This document shows positions 1-64,000 of a stretch of DNA of 64,000 nucleotides, piece by piece (the first letter of the stretch is position 1; every line of letters begins with the position of its first letter). A model generated the notes under the pieces. It was not told where the DNA came from, made no database searches, and saw only the letters and a program-made list of their open reading frames with translations. The stretch comes from Deltaproteobacteria bacterium (GTDB lineage Bacteria; Myxococcota_A; Polyangia; Polyangiales; JADJMO01): positions 1 to 64,000 of the forward strand of contig JANYDK010000123.1 in assembly GCA_025363655.1 (NCBI GenBank), in the 5' to 3' direction. The translations under genes and the position numbers were made by a program.

Positions 1-124
1 CGCGGCCCTTGACCAGAGGGAACTCGCCGCCCTGGTACTTGCCCGAGATGAATCGAAGCGCGAACGCCCGACGCGCCGAGCCGGGTGCGGGAGGCGCTCC
101 GGTTTTTTGCTGCGAGGTATCCAT
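1..124 (-). CDS. FHA-domain protein, N-terminal fragment (cut by window edge)
   Basis: An ATG on the minus strand at 124 opens a frame that runs off the window start, giving 41 residues. After a Gln/Pro/Ala-rich leader it reads ALRFISGKYQGGEFPLVKGR, which resembles the first strands of a forkhead-associated (FHA) domain of the kind common in myxobacterial signalling proteins. FHA domains bind phosphothreonine peptides, usually downstream of Ser/Thr kinases. No clear Shine-Dalgarno sequence precedes the ATG. The gene is divergent from kdd. The rest of the protein, and so its full function, lies outside the window. Confidence 0.6.
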   Translation of the reverse strand, partial: MDTSQQKTGAPPAPGSARRAFALRFISGKYQGGEFPLVKGR

Positions 125-319
125 CGGGGGGAGTCGAGACCGCCAAAAACGAGGTTAACGGCCCGTGACACGGAGGGTCAAGAACTGCGGCGAAGGAGCC
201 CCTCGACCCGCGAGCCACCCAACGATACCGCGTTCGCGACACCCGACCAACTTTCCATGTGGGGTTCGCCGATCGGGCAGATTCCGCGGGGAAAGAGGCA
301 AGAGAAAGGCGACGCGACG

Positions 320-1384
320 ATGGCGACGGCGGATTCCCACGGGATGAACGAGCGCAAAGGGGAGCGATTCGGTGCCCATCGGGTCCTCGACCCGCGGGGG
401 TCACTGCCGCAGCCGGCGCGGCGCATCGACAACTCGTTCGAACTTTCCTGGGACAACGAAATCGAAGTCGACGTCGCCACGCTCAACATCGACGCCGCGA
501 GCTTCCGCCAAATCGAGGAGAGCGCAGGCACCAGCCCCGAGGCGATCTGCGCAGCGGTGAAGCAAATCGTCGATACGCGGGGAAAGCAGCACAATCCGGT
601 GACCGACTCCGGGGGCATGCTCCTCGGCACCGTCTCGCGCGTGGGCAGCGCGGTTCGAACCGAGGTCGCCGTGGGTGATCGGGTGGCCACGCTCGCGTCG
701 CTCTCCCTCACACCTCTCCGTATCGACGCCTTCGCCGACGTGCGCCGCGAGAGCGCGCAAATCGACGTCCGCGGCAAGGCGGTGATCCCCGACGGCGCCC
801 CCTTCGCGAAAATTCCAGCTGATTTCGCCGAGCGATTGGCCCTCGCGGTGCTCGACGTCGCCGGGGCGCCCATTCAGGTGGCGAGGCGCGCGAAGCCGGG
901 CATGGCGGTCGTGATCCTCGGTGCCGGCGGAAAATCTGGCGCGCTCTGCGCCGTCGAAGCGCGACGGCAGGTCGGCGCCAGCGGCAAGGTCTTCGGCCTC
1001 GAGTCGTACGCCAAGTACGCGAGCGACCTTCGCAGCCTCGGCGTTTGCGACGAGGTCATCGCCGGCGACGCCAAGGACGCGCTCGACGTCTACAAGAAGG
1101 TGCTCGCAGCCAACGGCGGCAACGAGGTCGATCTCGCGATCTGCTGCGTCAACGTCGAAGGCGCCGAGCTCCCCACCATCCTCCCGGTGAAGGACGGCGG
1201 GTGCGCCTACTTCTTCTCGATGACCACCTCGTTCGGTCGGGCTGCGCTCGGCGCCGAAGGGGTCGGCAAGGACGTCGAGCTGATCATCGGCAACGGCTAC
1301 GCCCGCGATCACGCGGCCTACGCGCTCGAATTGGTCCGCCGTGAAGAGAAGCTCCGGGCCTTGTTTTCCGCGCGATATGCATAA
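320..1384 (+). CDS. kdd: L-erythro-3,5-diaminohexanoate dehydrogenase
   Basis: Predicted NAD(P)-dependent oxidative deamination of 3,5-diaminohexanoate to 5-amino-3-oxohexanoate, a step of the anaerobic lysine fermentation (aminomutase) pathway. The N-terminal stretch FGAHRVLDPRG followed by LPQPARRIDN, then NLDAAS-like and RGKQHNPVTDSGGM blocks, match the family as I remember it. A Rossmann glycine motif (LGAGGKSG) lies near residue 200. The frame is open from 107, but the start at 320 (354 aa) has GAAAGG ten bases upstream and fits the usual family length of about 345-350. Other pathway genes (lysine aminomutases, 3-keto-5-aminohexanoate cleavage enzyme) are not next to it in this window. 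The gene is followed by an unrelated helicase. Confidence 0.87.
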   Translation: MATADSHGMNERKGERFGAHRVLDPRGSLPQPARRIDNSFELSWDNEIEVDVATLNIDAASFRQIEESAGTSPEAICAAVKQIVDTRGKQHNPVTDSGGMLLGTVSRVGSAVRTEVAVGDRVATLASLSLTPLRIDAFADVRRESAQIDVRGKAVIPDGAPFAKIPADFAERLALAVLDVAGAPIQVARRAKPGMAVVILGAGGKSGALCAVEARRQVGASGKVFGLESYAKYASDLRSLGVCDEVIAGDAKDALDVYKKVLAANGGNEVDLAICCVNVEGAELPTILPVKDGGCAYFFSMTTSFGRAALGAEGVGKDVELIIGNGYARDHAAYALELVRREEKLRALFSARYA

Positions 1385-1453
1385 ATCGTCTATCGATCGC
1401 GCCTCCGCACCGGCGCCGGGGAGCCCACTGCGCTATAGCGTCCGACCCCCCGA

Positions 1454-3100
1454 ATGACCGCCTTTCATCCCGAGCGCGCGCTCATCGTCCAGAGCGATCT
1501 CTCCGTCCTCGTCGAGGTCGACGCCCCCGACTATCCGCAGGCTCGCGCCTCCATCGCCGCCATCGCCGAGCTCGAAAAATCTCCCGAGCACGTCCACACG
1601 TATCGCATCACACCGCTCTCCATCTGGAACGCAGCCGCCGGTGGTCGCACCGCCGAGGACGCCAAAGCGGGCCTCGTGAAGCACGCCAAATACGACGTGC
1701 CGGCGACGGTGCTCGCGCAGGTCGACGAATTCTTCGGTCGTTGGGGGAAGGTCACGCTCGAGAAGGGCGCCGAGGACGGGGCCCTGGTGCTCGTCGTGCG
1801 CGAGAAGGCCGCCGAAGCTCGCGTGGGTCGCGACCCTTGGTTCGCCGAGCACACGGTGCCGATGGGCCCAGGAAGATGGGGCCTCGGGCTCCTCCACCGC
1901 GGTGAGGTGAAGCAGCGCGTCCTCAAGCTCGGATGGCCGGTCGACGATCGCGCCGGCGTCGCCGCGGGTGAAGCGCTCGACGTCTCTCTTCGTGGAGAGA
2001 TCTTCTCGCTCCGTCCCTATCAACAGCAGGCCGTCGACATCTTCCTCGACTCGGGTGGTCACGGCGTCGTCTGCCTTCCCTGCGGCGGTGGCAAGACGGT
2101 CGTCGCGCTCGCGACCATGGCGGCGCTGAAGACGCGCGCCCTCGTCCTCGTCACCGGGCACGAAGCGGCCGAGCAGTGGAAGCGCGAGCTCATCCTCAAG
2201 ACGAGCATCACCGCCGATCAAATCGGCGTGTATTCGGGGCAGGGCAAAGAGATCAAGCCCATCACCATCGCGACCTACAGCATCCTCACGAGCGGCGCCA
2301 AAACCAAGGCGATGAAGCACTTCGACCTCCTCGCGAAGGAGCCGTGGGGCGTCGTCGTCTACGACGAGGTGCACTTGCTCCCGGCGCCGGTCTTCCGTCT
2401 CTCGGCGGCATTGCAGGCGACGCGTCGACTCGGCCTCACGGCGACGCTGGTGCGCGAAGACGGACGCGAGGGCGACGTCTTCTCCCTCATCGGCCCCAAG
2501 CGCTTCGACATCCCCTGGCGCGATCTCGAAGCGATCGGCTTCATCGCCAACGCCCGCTGCATCGAGCGCCGCGTGGCGATGACCGACGATGCCCGCGAGA
2601 AGTGGGAGGGCGCCATCGATCAACACGAGCGCGCCCGTCTCGCCGCCGACAACCCTGGAAAAGACGAGGTCGTGCGTCAGCTGGTGCAGATGCACCAAGA
2701 CGATCAGATCCTCGTCATCGGCACCTACCTCGAGCAGCTGAAGCGGCTCTCCGAGGTCCTCGGCGCGCCGCTGCTCACCGGCGAAACGCCGCACAGCAAG
2801 CGTGAAGAGCTCTACGGCGCCTTCCGCAAGAACGAGCTGCGCGTGCTCGTCGTCTCGCGCGTCGCCAACTTCGCCATCGACCTGCCCGACGCCTCGGTGC
2901 TCATCCAAGTCGCCGGTACGTTCGGCTCTCGGCAGGAAGAAGCGCAGCGGCTCGGCCGTGTTTTGCGACCGAAGAAGCGCGGAGCGTGGTTCTACGCGCT
3001 CGTCTCGCAAGGCACCGAAGAGGTCGAGTGGGCGCGCAATCGCCAACGCTTCCTCGCCGAGCAGGGATACGGGTACGAAATCGAGGGGACGACGGAGTAA
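1454..3100 (+). CDS. XPB/Rad25-type DNA repair helicase (SF2)
   Basis: Bacterial homologue of the eukaryotic TFIIH helicase XPB: an ATP-dependent 3'-5' DNA translocase, presumably in nucleotide excision or related repair. Of 548 residues, roughly the first 180 form the N-terminal damage-recognition-like part. Walker A (PCGGGKT) lies near 210, the motif II box DEVH at 304-307, the XPB-specific RED motif (R-E-D) at about 334-336 just after LTAT, and motif VI (QRLGR) at 498-502. All catalytic motifs are intact. The next gene starts 8 bases downstream and encodes a helicase-associated protein, the same arrangement I recall from actinobacteria. The exact in vivo role in bacteria is poorly defined. 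Confidence 0.88.
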   Translation: MTAFHPERALIVQSDLSVLVEVDAPDYPQARASIAAIAELEKSPEHVHTYRITPLSIWNAAAGGRTAEDAKAGLVKHAKYDVPATVLAQVDEFFGRWGKVTLEKGAEDGALVLVVREKAAEARVGRDPWFAEHTVPMGPGRWGLGLLHRGEVKQRVLKLGWPVDDRAGVAAGEALDVSLRGEIFSLRPYQQQAVDIFLDSGGHGVVCLPCGGGKTVVALATMAALKTRALVLVTGHEAAEQWKRELILKTSITADQIGVYSGQGKEIKPITIATYSILTSGAKTKAMKHFDLLAKEPWGVVVYDEVHLLPAPVFRLSAALQATRRLGLTATLVREDGREGDVFSLIGPKRFDIPWRDLEAIGFIANARCIERRVAMTDDAREKWEGAIDQHERARLAADNPGKDEVVRQLVQMHQDDQILVIGTYLEQLKRLSEVLGAPLLTGETPHSKREELYGAFRKNELRVLVVSRVANFAIDLPDASVLIQVAGTFGSRQEEAQRLGRVLRPKKRGAWFYALVSQGTEEVEWARNRQRFLAEQGYGYEIEGTTE

Positions 3101-3108
3101 GCGAGACG

Positions 3109-5127
3109 ATGGCCACGGACGAGCCGCGATCGAGCAAAACACCTCGATCGAAGAAGAGCGCAACGCAGACTGCCGAGGTCGACGAAGCCGCACGCGCGCG
3201 CATCGAGACCGAGCTGCGCAACCATCTCGCCGGACGCGAGCCCGAGTTCGCCTCGGCGGTGCTCGCGCGCGTCCTCGGCACCACGGTCACCGCGGAAAAG
3301 AAGCCCGTCGACGCGTGGTTCGAAGCCGCCTCGCGTGGCCTCGTGGACGAACGCTCGCTCGATCAACGCGTCGAGAGCCTCTCCGAGATCGGCAAGGTCA
3401 GCCTCGCGCTCCTCGCCCGTCACCCTTGGTGGTCACGCAACGCGCTCGTGCAAGCGATCGCCCTCGCGCGCTCACCCGAAGTGGGCGACGACGCCTCGGT
3501 CGGCAGGTCGATCAGCGAAGTGCTGTCGCGGTGGCCGGTGCTCGTGCGCACGCACTCGTGGACGCGCACCGAAGAGCTCTCGCTCTTCGAACCGCTCGCC
3601 GCCCGCCTTCGTCCGCTCCTCGAAGGGACGCTGGCGATCGGTCGCGCGACGCTGACGCCGGCCCTCCCGCCCGTCGGTCTCGGACGCACGCTCCTCGCGC
3701 TCGCGCTCTTTCCGGGGCTCGTGGCGCAGCGTCGGCCGCGCCTCACGCGCTCGGGCGAGCTCCACGCCGCCGACGCGACCAAGCTCGAACGCGCGCTCGG
3801 CGAGGCCCGTGGGCTCTTCGCGACGTGGGATTCGCTGGGTGCCTTCGAAGAGGTCGACGGCGCGCTCGCGCCCATCGCGCCGCGCGTGAAGCGCCTCCTC
3901 GACGATCCAGGCGGCCTCGTCGCCGAGTTCCTCAAGCAGCGCCTCGGTGATCTCGGCTGGGCGCTCGCGTCGCTGGTCGCGCAGGCCGAGTCCGGTGAGC
4001 GTCTCGAGCTCGGGGCCTCGCTCCTCGCAGTGGGTGTACGTACCAACTTCTCCTTCGGCTTCGACGTTCCGAGCCTCGCCGCCCGCGTCGAACGCGACGA
4101 TTTACGCTTCGCTCCGCTGCTCTACGTCGACACCGCGAGCGACGCGATCGCGCTCCCGCCGGACGTGCGCGCCGCCATCCTCGGCCAACAGCTGGCGATG
4201 GGCCCGGCCGCCGTCGGCTACGTGCAACCCAACTACGAGGTGGTGTTGCCGCCGGGCGTGCCCCTCAGCGCCGCCTTCGTCATCGGCTGCGCAGCCGAGC
4301 TCGTGCATGTCGAAGCCGTCGCCCGCCTCAAGCTCACGCGCGAGAGCGTGCTCGCCGCGCGCAGCGTCGGGCTCGACGTCGAAGACGTGATTCAAGCCCT
4401 CGAGACGCTGAGTGGGCCTCGCGGTCTGCCTCCTGCGGTCAAGCACGCCATCGAAGAGTGGGGCGCGGCCGTCGGCGAAGCGCGCATTCGCACCGCCGTC
4501 GTGCTCGACCTCCGCGCCGCGCCGGCGTTGCTCGAAAAGGTCGCCGAGAAGCTCGCGCCGATCATCGTCGACAGGCCGACGCCGCGCCTGTTCATCCTCT
4601 CTCGCGCGCCGAGCCCGAAGGAGCTGGCGGTCCTTCGCGCGGCCGGCATCCTCACGCGCGCCGTCGCAGCCGCGGGCGGCAAGCCGCACGACTCGCACGA
4701 AGAGGCCGTCGTCGATCCTCCCGCCGGTCCTTGGCCGCTCGCGCCCCGCGCACGCCCGCGCGATCTTCGCGACGCGCTCGATCCGCACCGCGTCCTCGAT
4801 CTCGTGGAAGCCTCGCGACCGGGCAAGAAGGGCGGCGCGTCTCCGCCGTCCACCCGTGGCGCCATCGATCCCGACGACGGCGGTGAAAAACCGCTCGGTG
4901 CCGGCGTCGAAGAGGCGCTCGAAGAGAAGCGCACCGAGTGGGGCGCTCGTGCCGATTGGCTGCGCGCGCTGAGGCAAATCGTCGACTCGCCGCCCTTCCG
5001 CCGCGCCGCCGCGACCGCCGCCGGCGCCGTGCTCCTGGCCATTCGACGCGCGACCGAACCGCAACGTTTGCAACTCGAGGTCGCACGCATCGTGGCGGAG
5101 TCGTCGGTGCGTCGGGCGATCGATTGA
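3109..5127 (+). CDS. Helicase-associated protein, partner of XPB (Helicase_C_3-like)
   Basis: 672 residues, Ala/Leu/Arg-rich and predicted mostly helical, without signal peptide or membrane segment. The stretch around 364-430 (GYVQPNYEVVLPPG, then AELVHVEAVARLKLT and SVLAARSVGLDVEDV) resembles the XPB/Ssl2 N-terminal helicase-associated domain found in stand-alone bacterial proteins encoded beside XPB. The frame is open further upstream inside the helicase gene, but ATG 3109 with GGAG eleven bases before it is the natural start. The 8-base spacing implies cotranscription, and presumably a complex or accessory function, with the helicase. Function beyond that is unknown. Confidence 0.72.
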   Translation: MATDEPRSSKTPRSKKSATQTAEVDEAARARIETELRNHLAGREPEFASAVLARVLGTTVTAEKKPVDAWFEAASRGLVDERSLDQRVESLSEIGKVSLALLARHPWWSRNALVQAIALARSPEVGDDASVGRSISEVLSRWPVLVRTHSWTRTEELSLFEPLAARLRPLLEGTLAIGRATLTPALPPVGLGRTLLALALFPGLVAQRRPRLTRSGELHAADATKLERALGEARGLFATWDSLGAFEEVDGALAPIAPRVKRLLDDPGGLVAEFLKQRLGDLGWALASLVAQAESGERLELGASLLAVGVRTNFSFGFDVPSLAARVERDDLRFAPLLYVDTASDAIALPPDVRAAILGQQLAMGPAAVGYVQPNYEVVLPPGVPLSAAFVIGCAAELVHVEAVARLKLTRESVLAARSVGLDVEDVIQALETLSGPRGLPPAVKHAIEEWGAAVGEARIRTAVVLDLRAAPALLEKVAEKLAPIIVDRPTPRLFILSRAPSPKELAVLRAAGILTRAVAAAGGKPHDSHEEAVVDPPAGPWPLAPRARPRDLRDALDPHRVLDLVEASRPGKKGGASPPSTRGAIDPDDGGEKPLGAGVEEALEEKRTEWGARADWLRALRQIVDSPPFRRAAATAAGAVLLAIRRATEPQRLQLEVARIVAESSVRRAID

Positions 5128-5163
5128 GCAGAGCTGTCCGAAGTGCCACACTGGCGGGGCTAA

Positions 5164-6524
5164 ATGGCGGTTGAAAGACGTTCATTCTGGCTCGCCCTCG
5201 CCTCAATGAGCGTGCTCGTCGGGTGTCGCAACCTCGATTTCGACACCGCCTGCTCGCTCGATCCGGCTCGTTGCACTGGCGACAGCGAACCCGACACCGC
5301 CGATTCGTCGTCGAACGCGAACGATGTTTCAGACGCAAACGAGCTCCTCGACGTCGGAGACGTCGAGGAGACGAAAGACATGGCCGATGCCTGCACCGAG
5401 CCTGTCACCTGCCTCGGCGCGGACCGGATGCAGTGTGGCAAGGTCGTCGAAACCTGTGCGGTGAAGTGTGCGCCGGATGGATGCCTCAAAATCAAACAGC
5501 TCGTCTCTGGCGACCAAGCCATCTGCGCGCTCATGACGACAAGAGCGTCTGGTGTTGGGGAGACAACTCGAACGATGCGTGTGGCTTCGATTCTCTCACC
5601 GGCCTCGAAGTACTCGTTCCCACGCGAGTCACCGGCGTCATGGCCGAGCAGCTCGTGATGGGCAATTGGAGCGCCGCTGTCCGCCTCGCCGACGGCACCG
5701 TGTTCAAATGGGGTAAGCTCGGCGGCGAGGCGGCCATCGGACCTTCGATCGTGGCGGGCATCGCCGACGCGAAAGATCTCGTGATGGGGGACGGTTCAGC
5801 GTGCGTTCGCCTCAGCGGCGGCGCAGTCCAGTGTTGGGGCGAAAACGGCCAAGGCGAACTGGGCGACGGCACGACGACGATGCACCTCGGTCCGACGACG
5901 ATCGCCCCGCTCGCCGGCTTCACCGATCTCGCGCTCGGCTCTCTCTTCTCCTGTTCTCACAACGGTGGGAACGCCCAATGCTGGGGCCACAACGTCGGAG
6001 GCGTCCTCGGAGACAACACCACGAGCGCTCACTATCTACCAGCGGCGGTGGTGACGTCGACGAAGGGCACCCCGCTGATCGGCGTGAGCCAAATTTCCGC
6101 TGGCAACGAGTCGGCCTGCGCCATCGACTCCTACCGCGGCGGCGCCGTCCAATGCTGGGGCACGGGGCCGCTCGGCACTGGCGAAGCCAATCGCCTCTAT
6201 GCCAGCGACGTCAAAGGACTCGTCCGTGGCAACCTCGAAGTCGCTGTCTCGCTAGGTGGAAGGCACGCATGCGCGATCCTCGGCGATCGAACGGTGCAGT
6301 GTTGGGGCTCGAATCGTTTCGGTCAGCTCGGCGATGGGACGAAGACCGATCGGCCGACTCCAATCGCCGTCGAGGGACTGGATGGGACGAGCCACCTGGC
6401 GTTGGGAGTGGCCTATTCGTGCGCACTACGGTTGGACGGCACGGCGCGATGTTGGGGCACGGGATTGCTCGGTGATGGCACGAACGGCGAGCACCTCACG
6501 GCGATCAGTCCTCGATGGCCCTGA
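5164..6524 (+). pseudogene. RCC1-repeat lipoprotein with a single-base frameshift
   Basis: The first frame begins at ATG 5164 with a lipoprotein signal (VLVGC, Cys21), an Asp/Ser-rich stalk and a Cys-rich stretch, and reads correctly up to ICALM at 5533-5535. The next frame then carries DDKSVWCWGDN and six further RCC1-type units (CWGxxxxGxLGDGT pattern) to the TGA at 6522. One G inserted after ATG at 5535 would join the two halves into one protein of about 453 residues with seven repeats, enough for a closed seven-bladed propeller. The gene is therefore either recently inactivated or carries a sequence error. Uncorrected, translation ends at 5658. Likely an outer-surface protein of unknown ligand. 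Confidence 0.8.
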
Positions 6525-6946
6525 CACTGGACACAATATTCTACCATCGGCGGACTCCAGCCGTTCTGCACGAAATGTAAGTTGACGAAGCTCGTTGACG
6601 AGGCATACCGTCCGCGCCCCGCCGGCAATGCGGGTGGCTCCAAATCGCTGTGAAAAACAGCAGTGGAGCGCGAATGATGCCCCGTTACTTCAGCGACGGG
6701 GCGTCAGTGACCAGATCGGGCATGACCTCACCGTCACACCGAGCTGCGTCAAGAGATGAAGGTCTTGCGCTCATGCAACGGCCCTCTTCTCGGTCGAAGT
6801 GGGTGTCGACGCGCAACTGGCACGACCCTCGCTCAGACGACTCCGCTCCACCAAAACGCCGGGCCTCCCCTACCGATTCCCGGATTCGCATTTCGGTCTC
6901 ACTCGAGACCAACGTCTCAGCAAAGGCTCTCAGGAGGAAGTTGATT
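6525..6946 (+). other. Long non-coding leader between lipoprotein genes
   Basis: This 422-base stretch shows no convincing gene and looks less GC-rich than its surroundings. It contains a 7-bp hairpin (GCCCCGT at 6679-6685 pairing with ACGGGGC at 6696-6702) without a T-tract, and a tight 6-bp hairpin (GGTCTC / GAGACC at 6895-6910) about 20 bases before the strong Shine-Dalgarno AGGAGG of the next gene. It probably holds the promoter and a structured 5' leader for the lipoprotein genes downstream. No -35/-10 pair can be assigned with confidence. Confidence 0.4.
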
Positions 6947-7954
6947 ATGAAGACTGCATGGCTTGGGGTCTTTGCGGCCCTCGCACTGGTTGGCACTGGC
7001 TGTAGCTCGAGCTCGGGCGGTGGAACCGATCCGGCCAAGGACTCCGGCACTGCCGGCACGGACACGAACACGCCGGGAGTGGACGCGAACAAGGACGTCA
7101 TCGTCGTCGAAGGCGGCAAGACCGACTCGAAGACTGACTCGAAGACCGACACCGCGGCTGTCGTCGACGGCACCGTCGGCAAGGTCTGCACCGGCGACGC
7201 TGACTGCGACAAGACCGGCCTCAAGGTCAACCACTGCTCGAACGCGTTCTTCACGTCGGGTTCGCTCCTCCCGCAGCCCGTCTGCGTCGGTCTCGACAAC
7301 GACGACTGCGCGGCGAACGACGGCACCACCATCGTTTCCTGCGACAACGACCTCGGCGTTTGCCTCACCAGCGGCACGCACCAGCTCTGCTTCCCGGCTT
7401 GCTCCTTCGCGGACGACGGCGCGGCGCCGGCCGGCTGCAAGGGCAAGGACACCTGCAACGTCTACGGCTGGGGCGCGGACGCTGCCGGCAAGCTCCAGGG
7501 CGTTGGTTACTGCTTCGGCGGCTGCACCACCAACGACGACTGCAAGGCTGGCGACAAGTGCCAGGTCGAAGACGGTCTCTGCGTGAAGACCCCCACGGTC
7601 TACACGAAGAAGCCGGGCGACCCCTGCGGCAAGCCTGCCAAGACGACCGATCCGAGCGTCTGCAACTGCCTCTACACCACCGCTGCCCCGAGCACCGGCT
7701 ACTGCGCCAACTCCTGCAAGGTCGGCGGCGCGGCTTGCGGCACCGGCTTCACCTGCTCGCCTTCGCTCCCGCTCAAGGACCCGAAGGATGCGACCAAGAC
7801 CCTCTTCAGCAAGAACCCGACGGACATGTCGGGCTACTGCTTGAAGGATTGCGCCACGGACGCCGACTGTGCGGGCCTCAGCGCGTACTGCGACACCAAC
7901 GTCGTCGGTCTCGCGGCCGGCAAGGGCGTCTGCCAGGTCGGCACGAAGCCCTGA
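6947..7954 (+). CDS. Cys-rich surface lipoprotein, tandem paralogue 1
   Basis: 335 residues. A lipoprotein-type signal ends at GTGC (Cys19) and is followed by a Ser/Gly run, an Asp/Thr/Lys-rich stalk with short TDSK repeats near residues 65-75, then a domain with many evenly spaced cysteines (CTGDADC, CNVYGWG, GYCFGGC, CNCLY blocks), probably disulfide-bonded and exposed on the cell surface. The frame is open from 6650, but ATG 6947 with a perfect AGGAGG at 6932-6937 and the signal sequence fix the start. It is clearly paralogous to the next gene (matching Cys spacing, GVGYC and GYCLK blocks). No enzymatic motif is visible. Function unknown. Confidence 0.82.
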   Translation: MKTAWLGVFAALALVGTGCSSSSGGGTDPAKDSGTAGTDTNTPGVDANKDVIVVEGGKTDSKTDSKTDTAAVVDGTVGKVCTGDADCDKTGLKVNHCSNAFFTSGSLLPQPVCVGLDNDDCAANDGTTIVSCDNDLGVCLTSGTHQLCFPACSFADDGAAPAGCKGKDTCNVYGWGADAAGKLQGVGYCFGGCTTNDDCKAGDKCQVEDGLCVKTPTVYTKKPGDPCGKPAKTTDPSVCNCLYTTAAPSTGYCANSCKVGGAACGTGFTCSPSLPLKDPKDATKTLFSKNPTDMSGYCLKDCATDADCAGLSAYCDTNVVGLAAGKGVCQVGTKP

Positions 7955-7979
7955 TTTCGGCTTCGTTTCGATCGACTGG

Positions 7980-8019
7980 AGCCCCCGCGCCGCAAGGTTC
8001 GGGGGCTTCGGCCTTTTTT
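7980..8019 (+). terminator. Rho-independent terminator after first Cys-rich lipoprotein
   Basis: Perfect 8-bp stem AGCCCCCG (7980-7987) with CGGGGGCT (8000-8007), a 12-base loop, then TCGGCC and six T residues (8014-8019). The short gap between stem and T-tract makes it somewhat imperfect. It lies 25 bases after the stop codon of the upstream gene and abuts the ribosome-binding site of the next. Confidence 0.65.
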
Positions 8020-8025
8020 GGAAGG
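8020..8025 (+). promoter_or_regulatory. Ribosome-binding site deciding a TTG start
   Basis: GGAAGG lies nine bases before TTG 8035. No ATG or GTG lies in a suitable place before the signal sequence, so this site is the main reason for choosing the TTG start of the following lipoprotein. Confidence 0.5.
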
Positions 8026-8034
8026 TGGTGGCTC

Positions 8035-9048
8035 TTGCGTGGATGGATCTTGGCAGTCTCGTTGTCGGCGCTGTGGACCGTCGCTTGTGGCGCGAGGACG
8101 ACCGGCCTCGCCGACATCGACTTCGCGGGTGACGATGCAGCGGCTCTCGATGGAGGCGTCGACGGCCACCTCCCCTCGATCGACGCGCCGGGCATCGACA
8201 CGCGGCCGGGCATCGACGCGCGACCCGACGTGGTCGCCGTCGACGTCCTCGGAGTCGACGTCACGCCGCCCCCTGATTCGGGCCCTCCCGGCGATCACAC
8301 GACCGGCAAGGCGTGCAAAGACGACTCGACGTGCGACGTCACCGGCGCCGGCGATGCGCACTGCTCCGTCGACCTCTTCAGCTTCGGATCGATCAGCCCG
8401 ACACCCACTTGCATCAACCTCAACTGCGATCCCGGCAGCGGCGTCGGCGTCGTTCGCTGCGACGGCGATCTCGGTATCTGTCTGCCGGTCGATGGCGGGA
8501 GCAGCATCCCCGGCCTCTGCATCGGTTCGTGCCGCATCGACGCCACCAGCGGCTCGCCGGCGGCCGGCTGCGTCGGCAAGGACGTCTGCAACTACTACGC
8601 GCTCGACAAGGACCCTTCGGGGCGCAGCGTCGGCGTCGGCTACTGCCTCGGCGGTTGCACGAGGGACGCCGACTGCGCCTCGACCGGCGAAACTTGTCAG
8701 ATCGAGACCGGCGAGTGCGTCCGCAGTCACGTCGACTTCAAGAAGAAGCTCGGCGAGCTCTGCACGGCATCCGACTTCGGCGTCGCCTGCTCCTGCTACT
8801 ACGGAACGGGACCTGGCTACTGCTCACAGTTCTGCACCGTCGATGGCGCCGCCTGTCCGAGCGGCTACTCCTGCGACGGGTTGCTACCGAGCACCGACGG
8901 ATCGGGGAGCGCGACCTTTAAGACCTTCCCCAAGGGTGTCGCCGGCTACTGTCTGAAGGAGTGCACGAGCGATGGTGACTGCGCTGCGTTGGGCGGAACG
9001 TGCACCGCGAGCGGCGGGCTCGCCAAGAAGACCTGCAAGGCGAAGTGA
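8035..9048 (+). CDS. Cys-rich surface lipoprotein, tandem paralogue 2
   Basis: 337 residues if translation starts at TTG 8035, which yields a typical short signal (hydrophobic core, then TVAC with Cys18) and is preceded by GGAAGG. The open frame extends far upstream inside the previous gene, but that part is a shadow. An Asp/Pro-rich linker with a DARPD-like rhythm follows, then a Cys-rich domain that parallels the neighbour (GVGYCLGGCTRDADC, ETCQIETGEC, GYCLKEC). This is probably an old tandem duplication with substantial divergence. Predicted anchored in a membrane by lipid and exposed. No catalytic signature. Ligand or role unknown. The terminator just upstream suggests independent or read-through expression. 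Confidence 0.72.
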   Translation: MRGWILAVSLSALWTVACGARTTGLADIDFAGDDAAALDGGVDGHLPSIDAPGIDTRPGIDARPDVVAVDVLGVDVTPPPDSGPPGDHTTGKACKDDSTCDVTGAGDAHCSVDLFSFGSISPTPTCINLNCDPGSGVGVVRCDGDLGICLPVDGGSSIPGLCIGSCRIDATSGSPAAGCVGKDVCNYYALDKDPSGRSVGVGYCLGGCTRDADCASTGETCQIETGECVRSHVDFKKKLGELCTASDFGVACSCYYGTGPGYCSQFCTVDGAACPSGYSCDGLLPSTDGSGSATFKTFPKGVAGYCLKECTSDGDCAALGGTCTASGGLAKKTCKAK

Positions 9049-9149
9049 TTCGAAGAGAAGCTGTCGTGCGCGCGTTTGCTCGTGCGGGCGAGACACGCTA
9101 GCAAGTGCGACGTCACCTGGGCATTTGCGCCGACCATCGAGGCTTTTTC

Positions 9150-9452
9150 ATGCGTTCCAAGCTCGTTTTTGCTCAACTCGCCGCCTTCGTCCTCGTCTCC
9201 GCCGCGCTCGGGTGCGTCGAGAAGCAAGACGCGCCGCCGCAACAGCAGCCCGCCAACACTCCGCAGGCGACCCCGCAAAACGATCCCGCCAAGCCGAAGA
9301 TCCCCAAGGGAATTCCCATCAAGAAGGGTCCTGGCGTCGGCGGTCTGCTCGGCAACGACGAGCCCGTCGTCCACACCGCGATGACCAACACGGCGCCGCC
9401 GCCACCCCCGCCGGCTCCGGCACCCAGCCCCGCTCCGAGCGGTAGCAAATAG
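9150..9452 (+). CDS. Small Pro-rich lipoprotein
   Basis: 100 residues. The frame opens at 9105, but ATG 9150 with GAGG seven bases upstream gives a clean lipoprotein signal ending in AALGC (Cys22). The mature part is low complexity: a Gln/Pro segment, a Lys/Pro segment, a short GVGGLLGNDEP core and a proline run ending in Ser-Gly-Ser-Lys. No fold is predicted by eye. It may be a short envelope spacer or anchor. Not recognised. Confidence 0.6.
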   Translation: MRSKLVFAQLAAFVLVSAALGCVEKQDAPPQQQPANTPQATPQNDPAKPKIPKGIPIKKGPGVGGLLGNDEPVVHTAMTNTAPPPPPPAPAPSPAPSGSK

Positions 9453-9619
9453 GCGAGACGAGAAGCTTCGTCGGGACGCGAGCGACGCGCACAACGGCTT
9501 ACTTCTGCGTGACTATTTTTTCGGCGGGACGCTTCGACGTTCGGCAGAAAGAGGGCGTCTGCAGCTGGGCGAGCTACACTGCGAGCTTCGTCACCTTTCT
9601 TTTCGTTCGGAGGTCTCTC

Positions 9620-10546
9620 ATGCGTGGCATTCGTCTCGTCTCGGCCCTGGCGCTCGTCGTCGGCGCGTTCGCCTGCTCGGCCAGCAGCGATGGTGGCGGC
9701 ACCGTCGGCGACACGGGCACCGTCAAGGACACGAGCACGGGCGGCAGCGACACCGCCGTGGGCGACGACTCGACCCCGACCGACACCGGCGTCGGAGCCG
9801 ATACCAAGACGGCCGACACGAAGACATCGACCGACGCGAGAGACGGCGGCGGACCGGCGATCTCGAACTGCGATCCGTACCCCGGCGACGAGTGCAACAT
9901 GGTGCTGCAGAATTGCACCGGAACTCAGTCGTGCGATTGGGACACCGCGAAGGGTCACAAGAGCTGCCAGACGCACTCGGACGGCGTCGTCGGCAAAGGT
10001 GAGGCCTGCAATCCGACGAGCAATCCCTGTCAGAAGGGCCTCTTCTGTTACAGCGGCAAGTGCTCGCCGCCGTGCTGTCCGGGCGACGACTCGGTGTGCG
10101 GCACCGGTGGCAGCTGCGACCTCGCGATCACCGAGCCGACCGACGGCGGCACCGACAAAATTCTCTATCACGCGTGCACCTATGCAGCGACGTGCCATCC
10201 CTTCAAGTACGACTGCGCCGCTGGCGACGTCTGCCTCTTCAAGGAGTCGCCCGACACGTTCACGTGCGTCTCGCCGAGCCCCGGCACGGCCATCTCGGCG
10301 GCGCCCGGCATCGCATGCAAGTACGCCAACGATTGCGGCGAATCGCAGGCATGCCTCACCGCAGACGGCGGCAAGACGTTCAAGTGCGCGCTCTTCTGCT
10401 GGCTCTCGGCGCCCGAGGCAGGCTCGGTCGGCACCGATCCCAAGGGACGTTTCGCGGCCAACGGCACCTGCACGGTCGGCGGCAAGAGCTACGGTACGTG
10501 CTCCGCCGATCCGCTCGTCGCCGGCGGCCTCGGCATCTGCAAGTAG
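9620..10546 (+). CDS. Cys-rich lipoprotein with Thr/Asp stalk
   Basis: 308 residues, from ATG 9620 with CGGAGG six bases upstream. The signal ends at AFAC (Cys19). A long TGT/DT-rich stalk (about residues 25-75) leads to a Cys-rich domain containing CDPYPGDECN, a PPCCPGDD block and repeated C-x(5-8)-C spacings. The layout (lipid anchor, acidic stalk, disulfide-rich head) is shared with the two lipoproteins upstream, but the head is different in sequence. Probably a surface protein. No enzymatic motif. The stop codon directly abuts that of the convergent gene at 10547. Confidence 0.75.
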   Translation: MRGIRLVSALALVVGAFACSASSDGGGTVGDTGTVKDTSTGGSDTAVGDDSTPTDTGVGADTKTADTKTSTDARDGGGPAISNCDPYPGDECNMVLQNCTGTQSCDWDTAKGHKSCQTHSDGVVGKGEACNPTSNPCQKGLFCYSGKCSPPCCPGDDSVCGTGGSCDLAITEPTDGGTDKILYHACTYAATCHPFKYDCAAGDVCLFKESPDTFTCVSPSPGTAISAAPGIACKYANDCGESQACLTADGGKTFKCALFCWLSAPEAGSVGTDPKGRFAANGTCTVGGKSYGTCSADPLVAGGLGICK

Positions 10547-10915
10547 TCAGCTCGCGGGCGCGGGCCGACGCAAGGCCCGCACGAGAATCACGGCCGCGGC
10601 GAGGACGATCGCTGCGGTCGCGCTGATCGACGTCCAGAGACGCTCCTGGCCGCAGTCACCGCCGCGCGCCGTCATCCACCAACCGGGGTGCGTGAGGACG
10701 AGCGCGCCAAGGACGATGGGCGCCCACTTCTTCGCGCGCGCACGCTCGACGAAACGCTGGGAAATCAAGGCGATCATGCAGCTGACGCCGAGAAGCATCC
10801 AGCCGAGCTGCTCGCTTCGCTCGATGTGCGCCATCGCCTCTTCGCCTTCGCAGGCGAAGACAAAAGCAGGCGCGCTGGCGAGCACGAAGGCCCACCAGCG
10901 CGCGAGATGCTTCAT
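10547..10915 (-). CDS. Small multi-pass membrane protein, unknown
   Basis: 122 residues with about four hydrophobic segments (near 5-22, 36-52, 65-80 and 90-112), and a Cys and acidic residues in the loop after the first. The first segment could be a signal peptide. The Arg-rich C-terminus suggests a cytoplasmic end. Convergent with the lipoprotein gene at 9620-10546 with no intergenic base. No family recognised. Confidence 0.55.
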   Translation of the reverse strand: MKHLARWWAFVLASAPAFVFACEGEEAMAHIERSEQLGWMLLGVSCMIALISQRFVERARAKKWAPIVLGALVLTHPGWWMTARGGDCGQERLWTSISATAAIVLAAAVILVRALRRPAPAS

Positions 10916-10953
10916 CGTCGAACGGAGTGAAGCGACGTTCGGTGCGCGAAAGC

Positions 10954-11226
10954 TCAGTGCGCGCCGTTCGACTTCTTGATCGACTCGACCTGCTCCTCGA
11001 GCTTGCGAATCGTGCGCTTGAGGTCTTTGACCTCTTGCGCGGTCGCCATGTGGAAGTTCTTCGCGATTTTCTCGCCGGCGGTCTCCGTGAAGGTGGAAAT
11101 CTTCGCAGGCATGCTCATGGCGGTCATTACGACCTTCATCACGCGCTCGTCCTGCATGAGCTTCATGACCTTCGGGTTCGACATGAGCTTCATGCCTTCT
11201 TGCATGAGCTTCTGCTTGAAATCCAT
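10954..11226 (-). CDS. Small Met/Lys-rich helical protein, unknown
   Basis: 90 residues, rich in Met and Lys in its first half (NPKVMKLMQDERVMKVVM) and ending in a predicted coiled coil (KDLKRTIRKLEEQVESI). No signal or membrane segment. The pattern resembles small conserved hypothetical proteins of myxobacteria, and the coiled coil suggests a structural or granule-associated partner, but that is guesswork. Divergent from pyrG across 248 bases. Confidence 0.6.
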   Translation of the reverse strand: MDFKQKLMQEGMKLMSNPKVMKLMQDERVMKVVMTAMSMPAKISTFTETAGEKIAKNFHMATAQEVKDLKRTIRKLEEQVESIKKSNGAH

Positions 11227-11429
11227 GGGTGACTCCGGGGCAAACTTGGGGGCGACGAGAACGGGACCGGGAGCTTAGTCACTTCGGTTCGCCCGGCAAG
11301 TGCCGCGGTGCGGCAGGGATGCCTCGACATCCGGCTGGCAGGTCAGTAGCCTTAAGTCCCGTCGAGCGCGGAATTGCGGCCGGGAAGCAGAGAAGCTCGG
11401 ATCGCGTGGGATATGCCCATGCCGCGTGA

Positions 11430-13148
<1,719 letters not shown>

Positions 13149-13158
13149 TGGCGGAGCG

Positions 13159-15222
13159 ATGACCGCGAGCACTCGCTCCGACGTTCGCGCGATGATCGGG
13201 ACGGTGCTGAACGGCTCGTCGGCGTCGTATCACCTCCAAGACTTGATCGGCGAAGGCGGCCAAGGCTGGGTCTTTCGCGCGAGCTACGACGACGCCGATG
13301 GTTATCCGGTGGTGGTCAAGGTGCTGCGGCCCGACGCGGCGACGAAGGACGCGATGGATCGATTCCGTCGCGAGGCGGCGATTCTCCAGCGGCTCTCCGC
13401 ACACAACCCGAGCCCCTTCATCGTCCGCTACTTCGATCACGGCGAGGCGAGTTTTCCCCTTCCGGAAGCGACGATCGCCGGCGATCGCGCGGTGTTGCCG
13501 TACACCGTGCTCGAGTACGTGCACGGGGAGGCGCTCTCGGCGGTGCTCGATCGGCAGCGCGGCAACGGCCTCGTGATCGGACGCGCGCGGCGCATCGCTC
13601 GCGAAATCGCCAAGGCGCTCGAGCTCGTGCACTCGCAGGGCATCGTTCATCGCGATCTCAAGCCGTCGAACATCTTGCTCGCCAGCGAAGCGGGTCGCGA
13701 GGTCACCAAGGTCACCGACTTTGGTCTCGTCAAGCTCGTCGAGCTCAGCCACACGTCGACCGGTGGGCTCGCGGGCGTGAGCCTCTCGTACGCACCGCCC
13801 GAGCAGTACGAGCCGGGGAACGCGCGCGTCGGACCGCCGACCGACATCTTCTCGTTCGCGACCATCATCTTCGAGATCCTCTGCGGCAACGAAGCGTTTC
13901 CGGCCAACAAGGCCAACCCCTTCGAAGCGCTCCGGCTGATCGCGACGTGCAAACGGCCGAAGCTCGCCGAGCGCGTACCGAGCCTCCCGATTGGGCTGCG
14001 TGAGCGTGCCGATTTGATCGCGCGGCTCGACGTCGTGCTCGAAGGGGCGCTCGCCGCGGAGCCGCACGATCGGCCGCAGACGCTCGATGCGTTCTGGGAC
14101 GCCCTCGATCCGATCCTCCGCGAGGCCGACGGGAAGGGCCCGACCGACATCTCGGGGCGTCTCGCGGCGGCGGCGACCGTTCCCGCGGCGTCGCTCGCGA
14201 ACATCGTCTCGCAGCCGCAACCGCAGCCGAGCGCGCCGACGCCGAGTGCGGCGACGCCGGGACGAGGACTGCCGACGATGCGTGGCAACGCCGCCACGAG
14301 CCCCAGCCTCGGCGATGCATCCGACCCGCGGGCCTGGAATTACCGTGTGATTCGCGCGGGAACGAGCGGCGTCCACGTGCGCGACGTCTGCTTCGAGGGT
14401 GACGCGCAGCCGCCGTCCTTCGTCGCTGCGCTCTCCAATGGCCTCTTGCGACACGACGCGACGGGCCTCTCGTCGATCCCGATCGCGCCCGGCATGATCG
14501 CGAGCGAGGTGCGCGCGATTTCGCAGTTGCCCAACGGCTCGCTGATCTGCGCCGGTGAGCGCGGGCTCGTCGCCTTCCTCCACGGAGGTGCGGTCTGGGA
14601 TGTGCGACGTCTCGACGATCACGACGTGACGTTCCACGCGATCGCGAGCGAGCCGAGCGGCCAGGTGATCCTCGCGGTCGGCGAGAGGCAAGGGCACGCG
14701 ATCGCGGTCGAGCTGACCAACGTGGGCATTCGTCGCACCTTCGAGCTCGCCGATTTGCCGCCGCTCCGTGCGCTCGCGTACCTCGACGGCGAGGTGGCCT
14801 TCGCGTGTGGCGATGGAGGTGGGCTCTTACGCTTCGACGGACAAGGGCTGACGCGCCTCGCATGGGAGCGCACCGGACATCTGCGCGCGATCGTCACCGT
14901 GCCGGGCGCGACTGCGCGTGCGTTTGCCGTCGGGACGGGCGGTCACGCGCTGTCCATTCTGGCCAAGACCGGCGTCGTCGCCATCGAGAAGGTGATGACC
15001 ACGCAAGATCTCCTCGGCCTCGCGCTCGCACCCGACGGGGCGCTGTGGGCGGTGAGCGCGAACGCACGCATCGTTCGTCGTGACACGCAGGGATCATGGC
15101 GCCGCGTCTCCGGCGAGCTGCCATTTCCTGGTCATCTGGTGCGCGTTCGAGCCGGGGAAAACCGCGTAATCGTCATCGGCGAGGACGGCGGCGTCCTGGA
15201 AGGCGTGCTGGGCGGGAGCTGA
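13159..15222 (+). CDS. Soluble Ser/Thr protein kinase with C-terminal propeller-like region
   Basis: 687 residues. The Hanks-type kinase domain (about 20-320) has the Gly loop GEGGQGWVF, ATP-binding Lys54, catalytic HRDLKPSN (His164-Arg165-Asp166), DFG at 187-189 and APPEQYE, so it should be active. An Ala/Pro-rich linker (about 335-385) leads to a roughly 290-residue region of repeating beta-strand units (for example FVAALSNGLLRHD, LICAGERGLVAFL, FACGDGGGLLRFD, FAVGTGGHALSIL) that looks like a beta-propeller, probably a sensing or docking domain. No membrane segment is seen, unlike many bacterial kinases of this class. It sits 10 bases after pyrG. A regulatory link to CTP synthase is only suggested by position. 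Confidence 0.85.
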   Translation: MTASTRSDVRAMIGTVLNGSSASYHLQDLIGEGGQGWVFRASYDDADGYPVVVKVLRPDAATKDAMDRFRREAAILQRLSAHNPSPFIVRYFDHGEASFPLPEATIAGDRAVLPYTVLEYVHGEALSAVLDRQRGNGLVIGRARRIAREIAKALELVHSQGIVHRDLKPSNILLASEAGREVTKVTDFGLVKLVELSHTSTGGLAGVSLSYAPPEQYEPGNARVGPPTDIFSFATIIFEILCGNEAFPANKANPFEALRLIATCKRPKLAERVPSLPIGLRERADLIARLDVVLEGALAAEPHDRPQTLDAFWDALDPILREADGKGPTDISGRLAAAATVPAASLANIVSQPQPQPSAPTPSAATPGRGLPTMRGNAATSPSLGDASDPRAWNYRVIRAGTSGVHVRDVCFEGDAQPPSFVAALSNGLLRHDATGLSSIPIAPGMIASEVRAISQLPNGSLICAGERGLVAFLHGGAVWDVRRLDDHDVTFHAIASEPSGQVILAVGERQGHAIAVELTNVGIRRTFELADLPPLRALAYLDGEVAFACGDGGGLLRFDGQGLTRLAWERTGHLRAIVTVPGATARAFAVGTGGHALSILAKTGVVAIEKVMTTQDLLGLALAPDGALWAVSANARIVRRDTQGSWRRVSGELPFPGHLVRVRAGENRVIVIGEDGGVLEGVLGGS

Positions 15223-15273
15223 CCGGAACGTCGGTGACGTCGCGGCAAACTGGAAATGGAGACGACCGGATGT

Positions 15274-15334
15274 GACCGCGCGCGGTCCCGGCGCATCCTC
15301 TGCCGTGCACTCCGCCGACCATTGTCGGAGCGGA
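15274..15334 (+). promoter_or_regulatory. Palindrome and hairpin upstream of tolC-like gene
   Basis: In the 134-base gap before the TolC-family gene there is a perfect 14-bp palindrome (GACCGCGCGCGGTC, 15274-15287) and an interrupted hairpin (TCCGC-CGAC pairing with GTCG-GA-GCGGA, 15311-15334). No T-tract follows either, so operators or leader structure are more likely than terminators. Chance palindromes are common at this GC content. Confidence 0.25.
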
Positions 15335-15356
15335 GCTGCGCACCTAAGCCCCGACC

Positions 15357-16916
15357 ATGCGTTCTCTCGACCGACTCAGGCTGGCGCCGCTCGTCGCCGT
15401 CCTCTTCGCGCCCCTCCTCCCGCTGATGCTCACGCGCGCAGCGTCGGCTGGGCCTGCGCCCGCCGCTTCCGCCTCCGGCAAGGCCGCCGCCGCTGCACCG
15501 AGCGCCAGCGTGTCGGTTGCCGCAGCGAGCGCATCGGGGAGCGTCGCCGTGCCTTCGATCGCCCTCGAGGTCGGTGACGATCCGAAAGAGATCCTCGCCA
15601 AGCCAGGCGGTCTCACCTCGGAGATGGCCGCACAGCGCGCGGTCGCCACGTCCAAACAAGCGAAAATAGACGAAGCCAAGCTCTCGACCGCCGCCGCTGC
15701 GGTCGACGTCGCGTGGGATGCCGTCTATCCGCGCCTCGCCTTCACCGCGCGCTACACGCGCCTCTCGCCGATCGACACCGTGAACCTCGGAGGCAGCGGT
15801 TCGTTCGTCGCGGCGCCGGTGCAGCCGGGAGAGGTGGTCACCCCCGGCACTCCGCTCGTCGGTGCGGGCTTCTCGTTCCCGGTCATCCTCAATCAGTACG
15901 TGCTGCAAGCCGCGTTGACGGTGCCGGTGAGCGACTACGTCTTCCGCATCTTCCACAACCACGAGGCCGCGCTGAAGAGCGTCGACGCCGCGAAGTGGCA
16001 GCAGAAGGTCTCGGCTGCGCAGGCCGCGACCGACGCGCGCGTCGCCTACTACAACTGGCTGCGCGCACGCGGCGCCGTCGTCATCGCCAAGGCGGCCGTT
16101 GCGCAGAGCGAAGCTCACCTCCGCGATCTCAACACCCAGCTGCTCCTCAAGGCGGCGACGACGGCCGACGTCTATCGCGTCGAAGCTCAGCTCGCCAACG
16201 CGCAGCTCGTCGTCATCCAATCCGAGAACCTGGTGATGGTCACCGAGGCCAACCTCCGCCTCTTGATGCACGCGAGCGACGACGAGGCGATGCCCCTCGG
16301 CGAAGACCTCCTCGCCGAGCTCCCCAACACCGAGTTCGAACTGAAGACCTTGAAGGGCACCGCGCTCTCGAAGCGCCCTGAATTGCAGGCGATCGACGCA
16401 CAAATCGCCTCCAGCGGCGAGACGAAGAAGGCGATCTCGGCCGGTCTGTACCCGCGGCTCGATTTCTTCGCCGACTTCTTCTACTCGAAGCCCAACCAGC
16501 GCTACGTGCCGGCGGTCGACCAGTTCAAGCCGTCGTGGGATCTCGGTCTGCAGCTGACGTGGTCACCGAACGACTACCTCGTCACCAAAGATCAAGAGAA
16601 GCAAGTCGACACCAACGTGGCGACGCTGAAGGCGACGCGCGAGCAGATCGTCGACGCACTCGGCCTCGAGGTCATCAGCGCCTTCTCCAAGGTGCGCGAA
16701 GCCGAAGCTTCGATCGTGGCGACGGCGTCCGGCCTGCGCTCGGCGAAAGAGGCCTACCGTGTGCGGCTCGAGCAGTTCCACGCCGGGGCGACGACGAGCG
16801 CGCTGCTCATCGACACCGAGTCCGACCTCACGCGCGCTCGTCTTCAGTTCCTCAACGCCAAGGTCGACCTCCGCATCGCGCGGGCGAATCTGCGCAAGGC
16901 GATCGGCGAGACCTAA
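15357..16916 (+). CDS. TolC-family outer membrane efflux protein
   Basis: 519 residues. A long signal peptide (positive start, hydrophobic core, ending near ASAGPA) is followed by an Ala/Ser-rich linker, then two OEP-like halves of long amphipathic helices with typical blocks: LARYT-like strand (FTARYTRLSPID), ARVAYYNWLRARG, LLLKAATTADVYRVEAQLANAQ and TSALLIDTESDLTRARLQFLNA. TolC proteins form trimeric outer membrane ducts for efflux or secretion with an inner membrane pump and adaptor. No adaptor or pump gene is adjacent, so its partner is elsewhere. No good Shine-Dalgarno sequence is visible. Its stop overlaps the convergent oxidase gene by 4 bases. Confidence 0.88.
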   Translation: MRSLDRLRLAPLVAVLFAPLLPLMLTRAASAGPAPAASASGKAAAAAPSASVSVAAASASGSVAVPSIALEVGDDPKEILAKPGGLTSEMAAQRAVATSKQAKIDEAKLSTAAAAVDVAWDAVYPRLAFTARYTRLSPIDTVNLGGSGSFVAAPVQPGEVVTPGTPLVGAGFSFPVILNQYVLQAALTVPVSDYVFRIFHNHEAALKSVDAAKWQQKVSAAQAATDARVAYYNWLRARGAVVIAKAAVAQSEAHLRDLNTQLLLKAATTADVYRVEAQLANAQLVVIQSENLVMVTEANLRLLMHASDDEAMPLGEDLLAELPNTEFELKTLKGTALSKRPELQAIDAQIASSGETKKAISAGLYPRLDFFADFFYSKPNQRYVPAVDQFKPSWDLGLQLTWSPNDYLVTKDQEKQVDTNVATLKATREQIVDALGLEVISAFSKVREAEASIVATASGLRSAKEAYRVRLEQFHAGATTSALLIDTESDLTRARLQFLNAKVDLRIARANLRKAIGET

Positions 16917-18349
16917 CAGGCGCGGTGCGAGCCGGGCGCATCGGCGGCGAAGATCTTCCCGGGGTTGAGCAGCCCCTTCGGATCGAACGCCGCCTTGATG
17001 CGCTTTTGCAGGGCGATGAGCTCGGGCGACTGCTCGAGGTGGAGGTACGGCGCCTTGAGCACGCCGATGCCGTGTTCGCCGGAGAGCGTGCCGCCGAGCG
17101 CGAGGGTCTCGTGGAAACAGCGCTCGATGGCCTGCTTCACACCCGGGACCTCGTCGTCGTGGTTCCAGAGGAAGTTGACGTGGAGGTTGCCGTCGCCCGC
17201 GTGGCCGTAGGTGAGCATGCGCACGCCCGTCTCGTCGCGGATGCGATCGCAGGCGGCAAGGAGCGCGCCGACGCGTGAGCGCGGGACGACGACGTCCTCC
17301 GAGAGCTTGAAGTTGGCGAGCTTGCGGATGGCCGGGCTGAGCGATCGACGCGCCGCCCAGATGCGCGCGCGTTGGGCTTCGTCTTGCGCGACGACGACGT
17401 CGACGGCCTTGGCAGCGGCGCAGGCGTCGCCGACGCGCGCGAGCTCGCCATCGAGGGGCCCGTGACCGTCGACCTCGATGATGAGCATCGCCCGCGCCCG
17501 CTCGTCGATGGCGGCGCCGTTGTTGCGGAGGGCGACCATCGCGCCTTCGTCGACCAACTCGAGACAGCGCGGGACGAGACCACGCGCGACCATCCCACTG
17601 ACCGCGGCGCCGCACGCACGCACGTCCGAGAAGAGCGCGAGCAGCGTGGCGACGACGGGCGGCTTGGGGATGAGGCGCAAGGTCAGCTCGGTGAAGACGG
17701 CGAGCGTGCCTTCACTGCCGCAGAGCGTCGCCATCACGTCGTACCCGGTGACGCCTTTCACCGTGCGTTTTCCTGCACGAATGCGCGCGCCGCTCATGAG
17801 CACCGCGTCGGCGGCGAGCGCGTACTCGCGCGTCACACCGTACTTGAACGCGCGGGGTCCACCGGCGTTCTCGGCGACGTTGCCACCGAGCGCGCAGGTG
17901 TCGAGCGAGTTCGGATCGGGTGGATAAAAGAGACCCTCGGCTTCGACCGCCGCGTGCAAGTGCGCGAGGATGACGCCGGGTTCGCAGACGACGAGGAGGT
18001 CTTCGCGGGAGATCTCCTTGATCGCGTTCATCCCTTCGACGGCGAGGACCACGCCTCCCGCGACGGGGACCGATCCGCCTGTTTTTCCGGTACCGGCTGC
18101 ACGTGGCGTGACCGGCACGTCGTGCGCTTCGCAGATGCGGAGGGTGGTCGCGACGTCCTCCGCCGACGACGCGAGGACGACGCCGTGCGGGGCCGACGGG
18201 GCTGTCTCCGACTCGTCGCGTGCGTAGCGTTCACAAGCCTCGCGCGCGGTCAGCACCTTGGAGCCGCCGAGCGCACGATCGAGGGCGAGGAGCGCGCGCG
18301 CGGCATGCGCAGCGTCGATGCGAGGGATGTCGGCGGGGACGGAGTACAT
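16913..18349 (-). CDS. FAD-linked oxidase, GlcD / D-lactate dehydrogenase family
   Basis: 478 residues. N-terminal PCMH-type FAD-binding domain with PRAAGTGKTGGSVP, the flavin-contacting PPDPNSLDTCALGGNVAENAGG and GVTGYDVMATLCGSEGTL, then a C-terminal cap domain with YGHAGDGNLHVNF and the GEHGIGVLK signature. These are typical of glycolate oxidase subunit GlcD and FAD-dependent D-lactate dehydrogenases (2-hydroxyacid to 2-oxoacid). The exact substrate cannot be told from sequence. No glcE or glcF gene is adjacent, so a single-subunit D-2-hydroxyacid dehydrogenase is plausible. Length is normal. Confidence 0.88.
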   Translation of the reverse strand: MYSVPADIPRIDAAHAARALLALDRALGGSKVLTAREACERYARDESETAPSAPHGVVLASSAEDVATTLRICEAHDVPVTPRAAGTGKTGGSVPVAGGVVLAVEGMNAIKEISREDLLVVCEPGVILAHLHAAVEAEGLFYPPDPNSLDTCALGGNVAENAGGPRAFKYGVTREYALAADAVLMSGARIRAGKRTVKGVTGYDVMATLCGSEGTLAVFTELTLRLIPKPPVVATLLALFSDVRACGAAVSGMVARGLVPRCLELVDEGAMVALRNNGAAIDERARAMLIIEVDGHGPLDGELARVGDACAAAKAVDVVVAQDEAQRARIWAARRSLSPAIRKLANFKLSEDVVVPRSRVGALLAACDRIRDETGVRMLTYGHAGDGNLHVNFLWNHDDEVPGVKQAIERCFHETLALGGTLSGEHGIGVLKAPYLHLEQSPELIALQKRIKAAFDPKGLLNPGKIFAADAPGSHRAC

Positions 18350-18447
18350 GTCTCGATCGCTCGCTCGCGAAGCATAGCAGCGGAAATGACGAAGCCCCCG
18401 CAGCTCTCGCGTGCAGGGGCTTCTCGGGATGCGATCGTCTCAGGCGA

Positions 18448-20496
18448 TCACGGCGGCGGGGTCGCGTCGGTTTCCTTCTTCGGAGCCGACTTGCCGTCGA
18501 CGGCCTTGGGCGCATCCTTGGGCGCATCCTTGGGCGCATCTTTGGGGGCTTCCTTGTCGGCGCCCTTGTCTTTGCCCTTGTCCTTGTTCTTCTTCGCGCC
18601 CGCCGGAACCGGACCGTCGTCCTCGACCTTCTTCTTCTTCTTCGACTTGTCGTCGTCGTCGGCCTTCGTCGGCTCGGCCTTCTTCGGCTCGGCGGTGTCG
18701 ATGACCTTCTGGAGGATGCTCTTCACGTCGGCGTCGGTGAGGGCGTCCTTCGCCGTGGCGACGACGAAGTCCTTGCCCTTGCTGCCACCGAGCTTGACGA
18801 TCGCCGAGCCGATGCTGCCGATCGCGTCGGTGAGCGCGAGGTTGCCGGTGGCGCTGCCGCGGTAGAGGTTGATGAACTTCTCGAGCTGCGGCTCCATGCC
18901 GGCCTCCGCGAGCGCGGCGACGCCGTCGGCGGTGTCGAGCAAGTCTTTCTGCGGGAGACCCGGATCGAGGAGCTGATCGAGGAGCGGCTGCGCGGCCTTC
19001 TTCTCTTTCATCGCCGCGAGCGCCTTGGCCATCGGGCCGACCGGCGGCGTGCGCGAGTCTTTGAGGAAGTTGGCGTGACGCGCGAGCATGTCGATCATGA
19101 TCGACGCGCCGTTTTTGCGGAGAGAAATGGCCTTGCGGGCCTCGTCCTTCATCGCCGCCGAGGTGCGATCGGCGTCGGCGACCTCGAGGAGGACCCGCGT
19201 CGCGTCTTCGTCCTCGTTGCTCGCGAGCTGCTGCACGAGATAGAGCTGCGCGGTCGCGAGCTCGTTGGCGCCGAGGGTGACGGCTTCCTTGATTTGATCG
19301 GTGAGGTCACCGCTCGGCTTGCCCGAACCGACGACGAGCGCATCGACGGCGACGTCGGCGGCGAGCACCGGCTTGCCGAGCGACATCGTCTTCACGAGCG
19401 CACCGTTGGCGGCCGAGAGGAGCTTGACGTCGCCCGCCTCGTCGACGGTGACCACGCCATCGTTGGCGGCCACTGCAGCGACGACGTCGGCCTTGCCGGT
19501 GTGGACCCACGCGAGCTTCGCGTCCTTGGCCGACCAGGCCATGACCAAGCGGTAATAACCGCCGTAAATGCGATCGCCGACGAAGCCGGCAGGGCCGTTC
19601 GGCGTCGGGCGACCGGCGAGGACCGTCTGATCGGTGGCGTCGGCTTTGAGCTTCTCGTCTTGCTCGGGACCGACGTAGATGTCGCGTCGCGAGACGCCGG
19701 GGAGCGCCTCGGGCGGGATGGCGATCGCGGAGCCGCCCGTCTTCGCCTTGGGGAGACCGGCGTCGAAGCGGACGAGGCGACCTTGACCGGCGAAGAGCGC
19801 GCCGCCGATGGCGAGGACGTGCGTCGTCTCGGTGTCGGTGATGAAGGTGGCCAGCTGCGCGCCCGAGTTGCCGTCGAACGCGGTGACGTAGAGCGCCTTC
19901 CACGGAACGAAGACGATGCCCGACGAGACGGCCGGACGTGCGAGCGGCATGTCGGTGGTCTTGTCGAACTTCACCGAGCCGTCGGGACCGAGGACCGCCA
20001 GGCGCGAGCCCTCTTCGGTCTTTAGCGTGAGCGCGGTGGTGGTGCCGTCGGAGCCGGCGCCGATGAGCTTGCCCTTGAGCGAAGCGTTCTTCCACATCAG
20101 CTTGCCGGTCTTGGCGTCGAGCGCGAAGACCTCGCCACCGCCGGAAGCGACGACGAGCGGGCCGGTGAGCGACGGACGACGATCGAGCGGGTGGCTCATC
20201 GTCCAGGTCTTGCCCGACTGGAGGTCGAGGCCGGTGATCTCGGCGGTGCCGGTCATGGCGACGACGGCGTCGGCACCGAGGGCCGGCGGCTGCTTGGCGA
20301 GCCGCTCGATGACCTTCTGCTGACCGGCCGCGTTGTTCTCGTCGTTGAGGCCTTCCTGCGAGAACGCGGTGCCGCTGACGGTGACGAGGTCACCGCTGGT
20401 GCCCGGGCAACCGGCGAGGGAAGCAAGGAACGCGAGGAGAATCGGCGAGGCGAAGACGACGTTGCGAAGCATGGGGCGGCTCATTTGCTCGCTCAT
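18448..20496 (-). CDS. Lipoprotein with PQQ-like propeller, HEAT-like region and charged tail
   Basis: 682 residues. Starts at an ATG overlapping the previous stop (ATGA), with GGAG seven bases before it. Signal with lipobox LAGC near residue 30. Residues about 60-350 contain PQQ-type propeller units (GEVFALDAKTGKLMW, LYVTAFDGNSGAQLA, WSAKDAKLAWVHTGK), followed by a helical HEAT-like part, and from about 600 a highly charged Lys/Asp tail with three perfect KDAP units. No catalytic site is visible. It resembles BamB-type scaffolds only in general fold. With the coupled HEAT protein upstream it probably forms an envelope-associated assembly of unknown purpose. Confidence 0.72.
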   Translation of the reverse strand: MSEQMSRPMLRNVVFASPILLAFLASLAGCPGTSGDLVTVSGTAFSQEGLNDENNAAGQQKVIERLAKQPPALGADAVVAMTGTAEITGLDLQSGKTWTMSHPLDRRPSLTGPLVVASGGGEVFALDAKTGKLMWKNASLKGKLIGAGSDGTTTALTLKTEEGSRLAVLGPDGSVKFDKTTDMPLARPAVSSGIVFVPWKALYVTAFDGNSGAQLATFITDTETTHVLAIGGALFAGQGRLVRFDAGLPKAKTGGSAIAIPPEALPGVSRRDIYVGPEQDEKLKADATDQTVLAGRPTPNGPAGFVGDRIYGGYYRLVMAWSAKDAKLAWVHTGKADVVAAVAANDGVVTVDEAGDVKLLSAANGALVKTMSLGKPVLAADVAVDALVVGSGKPSGDLTDQIKEAVTLGANELATAQLYLVQQLASNEDEDATRVLLEVADADRTSAAMKDEARKAISLRKNGASIMIDMLARHANFLKDSRTPPVGPMAKALAAMKEKKAAQPLLDQLLDPGLPQKDLLDTADGVAALAEAGMEPQLEKFINLYRGSATGNLALTDAIGSIGSAIVKLGGSKGKDFVVATAKDALTDADVKSILQKVIDTAEPKKAEPTKADDDDKSKKKKKVEDDGPVPAGAKKNKDKGKDKGADKEAPKDAPKDAPKDAPKAVDGKSAPKKETDATPPP
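18505..18540 (-). repeat. 12-bp tandem repeat encoding KDAP units
   Basis: Three perfect copies of CTTGGGCGCATC (plus strand) at 18505-18516, 18517-18528 and 18529-18540, followed by a degenerate fourth. In the minus-strand gene they encode Lys-Asp-Ala-Pro repeats in a disordered tail. In-frame copy-number change would alter only tail length. Confidence 0.85.
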
Positions 20497-20502
20497 TTGC
20501 TC
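20479..20502 (-). repeat. 12-bp direct duplication at a gene junction
   Basis: Two adjacent copies of GCTCATTTGCTC (plus strand). The duplication spans the stop codon of the HEAT-repeat gene and the first codons of the lipoprotein gene, creating two in-frame ATGs four codons apart. The upstream ATG is the one that overlaps the stop and has the better ribosome-binding site. Confidence 0.75.
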
Positions 20503-21341
20503 GCTCCTTCCAGATCTTTGATGGCCTTGTCGAGGGCTTCCTGCACGGCCTTGCTCTCGGTCTTTCCGAAGTTGTTCTTGAACTCGGTGAGGAACTCACG
20601 CGCCTTCTGCGAGGCGAGCTCGCGGACGGCGGTGATGACCTTCTTCTTCGAGTCGTCGGAGACGTCTTTGCGCGCCAGCTCTTGGCCAAGGCCGCTCGAG
20701 ATGACGTCGAAAGGCTTGTTTTTGAGGCGTTCGAGGAGCGCGTCGCAGGTCTTGGCGTCGCACAACTGACCGATGGAGACGGCCGCCTCGTTCACGCCCT
20801 TGTCGAGCGCGAGGATGAGGTCGGGGACCGCGTCGGTGGCCTTGGTCGAGCCGAGGATGGTCGCCGCGAACGCATGCACGCGGTTGTCGACGTCGCCGAG
20901 CGCTGCGCGCAGACCTTTGGTCGCGGCCGGCGAGGCTTTCGCGCCACCGAGGCACTTCACCGCAGCGACGCGGACGTCACCGTCGCGGTGGGCCATGTAC
21001 ATCTCACACGCTTCGAAGGCGGTCGGATCGTCGAGATCGCCGAGCGTCTCGAGCGCCTTCTTCACCAGCTCTTTGGAGAGGCCAGCCTTGAGGCGCGCGA
21101 CGATGGCGGCGGTGAACGCCTTGCCTCCGCCGTCCTTGCCCGCGCTGCGGATGATCGCGAGCGTGCTCTCGATCTTCGTCGCATCGGAGCCCTTCAGCGC
21201 TTCGTTGGCTTCCTTCGCGTCGATCTTGATCTTCGCGGCCACGGCTGTCGGCTTCTTCGCCGCGCCTTGCGCCATCGCGCCGGACGCGAGCAGGACCAAG
21301 GCGAGGGTCGCCCCCACTCCCCCAAGCTTGTGCATCGTCAT
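20493..21341 (-). CDS. Exported HEAT-repeat protein
   Basis: 282 residues. A cleavable-looking signal peptide ends near AMAQG (residue 25). The rest is built of helical HEAT-type repeats (FEACEMYMAHRDGDVRVAAVKCLG, LGDVDNRVHAFAATILG, VPDLILALDKGVNEAAVSIGQL), ending in a Lys-rich helical segment. Likely a periplasmic or surface protein-interaction scaffold. Translationally coupled by ATGA overlap to the PQQ/HEAT lipoprotein gene, so the two probably work together. No enzymatic motif. Biological role unknown. Confidence 0.75.
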   Translation of the reverse strand: MTMHKLGGVGATLALVLLASGAMAQGAAKKPTAVAAKIKIDAKEANEALKGSDATKIESTLAIIRSAGKDGGGKAFTAAIVARLKAGLSKELVKKALETLGDLDDPTAFEACEMYMAHRDGDVRVAAVKCLGGAKASPAATKGLRAALGDVDNRVHAFAATILGSTKATDAVPDLILALDKGVNEAAVSIGQLCDAKTCDALLERLKNKPFDVISSGLGQELARKDVSDDSKKKVITAVRELASQKAREFLTEFKNNFGKTESKAVQEALDKAIKDLEGASK

Positions 21342-21441
21342 GCGCCGCGGTGTAGGTCGGTATGCGCGCGGGGGTCAAATGACTGGGAAATCCTGGGTGC
21401 TCTCCCCTTCGCGACGGACACCGGTCTAGGCTCCGACCCTC

Positions 21442-23079
21442 GTGCGCCGCCGCCCTCTCCCCCCTCGCGCGGTCCGCTGGTCGGGCCGATTTCTCGCTAT
21501 TTTTGCGCTTTTCGTGGTGCTCGTCGGCCTCTTCGGGACACGAGCGGCGATGGCGGGACCGAACGATGGCCTGCCGAAATCGACCGTCGCGCTCGACCGG
21601 ACGACGCCGAGGCGATCGCTCGAGGGCTTCGTTCAAGCGGTGCACGCGAGTGACTTGCTCCGCGCTGCCTACTACCTCGATCTGCGTGGAGTCCCGCGCG
21701 GCCAGCAGGCCACCGACGGACCGATGCTCGCCCGCGAGCTCTCGTACGTCATCGATCAGAAGCTGATCGTCGACTACGCGAAGGTCGACGACTCGCCCGA
21801 AGGAGGCGTCGCTCCGCAGGCCGCGGTGGTCATCGGCAGCGTGGTCGTCGACGACGAGCCGGTGCCGATCTCGCTCACCCGTGTGCGCTGCGACGACGGC
21901 GTGATGCGTTGGCTGGTGTCACGGACGACGCTCTCGATGGTGCCGCCGCTGTGGAATGCCTACGGTGCGCACGAGTTCGAAGAAAAACTCCCGCCGTGGC
22001 TCGCGCGACGCGTCCTCGGCAACGCGGTCTGGCAGTGGCTGGCGCTCTTCGGTCTCCTCGTCGGCAGCTACGTCGTCGGGCGCATCGTCAGCGCGATCCT
22101 CGTCAGCGTCGCGCGACGATTGGCGCGGCAAACGAAGACGCCGTGGGACGACGCGATCATCGAGGCGGCAAGGCGACCGCTGCGGATGCTGCTGACGGTG
22201 CTGACGCTGCGGGCCGCGGTCGAACCGCTTCATCTGACGGCGAACGTGCAGATGATCGCCGAGCGCATCTCCTACACGTTCCTCGTCGTCGGTGGGGCGT
22301 GGTTCGTCATGCGCAGCGTCAGCGTCGGCTCGGCGTGGATCGCCGCGCACATTCCCGACGATCCGCTCGCCGAGCAGCGCACGCGCGGGATGCGTACGCA
22401 GCTGGCGGTGATGGAGCGGGTGACGAGCGTCATCCTCGTCATCGTCGCCGCCGCGGTGGTGCTCATCCAATTCGATTTCGTGCGCAGCGTCGGCCTCTCG
22501 CTCCTCGCCTCGGCAGGCATCGCCGGCATCGTCCTCGGCATCGCCGCGCAGAAGTCGCTCGCCGGCGTCATCGCTGGGATTCAGCTCTCGATCACGCAGC
22601 CGATCCGAATCGGCGACGTCGTCGTCATCGAGAACGAACAGGGCGAGATCGAGGAGATCAGCCTCACCTACGTCACGGTGCGGGTGTGGGACGGTCGACG
22701 ATTGATGGTGCCGATTGGTCGCTTCCTCGATCAGCCGTTCCAGAACTGGACGAAGACGAGCCGCGAGCTCCTCGGCACGGTGCTGATGCCCGTCGACTTC
22801 CTGACGCCGATCGATCGGCTGCGCGACGAGGTGACGACGTTCTGCGAGAACCATCCGGCGTGGGATCGCAGGCGCTGTCGCGTCCAGGTCACCGACATGA
22901 GCGATCGATCGATGACGCTTCGTGCGGTGGTCTCGTCGGCGAACGCAGACGATCTCTGGACGCTTCGTTGCGACCTCCGCGAGCACTTGGTGACGGTGCT
23001 GCAGAAGCTCGACAGCGGCGCCCACTTCGCCAAGCAGCGCACGCTCAACACCGAGGAACTGAGCGATAAATCAGGGTGA
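21442..23079 (+). CDS. MscS-family mechanosensitive ion channel
   Basis: 545 residues from a GTG start. An N-terminal hydrophobic signal or anchor (about 17-37) is followed by a periplasmic domain of about 130 residues, several membrane segments between about 185 and 375, the Gly/Ala-rich pore helix (LLASAGIAGIVLGIAAQKSLAGVIAGIQLSI, read in parts), the conserved IRIGDVVVIENEQGEIEEISLTYVTVR beta domain start and the cytoplasmic vestibule. Typical role is gated release of solutes on osmotic downshock. Divergent from the HEAT gene by 100 bases and overlapping the convergent beta-helix gene by 9 bases. Confidence 0.9.
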   Translation: MRRRPLPPRAVRWSGRFLAIFALFVVLVGLFGTRAAMAGPNDGLPKSTVALDRTTPRRSLEGFVQAVHASDLLRAAYYLDLRGVPRGQQATDGPMLARELSYVIDQKLIVDYAKVDDSPEGGVAPQAAVVIGSVVVDDEPVPISLTRVRCDDGVMRWLVSRTTLSMVPPLWNAYGAHEFEEKLPPWLARRVLGNAVWQWLALFGLLVGSYVVGRIVSAILVSVARRLARQTKTPWDDAIIEAARRPLRMLLTVLTLRAAVEPLHLTANVQMIAERISYTFLVVGGAWFVMRSVSVGSAWIAAHIPDDPLAEQRTRGMRTQLAVMERVTSVILVIVAAAVVLIQFDFVRSVGLSLLASAGIAGIVLGIAAQKSLAGVIAGIQLSITQPIRIGDVVVIENEQGEIEEISLTYVTVRVWDGRRLMVPIGRFLDQPFQNWTKTSRELLGTVLMPVDFLTPIDRLRDEVTTFCENHPAWDRRRCRVQVTDMSDRSMTLRAVVSSANADDLWTLRCDLREHLVTVLQKLDSGAHFAKQRTLNTEELSDKSG

Positions 23080-24735
23080 TTTGCTCGAGGCTTGGGTCGT
23101 CGGCGTGGGCGAGACCTTCGGGCCGGCCCCGGTGCCGCCGCCCGAACCGCCGGCACCTGCCTTCCCGCCGCCGCCGCCGTAGCCCATGCCGCTGGAGCCG
23201 CCGCTTCCGGTACCGAAGCTGCCCACCGATCCGAGGCCGACGCCGCCGCTGCCGCCACCGCCGGCGCCGCTCCCCTTCATGCCGAGGCCGCCGTAGCCGA
23301 CGGAGTCGCCGACGCCGATCATGTTGCCCGTCTCTGCGCCGAGCCCCATGTCACCGAGGCCGGACCCGCCGAAGGCGGATGAGCCGAAAGCGGTGAGGAA
23401 CGGGTCGATCCAGCATAAATCCTGGCCGATCGAGACGTTGCCCTGGGCCTTCGATTCGTGACCGTGGCAGTTCTCACCGCCGCCGCTCATCGCCGCCGCG
23501 ACGTTGTCTTTGAAGGTGTTGTGGAGGATGACGACGCCCTTCTCGTTGCTCGGGAGGAGGATGACGTAGCTCTCCATGCGACCGAGGAGACCGATGGAGC
23601 CGTAGCCACCCGCGCCGACCCAGTTGCCGCCGTGCTCGAAGGTGCAGCCGTCGATGACGGTGCCGGCGGGTGCGTCGTAGAGCGAGAGAGAAGCCCACTC
23701 ACCACCCGGCGCCGCCGCGCTCGCGAGGAAGCGCACCTTGCGTGCGACGATGGCGCCAGCACCCTTCTTCGAGGTCGCGTTGCCGACGTCGATGCCGACA
23801 CCAGTGCCGAGGCGGAGCTCGTTGCCTTCGCCGACATCGAAAATTGCAGGCGATTTCTTGTCACCGCTGTCGACGACGAGTTGCTGGACGACGCTGATGG
23901 GCACGGCGAGCTTGGGCCAGGCGATCGACTTGGTGACGTTGCCGAAGACGGTGACGCCTGGGGCGAGCGTGCTCTCACCGATGACGGCGAGGGTCTGCGC
24001 GGGGAGCACCACGCTCGTCGTCACGTCTTCGGTGTCGAGCGCGCGGAAGCTGGCGATCGAAGCGGCTTCGTGAACGACGACCGCGGGACCGTCGGCGTGG
24101 GCGACGCGCAGATGTTCGAGCGAGACGTTGCGCGCTCCCTTGGCGAGGATGACGGCCGCGCGCGTCGGCATCTCGAATGGAGAGGCGGGCGCGCCGATCG
24201 AACCCTTGATGCCGTAGTGCATCGGCAGTGACGGAGCATCGGCGCCGGCATCGGTTGCGGCGACGATGGGCGCGCCACCGGCGTACTCGACGGTTGCTTG
24301 GAGGAGGGTCGAGCCGCCCGCTGCGCCGTCGTCGGCGAAGGTGATTCCCAGCCAATTTCCGGGCGATTTCTTCTCGCCATGGCTGGTGAAGACGACCTTC
24401 GACTGCTCGGTGCCGCGCGCGAGGAGGATGCCCTTCTCGATGACGAGGCCCGCGCCGGGATCGAACGCGAGCGTGCCGCCAGGCTCGACCACCAGCTTGG
24501 CGCCGTTCTTCACGACCAACGTGCGCGAGACCACGGCGATGCAACCGGTGGAGACGACCGCGTCTTTGTCGAGCACGCCCGAGGCCGGGAGCGCGCACGA
24601 CGGCTTGCCCTCGCGACCTTCGTTCTCTGCGACCGGCTTCACCTCGCTCTTCTTGCGACCGCAGGCCGAGAGCGTCGCCAGCGTGAGCAGCGCGACGGGT
24701 AGCGCGATCGAGAGGCAAAGGGAGCGCCTGCGCAT
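23071..24735 (-). CDS. Beta-helix-like lipoprotein with Gly-rich tail
   Basis: 554 residues, ATG at 24735 with GAGG seven bases upstream. Lipobox LSAC gives Cys25. Residues about 60-430 consist of short beta-strand repeats typical of right-handed parallel beta-helices (LVVKNGAKLVVEPGGTLAF, VVILHNTFKDNVAAAM). From about 450 the chain becomes an extreme Gly/Ser tail (GGLGMKGSGAGGGGSG and similar) of about 100 residues ending in a Ser/Thr/Pro segment. The helix part may bind carbohydrate or protein at the cell surface. The tail is likely disordered. No catalytic residues assigned. Confidence 0.72.
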   Translation of the reverse strand: MRRRSLCLSIALPVALLTLATLSACGRKKSEVKPVAENEGREGKPSCALPASGVLDKDAVVSTGCIAVVSRTLVVKNGAKLVVEPGGTLAFDPGAGLVIEKGILLARGTEQSKVVFTSHGEKKSPGNWLGITFADDGAAGGSTLLQATVEYAGGAPIVAATDAGADAPSLPMHYGIKGSIGAPASPFEMPTRAAVILAKGARNVSLEHLRVAHADGPAVVVHEAASIASFRALDTEDVTTSVVLPAQTLAVIGESTLAPGVTVFGNVTKSIAWPKLAVPISVVQQLVVDSGDKKSPAIFDVGEGNELRLGTGVGIDVGNATSKKGAGAIVARKVRFLASAAAPGGEWASLSLYDAPAGTVIDGCTFEHGGNWVGAGGYGSIGLLGRMESYVILLPSNEKGVVILHNTFKDNVAAAMSGGGENCHGHESKAQGNVSIGQDLCWIDPFLTAFGSSAFGGSGLGDMGLGAETGNMIGVGDSVGYGGLGMKGSGAGGGGSGGVGLGSVGSFGTGSGGSSGMGYGGGGGKAGAGGSGGGTGAGPKVSPTPTTQASSKSP

Positions 24736-24764
24736 GATGGGACCTCGACGGATGAGACGGCTGC

Positions 24765-26900
<2,136 letters not shown>

Positions 26901-26965
26901 CCGATGAAACTAGCGCAAATGGAAGGCGCGTGCCCTCTCGGCTCGAGAAGCATCTCGTTTCGTGA

Positions 26966-27415
26966 TCACGGAGTACCGACGCGTGAGGGCACGCCGAGGT
27001 AGCCGACGACGTCACCGAGGAAATCTTCCGCGAGCGTGATCTCGGCGGCGGCGACGTTGGTCGACGGCGGCGGGACGTAGTCTTCACTCTCGGGAGCCAT
27101 CGCCAGCGCGCTGCCGATCTCGATGGCGCGAATGTAATGGGAGAGCTGCTCGGGGAAGATGCGGTTGAGCTCGACGACGATGAGCGCAGGGTCGCTGAGG
27201 ACGACGCGCTTGTGCGCATACACGAGCGCCGCGCCGAGCAGCTGCATCGCCATCTGCACGTGCGAGGCGGCGAAGCCAGGGCACGACATCATCAAGAGGC
27301 GCCGGGCGATGACGAGGTTGGTTCGCGCGTTGTCGACGAGGTGGTCGACCATTCGATCGCCCGTGGGGCGGCTCGAGTCGACCGTGGGCTGCATGTCCAT
27401 CAACGTGGCGCGCAC
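26966..27415 (-). CDS. Hypothetical protein, helical
   Basis: 149 residues from GTG at 27415, supported by GAGG five bases upstream. Mainly helical, with one amphipathic Met/Ala-rich stretch (SHVQMAMQLLGAALVYAHKR) and a Pro-containing linker near 110. No signal, membrane segment or recognisable motif. Flanked by the YyaL-family gene and a lipoprotein gene on the same strand, 65 and 75 bases away. Confidence 0.55.
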   Translation of the reverse strand: MRATLMDMQPTVDSSRPTGDRMVDHLVDNARTNLVIARRLLMMSCPGFAASHVQMAMQLLGAALVYAHKRVVLSDPALIVVELNRIFPEQLSHYIRAIEIGSALAMAPESEDYVPPPSTNVAAAEITLAEDFLGDVVGYLGVPSRVGTP

Positions 27416-27490
27416 GTGAACCTCATCTTTCGCCGCGCTTTCGCCGGATGGGAAAACCCGTATCCAGCTGTCGGGTTGGAGGCCGCGGCG

Positions 27491-28018
27491 TTACTTCAAT
27501 CCGCAGTCGCCTTTTTCTCGGTGAAGGTGGAAGACCGCGTAGATCTGGGCGGGGGCGCCAGGAGCGGCGGGCCGGCGACTGCCTTCCGAGGTGCCGCGGA
27601 TGAGGCGCACTTCGACGTCACCGGACTTGAGCAGCGAGAGCACCACGTTGACGTCGGTGGTGCCGAGCGAGGCGAGCGCGAGCACGTCTTTGACGTGACC
27701 TTCGCCGAACGAGAACTGCGAGAGCGAGTCGCTCGCCAGCTCGGGGATGATGAGGATGGCCGAGGCGCTCAGCTTCTCGCCTGGCGTCAGCTCGGTCGTC
27801 CACAGCTGACCGGGTGCGTTCTGAAGGTTGTCGGCGTCGAGAACGAGCCGCATTTTCGCGGTCGCGGAGACGTCTTTGGCACGAACGAAGGGCGCGCCGA
27901 CGATGTCGCCGCAATAGCTCTCGTCGGCCGAGGTCGAGAAACGCGAGGTGTCGGCGCATCCGGTGATGGCGAACGCGAACGCGATCGTGAGCGGCGCGAA
28001 ATAGGGGAGCACGCGCAT
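27491..28018 (-). CDS. Lipoprotein downstream of TPR/HEAT scaffold
   Basis: 175 residues from ATG 28018, 14 bases after the stop of the large TPR/HEAT gene. The frame is open much further upstream, but only this ATG gives the signal peptide (lipobox AITGC, Cys21). The mature part looks like a single beta-rich domain (ATAKMRLVLDADNLQNAPGQ, then a Ser/Ile-rich strand and VNVVLSLLKSGDVEVRLIRG). It is probably an envelope protein cotranscribed with the scaffold protein. No family recognised and no clear Shine-Dalgarno sequence. Confidence 0.62.
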   Translation of the reverse strand: MRVLPYFAPLTIAFAFAITGCADTSRFSTSADESYCGDIVGAPFVRAKDVSATAKMRLVLDADNLQNAPGQLWTTELTPGEKLSASAILIIPELASDSLSQFSFGEGHVKDVLALASLGTTDVNVVLSLLKSGDVEVRLIRGTSEGSRRPAAPGAPAQIYAVFHLHREKGDCGLK

Positions 28019-28032
28019 GACGAGAGGGAAGC

Positions 28033-31000
28033 TTACTTCTTCGCCAGGAGCACGGCGGCGATCGCACGCACCCGCGGTTCGGCGTCCGACTTCGCGGCCT
28101 GCTCGAGCACCGGGCGGGCCTCCGGCCTGTCGGTCGCCGCGAGGGCACGGAGCGCGGTCTCGCGGACGAACGCATATTCGTCGCCGAGGGCTGATTTCTG
28201 CAGCGGCGCGAGCACGTCGGCCTTCGGATCGCGCTTGCCGATGGCCCCGAGGGCGCGAGCGGCATCGGCGCGCACCGACCAAAGTTTCGCCGACGAGAGG
28301 AGCTTGGCGAGCGCGGGCACCGACGAGCCATCGCCGCGGAGCGAGAGCTCTTCGACGGCGAGGCGCTGCACGTCGACCGAGGCATCGGTGAGCGCATCGA
28401 CGAGCGCGTCGCGGGCGACCGGGGTCTCGCGTCGGCCGAGCCAACGAATCGCGCGCGTTTGCACCGCGAGCTCGGGGTGGTGGACGAGTCCGGCGACGAA
28501 CGGCTCGCAGGCGACGGCGAGGCGACGTGCGGCTTCGAGCGGCGGAGCACCAGAATCTTTGGCGCCGAAGCCTTCGGTGAAGACGCCGAACGAAGCACCC
28601 GGAGAGGCGAGCATCGCGTCGAGGACGACGATGGTGCGATCTTTCGAAGTCTGCAGCGCGGTCTCGGCGGCGGCGGTGAGCGGCTTTTCGTAGGCGACGA
28701 GCGCGGCGCCGAAATCGGCCGCGGTGTAGGTGGTGGGGACGAGCGCGTTGATCGCACCTTCGGAGGTCAAATCGCCTTCGGGCACGGGCATCGGGTCGGC
28801 GACCGCGCGGAATTCGCCGGCTGCGAGCGCGGCGAGCGCGATGGTTCCGGCGCGACGGAGCTTGGCGTCGCCGTCGATGGCGGCCTCGGCGAAGGAGGTC
28901 ACCGGCGCATCGGTCGCGGCCGAGGGCTTGGCCTTCGGATCCTTCTTTCCCTTGCCGGCGAGCACCATTCGCGCGAGCGCGAGGAGCGCGGCGCGTCGTT
29001 CGATGGGCTTCGTCGAGGTCTCGAGCCTTCCGGTGAGGATCGATCGCGACGCTGCTTCGCCGATTTCGCCGAGCGCATAGAGCACCGCCGCGCGGCTGTT
29101 GTCGTCGGCCTCGCTGCGACCGAGGAAGGCCATCAGCACAGGCAAATGCGCCTTGTCGTGCGTCTTCGCCAAATGAAGGACGCCGAAGATTCGCATCTGG
29201 ATCGGGAGCGCTTCGAGGGCTTCGACGAGTCGCACCGCCAGCGGCGTCGCCTTCTTGTCGTCGATGCGAGCGAGGCCCCACGCTGCGGCGATGGCGACGG
29301 CGTCACCCGGGCGCGGCCCCGTCTTGGGGAAGAGATACTCCTCGTACTTGGGCACCAGCGCCGGATCGCGGAGCGCACCGCAGGCCACCATCGCGCGCGC
29401 ACGCATCGACGGATCGCCTGCTTTTCCCGTGGCATACGTGAAGAGAGGCGCGCCGGCGGTCTTGTTCTCGACGAACGCGAGGACCTCGATCGCGGTCCGC
29501 TGCTGGGCGACGTCGGCGTCGGAGAGCGCGTCGATGAGCGGCTGGACCGCGCGCGCGCCGATCTTCACGAGCCGCGCGTGGGCCACCGTCGCGTCGGGAC
29601 CCCCGAGCTTCACTTGATAGATGAGCGGCGCCGTCAGGTTGGCGTAGACCTCGACGAGGAGACGCCGATAGACCGCTTTTTGCGGGTTGCTGAGCGCGAT
29701 CGGGAGGAGCTCGGTCTCGAGGACTTCGAGCGTGCCGCGCTTCTGGTTGATGGCGGTGGAGAAACGAATCGCGTTGGCGACGAGCTCGTCGTCGCCCGAG
29801 CCACGCATGACGCGACGATAGAGCGCGTCGGCCTCGACCTCTTCGCCGCCCGCGAGCAGCAGCTCGGCGAGCTCGAAGTAGACCGCCCACAGCTTCGGGT
29901 TGTGGGTGATCGCGAGGCGAAACTCTTTGATCGCCGACGGGAAGTCCTGCAGCGCGCTGTACTTTTCGCCCAGCTTTTTGTGCCCATCCGCGTCTTGCGG
30001 GGAGAGCGCGACGGCGGCAGCGGCGTAGCGGATGGCGTCTTCGTCCTTGTACGTCTGTTCGGCGTAGTTCGCGAGGCGCGTGTAGTAGACGCGCGCGCTC
30101 TTCGGGTCGGCCTTCACCAGCTCCTCGAGGATGGCCATCGCCTCGGAGATTTTCCCCTGGTTCACGAGCACGCGCTCGAGCACGAGGCGCGCATCGATGT
30201 CGCCCGGAGCCTCTTTGATGATCGCCCGCAGCGTCGTCTCGGCGTCGATGTGCCGACGAAGGTGGAGCTGCACCTCGGCGAGGAGACGCCCTGATTCGAG
30301 ATCGACCGGCGGACCCTTGAAGGCGAGCGTCAGCGGAGCGATCTGCGCGTCGAGCTTCTTCTGCGCCAGCCAGAGCAAGACCAAGTGCGTGCGCGCCTCG
30401 CGACGGACGAGCTTGTCGACGTCGTTGCGCTTGAGGATGGTCTCCCAGATGCCTTGCGCCTCGATGTACTTGTGCACGCGCTCGAGCGCGGTCGCGTAGC
30501 CTTTTTGCAGCGGAATTTCCGCGGGCGAGAGGTCGATCGCCTGCTTGTAGGCGTCGAGCGCGTCGTCCCCGAGATCGTGATCGAGGTAGACCTCGCCGAG
30601 CGCCGCCAGCCCCTTCGCCTTCGGCGTGATCACCGTCAGGAGGCGCTTCCAGATCTCCTTCGCCTTCGGCGTCTGCCCGCGCTGGTAGTAGTAATCGCCG
30701 AGATCGACGATGTAGCTCGGATCGTTGGCGTTGCTCCCCGCGAGCTTCTCCATGAGCGCGAGGGCGAGCTTGTCTTCGCCGATTTGCGAGTAGTAGTTGG
30801 CGAGCCGCTGGAGGACGTCGGGATCGCCCGCCGCCGAGCCTTCGAGCGTCTTCAGCTTGCCCATGCACTTCGGCTTCTCGCCGCGACCGATGAGCAAGTC
30901 GCAGAAATCGAAGACGTACTGCGGCTGACCTTTGGCGTGACTGATGAGCTGCTCGTACTGCTTGATCGCTTCTTCGATCTTCGACTGCTCCTTCAAGAGA

Positions 31001-32154
31001 CGAATGAGGAGCACGCGTGTGTCGACGTGCGTCGGCGCCGAACCGAGCGCTTTTCCCAGCCATTTGATGGCCTTTTCGGCGTCGAACTCGGCGGCGAGGC
31101 GACCGAGGAGCTCTTGCCGCTCGACGTCGCCGGGGTTGTCTTTCTCGAGCTCGGTGACGAACTCTTCGATCTTGTTCTGCGCGCGGTAGGCGTCGGCGAT
31201 GGCGTTGAGGATGCGGACCTTGACCGCCGCTTCGCTGCCCGCCGACGCGAGCCCTTTGCGCAGCGTCTTCACCGCGTCTTCGTACTTCTGCAGCTTCACC
31301 TGGCAGATGCCGAGGTTCAGCAGCTGCGGCGCGAGCACACGGTTGTCACCGGAGGCCGCTTTGACGACCTCGACGTATTCGGTCTCGGCCTGCTCGTACT
31401 GCCCCTTGAGGTAGTAGCTGCGCGCCAACTCTTCACGCACGGCCATCGAGTCGCCGTTCGCCTTCACCAGCTCGGAGTGCCATTTTTTGGCCCCGGTGTG
31501 GTCTTTGAGGTCGATGGAGATCTCCATCAACGCGCGCAGCGTTCCCTCGCGCTCGACCTTGTCCTTCTGCAGCGGCAACGCCTTCTCGAAGAGCGTGGCT
31601 GCTCCTTTCAGGTCGTTCGAGTCTTGTTTGAGACGCGCGAGGGCGAGGATGGCGACGGCTTTGTCGGGCTTCTGCGCGATCGCGGTCTCGTAGGCGGCGA
31701 GCGCGTCCTTGTCGCGCTTGTCCTGCTTCAGGAGCCCCGCATACGTGAGGAGCGCCGCCCACTTCTCGTCGGCGGTGAGCGTCGCGTCGCCGTCCTTCGC
31801 TTTCCACTCGGCGATTCCCTTGTCGAGGTTGCCGTCGCGATCGCGATAGAGCTGCGCCAGCTTCAGCACCGGCCCCGACTCGCCCGGCCGCGCCAACGCG
31901 ATGATCGTGGCCTTTTTGAAGGGATCTTTCTTCTTCGCGCCCGGCGGATCGTCGGGATTTTCGGTCGCCGACCCCGACCCCGGTGGCTTCGCCGTACCTG
32001 GAACGGGCGGCTTCTTCCCGGTGCTCGTCGTCACCACCGGCGGCTTCTTCGGCTTCTTCTTTCCCGAAGGATCGAAGTCGGCATGCGCGACGCCGATGCC
32101 GACGACGGAGGCGAGGGCGAGGACGACGAGGTGGCGAAGGCGCATGGGGGGCAT
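28033..32154 (-). CDS. Giant exported TPR and HEAT-repeat protein
   Basis: 1373 residues. Signal peptide ending near VAHAD (about residue 26), then a Lys/Pro-rich linker (30-80). Residues about 95-830 carry many tetratricopeptide units (for example ALAAYETAIAQKPDKAVAILAL, ADALYRRVMRGSG, DALDAYKQAIDLSP). The last 500 residues are HEAT-type repeats (RAAVLYALGEIGEAA, VRADAARALGAIGK, VRETALRALAATDR). Such proteins are protein-interaction platforms, here in the periplasm or at the outer membrane. No catalytic domain. A lipoprotein gene follows by 14 bases and may encode its anchor or cargo. Confidence 0.8.
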   Translation of the reverse strand: MPPMRLRHLVVLALASVVGIGVAHADFDPSGKKKPKKPPVVTTSTGKKPPVPGTAKPPGSGSATENPDDPPGAKKKDPFKKATIIALARPGESGPVLKLAQLYRDRDGNLDKGIAEWKAKDGDATLTADEKWAALLTYAGLLKQDKRDKDALAAYETAIAQKPDKAVAILALARLKQDSNDLKGAATLFEKALPLQKDKVEREGTLRALMEISIDLKDHTGAKKWHSELVKANGDSMAVREELARSYYLKGQYEQAETEYVEVVKAASGDNRVLAPQLLNLGICQVKLQKYEDAVKTLRKGLASAGSEAAVKVRILNAIADAYRAQNKIEEFVTELEKDNPGDVERQELLGRLAAEFDAEKAIKWLGKALGSAPTHVDTRVLLIRLLKEQSKIEEAIKQYEQLISHAKGQPQYVFDFCDLLIGRGEKPKCMGKLKTLEGSAAGDPDVLQRLANYYSQIGEDKLALALMEKLAGSNANDPSYIVDLGDYYYQRGQTPKAKEIWKRLLTVITPKAKGLAALGEVYLDHDLGDDALDAYKQAIDLSPAEIPLQKGYATALERVHKYIEAQGIWETILKRNDVDKLVRREARTHLVLLWLAQKKLDAQIAPLTLAFKGPPVDLESGRLLAEVQLHLRRHIDAETTLRAIIKEAPGDIDARLVLERVLVNQGKISEAMAILEELVKADPKSARVYYTRLANYAEQTYKDEDAIRYAAAAVALSPQDADGHKKLGEKYSALQDFPSAIKEFRLAITHNPKLWAVYFELAELLLAGGEEVEADALYRRVMRGSGDDELVANAIRFSTAINQKRGTLEVLETELLPIALSNPQKAVYRRLLVEVYANLTAPLIYQVKLGGPDATVAHARLVKIGARAVQPLIDALSDADVAQQRTAIEVLAFVENKTAGAPLFTYATGKAGDPSMRARAMVACGALRDPALVPKYEEYLFPKTGPRPGDAVAIAAAWGLARIDDKKATPLAVRLVEALEALPIQMRIFGVLHLAKTHDKAHLPVLMAFLGRSEADDNSRAAVLYALGEIGEAASRSILTGRLETSTKPIERRAALLALARMVLAGKGKKDPKAKPSAATDAPVTSFAEAAIDGDAKLRRAGTIALAALAAGEFRAVADPMPVPEGDLTSEGAINALVPTTYTAADFGAALVAYEKPLTAAAETALQTSKDRTIVVLDAMLASPGASFGVFTEGFGAKDSGAPPLEAARRLAVACEPFVAGLVHHPELAVQTRAIRWLGRRETPVARDALVDALTDASVDVQRLAVEELSLRGDGSSVPALAKLLSSAKLWSVRADAARALGAIGKRDPKADVLAPLQKSALGDEYAFVRETALRALAATDRPEARPVLEQAAKSDAEPRVRAIAAVLLAKK

Positions 32155-32223
32155 CGGAGTATAGGACGGGGCGGAGGGGGAACGCTTGGGGAGGCGTTTT
32201 GTGCGCGGGTGCGGGCGCGGGCG

Positions 32224-32901
32224 TCAGGCGCGGAGGAGCGCCCAAGCCAACGCGCCCATCCCCATCATCGCGAGCACGACGCCGGCCGCGACATGCTCGG
32301 CTCTCGGACTCCCGAGCACGCGGGCGGGGGCGAACACGCGCTGCGCGTCGATGCCGCCGACACTCCGATGCGCGCCGAAGAGAAAGAAAGCGAGCCCGAC
32401 GTACATGGCGACGATGGCAAACGGACGGGCCGCGCTCGCTTCGGCGAGGAGGGCGCGATGCTCGCGGACCACCAAGTCACGCGGTTTTTCTCGATCGATT
32501 CCTGGAAGGCTGCGGGTCGCGAGGAGGACCGCGATGCGATCGTCGGCTTCGGCGAGGCGATCGGCGAAGGGGGTGTAGAGGGTGCGGGTGGCGCGGGCGC
32601 CGGCGCGAATGGCCTCCCAGGCGAGGAGCGCGGTCTCCGAATCTCCGGCGAGCTCGGCGCCGAGGGCGATGTCGCGAAGTCGATCGTAGCCCGCGCCGAC
32701 GTGAGGCGCCCAGGGGACGTAAGCGCGGGTCGCGGCCATCGCGAGCGCGATCGCACCGTCGAGGTCGCCTCGTGCACGGAGCTCGTCGGAGCGTCGATTG
32801 GCTGCCGTGCCCTCGAGGACGTTGCGCGCGGCGAGGATGACGAGCAGCGCAACCACCGCAAACGCCCAGGGGAGCGCCCGCGCGCGTCCGCTCTTGCTCA
32901 T
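32224..32901 (-). CDS. Membrane protein coupled to ABC-2 permease
   Basis: 225 residues. The start ATG overlaps the permease stop (ATGA), so translation is coupled. One hydrophobic segment lies near 12-27, a helical soluble part of about 130 residues follows (EAIRAGARATRTLYTPFADRLAEADDRIA), and two further membrane segments lie near 165-182 and 203-223. The membrane topology and coupling suggest an accessory subunit of the permease. No recognised family. The open frame extends upstream within the permease gene, but that is a shadow. Confidence 0.6.
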   Translation of the reverse strand: MSKSGRARALPWAFAVVALLVILAARNVLEGTAANRRSDELRARGDLDGAIALAMAATRAYVPWAPHVGAGYDRLRDIALGAELAGDSETALLAWEAIRAGARATRTLYTPFADRLAEADDRIAVLLATRSLPGIDREKPRDLVVREHRALLAEASAARPFAIVAMYVGLAFFLFGAHRSVGGIDAQRVFAPARVLGSPRAEHVAAGVVLAMMGMGALAWALLRA

Positions 32902-33827
32902 GCGAAGTCGCGACGCTGGAAGATGACGGCGGCGAAGACGAGGAGCACGAGCGCATACGCGACGCCGTACCCCGCAGCCTCTCCGAGGTAGGCCCAGGCG
33001 TTGCCGCCTGCGTGACCGCTGAGCACGACGCGCGGCGGGACGTAGATTTGGAGGTTGGGAACGACGCGGGCGAGGCCGCGACCGAGCATCACGAGGAAGC
33101 TGCCGAAGGTGCGCTCGGGGAGCTTCGCCAAGAGGTCGGCGTTGCGCCCGATGAGGACGATGCCGACCGTGCAGATGGCGGTGAGGAAGGGTGTGGAGAA
33201 GGCGCCGAAGACGAGCGCGACGGCGGCGACGAGCGACGCCTCGAGGATCGAGAGCGCGACCGTCAGAAGGATGAAGTGCCTCAAATCGTCGAGCGGACCG
33301 ACTGCCGTCGCTTGGAACGCGAGGAGCAGCGGCGCGAGGACGAGGAAGGGCGTGCTGGCGTCGCGCGCACGCACGAGGATGGTGACGGCAGCGACCCCGA
33401 CGACGATCCATCCGCCGAACGCGCGACCGAGGGTGACCTCTTTCTGCAGCGCCGTCAGCGTGAGCGCGAGGGCGCCCATCAGGCAGGCGAAGGTGGCGAC
33501 CGTTCCGACGAGACCGAGGTGCTTGCCGACGATGAGCTCGGCGCGGCGAATCGGGCGCGCGAGGATCGGGTAGATGGTCTTGCGTTCGAGATCTTTGTAA
33601 AGGAGCGTGGCGCCGAGGACGACGGCGCCGATCAGGGAAAATAGGCTGATCGACGCGCCGGTGAGGACGGCGACGACCTCGGCCCGATCGCGACCGAGCG
33701 ACATCGCGGCCACCAGGAGGCTGGTGATGCCGACGGCGATGCCGGAGCCGAAGAGGCCGAGGGGAACGCGATCGCGCGCCGCCTCGCGGAAGGTGTTGTG
33801 GGCGATGGCGAGCGTGCGGGCGAACAT
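32898..33827 (-). CDS. ABC-2-type transporter permease (NosY/CcmB-like)
   Basis: 309 residues from the internal ATG 33827, chosen over 33884 because the protein then starts like its family (MFARTLAIAHNTFREAARDRV, a cytoplasmic amphipathic helix) and the extra residues upstream look random. About six membrane segments; the block KDLERKTIYPILARPIRRAELIVGKHLG after the second is typical of ABC-2 permeases of the NosY type. A permease needs an ATP-binding partner, but none is encoded in this window next to it. Coupled to the small membrane protein downstream. Substrate unknown. Confidence 0.75.
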   Translation of the reverse strand: MFARTLAIAHNTFREAARDRVPLGLFGSGIAVGITSLLVAAMSLGRDRAEVVAVLTGASISLFSLIGAVVLGATLLYKDLERKTIYPILARPIRRAELIVGKHLGLVGTVATFACLMGALALTLTALQKEVTLGRAFGGWIVVGVAAVTILVRARDASTPFLVLAPLLLAFQATAVGPLDDLRHFILLTVALSILEASLVAAVALVFGAFSTPFLTAICTVGIVLIGRNADLLAKLPERTFGSFLVMLGRGLARVVPNLQIYVPPRVVLSGHAGGNAWAYLGEAAGYGVAYALVLLVFAAVIFQRRDFA

Positions 33828-33901
33828 TCGCTTCGTGCTTCTCTCGGGCGCGATGCTACCTTGGGGACGCGGCCGCCGCGCCATTTTGCGCGGTCTTCCG
33901 G

Positions 33902-33912
33902 CTAGAAACTAG
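33902..33912. promoter_or_regulatory. CTAG inverted repeat in a divergent intergenic region
   Basis: CTAGAAACTAG is a perfect 4-bp inverted repeat around AAA, in the 99 bases between the divergent permease and Nudix genes, 14 bases before the Nudix ATG. The CTAG tetramer is uncommon in such GC-rich DNA, so the pair stands out as a possible operator. Confidence 0.25.
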
Positions 33913-33926
33913 ATCCGAGTGATTCC

Positions 33927-34526
33927 GTGAAGCGTGTCCCTGCCTCCGTCCGTGAACCGCTTCGGCGAGCCCTGCAAGCCCGTCCGCGGCGGGAGATGCG
34001 CGCCAAGGAGCGCGGCACCGCGACGCCGGCGAGCGTGCTCCTCCCCCTCGTCGAGCGCGACGGCGAAACGTACATCTGGCTGACCCGAAGGCCCGAGACG
34101 ATGAAACGTCATCGCGGTCAGGTCGCATTTCCCGGCGGCAAGCGCGACGCGGGCGACGAATCGGCGCTCCACACCGCGCTCCGTGAAGCACAAGAAGAGG
34201 TCGGCTTCGCGCCCAGCCTCGTCGACGTCTTCGGCGCGCTCGACGAGATGGTCACCGGCACCGGCTTCCACATCGCGCCCTTCGTCGGCTGGCTCCGCGA
34301 GGACGCACCGGCGAAGCCGAACCCACACGAAATCGCCCGCGCCTTCTGCGTGCCGCTCGCCTCGTTCGTCTTCACCGAGCCGCGCCCACACTTCTTCCGC
34401 GGCAGTGGCATCACCCGCATCGCGCCGAGCTACCACGTCGACGGCGAGCTGGTGTGGGGCGCCACCGCCAAAATCATGATGGATTTCGTCTCGGTGGTCC
34501 GACAGGTGCTACGCGCGGAGGGTTGA
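33927..34526 (+). CDS. Nudix hydrolase, CoA-pyrophosphatase type
   Basis: 199 residues. Contains LTRRPETMKRHRGQVAFPGGK, the block typical of CoA pyrophosphatases (NudL/PCD1 group), immediately joined to the Nudix box with conserved Gly71 and the REAQEEVG core (about 87-94). The expected reaction is Mg-dependent hydrolysis of a nucleoside diphosphate linkage, such as CoA to 4'-phosphopantetheine and 3',5'-ADP. No signal peptide. It is 12 bases upstream of the biosynthetic operon on the same strand and may be its first gene, or an independent housekeeping gene. Confidence 0.85.
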   Translation: MKRVPASVREPLRRALQARPRREMRAKERGTATPASVLLPLVERDGETYIWLTRRPETMKRHRGQVAFPGGKRDAGDESALHTALREAQEEVGFAPSLVDVFGALDEMVTGTGFHIAPFVGWLREDAPAKPNPHEIARAFCVPLASFVFTEPRPHFFRGSGITRIAPSYHVDGELVWGATAKIMMDFVSVVRQVLRAEG

Positions 34527-34538
34527 GGCGATGAGGCG

Positions 34539-35480
34539 ATGAGAGTCGCGCGGGGGCTCGCGCTGCGATGGATGGCCGGCGCCGGAGCGACGCTCGGCGA
34601 AGCAGTCGTCGACGACGCCTTCGCGCGCGACGATGTGCTCGTACGCGTCCGCGTCGCGGGAATCTGTCGCACCGATCTCTTCGTCGCCGAGGGTCTCCTC
34701 GAGGCGCGCGACGGCGTGGTCCTCGGACACGAGCTCTGCGGCGTGGTCGAAGCGGTCGGCCGCGACGTCGACGATCTCGCGCTCGGCGTGCGGGTGACGG
34801 CCCATCCATACGTGCGCTGTGGCGGCTGCGTCGCGTGCGAGGCCGACAGGCCGGGGGCTTGCGAGCGTCGGCAGCAGCTCGGCGTCCACCGCGACGGCGC
34901 CTTCGCGACGTGGGTGAAGCTGCCTCGTTCGGCGTTGCATATCTTACCTATGCACCTCGACGAGCGGGCCGGCGCCTTCGTCGAGCCGGTCGCCGCGGCG
35001 CTCGGGGTCCTCGATGCGCCGATCGATCGATCGTCGCGCGGCGCCGTCTGGGGCACGCATCGGGTCGCGCGACTGATGGCGAGCGTGCTCGCAGCGAGCG
35101 GTTTCGATCGAGTCGAGCTCGTCGATGCGGCGAGCCCCCGAGTCGCGCCATCGACGTTCGACTTCATCGTCGAGGCGACGCCGACCGAGGAGGCGATGAA
35201 GGACATGCTCTCGGCGGTGCGCCCGTTGGGATGCATCGTCCTCAAGAGCCGGCCACCGAAGGCGATCGCGCTCGATTTTGCCCGCGCGGTCGAACGTGAG
35301 GTGACGCTGCGGGCGGTCCGTTACGGGAGCTTCGAGGACGCGATCGCCTTGCTCGCGAGGGGAGCGCTGGCGACGGACGAGCTCTTCGGCTCGGTCCATC
35401 CGCTCGCCCGCTTCGCCGACGCATTCGCCGAGGCGCGCGCCGAAGAACGAAAGATCTTCCTCGCGCCGGAAGGGACGTGA
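34539..35480 (+). CDS. Zinc-type MDR alcohol dehydrogenase-like protein
   Basis: 313 residues, somewhat short for the family (usually about 340-350). The catalytic domain is well kept: VAGICRTDL (Cys43), GHELCG (His64, Glu65) and the structural-zinc loop CGGCVACEADRPGAC (about 94-108). The nucleotide-binding half is unusual: the expected GxGxxG after the first strand reads WGTHRVA, so two of three glycines are missing. It may use another cofactor geometry or be impaired. Expected role is oxidation or reduction of an alcohol/aldehyde in the cluster's pathway, for example the aldehyde released by the NRPS-like enzyme. The gap to asnB is 4 bases. Confidence 0.78.
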   Translation: MRVARGLALRWMAGAGATLGEAVVDDAFARDDVLVRVRVAGICRTDLFVAEGLLEARDGVVLGHELCGVVEAVGRDVDDLALGVRVTAHPYVRCGGCVACEADRPGACERRQQLGVHRDGAFATWVKLPRSALHILPMHLDERAGAFVEPVAAALGVLDAPIDRSSRGAVWGTHRVARLMASVLAASGFDRVELVDAASPRVAPSTFDFIVEATPTEEAMKDMLSAVRPLGCIVLKSRPPKAIALDFARAVEREVTLRAVRYGSFEDAIALLARGALATDELFGSVHPLARFADAFAEARAEERKIFLAPEGT

Positions 35481-35484
35481 GGCG

Positions 35485-37395
35485 ATGTGTGGCCTCTTCG
35501 GCGCGTACTCGCGCGAGAAGCCGATCGAGCACGCCGTCGTCGCGCGCGGTCTCGAGGCGCTTCGCCATCGCGGGCCCGACGGCGAAGGCGTCTTCTTCTC
35601 GCCCGATGCACGCGTCGCGCTCGGACACGTGCGCCTCGCGGTGATCGATCGCGAGACGGGCGCGCAGCCGATCGAGAACGAGACGGGCGACGTGGTGGCC
35701 ATCGTCAACGGCGAGCTCTACGACTTCGAGCGCCAAAGGCGGGAGCTCGAGGCGCGCGGTCACCGCTTCCGCACGAGGAGCGACAGCGAGCTGGTGGTGC
35801 ACCTCTGGGAGGAGCACGGGGAGGGGATGCTCGCTCACCTCCGCGGAGAATTCGCCTTGATTTTGTGGGATGCGCGCGACCGCACGTTGCTCGCTGCGCG
35901 CGATCCGTTCGGAGTCCGGCCGCTCGTGTTCACCACCCACGAGGGCACGCTCTGGCTCGCCTCGGAGGCGAAAGCGCTCTTTGCGATCGGGGTGCCTGCG
36001 AGGTGGGATCACGCGTCGTTCCATCAGGCCGCGCAGATGCAGTACCCGCTCCCCGATCGAACGATGTTCCGCGACGTGCGGCAGCTGGCGCCGGGAGAGC
36101 GCCTGCGTGCACGCGGAAGCACGCTCGAAATCGCGCGCTACGTCGATCTCGACTACCCGCGCGAGGGCGAGCGGCGTGAGCGTGACGAGCGTGACGAACA
36201 TGACGAGCTCGCGGACGCGACGAACTTTCGCGCGGTGCTCGAGGAGGCGACCCGTCTTCGGCTTCGTGCCGACGTGCCGATCGCGTTCCAGTTGAGCGGT
36301 GGCATCGACTCGACGGCGGTGGCTGCCCTCGGCGCGCGCGCGAGCGGGGCTCCCATCGACGCCTTCACGCTCTCCTTCACCGACGACGCGGACGGCTACG
36401 ACGAGAGCACCATCGCTGAAGAATCAGCTCGTTTTTTCGGTGCGCGGTGGCATCCGGTGCGTGCGACGGCGCAGCAGCTGGCGGGCGCGTTCGTCACCGC
36501 GGTGCGCCACGGAGAAGGTCTCGCGATCAACGGTCACTTGGCGGCGAAGCTCCTCCTCGCGCGCGCCGTTCGCGCCGCTGGCTTTCGCGTGGTGCTCACC
36601 GGCGAAGGCGCCGACGAGGTGCTCGCGGGCTACGCGCACCTCCGTCAGGACCTGCTCGGAGTCGGTGGAGACCGACGACTGCTCGACGACAACCGCGCCT
36701 CCGCCGGGCTCATGCTCCCCGACGGCGAAGGGCTCCCGCTCGATGCGGTGCGCGCGCGGCTCGGCTTCGTCCCCACCTTCCTCGCCGCCAAGGCCACCCT
36801 CGGTCGGCGTCTCGAGCCGCTCTTGTCGGCGCAGCATCGGCGCGCCTTCGCTGGCGTCGATGCCTTCGCGGTGTTCCTCGATGCGCCCTCGCTCGACGTC
36901 GAAGGTCAGCTCCGCGGGCGACACGTCGTCGATCAGTCGCTCTACCTGTGGTCGAAGACCGCCCTCGCTGGCTACATTCTCCGCACGCTCGGCGATGGAA
37001 TGGAGATGGCGAGCGGCATCGAGGGCCGCCTGCCGTTTCTCGATCCACTTGTTTTCAAGCATGTTCGCGCGCTCCCGATCGACCTCAAGATTCGCGATGG
37101 GGTGGAGAAGCACGTGCTCCGCGAGGCGATGCGCGGGCTCGTCCCCGAACGGGTTCGAGTGCGCCAGAAGCACCCTTTCCTCGCGCCACCGAATCGACAC
37201 CTCGACGAGCTCCTCCACGATCGTCTGCGCAGCGCCTCGTTCGCGACGCTCCCCTTCTTCGATGCCCGCGCGATGCGCGCCTTGCTCGACGACGTGCCGA
37301 CGATGACCGCGGCCGAGCGACGCGTCCTCGAGCCAGTGCTGATGCTCGCCCTCACGACGTCGATCCTCGGCGAGACCTTCGGGCTCGCGACATGA
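35485..37395 (+). CDS. asnB: Asparagine synthetase, glutamine-hydrolysing
   Basis: 636 residues. The N-terminal glutaminase domain starts with MCGLFGAYS, Cys2 being the nucleophile, followed by LRHRGPDGEG and NGELYDF. The C-terminal synthetase domain has the pyrophosphate loop LSGGIDS (270-276), TGEGADEVLAGY and GIEGRLPFLD. The usual reaction is ATP-dependent conversion of aspartate to asparagine with glutamine nitrogen; within a biosynthetic operon the same chemistry can amidate another carboxylate. A charged insertion (residues about 229-243, Glu/Arg/Asp repeats) sits between the domains. The stop overlaps the next start (ATGA). Confidence 0.9.
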   Translation: MCGLFGAYSREKPIEHAVVARGLEALRHRGPDGEGVFFSPDARVALGHVRLAVIDRETGAQPIENETGDVVAIVNGELYDFERQRRELEARGHRFRTRSDSELVVHLWEEHGEGMLAHLRGEFALILWDARDRTLLAARDPFGVRPLVFTTHEGTLWLASEAKALFAIGVPARWDHASFHQAAQMQYPLPDRTMFRDVRQLAPGERLRARGSTLEIARYVDLDYPREGERRERDERDEHDELADATNFRAVLEEATRLRLRADVPIAFQLSGGIDSTAVAALGARASGAPIDAFTLSFTDDADGYDESTIAEESARFFGARWHPVRATAQQLAGAFVTAVRHGEGLAINGHLAAKLLLARAVRAAGFRVVLTGEGADEVLAGYAHLRQDLLGVGGDRRLLDDNRASAGLMLPDGEGLPLDAVRARLGFVPTFLAAKATLGRRLEPLLSAQHRRAFAGVDAFAVFLDAPSLDVEGQLRGRHVVDQSLYLWSKTALAGYILRTLGDGMEMASGIEGRLPFLDPLVFKHVRALPIDLKIRDGVEKHVLREAMRGLVPERVRVRQKHPFLAPPNRHLDELLHDRLRSASFATLPFFDARAMRALLDDVPTMTAAERRVLEPVLMLALTTSILGETFGLAT

Positions 37396-38255
37396 AGGGT
37401 GCATCGTCGGACACGCCTTCGGGAGCAGCGCTGCGGCGTGCGATCTATCGCGGCGCGATCGTGCGCTTCGACGCCAACGCGGCCTCGCGCCGACTCCGTG
37501 CCTCGATCGTCGCCTGCATGTCACCCGAGCTCGGCGAGCTCGGCGAGCTCGAACGGATGCGACGTTGCCACGAGCGGCTCGGCGCGCGGCTCTTCGAGGT
37601 CGTGACCGAGTTGCGGGCGCGACTCACCACCGATCCGCGGGTGCTCGCCGACGTACGCGCGCTGCTCGAGACGCACGGAATCGATCCCGAGAAGACGGCG
37701 ATCGACGTCCCGCGACTGCGCGTGATCGCGCCCTTCGCGCATCGCATTCCAGCGGCGGCGCCCGCGTATTTCGCGCATCGCGACACTTGGTACGCCAACC
37801 CCGACGCGCAGCTCAACTGGTGGATGCCGCTGCACGCCGTCAGCGCGCGGGACACCTTCACGCTCCACCCCGACGTCTTCGCCACGCCCATCGCCAACGA
37901 TTCGGAGACCTTCGACTACCAGACCTGGAAGAACGAGGTCGGCTTCCAGGCGCGGCATTCGAAAGTAGGCGCGAGCTATCCCCGTGCGCTGGTCGACGTC
38001 GGCGCCCTTCGCGCAGTTCCCGTCGTCGCGCGCGCGGCCGAGGTGATCGTCTTCTCCGGCGCCCACCTTCACCGCACCGGCGACAACGAGACGAATCGCG
38101 CTCGATTTTCCGTCGATTTTCGTACCGTCGACCTCGCCGATGATCGCGCTGGCGTCGGAGCACCCGACGTCGACGATCGCTCGCGCGGGTGCACGCTTGC
38201 CGACTACGAGATGACTTCGACCTCCAGGTCGGCGGAGCGCGGAGCGAGATCATGA
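37392..38255 (+). CDS. Phytanoyl-CoA dioxygenase-like Fe(II)/2-oxoglutarate enzyme
   Basis: 287 residues, beginning at the ATG that overlaps the asnB stop. It shows an HxD pair (His129, Asp131) in HRDTWYANP, a LNWWMPL strand, and a distal SGAHLHRTGDN with His227 as the likely third iron ligand, followed by RFSVDFRTV where an Arg may bind 2-oxoglutarate. This arrangement matches PhyH-like oxygenases of secondary metabolism. Expected reaction: hydroxylation or related oxidation of a small substrate. The open frame extends much further upstream inside asnB, but only the overlapping ATG makes sense. ATGA overlap with the next gene as well. Confidence 0.72.
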   Translation: MKGASSDTPSGAALRRAIYRGAIVRFDANAASRRLRASIVACMSPELGELGELERMRRCHERLGARLFEVVTELRARLTTDPRVLADVRALLETHGIDPEKTAIDVPRLRVIAPFAHRIPAAAPAYFAHRDTWYANPDAQLNWWMPLHAVSARDTFTLHPDVFATPIANDSETFDYQTWKNEVGFQARHSKVGASYPRALVDVGALRAVPVVARAAEVIVFSGAHLHRTGDNETNRARFSVDFRTVDLADDRAGVGAPDVDDRSRGCTLADYEMTSTSRSAERGARS

Positions 38256-40975
38256 CGCGCACGAGCAACGTCGCGACGAGGGTGCGAACCGTCGCCGAAC
38301 GAACGCCGACGGCGCGCGCGATCGACGCCTTCGACGAGGTGCTCGACTACCGCGCGCTCGTCTCCCGCGCCTCTACGCTGGGCGGCGCGCTCGCCGACGC
38401 GGGGGTGAGACGCGGACAGACCGTCGGCATTCTGCTGCATAAATCAGGCGCGATCGTCGTCGCGATGCTCGCCTGTCACCACCTCGGCGCAGCGTTCACC
38501 CCGCTCGATCCGTCGCTCCCGCCGGCGCGCCTCTCCCGCATGATCGCAGACGCGGGGATCGCGGTGGTGATCGCGCGCGAGACCGATGGCGCGCTCGCGC
38601 GTGAGCTGGGCGTGACCTTCGTCGATCTCGGCGCGCACGGACCCGACAGACCTCCCGTCGTGCTCGAGGACGACGACCTCGCCTACGTCATCTTCACCTC
38701 CGGCAGCACCGGCGTGCCCAAGGGCGTGGAGATCCTCCATCGCGGTCTCTTGCCGCTGATCGACGCGCAAATCGCGGCGTTTCAGGTCGATTCGTCGTCG
38801 CGATCGCTGCTGCTCCTCTCCACGAATTTCGACGCTTGCCTCTCGGACGTCTTCACGACCTTGGTCGCCGGCGCGACCTTGCACGTCCCCGAGCCGGCGG
38901 CGGTGGCGACCGTCGAGGGATTGCGATCGACGTTGCGCGCGCGGCGCATCACCCACGTCGACCTTCCGCCAGCGCTCCTTCGCGTGCTCCCGGCCGACGC
39001 GCTGGCAGAGGTGCGCGTGGTCATCGTCGGGGGAGAACCGTCGTCGCCGGCGCTGCTGCGACGATGGGCCTCGCGCGTGCGGCTCGTCGCCGTCTACGGC
39101 CCCACCGAAGCGACGATTTGCGCGAGCCTCACCGTCGTCGATGCACACCGTTGGGATCGGCCGAGCCTCGGAGAGCCCTTGCCGCACGTGCGTTTGTTGC
39201 TCTTGCCCGGCGGTGAGCTCGGCATCGGAGGACCTTGCCTCGCGCGGGGATATTCCGCGCAGCCCGCGCTGACGGCGGAGCGCTTCGTCATGCACGAAGG
39301 CGAGCGCATCTACCGCACCGGTGATCTCGTGCGCGCGTCTCCCGATGGCACCTTCGAGTTCCTCGGCCGGCGCGACAGGCAGCTGAAGCTGCACGGACGT
39401 CTGATCGCCCCCGAAGAAATCGAAGCCGCGCTCTTAGCGCATCCAGCCGTGCGCGAGGTCTTGGTGGCCTGTGAAGCGGGCGCGCTCGTGGCCCATGTCG
39501 TTCCGCTCGAGGAGCGTTCGATGGCACCGGCAACGTCGATGCGCGCGCACCTCGCCGAGTCTTTGCCGTCGTGGATGCTGCCGACCCGCTTCGTCACTCA
39601 TTCTTCGTTTCCGCGTACCGCGAGCGGCAAGATCGACGCGTCCGCGATCGCGGCGAGTTCCTCGAGCGATGGAAAGGGGCCGGAGAAGGGCCGCGGTGGT
39701 CCGCCCGAAGGACCTCGCGAACGCACGATAGCCCGTATTTTTCAGGAGATTCTCGGCATCGGCGAGCTCGGACGCGAAGACGATTTCTTCGCGCTCGGCG
39801 GCGATTCGCTCGGCGTGCTCGCGTTCGTGGCCGCCGCCGAAGCCGAGCGCCTCGGCATCCCCACCGAGGCGTTCACCCGCCCCTCGACGATCGCCGAGCT
39901 GGCGGTGGCGAGGGAGACCACGATGTCCGTCGCCGCGCTCGAAGACGACACGCGCCCGCTCGTTCGCGCGCCCGAGTCCACGACGGCGGGAGTCGAGCGT
40001 GCCCGAGATCGATCGCGGCGTACCGTCTTCGTCACCGGTGCGACCGGCTTCCTCGGAGTCCACTTGGTCGCTGCGCTGCTTCTCCGTGACGACGTCGAGG
40101 TGATCGCCCTCGTCCGCGCGAGCGACGACACCGAGGCCAAGACGCGGCTCGATCGGGCGCTGCGTGCGAATGTCGACACGGCGAAACTCTCGCCCAAACG
40201 AGCTCGGATCGTCGCCGGCGATATCAGCGTCGATCGCTTCGGGCTCTCGGGCGCGAGGTGGGACGAGCTCGCGCGCTCGGTCGATCACGTCTTCCACGTC
40301 GCTGCCGAGGTGAGCTACGCGCGCAGCCATCGTGACCTGCGGGAGGCCAACGTCGTCGGCACCGCACGCGTCCTCGAGCTCGCTGCCCGCGGCGGCGCCG
40401 CCTTCGCCCACGCGTCTACGCTCGACGTGATCGACGGCGCTCTCGAGGTGCGTGGCGGCTACGCACAGAGCAAGTGGGCCGCCGAGTGGCTGGTGCGGAG
40501 GTCACGCGAAGGGGCATGCCCGACGAGCATCCACCGCTTCGGCCTCCTCGCGGCCAGCGACGCGACCCTGGCCCGTCCGCGCGACGAGCTGCTTGCTCGG
40601 TTTTTGTGGCGAACCCGCGATCACGGCGTCGATCCCGAGCTGCTCCGGGACGGCGCCATCGACCTCGAGCCCGTCGATCATGCGGCGGCGGCGATGGTGC
40701 ACTTCGCACTCGATGCCGAGGTCACGAAGACGTACTTGCATGGTGGCAAGCAACGCATCCTCGTGTGCGAGCTCGTCCAAGAGATGCGTGCGCAGGGGCT
40801 CGACGTCGTCGTCCGCGCCGGTGGCGAAGCTCCTTCGACCTCGTCAGCGCTCTTCGCAGGCGACCGCGTCGTTTCGCGCCCTCGCGAGAGCGAGCCGAAA
40901 ATCCCCTTCGATCGACGCGCCTACGTCGCGAGGCTGATCGCGAGCGTCTTCGCCGAGAGCGGGTCGTGCGCATGA
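38252..40975 (+). CDS. NRPS-like protein: adenylation, thiolation and thioester reductase domains
   Basis: 907 residues, no condensation domain. Adenylation domain (about 1-470): FTSGSTGVPKG from 148, FDACLSDVF, VYGPTEAT, YRTGDLV and PRTASGKID. Thiolation domain with the phosphopantetheine serine in LGGDSL (Ser519). Reductase domain from about 590: VFVTGATGFLG for NADPH and the Tyr737/Lys741 pair in GYAQSKWAAE. It should activate an amino or carboxylic acid as an adenylate, load it on the carrier and release it as an aldehyde (or alcohol). ATG 38252 overlaps the upstream stop and has GGAG seven bases before it. The binding-pocket residues, aligned from memory to GrsA, read DASAIGVIC plus the terminal Lys, somewhat like aromatic amino acid pockets. 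Confidence 0.88.
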   Translation: MTRTSNVATRVRTVAERTPTARAIDAFDEVLDYRALVSRASTLGGALADAGVRRGQTVGILLHKSGAIVVAMLACHHLGAAFTPLDPSLPPARLSRMIADAGIAVVIARETDGALARELGVTFVDLGAHGPDRPPVVLEDDDLAYVIFTSGSTGVPKGVEILHRGLLPLIDAQIAAFQVDSSSRSLLLLSTNFDACLSDVFTTLVAGATLHVPEPAAVATVEGLRSTLRARRITHVDLPPALLRVLPADALAEVRVVIVGGEPSSPALLRRWASRVRLVAVYGPTEATICASLTVVDAHRWDRPSLGEPLPHVRLLLLPGGELGIGGPCLARGYSAQPALTAERFVMHEGERIYRTGDLVRASPDGTFEFLGRRDRQLKLHGRLIAPEEIEAALLAHPAVREVLVACEAGALVAHVVPLEERSMAPATSMRAHLAESLPSWMLPTRFVTHSSFPRTASGKIDASAIAASSSSDGKGPEKGRGGPPEGPRERTIARIFQEILGIGELGREDDFFALGGDSLGVLAFVAAAEAERLGIPTEAFTRPSTIAELAVARETTMSVAALEDDTRPLVRAPESTTAGVERARDRSRRTVFVTGATGFLGVHLVAALLLRDDVEVIALVRASDDTEAKTRLDRALRANVDTAKLSPKRARIVAGDISVDRFGLSGARWDELARSVDHVFHVAAEVSYARSHRDLREANVVGTARVLELAARGGAAFAHASTLDVIDGALEVRGGYAQSKWAAEWLVRRSREGACPTSIHRFGLLAASDATLARPRDELLARFLWRTRDHGVDPELLRDGAIDLEPVDHAAAAMVHFALDAEVTKTYLHGGKQRILVCELVQEMRAQGLDVVVRAGGEAPSTSSALFAGDRVVSRPRESEPKIPFDRRAYVARLIASVFAESGSCA

Positions 40976-41973
40976 CCGTCACGAAGCCTCGACGCGGATT
41001 GGTGCTCGGCAAGTTCCTCCCGCCGCACGCCGGGCACGTCCATCTCGTCGACTTCGCGCGCGCCCATTGCGACGAGCTGGCGGTCGTCGTCGGGACGCTC
41101 GCGCGCGAGCCGATCCCCGGCGAGGTGCGCTTCGGCTGGATGCGCGAGCTCTTCCCCGACGCGCACGTGCTCCACCTCACCGACGAGAACCCCCAATACC
41201 CCGAAGAGCATCCGGACTTCTGGAACATCTGGAAATCGAGCCTGAAGCGCGTCTTGCCGTTCGACATCGACCTCGTCTTCGCCTCCGAACCGTACGGCGC
41301 GAAGTTGGCGGAGGTGCTCGGCGCAGAGTTCGTGCCGGTCGACGTCGAGCGCGTCCACGTGCCCATCAGCGGCACCGCCCTCCGCGCCGATCCGATGACC
41401 CACTTTCGTTTTCTGCCGCGCTGCGTACGTCCGTGGTTCGTACGCCGCGTGTGCGTCTTCGGACCGGAGTCGACCGGAAAGACGACGCTCGCCCGACGTC
41501 TCGCCGAGCGCTTCGAAACCACCTGGGTGCCCGAGTTTGCGCGCGCATACCTCGAAGCACGCGGAGGCGTCGTCGATGACGCCGACTTCGCGCCGATCGC
41601 GCGCGGGCAGATCTCCTCCGAGGAGGCGCTGGCCAAGGACGCCGATCGCGTGCTTTTCTGCGATACCGACGTGCTGACGACGACGATGTGGAGCGACGCG
41701 CTGAGGGGCCACTGCGACGCGTGGATTCGCGCCGAGGCCGAGCGACGTACATACGATTGTTATCTATTGACCGACGTCGACGTGCCGTTCGTGGACGATC
41801 TGGTGCGCTATCTGCCGAACGAGCGTCGCGCCTTTCACGCGCGCTGCGTAGAGGCGCTGGAGACGCGGGGACGACGATTCGTCCACGTGCGCGGCTCGTG
41901 GGACGAACGCTTCGCCATCGCCGAGGCCGCGGTGCTCGAGCTGCTCGCGGAGAAACCGGAGGAGCCGACGTGA
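40972..41973 (+). CDS. nadR: NadR-like NMN adenylyltransferase / ribosylnicotinamide kinase
   Basis: 333 residues, lacking the DNA-binding helix-turn-helix of enterobacterial NadR. The nucleotidyltransferase part has GKFLPPHAGHVHL (13-25, the HxGH signature) and ISGTALR (132-138). The kinase part has Walker A GPESTGKTT (164-172) and VPEFARAYLE. Both catalytic centres look intact. The known family reactions are nicotinamide riboside to NMN and NMN to NAD. Start ATG overlaps the NRPS-like stop and the stop overlaps the GMC start, so it is embedded in the cluster. It could supply NAD(P), or act on a pyridine-type nucleoside in the pathway; the latter is speculation. Confidence 0.85.
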   Translation: MTVTKPRRGLVLGKFLPPHAGHVHLVDFARAHCDELAVVVGTLAREPIPGEVRFGWMRELFPDAHVLHLTDENPQYPEEHPDFWNIWKSSLKRVLPFDIDLVFASEPYGAKLAEVLGAEFVPVDVERVHVPISGTALRADPMTHFRFLPRCVRPWFVRRVCVFGPESTGKTTLARRLAERFETTWVPEFARAYLEARGGVVDDADFAPIARGQISSEEALAKDADRVLFCDTDVLTTTMWSDALRGHCDAWIRAEAERRTYDCYLLTDVDVPFVDDLVRYLPNERRAFHARCVEALETRGRRFVHVRGSWDERFAIAEAAVLELLAEKPEEPT

Positions 41974-43502
41974 GGAACGAGGCTTTCGCAGACACCATCG
42001 TCGTCGGCGCGGGAAGCTCCGGTGCGGTCATCGCGAGCCGCGCGACCGAGCGGAGCGATCGCGAGATTCTCCTCGTCGAAGCCGGCCCCGACTACGCCGA
42101 GCTGGGCGATCTGGCGCGCGACCTCCGCGACGGCACGCGCAACTCGATGTGGTCGCACGACTGGCGCTTCCGTCATCGGCCGCTGCCGGGTCAGGTGATT
42201 TTCCCTTTTCCGCGCGGCAAGATCGTCGGCGGCTCCTCGGCGGTGAACACCTGCATCGCCATCCGCGGGCAGCCCTACGACTACGACGAGTGGGCCGAGC
42301 TCGGTCTCCCCGATTGGACCTGGGAGCAGTGCCTGCCGGCGTTCAAGCGCATCGAGGACGACCGCGATCTGGTGAACGAGTGGCACGGCCAAGGCGGCCC
42401 GATCCCCGTGCGTCGTCATCCGCGAAGCGAGCTCACGCCGTGGCAGGCGGCCTTCACCGATGCCTGTTTGGGGCTTGGTTTTCCGGCCTGCAGCGATCAC
42501 AACGACCCGACCCAACGTGGCGTCGGGCCGCACACCATGAACAAGATCGACGGCGTCCGTCAGAGCGCCGCGCGTGGCTATCTGCGAGCCGAAGTGCGCG
42601 CACGGCCGAACCTGAAGATCCTCGCCGACACCTTGGTGCGCCGCGTCCTCGTCGAGGGAGGTCAGGTCTCCGGCATCGAGATCGAACGCGGCGGCAGCGT
42701 CAGCACCATCGGCGCCCGTCGCGTCTTCCTCTGCGGCGGCGCCATCGGAACGCCTGGAATTCTCCTGCGATCGGGCATCGGACCGCGTGAGCGCATCGAG
42801 CGCCTCGGCGTCGATCTCGTCGCCAATCTGCCCGGCGTCGCCGCGCGTCTCCTCGATCATCCGGGCGTCGCCATCTTCCTCGTTCCGAAGCCGAAGAGCT
42901 TCGTCCCGACGCATCTCATCCAGTCGCTGCTCCGCTTCACCTCCGAAGGGAGCCCCTATCGCGACGACATGCAGCTGCAGGCTGGCTCCTTCGTTCCCTT
43001 GCCGCGCAACGCCGGCGTCCTCCCGCTCGTCTCCATCATGAGCAGCGTCGGCAAACCCCGCGGGCACGGGAAAATCCACTTCGAGAGCGCCGATCCGCGG
43101 AGTCGTCCCCGCATCGAGAGCGACCTCCTCGGCCACCCGCGCGATCTCGACTGCGCCGTACAAGCGATGGAGCTCGCGTGGCTTTGCGCCAGCAGCAAAG
43201 AGATGCGCGAGCACGCAGTCTTTCTTTGGCCGGGTGAGCGCACGCTCCATCGCCGCGACTGGATCCGCGAGTTCGTCGTCAAGAGCTGCGACTCCGGCTA
43301 CCACCCCTGTGGCACCGCGCCGATGGGACCGGACGACGACGAAGAGGCGGTGTGTGACGGTCGCGGTCGCGTGCGCCAGGTCGACGGCCTCTTCGTCGCC
43401 GACGCCAGCGCGATGCCGACGATTCCCAGCGCGAACACCAATTTTCCCACCTTGATGATGGGCGAGCGGTTCGGCGAATGGGTGCGCGACGGCGGCGTGT
43501 GA
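41970..43502 (+). CDS. GMC-family flavin-dependent oxidoreductase
   Basis: 510 residues from GTG 41970, which overlaps the previous stop (GTGA) and has a strong GGAGGAG (41958-41964) five bases upstream. FAD-binding GAGSSG (13-18) and LLVEAGPDY, then the GMC signature KIVGGSSAVNTCIAIRG and, near the C-terminus, YHPCGTAPMG (catalytic His445) and NTNFPTLMM (Asn491 as likely second catalytic residue). Family members (choline and alcohol dehydrogenases or oxidases) oxidise alcohols to carbonyls. Here it probably acts on the cluster's intermediate. No signal peptide, so a cytoplasmic reaction is expected. Confidence 0.9.
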   Translation: MRNEAFADTIVVGAGSSGAVIASRATERSDREILLVEAGPDYAELGDLARDLRDGTRNSMWSHDWRFRHRPLPGQVIFPFPRGKIVGGSSAVNTCIAIRGQPYDYDEWAELGLPDWTWEQCLPAFKRIEDDRDLVNEWHGQGGPIPVRRHPRSELTPWQAAFTDACLGLGFPACSDHNDPTQRGVGPHTMNKIDGVRQSAARGYLRAEVRARPNLKILADTLVRRVLVEGGQVSGIEIERGGSVSTIGARRVFLCGGAIGTPGILLRSGIGPRERIERLGVDLVANLPGVAARLLDHPGVAIFLVPKPKSFVPTHLIQSLLRFTSEGSPYRDDMQLQAGSFVPLPRNAGVLPLVSIMSSVGKPRGHGKIHFESADPRSRPRIESDLLGHPRDLDCAVQAMELAWLCASSKEMREHAVFLWPGERTLHRRDWIREFVVKSCDSGYHPCGTAPMGPDDDEEAVCDGRGRVRQVDGLFVADASAMPTIPSANTNFPTLMMGERFGEWVRDGGV

Positions 43503-43600
43503 CTCTGGTGCCTCGCTTCGTCTACTTTCATCGATTGGGCGGCGCGCCCGCGGAAGACGTGCCTCGGCTCTTGCGCGAAACGCTGCGCGGATCGGGGTAG
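43499..43600 (+). CDS. Possible 33-residue peptide at the end of the cluster
   Basis: A GTG at 43499 overlaps the GMC stop codon in the same GTGA fashion as the other junctions and opens 33 codons to TAG at 43598. The predicted peptide is basic and amphipathic (begins MTLVPRFVYFHRLGG, ends in LLRETLRGSG). No ribosome-binding site is evident, so expression would rely on coupling. It may be a chance frame; only the conserved junction pattern argues for it. Confidence 0.25.
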   Translation: MTLVPRFVYFHRLGGAPAEDVPRLLRETLRGSG

Positions 43601-43641
43601 CTCCGCATTCGGGCCACGTCGTGCTAGATCGCCGCGCCGCC

Positions 43642-45309
43642 ATGCAGTCACTTCAAGTCAACGCCGTCACCAAGGCCTACGGGTCCAAGAAGCTCTTCAC
43701 CGACGTCTCGGTGTCGTTCACCGAGGGTCGACGCTACGGCCTCACCGGTCCGAACGGCGCCGGCAAGTCGACGTTCATGAAGATCCTCGCCGGCGACCTC
43801 GACCCCGACAGCGGCGTCGTCTCGCGCGCCGAGAAGACGTCGGTCCTCCGGCAAGATCAGTTCGCCTTCGAAGACAACCGCGTCGTCGACGTGGTCCTGA
43901 TGGGCAACAAGAAGCTGTGGGCGGCGATGCAAGAGAAGGAAGTCATCCTCGCCAAGGAGAACATCTCCGACGACGAAGGCGAACGACTCGGCGAGCTCGA
44001 AGGCATCATCGCGGAAGAGGACGGCTACACCGCCGAGCCCGAAGCCGCGTCGCTCCTCGACGGCCTCGGCATCCCCATCGGGCAGCACGAACGCAAGATG
44101 AAGGAAGTCGCGGGAGGCCTGAAATTACGGATCCTCCTCGCGCAGGCCCTCTTCGGCAAACCGGAGACGCTCCTCCTCGACGAGCCGACCAACAACCTCG
44201 ACCTCGACACCATCCGCTGGCTCGAGCGCTTCCTCTGCGACTACCAGGGCGTGCTCGTGACCATCAGCCACGATCGCCACTTCCTCAACCAGATCTGCAC
44301 GCACATCGCCGACATCGATTACGAGACGATCATCGTCTACACCGGCAGCTACGACGAGATGGTCATGGCCAAGAGCGCCGTGCGCGGCCGCGTCGAGCAA
44401 GAGAACAGCGAGCGGCAGAAGAAGATCACCCAGCTGCAGGAGTTCGTCGCCAAGTTCGGCGCCGGCACGCGCGCGTCACAGGTGCAGAGCCGCAAGAAGC
44501 AAATCGAGAAGCTCGCGCTCGCCGACCTCAAGAAATCGAACATCGCGCGTCCGTTCATCCACCTGCAGGTGAAGAAGCCTTCGGGCAAGCAGACGCTCAC
44601 CATCGAAGATCTCGGCAAATCGTGGGACCTCTCCGAGCGCGACGGCGGCGGCAAGCTGACGGTCGCCAAGAGCTTCACCACCCTCGTCACCAAGGGCGAG
44701 AAGGTGGCGATCATCGGCCACAACGGCGTCGGCAAGACGACCTTGTGCAAGATGCTGATGGGCGAGCTCCCGCCCGACACGGGGACCATCACCTGGGGCC
44801 ATCAGGTCTCCCTTGGCTACCTCGCGCAAGATCACCGCGAGAGCATCCCCGACGACACCACGGTCAACGAGTGGCTTCACTCGTTCGATCACACCGCCGG
44901 ACTGCAAGACGTCCGCGGTCTCCTCGGGAAGATGCTCTTCACCGGCGAAGAGGGCCTGAAGCCGACGCACGCACTCTCCGGCGGCGAAGCGGTGCGCCTC
45001 ATCTTCTGCAAGTTGATGCTCACCAAGGACAACGTCCTCATCCTCGACGAGCCGACGAACCACCTCGATCTCGAGTCGATCGTCGCGCTCGGCGATGCAT
45101 TGACTCGTTATGAAGGCACCGCGTTCGTGGTCACCCACGACCGCGATCTCATCGCCGGCTTCGCCACGCGCCTCTTCGCCTTCACCGACGAAGGCCTCGT
45201 CGACTTCCGCGGCAGCTACGACCAGTTCCTCGAGAAGCACGGCGAAGCCGCCGCCGCCGCAGCGAAGGCCAGCGGCGGCGGGAAGAAGTCGCAGCGCCCG
45301 GGGAAGTAG
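43642..45309 (+). CDS. ABC-F family ATPase (YbiT-like)
   Basis: 555 residues from ATG 43642; a GTG 21 bases upstream is in frame but less likely. Two ABC domains without membrane segments: first with Walker A GPNGAGKST, a VAGGLKLRILLAQAL signature in place of LSGGQ, and LLLDEPTNNLD; second with GHNGVGKTT, ALSGGEAVRLIFCKLM and LILDEPTNHLD. A charged linker (about 240-310, PtIM region) lies between them. ABC-F proteins bind ribosomes and regulate or protect translation; the diverged first signature is typical of the YbiT branch. The C-terminal tail is Ala/Lys-rich. Stop abuts the convergent gene with no gap. Confidence 0.9.
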   Translation: MQSLQVNAVTKAYGSKKLFTDVSVSFTEGRRYGLTGPNGAGKSTFMKILAGDLDPDSGVVSRAEKTSVLRQDQFAFEDNRVVDVVLMGNKKLWAAMQEKEVILAKENISDDEGERLGELEGIIAEEDGYTAEPEAASLLDGLGIPIGQHERKMKEVAGGLKLRILLAQALFGKPETLLLDEPTNNLDLDTIRWLERFLCDYQGVLVTISHDRHFLNQICTHIADIDYETIIVYTGSYDEMVMAKSAVRGRVEQENSERQKKITQLQEFVAKFGAGTRASQVQSRKKQIEKLALADLKKSNIARPFIHLQVKKPSGKQTLTIEDLGKSWDLSERDGGGKLTVAKSFTTLVTKGEKVAIIGHNGVGKTTLCKMLMGELPPDTGTITWGHQVSLGYLAQDHRESIPDDTTVNEWLHSFDHTAGLQDVRGLLGKMLFTGEEGLKPTHALSGGEAVRLIFCKLMLTKDNVLILDEPTNHLDLESIVALGDALTRYEGTAFVVTHDRDLIAGFATRLFAFTDEGLVDFRGSYDQFLEKHGEAAAAAAKASGGGKKSQRPGK

Positions 45310-46512
45310 TCAGTCGTCGTCACTGTCATCGTCGTCGGCGTCGTCCTCACCGGGATGGACGCGTAGCTCTTCGGCGAGGGCGATCATCGCCGCGAGGTTG
45401 ACGACGTGTTTCGTCTTCAGCTTCACGACGGGGCGCTTGTTTCCGCGGGCGAAGACCTCGAGCTTGCCGTCCCAGGTACCGAGCCGTTCGAGCTGATTCC
45501 ATGCCACTACGGTGCCGCCGTGGGCGAGGCCGTCGGTGCGAAGCGTGATGGCGCCGAACGCGACGGGCTCTCCGCGATGCATCTTCTCGATCGCGGCGCG
45601 GAGGATTGGACCGGCGGAGGCCTCGGCGATTTTGTCGCGCACGGTGCTGACGTCTTCGAGATCGGGCGTGAAACGAATCACCGAACCCTCGCGCGTCGTC
45701 ACCTTGACCCAGCCATAGGTGCCCGAAGATTTGCCGCCGACGATCTCGTAAATCCAGCTCTGGAGCGAGACGACGTCTTTCCACCGCGTCGCTTGGGTCG
45801 CGCCGCCGCGACGAAAGACGAAGCCGCGCCGATGGAGGCGGAGGCGGATGTTGCGCACGAGGAGGAGCTTGATCGCGACGAAGAGCCCGAGCGGAAAGAG
45901 CGCGCAGGGAAACCACTCCGGCGAGAACGAAGTGATGTCGCTCGGCAAACCGCGATCGAGCGTGAGGATCACCGCGAGCCCGGCGGTGATCGCCATCAGC
46001 CCCGGCCCCGAGAAGAGATACTTGAACCGCGCTTCGCTCGAGAGTTTGTATTGAAACCGAAAGGCGCCGAGCCCCTTCGCTTCGGCGACGACGTCCATCG
46101 CGCGTGAGACATCGTCGGGCTTGCCGTCACGACCTTCGACTTTGACCTCGAAGGGGAAAGAGGGATCGTCGGCGAGAGGGTTGCGAGGCGGATTTTTCGG
46201 CCCGTAATCGTCGTCGTAGTCGTCGAGCGCGGATGCGGATGCGGGTGCAGGCGCGGGCGCGTATTGCTGTTGCTGCGCGTATGGCTGCTGCTGGGCCCAC
46301 TGCTGTTGGCGGGCGTACTCCTGTTGTTGTTGCGACCACTGTTGAGCGTGCTGCTGCTGCTGCGCCCATTGTTGTTGGGCGTACCATTGCTGCTGGGCTT
46401 CTTCGGGGGTGAGGGGCGCTCCGGGCGCGTTGTACGGTTGGGCCGGTTGGACGTTCGGGTTCGCCTGCTGCGGATGCGTCGGCCATCCGGGCGGCGGTCG
46501 GTCGTTGCTCAT
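45310..46512 (-). CDS. Gln-rich membrane protein with DUF6585-like domain
   Basis: 400 residues. The first 90 residues are Pro- and Gln-rich (repeated QQQWAQQQ), likely disordered. Two hydrophobic segments lie near 170-188 and 203-222. The C-terminal half (LRLHRRGFVFRRGGATQATRWKDVVSLQ, then VAFGAITLRTDGLAHGGTVVAW) resembles the PH-like repeated domain of DUF6585 proteins, from memory. The end is a run of Asp residues. ATG 46512 is supported by context but its Shine-Dalgarno (AAAGG) is very close to the start. Function unknown, probably membrane-bound. Confidence 0.62.
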   Translation of the reverse strand: MSNDRPPPGWPTHPQQANPNVQPAQPYNAPGAPLTPEEAQQQWYAQQQWAQQQQHAQQWSQQQQEYARQQQWAQQQPYAQQQQYAPAPAPASASALDDYDDDYGPKNPPRNPLADDPSFPFEVKVEGRDGKPDDVSRAMDVVAEAKGLGAFRFQYKLSSEARFKYLFSGPGLMAITAGLAVILTLDRGLPSDITSFSPEWFPCALFPLGLFVAIKLLLVRNIRLRLHRRGFVFRRGGATQATRWKDVVSLQSWIYEIVGGKSSGTYGWVKVTTREGSVIRFTPDLEDVSTVRDKIAEASAGPILRAAIEKMHRGEPVAFGAITLRTDGLAHGGTVVAWNQLERLGTWDGKLEVFARGNKRPVVKLKTKHVVNLAAMIALAEELRVHPGEDDADDDDSDDD

Positions 46513-46629
46513 GTCCTTTGAGACAGCTGCATCGGGGGCGGCGTTACTCGGGCGTGAATTGCTCGGGAAATCATGGTGGTTCGGCGGTGGAATCGACGGG
46601 CGGGGAGGCGTGCTAGTGTGCGCGCGATC

Positions 46630-47895
46630 ATGACACAGCGCACGCGAGCACCGACCTGTCCGTCGTGCGGCGCGATGCTGTTCGTGGGCGGTGGCGAGCG
46701 GGTCGTCCGTTGTGAGGTCTGCGGGAAAGAGACCGAGACGCGTACGGTCGCCGACACCCTCGTCGGAGAAGCTCCGCCTCCTTCGACGCGCACCGTGCGC
46801 CAGCCTCCGCCCTCGTCGCTGGCGATGAGCGCGCGGCCCCCGAGCACGGTGACGACGCCGCAGACGAGGCGCGCGATTTGGGCGCTGACGATCATCCCGC
46901 TCCTGCTCGCCGGCGTCGGCGGCACCATCACGTATTGTGGCAAGCGCGCGACGTCGTCGAGGAATGCGAAGCCGCGCATCGCGGGTCAACTACGCTGGAG
47001 CGACGCCCACGAAGCGCCGATGACCGCGTCGATCGACGACGACGAGGTCGAGGACGTGCTCGGCTTCGTCACCGTCGATCAGCGCGACTATTTGGCTGCT
47101 TTTTCCGGTGAAAAGCTGCAAGAGCTGTGGCGCGCTGGCCCCTTTCCGTTGCCCGATCAAGCGCGCGTGGCGGTGGTCGGTGACGTCGTCGTGCTCGTCG
47201 ACGAGAAGGGCGTCGCGCACCTCCTCGGTCGCGCCGATGGCAAAGAGACGACCACCGTCGGGCTGCCTCACGGTGCGCGCTGGCTCTGCGTGCCGAACGA
47301 CACCCAAGCGTTCATCGAGCTGACGAGCGGCGTCGGAATGACGCTCGACGTGAAGAGCGCCAAGGCTCGTCCGGGACAACGCCCTGCCACCTGTCCTGCC
47401 GCCGTCTGCAACGTCGATCACCCGACGCACGCAGCGTGCACCGAGCAGGGCGGTCGTCCGTGGATCAAGGGCTTCAACGCCGACCGCGGCTACTCCGACG
47501 CCAAGATCGGCGTCGCCGTCGGCACGCGCCCCGGGCCACCGACGATCCCGACCTTGGTCGGCTACGAAGCGACGTCGTTGACGGTGAGCTGGGAGAGCTC
47601 GCTCGCCGACGAGGGCGTCGTCGCGATCGCTGGAAAATACGGTGATTTCGTCGCCGGTCGCTTCGTCACCACCTACGCGGCGAGCGGCGGCAAGAACGAG
47701 ACGGTGCTGCGCGTGTCGTCGACGACGGGGACGACGGGCAAGCGTCAGTGGGACGTGCCGATCGGTCGCGCGACGCCGAACGCACCGCAGGCGCTGACGG
47801 TCACGAGCGCGCGCGTCTACATCGTCAACGAAGGTCTGATGCAAGTGCTCGACGCCAAGACGGGAGAGATCGTCGGCGCGGTCGGCTCCCCATGA
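46630..47895 (+). CDS. Zinc-ribbon membrane protein with propeller-like domain
   Basis: 421 residues from ATG 46630. An N-terminal zinc ribbon (CPSC at 10-13, CEVC at 28-31) is followed by a Pro/Ser/Thr linker, one transmembrane helix (about 82-102), and a large outer domain of beta-strand repeats (VAVVGDVVVLVDEKGVAHLLG, VTSARVYIVNEGLMQVLDAKTGEIVG) with a PQQ-like rhythm. This suggests a membrane-anchored sensor or assembly factor with a cytoplasmic zinc ribbon. Coupled to the next gene by ATGA overlap. No family name assigned. Confidence 0.68.
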   Translation: MTQRTRAPTCPSCGAMLFVGGGERVVRCEVCGKETETRTVADTLVGEAPPPSTRTVRQPPPSSLAMSARPPSTVTTPQTRRAIWALTIIPLLLAGVGGTITYCGKRATSSRNAKPRIAGQLRWSDAHEAPMTASIDDDEVEDVLGFVTVDQRDYLAAFSGEKLQELWRAGPFPLPDQARVAVVGDVVVLVDEKGVAHLLGRADGKETTTVGLPHGARWLCVPNDTQAFIELTSGVGMTLDVKSAKARPGQRPATCPAAVCNVDHPTHAACTEQGGRPWIKGFNADRGYSDAKIGVAVGTRPGPPTIPTLVGYEATSLTVSWESSLADEGVVAIAGKYGDFVAGRFVTTYAASGGKNETVLRVSSTTGTTGKRQWDVPIGRATPNAPQALTVTSARVYIVNEGLMQVLDAKTGEIVGAVGSP

Positions 47896-48920
47896 GCGAG
47901 GCGACGCCAGCCCCGACGAATCCACCGCCGACGAACCCGCCGACGATTCCGCCGACGAAGGCTGAGAAGCGCAAGAAGGCGCTCTTCGCGATCGCGGCTT
48001 TGGCGCTGATTTTCGGGGTGATCGGCGTCGTCGTCTGGCGTGAGCTGGTGCGCCGTAGCTCGCCGATCCTCGAGGTCATCCCGCGCCGCGCGGCCTTCGT
48101 GCTCGTCCTCGATTTGACGCAGCTCCGCCGAGTGCCCGCGACGCGCGAGGCGCTCGATGCGCTGACGACCGCGAAGATCGAAGCGCGCGCCAAGTGTGCG
48201 ACGCCGCTCTTCGCCGGCATCGAGCGCCTCGCCCTGACGACGCCCCAAGGCGACGAGCTCACCAGCGATTTCGCCCTCGTCGGCGCCGGCGCTTGGTTGC
48301 GACGCGACGACGTCATCGCCTGCGCCGAAGGTGTCGTGCGCGAACGCGGCGGCGAGGCACGCACCAGCACCCATGGGAGCTTCGCGCTCGTGCAAGAAGG
48401 CGATGGGAGCAAGGGCGTCCTCGCGGTGCGTGACGGCGGGCCCATCGTCATCGGTCGAGGCGCGTGGCTCCTCGAGGTCCTCGACACCGCCGACCGCACC
48501 CTCCCGTCGATCGCCGGCGATCCGATTCACGATTTGATGCGGGAAAAAAGCACCGATTTCGCGACGCTGAGCTATGCGCAGCCCGAGCCGATCCGCGCGC
48601 TCCTCGCCGCCAAGCTCCCCGAAGGTGCCGGCGCCCTCGCGCGCATCCCGTGGGCCTTCGCCGGCGCGCGGCTCGACGAAGGGGCAAACGCCATCGTCGT
48701 CGAGCTCAGCACCGCATGCTCGGGTGCGACGTGCGAAGACGTTCGTCGACTCGCCACCGGTGCGCGGGCGATGCTCGCCGACGACGCCGTACTGCAAGGC
48801 GCAGGGCTCGCCGACGCGCTCTCGCAAGCGACCATCGACAAGCGCGAAGACCGCGTCGTCCTCGGCTGGACGATCCCGCTCGCCAAGCTGAAGGCGCTCC
48901 TCGGCGCGATTGGTCCCTGA
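47892..48920 (+). CDS. Membrane-anchored protein coupled to zinc-ribbon protein
   Basis: 342 residues. Pro/Thr-rich N-terminus (first 22), a single transmembrane helix (about 30-49), then a soluble domain with alternating strands and helices (AFVLVLDLTQLRRVPATREALDAL, FALVGAGAWLRRDDVIACAEG, ATLSYAQPEPIRALLAAKLP). The start overlaps the upstream stop, so it is made with the zinc-ribbon protein. No motif of known enzymes. Perhaps an extracytoplasmic partner. Stop abuts cutA. Confidence 0.6.
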   Translation: MSEATPAPTNPPPTNPPTIPPTKAEKRKKALFAIAALALIFGVIGVVVWRELVRRSSPILEVIPRRAAFVLVLDLTQLRRVPATREALDALTTAKIEARAKCATPLFAGIERLALTTPQGDELTSDFALVGAGAWLRRDDVIACAEGVVRERGGEARTSTHGSFALVQEGDGSKGVLAVRDGGPIVIGRGAWLLEVLDTADRTLPSIAGDPIHDLMREKSTDFATLSYAQPEPIRALLAAKLPEGAGALARIPWAFAGARLDEGANAIVVELSTACSGATCEDVRRLATGARAMLADDAVLQGAGLADALSQATIDKREDRVVLGWTIPLAKLKALLGAIGP

Positions 48921-49235
48921 TCAGTCGGCCGTCTCGGCCTCGACCCACGCGAGATACGCGGGATTGACGTCTCCGGCGGAGGCCGGGAGCGCCACCACCT
49001 CGGGCACCTCGTAGGGATGGATCTTCCGAATCTCCTCGATGAGCGCCGGCACCTTCTCGTCACGCGTCTTGATCACCAGCGTGCTCTCCGACGTCTTTTC
49101 GATCGCGCCGCGCCAACGGTAAATCGAGGTCACCGCCGGGATCACGTTGACGCACGCCGCCAGCTTTTTCTCGACCAACGCGCGCGCGATGCGCTCGGCG
49201 TCGTCGGGCGGCGTGTTGCAGAGGACGACGCGCAT
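48921..49235 (-). CDS. cutA: CutA1 divalent-cation tolerance protein
   Basis: 104 residues, typical length. Contains [38 protein letters not shown], read in parts, and [12 protein letters not shown], the two family signatures. CutA1 forms trimers with a ferredoxin-like fold related to PII signalling proteins; its precise function is unclear. ATG 49235 lies one base after the stop of the upstream lipoprotein gene, so the two are cotranscribed. Confidence 0.94.
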
Positions 49236-49236
49236 C

Positions 49237-49914
49237 TCAGGGTTTCGCCGGCGGCGGCTCGGTGAAATCGGCGAGCGTGCTGCCGTCGAGCGTCTGGATG
49301 CGGAGCTTGAAGCGAATCTTCGTCTCGTCACCGGCGGGCGTGAACGTGAGGCCTTTGACGTTCTCGAGGATGCAGGCGTCGACGCCGTTCTTCGACAGCT
49401 TCTCGTCGGACTTCTCGATGCCCGAGTCGACGAGCCCGCCCTTCTTGTCGAGCTTGAGGAAGCCGACCATCGTCAGCTCTTCGCTCGGGGTCTTGCCGCC
49501 GCCCTTGTACCAACAGAGCGCCATCTGCTTGCGCACCTCCCAGAGCACGCGGTTCACCACGTGCGGCTCACGCGCGTCCTTCGGCTCGACCTTGGGCACC
49601 GGGAAACGCACGATCACGCGCAGCTTCTTCTTCTCGACCGGCGCCGTCGGATCACCCTTCACGCCCGACTCGTACGACACGTCGCTGAAGTACTCGCGCG
49701 ACTTGCTCTTGCTCCCTTCGACCCCCGAGGTCTCTTCCTCGAAGACCTCGGCGCTCGAGTCGCCGATGACCACGCTCGGCTCTTTTTCGCCGGGAACGGC
49801 GCTCTTTCCGGTCGCGGGCGTTGGCGTTCCGCCGCCTCCGCAAGCACCAGCGAGCGTCATGATGAAGGAGACGAGGGAGACCAATCCGAGGGAGGAGAGC
49901 CGCGTGATCGACAT
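49237..49914 (-). CDS. Lipoprotein with AgmX/PglI (TonB-like) C-terminal domain
   Basis: 225 residues. Lipobox LAGAC gives Cys25, followed by a Gly/Thr/Pro and Ser/Glu-rich linker. The C-terminal 110 residues ([20 protein letters not shown], then [21 protein letters not shown] and [18 protein letters not shown]) resemble the TonB-like domain called AgmX/PglI C-terminal in myxobacteria, with its conserved Cys pair. AgmX is linked to gliding motility. Whether this protein takes part in motility or another envelope function cannot be told. Confidence 0.68.
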
Positions 49915-49982
49915 GCCCGAAAGGTAGCACCAGCCGTTCTCGGCAGGACGTCTGGCGCGGGCCGCGCTAGGCTATTTTCGAT

Positions 49983-51551
49983 ATGTCCGAGCAGCTTCCC
50001 CTCCCGCTGGAGGGGCTCGCCCCGCGTCCCGCGATCTCTGGTCTGCCCAAGAGCCGGCGCATCTACGTCAACCGCAACCTCTCGATGGGCAACATCGACT
50101 GGGTCGGCTTCGACATGGACTACACACTGGCCATCTACGACCAAGGCGAGATGGACCGCCTCTCGATCGACGTCACCGCGGCGCGCCTCGTGAAGCGTGG
50201 ATATCCGGCGTGGGTCACCACCATCCCCTACGACACCAACTTCCCGATTCGCGGCCTGCTCATCGACAAGAAGCACGGCACCGTCGTCAAGATGGACCGC
50301 TACAAGTCGGTGGGGAAGGCCTATCGCGGCTTCCAACAGCTCACCAAAGAGCAGCTGCGCACCCACTATCACCAGGGAAAACCGCGCGCCCCGACCTCGC
50401 GCTACCACTTCATAGACACGTTGTACGCCCTCAGCGAGGCGGCGATTTTCACGGGCGTCATCGACGCCTGCGATCAGCGCCAGATGCAAATCGATCACGC
50501 CAAGCTCTTCACCGACATCCGCGAGTGCATCGACGAGGCGCACCGCGACGGCACCGTGCAAGCGGCGATCACCGGCAACCTCGATCGCTTCATCAAGCGC
50601 GATCCCGAGCTCGGGCAGACGCTCCACAAGCTGCGCTCGGCAGGGAAGAAGCTCTTCGTCCTCACCAACTCGCGAAGGCCCTACACCGAAATCGTCATGA
50701 GCCATCTGCTCGGCAGCTCGTCCGCCGAGTACCCGACCTGGCGTCACTACTTCGACGTGCTGATGGTCGCCGCCGCCAAGCCGGCGTTCTTCCAAGAGCA
50801 CCGCCCGATCATGGAGCGCGTCTACGACGATCGCGACGACAGCCAGATGCGCCCGGCGCAAACGCTCGAACGCGGACGCATCTACGAGGGCGGAAATCTC
50901 CACGATTTCGAGCGAATGCTCGGCACCTCGGGCGACAAGGTGCTCTACGTCGGCGATCACATCTACGGCGACATCCTCCGCAGCAAGAAAGAGTCGGCCT
51001 GGCGCACGGCGATGATCATCCAAGAGATGGACATCGAGGTCGCCGCCCACGAGACGTGCTCGCAAGCGCTCGATCAAGCGAGCGAGCTCGAAGAGCGACG
51101 CGCCCGCCTCGAGGACGAGCTTCGTTACCATCAGGCACGCTTCAAGGACGCCCAACGTCAGCTCGATCAAGCGATGAGCGGCAGCGCGCGCGCACGTGTC
51201 GAAGGGAGCTCCGCGCTCGCGGCCGAACCCCTCCGCGCGGCGAGCAACGGCAACGGTCGCGGCATCGGCGAGATGGAGTCCGAACGTCAGGGCTCGAAAA
51301 AAGCCGTCGAACGCGTCCGCACCATGCTCCGCGGCATCGAGACCGAGACCCGCGAGCTCGAACGCAACGTCGATCAAGCCTTTCACCCGTATTGGGGCTC
51401 GCTATTGAAAGAGGGCGTCGAGACCTCGAGCTTCGGCGATCAAGTCGAAGAGTACGCGTGCCTCTACACCTCCCGGGTGTCGAACTTCTTCCACTACAGT
51501 CCTCTACAGACGTTCCGCTCCCCACGCGATTTGATGCCCCACGAGCTTTGA
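49983..51551 (+). CDS. HAD-IG family 5'-nucleotidase
   Basis: 522 residues. HAD motif I FDMDYT with nucleophile Asp44 and Asp46, motif II LTNSRRPYT and motif IV-like VGDHIYGDI match the cytosolic purine 5'-nucleotidase (NT5C2-like) group. Expected reaction is dephosphorylation of IMP, GMP or similar 5'-nucleotides. Residues about 370-480 are strongly helical, with likely coiled-coil segments (ELEERRARLEDELRYHQAR). Cytoplasmic, no signal. The DUF1993 gene follows by 14 bases. Confidence 0.88.
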   Translation: MSEQLPLPLEGLAPRPAISGLPKSRRIYVNRNLSMGNIDWVGFDMDYTLAIYDQGEMDRLSIDVTAARLVKRGYPAWVTTIPYDTNFPIRGLLIDKKHGTVVKMDRYKSVGKAYRGFQQLTKEQLRTHYHQGKPRAPTSRYHFIDTLYALSEAAIFTGVIDACDQRQMQIDHAKLFTDIRECIDEAHRDGTVQAAITGNLDRFIKRDPELGQTLHKLRSAGKKLFVLTNSRRPYTEIVMSHLLGSSSAEYPTWRHYFDVLMVAAAKPAFFQEHRPIMERVYDDRDDSQMRPAQTLERGRIYEGGNLHDFERMLGTSGDKVLYVGDHIYGDILRSKKESAWRTAMIIQEMDIEVAAHETCSQALDQASELEERRARLEDELRYHQARFKDAQRQLDQAMSGSARARVEGSSALAAEPLRAASNGNGRGIGEMESERQGSKKAVERVRTMLRGIETETRELERNVDQAFHPYWGSLLKEGVETSSFGDQVEEYACLYTSRVSNFFHYSPLQTFRSPRDLMPHEL

Positions 51552-51565
51552 GCTTCCCTGCGGAG

Positions 51566-52072
51566 ATGTATTTCGAAATCTTCCGCCAGATGAACAAGCA
51601 GCTCGGCCAAATCGACAAGTGGCTCGACGCCACCGACGCCTACGCCAAGGCGAAGTCGATCGAGCCGAACCTCTTCCTCGACTTCCGCCTCGCGCCCGAT
51701 CAGTTCCCGTTCGTGCGCCAAGTGCAGATCGTCACCGACACCACCAAGCTCGCTGCCGCGCGCCTCACCGGCAAAGAGGCGCCGACGTTCGCCGACACCG
51801 AGAAGACGATCGACGAGCTGCGCGCCCGCGTGAAGGCGACGCGCACGTTCCTCGATGGCCTCGTCGCCGCCGACTTCGACGCCGCCGCGACCCGCGTCAT
51901 CACGCAGCCGCGCTGGGAGGGAAAGGTGATGTCGGGCGCGAACTACTTCCTCGAGCACGCGCTGCCGAACTTCTATTTCCACCTCAACGCGGTCTACGCC
52001 CTGCTCCGCCACAACGGCGTGAACCTCGGCAAGCGCGACTACCTCGGCGCACTGACGCAGACGACGCCCTGA
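51566..52072 (+). CDS. DUF1993 family protein
   Basis: 168 residues from ATG 51566, with GGAG directly before it (too close to be ideal). A TTG at 51548 that overlaps the upstream stop would add six residues and is a reasonable alternative. The DUF1993 block DFRLAPDQFPFVRQVQIVTDTTKLAAARLTGKEAP, read in parts, and the PNFYFHLNAVYALLRHNGVNLGKRDYLG ending identify the family, which has a DinB-like four-helix fold. No function is established for it. Confidence 0.86.
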   Translation: MYFEIFRQMNKQLGQIDKWLDATDAYAKAKSIEPNLFLDFRLAPDQFPFVRQVQIVTDTTKLAAARLTGKEAPTFADTEKTIDELRARVKATRTFLDGLVAADFDAAATRVITQPRWEGKVMSGANYFLEHALPNFYFHLNAVYALLRHNGVNLGKRDYLGALTQTTP

Positions 52073-52073
52073 C

Positions 52074-52760
52074 TCACGAATAGCCGCACTCGACGCTGCA
52101 CTGCACCTCGAGGCAGCGCTCGAGTCGGTAGAGGGGATAGGTGCCGCCGGGATACGCGGACGCACACGCGTTCATGCACGTCTCGTCGGCACATCCACTC
52201 TCGCACTGTCGCAGGAGCCCGCAGCTCGAGGTCGCGGCGCACGCGGCGCCGTCGGCGCAGCACTTGGAGCGGAAGCACGTGTCGCAGCTCGGGCTCGCGT
52301 ACGCGTTGCCACCGCACGTAGCCGAGGGCGGCGGGGGGATGACCCCGACGGCGCACCACGGTCGCGCGTAAGCCGTGCGTTGGCAGGCGGTCGTCGGCGC
52401 GACGCAACGTCCCTCGACGCACGAGCTCGCGAGCCAACTCTTCGCGTTCGTGCCGCATGGGCAGCAGCTCGGCGCGCAGTCGGTCGCGGTGGCGCACGCC
52501 TCACCGATGCCGTGCATCGCACCGTAGAGCGTCGAGCGCGCGGGACAGGTGCCGTTGTACTGATCGTAGCCGTCGCTGTTCGTCATCGGCGAGGGCGAGG
52601 GTGATGATGTCGGGCTCCCGACGGGTACACCCCCTTCGACCTGCTGTGGCTTGTGATGAAGATCGAGCGTGCAGCCCGCGGCTCCGAGCACCAGGGTCGC
52701 TGCAAGGGCCGATGCAAGGGCCGACGCGAACGCGAAGGCGACGACGCGGCTGCCTTCCAT
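52074..52760 (-). CDS. Cys-rich lipoprotein
   Basis: 228 residues from ATG 52760; the open frame begins at 52838, but only this ATG gives the signal peptide (Ala/Leu-rich, lipobox GAAGC, Cys30). After a Ser/Pro linker the chain holds about twenty cysteines with CC and CxxC pairs (SCCPCGT, CDTCFRSKCC, CMNACAS), so it must be strongly disulfide-bonded and outside the cytoplasm. Another of the surface Cys-rich proteins typical of this window, but unrelated in detail to those at 7-10 kb. Function unknown. Confidence 0.7.
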   Translation of the reverse strand: MEGSRVVAFAFASALASALAATLVLGAAGCTLDLHHKPQQVEGGVPVGSPTSSPSPSPMTNSDGYDQYNGTCPARSTLYGAMHGIGEACATATDCAPSCCPCGTNAKSWLASSCVEGRCVAPTTACQRTAYARPWCAVGVIPPPPSATCGGNAYASPSCDTCFRSKCCADGAACAATSSCGLLRQCESGCADETCMNACASAYPGGTYPLYRLERCLEVQCSVECGYS

Positions 52761-52906
52761 GCGCCTGCAACCGAGCGCATCCGCCGATGATTCCCAACCT
52801 GTGAAGGAGCACGCTCGCGTGTCGTCGGCGCGCGACATGGCAACCGAGTCATGCGCCGAAATTCACCGATTTTCCTGCTGGTCCATCGCTTGCTGAAGGG
52901 CCAGGC

Positions 52907-53533
52907 ATGCGCAGATGTCTCGCCCTCGCCTCGACCGTTCTCGTCCTGGGCATCGGCACGCTCGCACATGCCGACGAGCTCGAGCCGCACTGGCAGGTGG
53001 AAGCCAACCTCCCGCTCCTGACGCCGCCGCCACCGCCGACCGACGCGTCGACGATGACCCCGCCACGCGAGACGACGACCTTCTACGGCTGGGAGAACAT
53101 CGCCATCAGCTACGCCGGTGCAGGCATCTTCTGGGGTGGCATCGCTGCCGATTCGAAATCGGTTCCCTGGGCGGGTCTCGGCGTCTACGCCCTCGGCTCA
53201 CCGCTCGTGCACCTTGCCCACGGGCAACCGCTGCGCGCCGCCGGAAGTCTCGCCATCAACGCCTTCGTGCCGCTCCTCGCCGGCGCCATCGGCAACGCAC
53301 TGATGCCGCCGGTCTCCGCGCAAGCCACGCCGGGCAGCAGCGACGTCGTCCCCGCCGGCCTCCTGCTCGGCATGTTCATCGGCTCACTCGCCGCACCGCT
53401 CATCGATGGGCTGACGCTCGGTTGGGAATCGCACCCCAGCTCACCGCTGGCGTCGATGACGCCGACGGTGTCGATCGCGAGAAAGGAAGATCCACTGTCG
53501 ATGAATTCGATCGGGGTCGCGGGGATATTCTGA
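52907..53533 (+). CDS. Membrane protein with signal peptide, unknown
   Basis: 208 residues. Signal peptide ending at LAHADE (about residue 23), a Pro/Thr-rich segment, then at least three hydrophobic Gly/Ala-rich segments (ISYAGAGIFWGGIAA, AGSLAINAFVPLLAGAIGNAL, GLLLGMFIGSLAAPLIDGL). Likely an inner membrane protein with its N-terminus in the periplasm. No family recognised. A second reading frame (52915-53571) overlaps it fully and is judged a shadow. Confidence 0.62.
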   Translation: MRRCLALASTVLVLGIGTLAHADELEPHWQVEANLPLLTPPPPPTDASTMTPPRETTTFYGWENIAISYAGAGIFWGGIAADSKSVPWAGLGVYALGSPLVHLAHGQPLRAAGSLAINAFVPLLAGAIGNALMPPVSAQATPGSSDVVPAGLLLGMFIGSLAAPLIDGLTLGWESHPSSPLASMTPTVSIARKEDPLSMNSIGVAGIF

Positions 53534-53602
53534 GCGTGGGCGCGGACGTCGGTGGGCTCACGCTGGAATGACCCGACGCCCTCCGCGCGTTCCCTCGCCC
53601 TC

Positions 53603-54637
53603 ATGCGTCACCACTCCTTCCTCCCACTGCTCGTCTTCGCCTGTTCGTGCGCCAGCGAGGTCGCGAAGCCGAAGGCGACGAACGCGCAGGCGCCCGTCGT
53701 CGCCGAAGATTCTCGCGTGACCGCGCTGCAAGCAACGTTGCGTACGCTCTCCGAAGGCCACGGCGGCATCGTCGCGATCAGCGTGACGCACGTCGCGAGC
53801 GGCGGACACGCGTCGGTGAATGGGGACGTGCGGATGCCGATGATGAGCGTCTTCAAGTTGCCGCTGACGATCGCGACGCTCGCGGCCATCGACGATGGCG
53901 CGCACGAGCTCGACGAGGTGGTGCCGCTTCGCGAAACGGAGATTCGCTCGCACGTCAGTCCGATCGCGGATGACTGGAAAAATGGGGTGAAATCGCCGAC
54001 GTTGGAGACGCTCCTGCGACGCGTGATTCAAGACAGCGACAACACCGCGGGCGACAAGTTGGTGACCTTCGACGGCGGCGGCCTCGCGATCACGACGCGG
54101 CTGCGCAAGCTGGGCATCGCCGGCGTCGACATCGCCGAAGAGGAGATCGACATCTTCGCGCGGATGATCTGCGCCGGGACGCCGAGGCCAACCGAGGGAT
54201 GGTCGGAGCAGGGGCTTCACGACTGCCCGAAGGCGACCGAAGACGCGAAGATCGCCGCCGCCAAGGTCGAGATGAAGACGCCACCCAACGGCGCGACCGC
54301 CGACGCGATGAACGCGCTGCTGGTGAAGCTCGATCGCGGCGAGGTGCTCTCGAAGACCTCGAACGCGTGGCTGATGAGCACGCTCGAGGGCACGCGCACG
54401 GGGCCGAAGCGGCTCAAGGGCCTGCTCCCCGAAGGCACACGCGTGGCGCATAAAACAGGCACCGGCGAAGATCTCGGCGGCTTCAACATGGCGACCAACG
54501 ACGTCGGCATCGTGTGGCTCCCCGACGGCACACACGTCTCGATCGCGGTGCTCACCTCGGGCTGCACCGGAGACCTCGCCGAAAGAGAGGGCACGATCGC
54601 CAAGGCTGCGAAGGCTGCGTACGACGCGTTTCGGTAG
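53603..54637 (+). CDS. Class A beta-lactamase-like lipoprotein
   Basis: 344 residues from ATG 53603; signal with a Cys at FACSC, so probably lipid-anchored. Serine beta-lactamase motifs: SVFK (Ser82, Lys85), SDN (145-147) and KTG (284-286). The omega-loop Glu is probably in EEEID (179-183), with Asp where class A enzymes have Asn170. A roughly 45-residue insertion with two Cys (MICAG, LHDC) follows it before the TPP block. It may hydrolyse beta-lactams or be a related transpeptidase-like esterase. Activity cannot be judged from sequence. Confidence 0.75.
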   Translation: MRHHSFLPLLVFACSCASEVAKPKATNAQAPVVAEDSRVTALQATLRTLSEGHGGIVAISVTHVASGGHASVNGDVRMPMMSVFKLPLTIATLAAIDDGAHELDEVVPLRETEIRSHVSPIADDWKNGVKSPTLETLLRRVIQDSDNTAGDKLVTFDGGGLAITTRLRKLGIAGVDIAEEEIDIFARMICAGTPRPTEGWSEQGLHDCPKATEDAKIAAAKVEMKTPPNGATADAMNALLVKLDRGEVLSKTSNAWLMSTLEGTRTGPKRLKGLLPEGTRVAHKTGTGEDLGGFNMATNDVGIVWLPDGTHVSIAVLTSGCTGDLAEREGTIAKAAKAAYDAFR

Positions 54638-54670
54638 AGTCCGAGAGAACGCGGAGCACGCACGGGTGCG

Positions 54671-56410
54671 CTAGCGCGATCGTCGCTTTCTACGGCCCAC
54701 CAACGTCAGGCCCACGAAGGCGCCGATGCCACCGAGCACCAGGAAATCGGCACCGTCGCTGCCGCCGATGACCGTGCAACCACATCCGCGCGAAGAGGGC
54801 TCGACGGAGGGAACGGTGCTCGGGTTGGCGTCGCCGAAGCTGGCATCGGACGGAGGCGCGACGTCGTTGCCGACGTCTTCGGTGATCGGTCCCGCGTCTT
54901 CGACAGGCGCGGGGATGCCGGCGATGGTGGAGAGGACACCGTCGGTCTTCACCTGAAACGCCGGGATTCCGGCCTTGAGCTGTTTCTCGAGAACCACATT
55001 GCGCGTCGCGGCAGCGAGGTTGGTCGCAGGAACTGGCGGAACCGTTCCGCCGTAGCCAGGCTTTCCACCCCAGATGCCGCGCAAGGGCTTTGCGCAGGTG
55101 AGGGCGCCCGTCCACGAGTGACGAATCACGTAGCGCGCTTGGAACGCGTTCATCGACGAGGGCTGCGCGCCGTCCTCGACCTTGCCGCCCGGACCTTTGA
55201 GCTCGCGACCACCGATCACCGCCGGCGCTGCGCCGAAGATGATGTCGTCGGAGAGCGAGACGCTGTCGTATCGCGCGTGCATACGCGTGAGGATCATCGG
55301 CGTCATCCCCGCGAACGGCTGCGGAGGTGGCATCGGCGGCGCCTTTCCGGCCTTCGGCGTCGGCTTGCCCTTGTTGGCCTTGGCAATGCCTTCGTCGCTA
55401 CCGAAGAGCACGTCGCCTCCGAGCGTCGCGACGTCGATCGGATCGAGCGGCGGCGTCGGGCAAGGATCGCAACCATTCGAGGACCACGAATACTCGGTGA
55501 CGATGCCGCGTCCGTTGCCCTTGGCCACCGCCTGATCGAACAGCGTCGCGTAGAAGGAGCCGAAGTTGTCGCGCGTGGCGTCGGTGACGTCGAGGTTCGT
55601 GGGAATGAAGACCGACGGATAGTTGGTCGGCTCGTAGCGCACCGAGCGCGAGAGCGTGTAGATGATGAGGTCTTGCTTGCCCTGCGCGTTGAGCAGACCG
55701 AGCCGCACCGGCAGGCGAAAATCGGCCGATTCGTAGCTGAAACGAAGGGGTGAGAGCACCGCCACGCCGTTTGCGTCCTTCGTCACCTTGTTGACGTCGA
55801 CCTTGGCGACGAAGAACTTCTGCTGCTCTTTGACGTACGGCGCGAGGGCCGCCGCCGCGCCTTGCGGGACGTTGTACTTGTGCTGGTGCAACCACTTCTC
55901 GAGGCCTCCGCTGTCCTTGGCGCTGAGAATGAGGACGTCGTACTCGCCGACCGAGAAGCGAGCCTCGATCTTCACGCCGCCGGTGACGACGATTTGGCTG
56001 CTCTCGAGGATGACCTTGCCCTTCATGCCGACACTCGGGTCGAGGTCGAGGCCGCCCTCGCCGAAGCTGCACGGATCCTGCTCCCAATACTCGACGAGGC
56101 GCGGCGCCGAGAGCTGCTCGAGGTGCGTGAACACCTGCTTGTCGAGCACCTTCACGTTCGCCTTCTGCAACACCACTGGCACCGGCACGACCATCGCGAA
56201 GTCACTGGCCGGGCCCTTGTAGTTGTTCGACATGCTGATGACGGTGCGGTTGCCGTCGCGCATCAGCGCCACCATCGAGGCGTCGGCGTAGAGCGGTGCG
56301 TCGCTTGGTGCGACGTAGAAGCCGCAGAATGCTTCTGCGGGCCTCGTCGTCGTCGTCGCGAGCGTGAGGGCACCGAGGGCGAGGAGAGCGCACGCCGTCT
56401 TCGATCGCAT
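54671..56410 (-). CDS. DUF2330 protein with MYXO-CTERM-like sorting tail
   Basis: 579 residues. Signal peptide to about 27, then the DUF2330 domain starting FCGFYVAPSDAPLYADASMVAL with ISMSNNYKGPASDFAMVVPVP, typical of this uncharacterised family. Asp/Pro-rich linker and, at the end, a GCGC motif (542-545), a hydrophobic segment (about 556-572) and an Arg-rich tail, which together look like the MYXO-CTERM signal that directs myxobacterial proteins to the surface by cleavage and lipid attachment. Its stop faces that of the beta-lactamase gene at 33 bases. Confidence 0.8.
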   Translation of the reverse strand: MRSKTACALLALGALTLATTTTRPAEAFCGFYVAPSDAPLYADASMVALMRDGNRTVISMSNNYKGPASDFAMVVPVPVVLQKANVKVLDKQVFTHLEQLSAPRLVEYWEQDPCSFGEGGLDLDPSVGMKGKVILESSQIVVTGGVKIEARFSVGEYDVLILSAKDSGGLEKWLHQHKYNVPQGAAAALAPYVKEQQKFFVAKVDVNKVTKDANGVAVLSPLRFSYESADFRLPVRLGLLNAQGKQDLIIYTLSRSVRYEPTNYPSVFIPTNLDVTDATRDNFGSFYATLFDQAVAKGNGRGIVTEYSWSSNGCDPCPTPPLDPIDVATLGGDVLFGSDEGIAKANKGKPTPKAGKAPPMPPPQPFAGMTPMILTRMHARYDSVSLSDDIIFGAAPAVIGGRELKGPGGKVEDGAQPSSMNAFQARYVIRHSWTGALTCAKPLRGIWGGKPGYGGTVPPVPATNLAAATRNVVLEKQLKAGIPAFQVKTDGVLSTIAGIPAPVEDAGPITEDVGNDVAPPSDASFGDANPSTVPSVEPSSRGCGCTVIGGSDGADFLVLGGIGAFVGLTLVGRRKRRSR

Positions 56411-56473
56411 GCCCTCTGTTCTATCCCGAACCGGGAGCTCGAGCGACAGGCCCAGATCTACGAGGAATCGGGC

Positions 56474-58111
56474 CTATTTCACGCCGGTGACGGTGCCGTC
56501 GTCGGCGAGATCGATGCGCAGGATCGCCGGCGAGCGTCCGAGGCCCGGCATCGTCATGATGTCGCCACAGAGCGGCACGAGGAAGCCGGCGCCGGTCGAG
56601 GTGCGCACGGCGCGAATCGGCAAGACGTGCGGAGCCGGGAGACCGCCCGCCTTCGGATCGGCCGAGAGCGAGAGGTGCGTCTTCGCCATGCAGATGGGGA
56701 GCTCGCCGAGCCCACTCGCCTCGGCAGCGGCGAGATCTTTCTCTGCGTTCGCGGTGAAGGCGACGCCCGTTGCGCCATAGACCCGCCTCGCGATTTTCTC
56801 GATCTTCACCTTCGGCGGGTCCTCGAGATCGTATGCGTAGTCGGGCGGCGCGGCCGGCTGCTGCAGCGCGACTTTCACCGCATCGGCGAGCGCGAGGCCG
56901 CCCTCGGCCCCTTGACCGAAGACCCGTGAGAGCACGCAGGGCGCCTTCACTTGCTCGCAGAGGCGGGAAAGCAAGGCGATTTCGTCGTCGCGATCGTCGG
57001 GGAAGGCGTTGATGGCGACGATGGGCGCGAGACCGTAGGCCCGCGCGGTCGCGATGTGGTGGAGGAGATTCTGCGTGCCCTTCTCGAGCGCCGCGGCGTC
57101 GGGTTTGGCGCAGTCTTCGAGCTTGACGCCACCGTGGAGCTTGAGCGCGCGGAGCGTGGCGACGATGACGCTGGCATCGGGCCAGACGCCGGCGGTGCGA
57201 CAGAAGATGTCGAGGAACTTCTCGGCGCCGAGATCGAAGCCGAAGCCCGCCTCGGTGACGACGATCTCCGCGCGACGCAGCGCGAAGAGCGCGCTGATGA
57301 CGCTCGAACATCCGTGCGCGATGTTGCCGAAGGGGCCACCATGGACGAGTGCGGGCGAGCCTTCGCTGGTCTGGACGATGTTCGGCCGGAGCGCGTCGGC
57401 GAGGAGCGCGGCCATGCCGGGAACTGCCGAGAGCTCGGCGGCGGTGACGATCTTCCCATCGGTGCTCTTGCCGACGCGAATGCGACCGAGGCGTGCTTTC
57501 AAGTCGGGGATGTCGCGCGCGAGACAGAGGATCGCCATCACCTCGCTGGCAGCGGCGACGTCGAAGCGCGTCTCACGCGGCACGCCTTCGAGAGGACCGC
57601 CGAGGCCGACGACGACGTGCCGGAGCGAGCGATCGTCGAGGTCGATCACGCGCGGAAAGTCGATGCGCCGCGCGTCGAGCGGAGCGGCATTTTCTCGGCC
57701 GAAATGGAGCGCGTTGTCGATCATCGAGGCCAGCGCGTTGTGCGACGTGGCGATGGCGTGGATGTCGCCAGTGAGCCCGAGGTTGATCTGCGAGAAGGGC
57801 TCGAGGTGTGCGCGACCCCCGCCGGCGCCACCGCCTTTGCCACCGAGCGTCGGTCCGAGCGAAGGCTGGCGAAGCACCGCGACCGCGTTCGCACCGCGCG
57901 CGCGGAGACCGTCGACGAGGCCGATCGAGGTCGTCGTCTTGCCTTCACCAGCCGGCGTCGGCGTGATCGCCGAGACGAGCACGAGCTTGCCTTTGCGCGG
58001 CGTATCGGCGAGCGCGGCCGCGAGCTTCACCTTGCCGACGGCGTCGCCGAAGGGAGACCACTCGGAAGGAGAGAGCGACAGCTGGGCGGCGAGGGTGTCG
58101 ATCGGCTCCAT
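56474..58111 (-). CDS. fhs: Formate-tetrahydrofolate ligase
   Basis: 545 residues from ATG 58111, a little shorter than the usual 555. ATP-dependent formylation of tetrahydrofolate to 10-formyl-THF, feeding one-carbon metabolism. The P-loop TPAGEGKTTTSIGL (about 52-65) and the family signature GGGAGGGRAHLEP with INLGLTGDIHAI are intact, and EAGFGFDLGAEKF follows. Upstream extension of the frame (to 58540) is a shadow of the divergent gene. The weak Shine-Dalgarno (AGGG) does not contradict the start. Confidence 0.94.
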   Translation of the reverse strand: MEPIDTLAAQLSLSPSEWSPFGDAVGKVKLAAALADTPRKGKLVLVSAITPTPAGEGKTTTSIGLVDGLRARGANAVAVLRQPSLGPTLGGKGGGAGGGRAHLEPFSQINLGLTGDIHAIATSHNALASMIDNALHFGRENAAPLDARRIDFPRVIDLDDRSLRHVVVGLGGPLEGVPRETRFDVAAASEVMAILCLARDIPDLKARLGRIRVGKSTDGKIVTAAELSAVPGMAALLADALRPNIVQTSEGSPALVHGGPFGNIAHGCSSVISALFALRRAEIVVTEAGFGFDLGAEKFLDIFCRTAGVWPDASVIVATLRALKLHGGVKLEDCAKPDAAALEKGTQNLLHHIATARAYGLAPIVAINAFPDDRDDEIALLSRLCEQVKAPCVLSRVFGQGAEGGLALADAVKVALQQPAAPPDYAYDLEDPPKVKIEKIARRVYGATGVAFTANAEKDLAAAEASGLGELPICMAKTHLSLSADPKAGGLPAPHVLPIRAVRTSTGAGFLVPLCGDIMTMPGLGRSPAILRIDLADDGTVTGVK

Positions 58112-58201
58112 GAAAGCGACCCTACCAAGCACGAGGGCGCGGCGCATCGACAGACGAGGGGGCGGTGCTATACCGCGCGCCCCCGGCCGTCCGGCAGACC
58201 C

Positions 58202-58753
58202 ATGGCTAGCGTCAAAGGCGTCATTTTCCTCAACGCCCGCACCTTCGCGCTCGAGCAACACGGCGAGGAAGGTTGGCGGTCGCTGCTCGACGCCCTCGAC
58301 CCGCGCGATCGCGAAGAGCTGGCGTCGATGATCGCCATCGGCTGGTACGACATCGGCCTCTACGATCGCGTCCACGCCACGATGGAGCGCGTACTCGGCA
58401 AGGGTGACTTCGCGCTCATGCATCGGCTCGGGCGCTTCTCGGCGGAGGCCGATCTCAACGTCATCCATCGCACGCTCATGAAAATGGCGCGTCCGGCGGT
58501 GCTCTTCGAGAAGTACCCCGAGCTCTGGCGTCGCTACCAAGACAGCGGCGAGTGGTCACTCACCCGCGAAGACAAGCGCGCGCGCGGCGTCCTCACCGGA
58601 TGGGCCTCTCGCGAAGAAGCCTGCCTGGTGCGGCTCGCCGGCGGCATCGAACGCATGCTCGAGCTCCTCGGAGCCCGCGGCGTCAAGGTCACCCGCGCCA
58701 AGAGCACCGCCCGCGGCGACGCCGTCTGCGAGCTGATCATCGACTGGTTCTGA
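58202..58753 (+). CDS. DUF2378/TIGR02265-like myxobacterial protein
   Basis: 183 residues. The opening VKGVIFLNARTFALEQHGEEGW, a RFSAEADLNVIH block and the ending ARGDAVCELIIDW resemble the paralogous family TIGR02265 (DUF2378) and, more loosely, V4R-type small-molecule-binding domains. No signal peptide. Divergent from fhs across 90 bases. Ligand and role unknown. Confidence 0.55.
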   Translation: MASVKGVIFLNARTFALEQHGEEGWRSLLDALDPRDREELASMIAIGWYDIGLYDRVHATMERVLGKGDFALMHRLGRFSAEADLNVIHRTLMKMARPAVLFEKYPELWRRYQDSGEWSLTREDKRARGVLTGWASREEACLVRLAGGIERMLELLGARGVKVTRAKSTARGDAVCELIIDWF

Positions 58754-58785
58754 GGAGCTTCGGCGACCGAGCGGAGCGAGAAAAA

Positions 58786-60654
58786 TCACCAAGTCATGGT
58801 TTGGGCGGCATCGCTCGCCGGCAGCTTGATCCAGAGCGCCTTGGTGGCCGAATCGACGAAAAATCCCGTGGTCGCAGCGTCGAACGCGGCTCGCGTCGCC
58901 GCGGCGGTGAGAGCCGATCCATCGACCGAGACGGCCGTGACTGCCGTCTCGCTGCGCGCACGAACGATGATCGGTCGATGCGCACGCGAGAGGTGCACGG
59001 TCGTCACGGCACCTGAGATCGATTGATCGATCGTCGTCGTCTTGCCGTCTTCGTCGTGGACCACGAAGGTCGACTTGGCGGCCGATGGATAGACGAGCAC
59101 CGTCAGCGCGCCCTTCGAGGCAACGGTGCCGAGCCCGTTGACGTCGTCGACCACGTCGAGCGGGACGATCGCCCCTTCGCGGAGAAATAGGGGGAATCGT
59201 TCGCGCGCCGAAGAGTCGTAGGCGCTGAGCGTGGTGCCCCCGGCGAGCGCGTCATTGGTCGGAGCGAACCAGTCGTACCACTTGGCGCCGCTCGGCAACG
59301 GGATGTCGCGGATGCCTTTGTCGTCGAGGACCGGCGCGACGAGGAAGGCGTCGCCGAGTTGGTAGCGATAGTCGGAGACCCAGCTCGCCTCGTCGGTCGT
59401 CACCGGACGAACGATGACCTTGCCACCGGCGTAGGCCTCTTCGGCCAGCGAATAGAAGAAGGGCACCAGCGCCGCGTGCAGCTTCGACCAATAGCGATAG
59501 AGCTTCACCGTCTCGTCGACGTGATCGTCCACCGTCCACGGCGTCAGGTTGGCGCGGCCATGCAGCTCCATGAAGGGCATGAGCGCGCCCATCGCCGTCC
59601 ATCGCGCGAAGGTGAGCGTGCTCGCCGGCACCGGAACGAACGTCTTGTCGTCGCGATCGAGGTAGCCGCCGATGTCCGAGCCGAGGACGACGTAGCCCGC
59701 CTTCGCCGAGCGGAAGATCTCGTCGAGCGCGTCGACGAGCCCCACCCAATCGCGCCGGTTGTCGCCCACCCAACCGACGGGCGCATCTAGTTTTGTCGCG
59801 TAGAAACGCCCCTTGAAGCCGTACGACTCGTCGTACGGTCGCACCATGGTGGTGAACTCGGGGCCGCCCTTGACGAGGCCGTACGTGAGAAAGTCTCGGT
59901 AGTACTGCTCGGAGTACTGCTGCAACGTCTTGTCACCCGCCGCGGTCTTGATCACCGGCGCGTCGATGTAGCTCTCGCCGAAGTCGAGCTTCCATCCGGC
60001 GATGCCCGCCGTCAGCACCAGGTCTTGTTGCCGGTGCCACCAGTAGAGGGCGCGCGGATCGAAGAAGTCGACCGAGGCGCCGACGCCCTTCCACCAGGAG
60101 TACGTCTGCCCGTCGTTGACGAAGTAGTGGCAGCTTTGTCCTTCGAAATAGTTCGGCGACTCCCCGAAATACTTGTCGCCGCCGGGCTCCAAATCGAACG
60201 CGCTCTCGTTCACCATCGAGGTGATCCAGAGCACGACCTTGACCCCCTTCTTGCCCATGTCGGAGACGAGGCTGGGGAAATCGCCGTAGCGCGAGGGGCT
60301 CGGGACGAACGTGTTGTAGTGGGTCTCCCACGGGCTATCGAGGACGACGGTGCCGACCGGAATGTCGCGATCCTGGAAGCCGCCGACGAATGCGTAGGTG
60401 TCTGCCCGATCGGAAATGTCTTTGGAAATCCAGGGTAGAAACGCCCAGCGCGGCGTGTGGTTCACCGGGCGGAGCTCGTACTTCGGCTCGACGGCGCCGT
60501 CGGACGTGCACGCGGAGGAGCCATCGGTCGCGGAATCGACGACGCCGGAATCGGGCGAGGCCGCCGGCGCGTCGTCTTTGCTGCAGGCAAGTCCGAGCGT
60601 GCCGAGCGTGCCGAGGGTGGCGAAGGCGAACGGGAGAATGACGTGGGCGCGCAT
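58786..60654 (-). CDS. Glycoside hydrolase family 31 lipoprotein
   Basis: 622 residues from ATG 60654 with GGAGG five bases upstream. Lipobox-type signal ending LACS (Cys near 24) and an Asp/Ser/Ala linker. The GH31 barrel shows the nucleophile Asp224 in WKLDFGE and the acid/base Asp298 in GDNRRDW, plus SDIGGY and ELHGRANLTPW. GH31 members are alpha-glucosidases, alpha-xylosidases or sulfoquinovosidases; the specificity is not readable. A lipid anchor places it on the surface, so it probably trims polysaccharides outside the cell. Confidence 0.87.
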   Translation of the reverse strand: MRAHVILPFAFATLGTLGTLGLACSKDDAPAASPDSGVVDSATDGSSACTSDGAVEPKYELRPVNHTPRWAFLPWISKDISDRADTYAFVGGFQDRDIPVGTVVLDSPWETHYNTFVPSPSRYGDFPSLVSDMGKKGVKVVLWITSMVNESAFDLEPGGDKYFGESPNYFEGQSCHYFVNDGQTYSWWKGVGASVDFFDPRALYWWHRQQDLVLTAGIAGWKLDFGESYIDAPVIKTAAGDKTLQQYSEQYYRDFLTYGLVKGGPEFTTMVRPYDESYGFKGRFYATKLDAPVGWVGDNRRDWVGLVDALDEIFRSAKAGYVVLGSDIGGYLDRDDKTFVPVPASTLTFARWTAMGALMPFMELHGRANLTPWTVDDHVDETVKLYRYWSKLHAALVPFFYSLAEEAYAGGKVIVRPVTTDEASWVSDYRYQLGDAFLVAPVLDDKGIRDIPLPSGAKWYDWFAPTNDALAGGTTLSAYDSSARERFPLFLREGAIVPLDVVDDVNGLGTVASKGALTVLVYPSAAKSTFVVHDEDGKTTTIDQSISGAVTTVHLSRAHRPIIVRARSETAVTAVSVDGSALTAAATRAAFDAATTGFFVDSATKALWIKLPASDAAQTMTW

Positions 60655-60699
60655 GCGTCCTCCGAGAGTAGCGCACCGCACGCCGCGGGACGGATCGAC

Positions 60700-61077
60700 T
60701 CACCTTGGACGAATCAGCGCGTCGTCGATGCGATCGGGCTGGTAGCCGCGGAGCGTGTCACCGCAGACGTCGATGAGGGGGATCTCCAGCTTGCCCTTCG
60801 GAGACATCTTCCGCGCCTCGGCGAGCGCAAGGTCGTCCTCTTCGATGTCACGCTTGATGACGACGACGCCGCGCTTCTGCAAGTGACGCTCGGCGTAGAC
60901 GCAAGCGACGCACCACTCGGCGCCATAGACGGTGACCTTCGGACACGTGATCGGTCGGTCGAGCACCGGACGCTTCGGCGGAATGTCCGGCGGCGTGCCG
61001 AAACAGGCGGGCGAGCTCGAAATCGCGACCACCGCGAGCCCAACGAACACCAGCCCGCGAACGGTGAGACCTCGCAT
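60700..61077 (-). CDS. Exported glutaredoxin/thioredoxin-fold protein
   Basis: 125 residues. N-terminal hydrophobic segment ending at SPAC (Cys25), so either a signal peptide or lipid anchor. A glutaredoxin-type domain follows: VTVYGAEWCVAC with a CVAC active site (Cys56, Cys59), IKRDIEEDD and IPLIDVCGDTLRGYQPDRID. It is likely an extracytoplasmic thiol-disulfide exchange protein. Placed between an amidohydrolase gene and the GH31 gene on the same strand, 46 bases from the latter. Confidence 0.75.
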   Translation of the reverse strand: MRGLTVRGLVFVGLAVVAISSSPACFGTPPDIPPKRPVLDRPITCPKVTVYGAEWCVACVYAERHLQKRGVVVIKRDIEEDDLALAEARKMSPKGKLEIPLIDVCGDTLRGYQPDRIDDALIRPR

Positions 61078-61143
61078 CGGAAACTCAGGGTGATGCGTTC
61101 GCGTCGGCGCGGCGAGCGTCGAGCGCCGAAGCCTTGCCGCGCA

Positions 61144-62190
61144 TCAATCGCGCCCGAGCAAGCGCGCTGCATTGCGGTAGAGGATCTTCGAGCGCAGCTC
61201 CGGCATCCCTTCGGTCGCCAAGAGCACCTTCGCCAGCGGTATCGCCTGGTGGTACCAAGGCCAGTCACTCCCGAAGACGATGCGATCGGGGTTCGCCTTC
61301 TCGACGAGCCGACGAACACCGGCGAGCGACTGCGAGCTGAGCTCGAGATAGGCGTTCGGATACTTGTTGCAGAGATCGATCGCCAGCTCGAGCTGGAGCG
61401 CGCCGGAGTGACCGAGAACGAAGGTGGTCTTCGGATAGGCCGCGATCGGCGCCTCGTAGTGACGCACCTGGGTGAGAAATCGTCCGAGCCGCGGCTCGAT
61501 GCCGACCGGCCCGCAGTGCCAAAAAATGGCCAGATTGCGCTCACCCGCGAGCTGGTAGAGCTTGCGCGCGCGTCGATCGTCGGGGTGCACCGATTGGATG
61601 TTGGGATGCACCTTGATGCCGAGCGCGCCGCCGTGGGCCTGCTCGTCGAGCTTGTCGCGGACGTTCATCGAGTACGGATGCACCGACCCGTACGCCACCA
61701 TGTGCTCGTCGCGCCGGGCCGCTTCGATGGCGTGTCTCGCGTTGTGAGAGATGAGCGGAAAGTCGATGGGGAGAATCACCGAATGAACGACGCCGAGGTC
61801 GTTCATCTCGCGCACCATGTTCGGCACCGTGTGCGTCGCGCGCATGCCGCGACCGGTGAGGCTCATCAGCGTCAGGTCTTTCTTCAGCGCCGCGAGGTGC
61901 TCGGGGGTGAAGTTCTTGTTGACGTAGACGTCGAGATCGAACGGACAACACGACGGTAGATAGTGCTGAACCGACGCCGTCTCGGCGTAGAGATCGACCT
62001 GCATCGGCCGGATGTAGGCGAGCGCGAGGTGCGTGTGCATGTCGATGATCGAGCCGACCACCGACTTGTCCTTCACTGCCAGCCGCCCCTCGTCGTTGAC
62101 GACGAAGTAGGGCAAGCGCGCCATGTCGTTGACGCTGGTGTAGCGATGACTGACCCGAGGCGCGTCACGCGCTTCACGCGCTTCGCTCAT
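61144..62190 (-). CDS. Amidohydrolase family protein (Amidohydro_2)
   Basis: 348 residues from ATG 62190, which overlaps the stop of the upstream decarboxylase-like gene (ATGA). Metal-binding elements of the amidohydrolase fold: DMHTHLA near the N-terminus, GIKVHPNIQ, WHCGPVG, LGHSGA and FGSDWPW (catalytic Asp in the last). Family members are hydrolases or decarboxylases acting on carboxylated rings. Substrate unknown. Its tight coupling to a PLP enzyme suggests both act on one pathway. Confidence 0.82.
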   Translation of the reverse strand: MSEAREARDAPRVSHRYTSVNDMARLPYFVVNDEGRLAVKDKSVVGSIIDMHTHLALAYIRPMQVDLYAETASVQHYLPSCCPFDLDVYVNKNFTPEHLAALKKDLTLMSLTGRGMRATHTVPNMVREMNDLGVVHSVILPIDFPLISHNARHAIEAARRDEHMVAYGSVHPYSMNVRDKLDEQAHGGALGIKVHPNIQSVHPDDRRARKLYQLAGERNLAIFWHCGPVGIEPRLGRFLTQVRHYEAPIAAYPKTTFVLGHSGALQLELAIDLCNKYPNAYLELSSQSLAGVRRLVEKANPDRIVFGSDWPWYHQAIPLAKVLLATEGMPELRSKILYRNAARLLGRD

Positions 62191-63494
62191 TCGAGCCCGT
62201 CCATGAACTCGAGCAAGAGCTGCGGGACCATGCTGCGATCGGGCACCGTCGCCAACATCCCGTACATCGCCGCGGCACCCTCCGGGGTCGGCTTGGTCTC
62301 GCGAATTTTTTCGGTGCACTCGCGAAGGTCGGCGAGAAAGCGCTCGACGATCGCCGCGTGCGCCGGCGTGACCATGAGGTGGAGCGCCGGCGGCAGTTGC
62401 TGCCTGTCGAGCTTCCATCCACGCGCGCCCATCTCTTCGCCGAGGACGAAGACGTCGATCGAATCGGAGGTGAACCCGAAGACGCTCATCTCCGGTTCGC
62501 CCTGGATTTGCAGGCCAGAAATCGCAGCGACGCCGTCCATCAGCGCGCGCGTGGTCTCCATCGTCTGCTTGGCGAGGCGCAGATATCCCTCTTCACCGAG
62601 GTACTTCATCACCGCCCACGCCGCGGCGATGGCGCCACCGGGACGCGTGCCGGTCATCGTCGGCGAGGCATAGAGACCGCCGTTCCAATCTCCATAGGTG
62701 AAATATTGATATCGCCGGAGCGCGCGCGTTCGGTACATCACCGTCGACGCACCCTTCGCCGCGTAGCCGTACTTGTGCACGTCGGCCGACATCGAGGTGA
62801 CGCCATCGACGCGGAAATCGAAGGGGCGAATCGGATGCCCGAGCTTCTCGCACCACGGGAGCATGAAGCCGCCGAGGCACGCATCGACGTGACAGAGCAC
62901 CCCCTTCTCCTTCGCCAAGGCCGCGAGCGCGGGGATCGGATCGATGACCCCTTGCGGATACGCCGGCGCCGAACCGACGACGAGGATGGTGTTGGAGGTG
63001 AAGAGCTTGCGCGCTTCGGTCGGGTCCGCGCGAAAGTCGGCGCCGAGCGGAATGTGCACCGCCTTGACGTCGAAGTAGTGCGCGGCCTTCTCCAACGCCG
63101 GGTGCGCCGAGGCCGGCAAGAGCATCTCCGGAGCCTTGATTTCAGGCCGTTCCGTGCGTGCCCACTCGCGCGCCGTCTTCACCGCCATGAGCAAGCTCTC
63201 GGAGCCGCCGCTCGTCATGTTGCCGACTGCCGCTTCGGGCGCGTGGAGCATCGCCATCGTCATCCCCACCACCTCGCGCTCGAACTTGCGCAACGAGGGA
63301 AAGGCGAGCGGGTTGAGCGCGTTCTCCGAGAAGAACGCGAGGTACGCATCCTTCGCCACCTGGAGTACGTCGTCACCGGCGTTGTAGACGAGGCTCCACG
63401 TCTTCGCCTCGCGCCAGCGCGCATCGTCACCACGCGAGGCCTCCATCGCCTCGAGAATCGCCTCGCGCGCCGTGCCGCTCTTGGGAAACTCCAT
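62187..63494 (-). CDS. Sphingosine-phosphate-lyase-like PLP enzyme (group II decarboxylase fold)
   Basis: 435 residues from ATG 63494 with GGAGG nine bases upstream. Conserved blocks: NPLAFPSLRKFEREVVGM, MTSGGSESLLMAVK, the PLP-contacting HVDACLGGF and the Schiff-base lysine in SADVHKYG (Lys241). They fit the sphingosine-1-phosphate lyase branch of aspartate-aminotransferase-fold enzymes. No membrane anchor is seen, as in other bacterial members. The reaction could be lyase or decarboxylase type. Coupled to the amidohydrolase gene downstream. Confidence 0.87.
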   Translation of the reverse strand: MEFPKSGTAREAILEAMEASRGDDARWREAKTWSLVYNAGDDVLQVAKDAYLAFFSENALNPLAFPSLRKFEREVVGMTMAMLHAPEAAVGNMTSGGSESLLMAVKTAREWARTERPEIKAPEMLLPASAHPALEKAAHYFDVKAVHIPLGADFRADPTEARKLFTSNTILVVGSAPAYPQGVIDPIPALAALAKEKGVLCHVDACLGGFMLPWCEKLGHPIRPFDFRVDGVTSMSADVHKYGYAAKGASTVMYRTRALRRYQYFTYGDWNGGLYASPTMTGTRPGGAIAAAWAVMKYLGEEGYLRLAKQTMETTRALMDGVAAISGLQIQGEPEMSVFGFTSDSIDVFVLGEEMGARGWKLDRQQLPPALHLMVTPAHAAIVERFLADLRECTEKIRETKPTPEGAAAMYGMLATVPDRSMVPQLLLEFMDGLE

Positions 63495-63654
63495 GCCGAC
63501 CTGCCTCCGCGGTGAGGCCACCGATGGTAGCGTCTCCGCGTCACCTCGTGGACGCTCTTCCGTTGGTGGCGATCCCCGACGTCTACGCGACACCGCCGGT
63601 TCGGTAGGCGCATCCGTTGTCGCTCGCCCACGGAAGGTCCATCCTCCGGCGGCG

Positions 63655-64000
63655 ATGAGCGAGACCGCCTTCATGCAGATGTGGGACACGATGTTCGAAG
63701 AGGTCTACGCTTTCGAGCTCGTCCGCCGCGGCAAAGAAGTCACCATGATTTCCCGCCTCACGCCGACACCGAAGGCCGCCGCGCTGCTCCTCGAAAAGAT
63801 GGTCTCGTCGGGCGAGCCGCTCAAGCGCGAGGCGGCCGCACACCTCGCCGGCTTCCTCGCCGAAACCGGACCGCTCGACGTGCTCCAGCGCCTCTTCCAT
63901 TTCGAGGTGAACAGCAATCTCGGCGAAGCGACCAACGCGCTCAACGCGCAACAGGTCGTCCGCGCGATCGTCCTCGCCGCCGCCCGCTTCGCCCGCGACC
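63655..64000 (+). CDS. Unrecognised helical protein (cut by window edge)
   Basis: ATG 63655 opens a frame of 115 codons with no stop before the window end. The chain is helical and repeat-like (KAAALLLEKMVSSGEPLKREAAAHLAGFLAETG), suggestive of HEAT-type repeats, without signal peptide. Divergent from the PLP enzyme gene over 160 bases. A possible GGAAGG lies too far upstream to be convincing. Confidence 0.5.
   Translation, partial: MSETAFMQMWDTMFEEVYAFELVRRGKEVTMISRLTPTPKAAALLLEKMVSSGEPLKREAAAHLAGFLAETGPLDVLQRLFHFEVNSNLGEATNALNAQQVVRAIVLAAARFARD

Follow-up and report, generated by a model that had tools for sequence, protein, structure and literature searches.

Several described systems share parts of their chemistry with the operon analysed here. 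Lys2 (L-aminoadipate-semialdehyde dehydrogenase), CAR (carboxylic acid reductase) and the myxochelin synthetase MxcG, which has a C-A-T-R architecture, combine adenylation, one carrier and a thioester-reductase domain, with conserved catalytic residues. In altemicidin biosynthesis, NAD serves as a building block, and a PLP enzyme joins NAD and SAM (PMC11610977). A pyridine-dione is formed from Gln-S-PCP, and the A-domain code DAQDLGVVDK is assigned to glutamate or glutamine (PMC12283262); the related code DAKDLGVV is assigned to glutamate (PMC10548584).

The window (the whole stretch of 64,000 nucleotides that was analysed, from contig C107 of the 9.0-Mb assembly G000, which its named relatives assign to Myxococcota) contains an operon that resembles each of these systems in part. 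Its A-T-R protein shares the domains and conserved catalytic residues of Lys2, CAR and MxcG, but it has no condensation domain and its code resembles those for Glu/Gln, not aminoadipate. As in altemicidin-type pathways (PMC11610977), biosynthesis appears tied to pyridine-nucleotide chemistry, but through NadR and not through consumption of NAD, and no PLP-dependent NAD/SAM annulase (SbzP-like) is present in the window operon or among the recurring neighbours of 46 compared loci. Indigoidine-type Gln cyclisation on a carrier domain would share with the cassette a Gln-like substrate and possible aza-ring formation, whereas the cassette would use reductive release instead of the oxidase/thioesterase route and contains five further enzymes. 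A sequence-only reading of the window had called this gene combination unfamiliar, and no characterised cluster with the set was found in the literature searched; searches on the combination, the A-domain code and NadR-containing natural-product clusters gave nothing relevant, with subscription papers and MIBiG outside their scope. It is well supported that the genes belong to one unfamiliar small-molecule pathway, which is broader than first thought.

Genes and enzymes of the operon

The window sequence and its open reading frames place six co-directional genes at 34539-43502, directly downstream of a NUDIX gene. Numbers refer to the order in the conserved cassette described below, whose third gene encodes a methyltransferase (MT).

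33927-34526, plus strand: NUDIX hydrolase, CoA pyrophosphatase-like (PF00293, 5.6e-14); outside the conserved set
34539-35480, plus strand: MDR, zinc-dependent medium-chain dehydrogenase/reductase, 313 aa (ADH_N, 3.7e-22); conserved cassette gene 1
35485-37395, plus strand: AsnB, glutamine-dependent asparagine synthetase-type amidotransferase, 636 aa (GATase_7 and Asn_synthase); conserved cassette gene 2
37392-38255, plus strand: OXY, predicted 2OG-Fe(II) oxygenase (PhyH/PtlH fold), 287 aa, assigned by predicted fold and residues; conserved cassette gene 4
38252-40975, plus strand: A-T-R (ATR), single-module NRPS-like protein, 907 aa (AMP-binding, PP-binding, NAD_binding_4); cassette gene 5
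40972-41973, plus strand: NadR, putative NMN adenylyltransferase and ribosylnicotinamide kinase, 333 aa (AAA_28 and CTP_transf_like); cassette gene 6
41970-43502, plus strand: GMC-type FAD oxidoreductase with a GTG start (GMC_oxred N and C); local addition, outside the conserved set

MDR and AsnB are separated by four bases (GGCG), ATGA overlaps join AsnB to OXY (at 37392), OXY to A-T-R (38252) and A-T-R to NadR (40972), and NadR and GMC share a GTGA overlap (41970). The sequence-only reading had given this order and these junctions exactly to the base, and its single carrier domain is indeed held by the A-T-R protein. The NUDIX gene, which the sequence-only reading did not include, ends 12 bases before MDR and is possibly co-transcribed with the operon; its product scores 120.1 bits against NF007980 (CoA pyrophosphatase), under the cut-off of 134. 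It was rejected as a pathway gene of an altemicidin-like kind, as it does not recur beside the 46 compared loci. Upstream of the operon, a predicted 1373-aa tetratricopeptide/HEAT-repeat-like protein is encoded on the opposite strand (28033-32154, minus).

The A-T-R protein has the features of an NRPS-like A-T-R reductase, as judged from its A, T and R domains, its Ppant serine (Ser519 in 44/44 sequences) and the S/T-Y-K residues of the R domain (Ser722 in 43/44, Tyr737 in 44/44 and Lys741 in 43/44). Membership in the described reductase families was rejected, with scores of 244.8 bits for Lys2 (TIGR03443, cut-off 1030), 172.8 bits for CAR (cut-off 1300) and 417 bits for MxcG (cut-off 2300, no C domain). 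The A-domain code, DASD(I/V)G(V/C)(V/I), is constant in loci of all phyla and reads, in GrsA numbering, D235, A236, S239, D278, I/V299, G301, V/C322 and I/V330. It is nearest to the Glu/Gln codes DAKDLGVV and DAQDLGVVDK, from which it differs at position 239 (Ser); no exact match is reported in the literature searched. For stand-alone A-T-R proteins, predictions from such codes are unreliable.

Sequence comparisons of MDR and AsnB revealed similarly intact active sites. In MDR, the catalytic residues C43, D46, H64, E65 and E149 are invariant in 38 sequences. AsnB scores 386.5 bits against TIGR01536, above the cut-off of 267.1, and has the Cys2 nucleophile in 39/39 sequences and invariant SGGxDS, GEGADE and K562, features that characterize a putative glutamine-hydrolysing asparagine synthetase B.

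The sequence-only domain assignments were borne out for the dehydrogenase, AsnB, A-T-R, NadR and GMC proteins. For OXY, the label "PhyH-like" holds only through the predicted fold and the HxD..H..R residues: the window protein has no match in Pfam or NCBIfam, and neither it nor the L042 homologue matches PF05721 (PhyH). Its structural model (pLDDT 88) matches the folds of PtlH (2rds, Z 14.9) and human PhyH (2a1x, Z 13.4), and H129, D131, H227 and R238 are invariant in 49 sequences, which characterizes OXY as a predicted 2OG-Fe(II) oxygenase with a double-stranded beta-helix fold. When PDB sequences were searched with the OXY alignment, the sole match, to CytC3, was below threshold (E 0.65). 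The cassette defines a 2OG-oxygenase family that lacks a Pfam or NCBIfam model.

Distribution and block structure of the cassette

OXY matches were found in 32 of the 379 Myxococcota genomes searched, and most of the 20 myxococcal loci fetched carry MDR, AsnB, OXY, ATR and NadR adjacent to each other, with MT between AsnB and OXY. A single-sequence OXY scan of genome contigs gave no match; an alignment scan succeeded, returning 144 relatives from 84,980 species genomes, of which 80 were kept. The order MDR-AsnB-MT-OXY-ATR-NadR is exact in 19 of the 46 loci tabulated, the remainder being mostly rotations or contig-truncated versions, and most untruncated loci hold all six genes together. The cassette spans about eight phyla, with members in Myxococcota, Acidobacteriota, Planctomycetota, Verrucomicrobiota, Lentisphaerota, Melainabacteria, Alpha- and Gammaproteobacteria and one actinobacterial MAG, and catalytic residues are nearly invariant across its enzymes. 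Cultured hosts include Acanthopleuribacter pedis, Sulfidibacter corallicola (complete genome) and the planctomycete TBK1r (complete chromosome); further hosts include Rubritalea, Kangiellaceae, Lentisphaera, Obscuribacter and Alphaproteobacteria. With six genes in about 8 kb, the cassette is small enough for expression as a whole, and since cultured hosts exist, its product is directly testable. The only clear large insertion seen here lies in the myxococcal cassette of L049, where four unrelated predicted genes (L049:11045-16359) separate AsnB from MT-OXY. Plasmid matches to OXY are not accompanied by the rest of the cassette: in Sinorhizobium the other cassette genes are absent, and in Aminobacter no such annotated genes lie nearby.

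The sequence-only reading had proposed a single pathway, which conserved synteny in distant genomes would support. Five of its six genes do keep a fixed order across distant phyla, so the homologues are linked rather than scattered. Each single family is common in bacteria, as would be expected of a chance or housekeeping operon whose genes share no pathway; because the order is fixed and the genes diverge jointly in many phyla, we rejected this explanation, which is most improbable. The membership of the set has to be corrected on sequence comparison, with MT included and GMC left out. The GMC oxidoreductase, previously counted as part of the pathway, occurs only in the window and does not recur beside the 46 comparison loci; it was rejected as a core gene and is a local addition. 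When all open reading frames of these loci were clustered, no other neighbour recurred apart from signalling genes, scattered over some loci, and the tandem NadD of four Melainabacteria loci, and the conserved set contained no phosphoribosyltransferase, nucleoside phosphorylase or transporter. The claim that the window operon outlines a complete pathway was not supported, as MT, the usual sixth gene, is unlinked and the set is without a ribosyl-transfer gene or transporter.

Within the cassette, pairwise divergence is strongly correlated among MDR, AsnB and ATR (r 0.79-0.83; MDR against AsnB 0.83, against ATR 0.79) and between MT and OXY (r 0.76), compared with r 0.28-0.48 for the remaining family pairs. 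The cassette is composed of block A (MDR-AsnB-ATR, usually with NadR) and block B (MT-OXY). The two can lie apart: AsnB-ATR-NadR is found elsewhere in the same genome in the case of L075, as is AsnB-ATR in the genomes of L076 and G002. In the window's genome, MT (47% identity) is encoded on another contig (G000:C19:13464-14192; L153:1486-2232). A linked MT is also absent from G259, whose cassette is for most genes the nearest to that of the window, and a search of that genome for MT gave weak matches only. Some genomes have OXY and NadR and no detected ATR (G140, G179 and G274, with NadR ~2 kb from OXY in G274), which may represent a smaller OXY-NadR module or assembly gaps, and OXY occurs alone in G017 and G073.

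A natural reading of the MT-OXY pair would be hydroxylation followed by methylation at the same position. Distant OXY relatives in Pseudomonas and Paraburkholderia (L123, L129, L133 and L143, ~9.9-11.6 kb) have a 4-base overlap with a gene for a TylF-type O-methyltransferase, and in some of these loci flagellar basal-body or sugar-nucleotide genes lie nearby. This setting, together with the resemblance of AsnB to the XrtA amidotransferase, would fit a modification of sugars or surface glycans, in which a sugar would be the substrate of OXY and MT, with the other enzymes making an amidated substituent for it. We consider this quite improbable: the relatives in Pseudomonas share only ~32% identity and are without the other five genes, and neither glycosyltransferase nor sugar-nucleotide genes recur next to the cassette.

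A cassette-bound NadR lineage

The catalytic motifs of the window NadR, the sole NadR of its genome, are intact for both NMN adenylyltransferase (NMNAT) and ribosylnicotinamide kinase (RNK), and assign the protein as a putative NMN adenylyltransferase/NR kinase. Like known NadR proteins, including the solved relatives 8x7f, 9x6f, 1lw7 and 6gye, it has both domains and all motifs. In contrast to these, the cassette NadR has no HTH domain, belongs to a cassette-bound lineage and has a decayed or split NMNAT half in some loci. It also falls below the TIGR01526 cut-off (309.7 against 341.15 bits), a threshold passed in only 2/14 control genomes.

In Myxococcota, 22 genomes have both NadR and OXY, 6 OXY only, 11 NadR only and 340 neither (Fisher p 2e-22, genomes not being independent). 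On a tree built from 55 NadRs, 2 changes suffice for the cassette label, compared with 13.3 in shuffles, which indicates a cassette lineage that crosses phyla and led us to reject NadR as a generic neighbour, though it is unlinked in some genomes. A few unlinked NadRs, among them those of the cassette-bearing G193 and G067 and the OXY-bearing G179, are nested in this lineage, which suggests that the gene sometimes leaves the cassette; nested NadRs are also found in G012 and G112, which are without OXY or ATR.

Four Melainabacteria loci, which form a single lineage and count as one event, have lost the NMNAT motifs of NadR and kept the kinase motifs intact. The motif has decayed to GDFCPLTNAHV or RESFLSQQNSHV, or is absent from the recovered part of the L094 protein, whose contig starts inside the gene. 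These loci contain an additional feature:

L076:4990-6348, L077:2326-3690, L094:8592-9959 and L099:3729-5030: tandem-duplicated, NadD-like gene

The NadD scores 190.6 bits against TIGR00482, above the cut-off of 112. L071 encodes NadR as two separate genes, which both remain in the cassette. Because NadD replaces the decayed half and L071 keeps both halves, kinase and nucleotidyl transfer both seem to be needed, and the NadD substitution points to an acceptor of the pyridine-mononucleotide type.

In an alternative role, NadR would only supply or recycle NAD, restoring it after a pathway enzyme consumes NAD or frees nicotinamide riboside or NMN, and the pathway would yield an ordinary amino aldehyde or amino alcohol in modified form. 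Most loci keep all canonical NadR motifs, replacement by a bona fide NadD fits ordinary NaMN/NMN chemistry, and G012 and G112 have relatives of the cassette NadR on their own. However, the other five enzymes include no member of a known NAD-cleaving class, and the cofactor demand of MDR, the R domain and AsnB is no more than normal and is covered by housekeeping NAD synthesis. This explanation is possible, if rather unlikely.

Candidate pathway and product

For this set of genes, with its synteny, co-occurrence, joint divergence within blocks and intact catalytic residues, our best reading is that a small molecule is made in a presumptive order of steps. We tentatively propose, as something quite possible but short of probable, a mobile pathway of six enzymes in two sub-blocks that leads from reductive release of a Glu/Gln-like amino acid to an NAD-type dinucleotide. 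The A domain would load a glutamate- or glutamine-like amino acid onto the single carrier domain, and the R domain would release it reductively as an amino aldehyde, which MDR may reduce or further oxidise. AsnB would use the nitrogen of glutamine to make a carboxamide on the side chain or ring, while OXY and MT, acting as a pair, would hydroxylate and methylate. Finally, NadR would act as kinase and then as nucleotidyltransferase to convert a pyridine-nucleoside or mononucleotide-like intermediate into the dinucleotide.

The most economical guess for the base is an aza-ring that the amino aldehyde closes with the amide nitrogen, comparable to Gln-derived pyridine-diones on carriers. This ring closure is the weakest step of the proposal. 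Such a route from a Gln-type amino aldehyde via an aza-ring to a nucleotide would explain the place of NadR in the set; as the set has no phosphoribosyltransferase or phosphorylase, the nucleoside would need a housekeeping enzyme. The inexact A-domain code and the genomes with OXY or NadR outside the full set also count against the proposal. A more specific version, that the product is a novel NAD-like dinucleotide, either cofactor or antimetabolite, with a Glu/Gln-derived hydroxylated and methylated base and completed by NadR, is unlikely as it stands. Upkeep across about eight phyla, the constant code and a dedicated NadR suggest that the metabolite is generally useful and not an antibiotic specific to single strains.

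NadR could also have been repurposed, with its kinase and nucleotidyltransferase converting an amino alcohol from A-T-R and MDR into an NDP-activated amino alcohol, as in Kennedy-type activation of headgroups. The kinase and CTP_transf_like domains are the parts required, and both persist where NadR is split (L071) or half-decayed. Still, we regard this as distinctly unlikely: no phosphotransferase or lipid gene recurs, NadR has the motifs of NMN/NR enzymes (FWxxW segment, GKFxPPHxGH, ISGTxxR and RNK motifs), and the NMNAT half, where lost, is replaced by a nicotinate-nucleotide adenylyltransferase.
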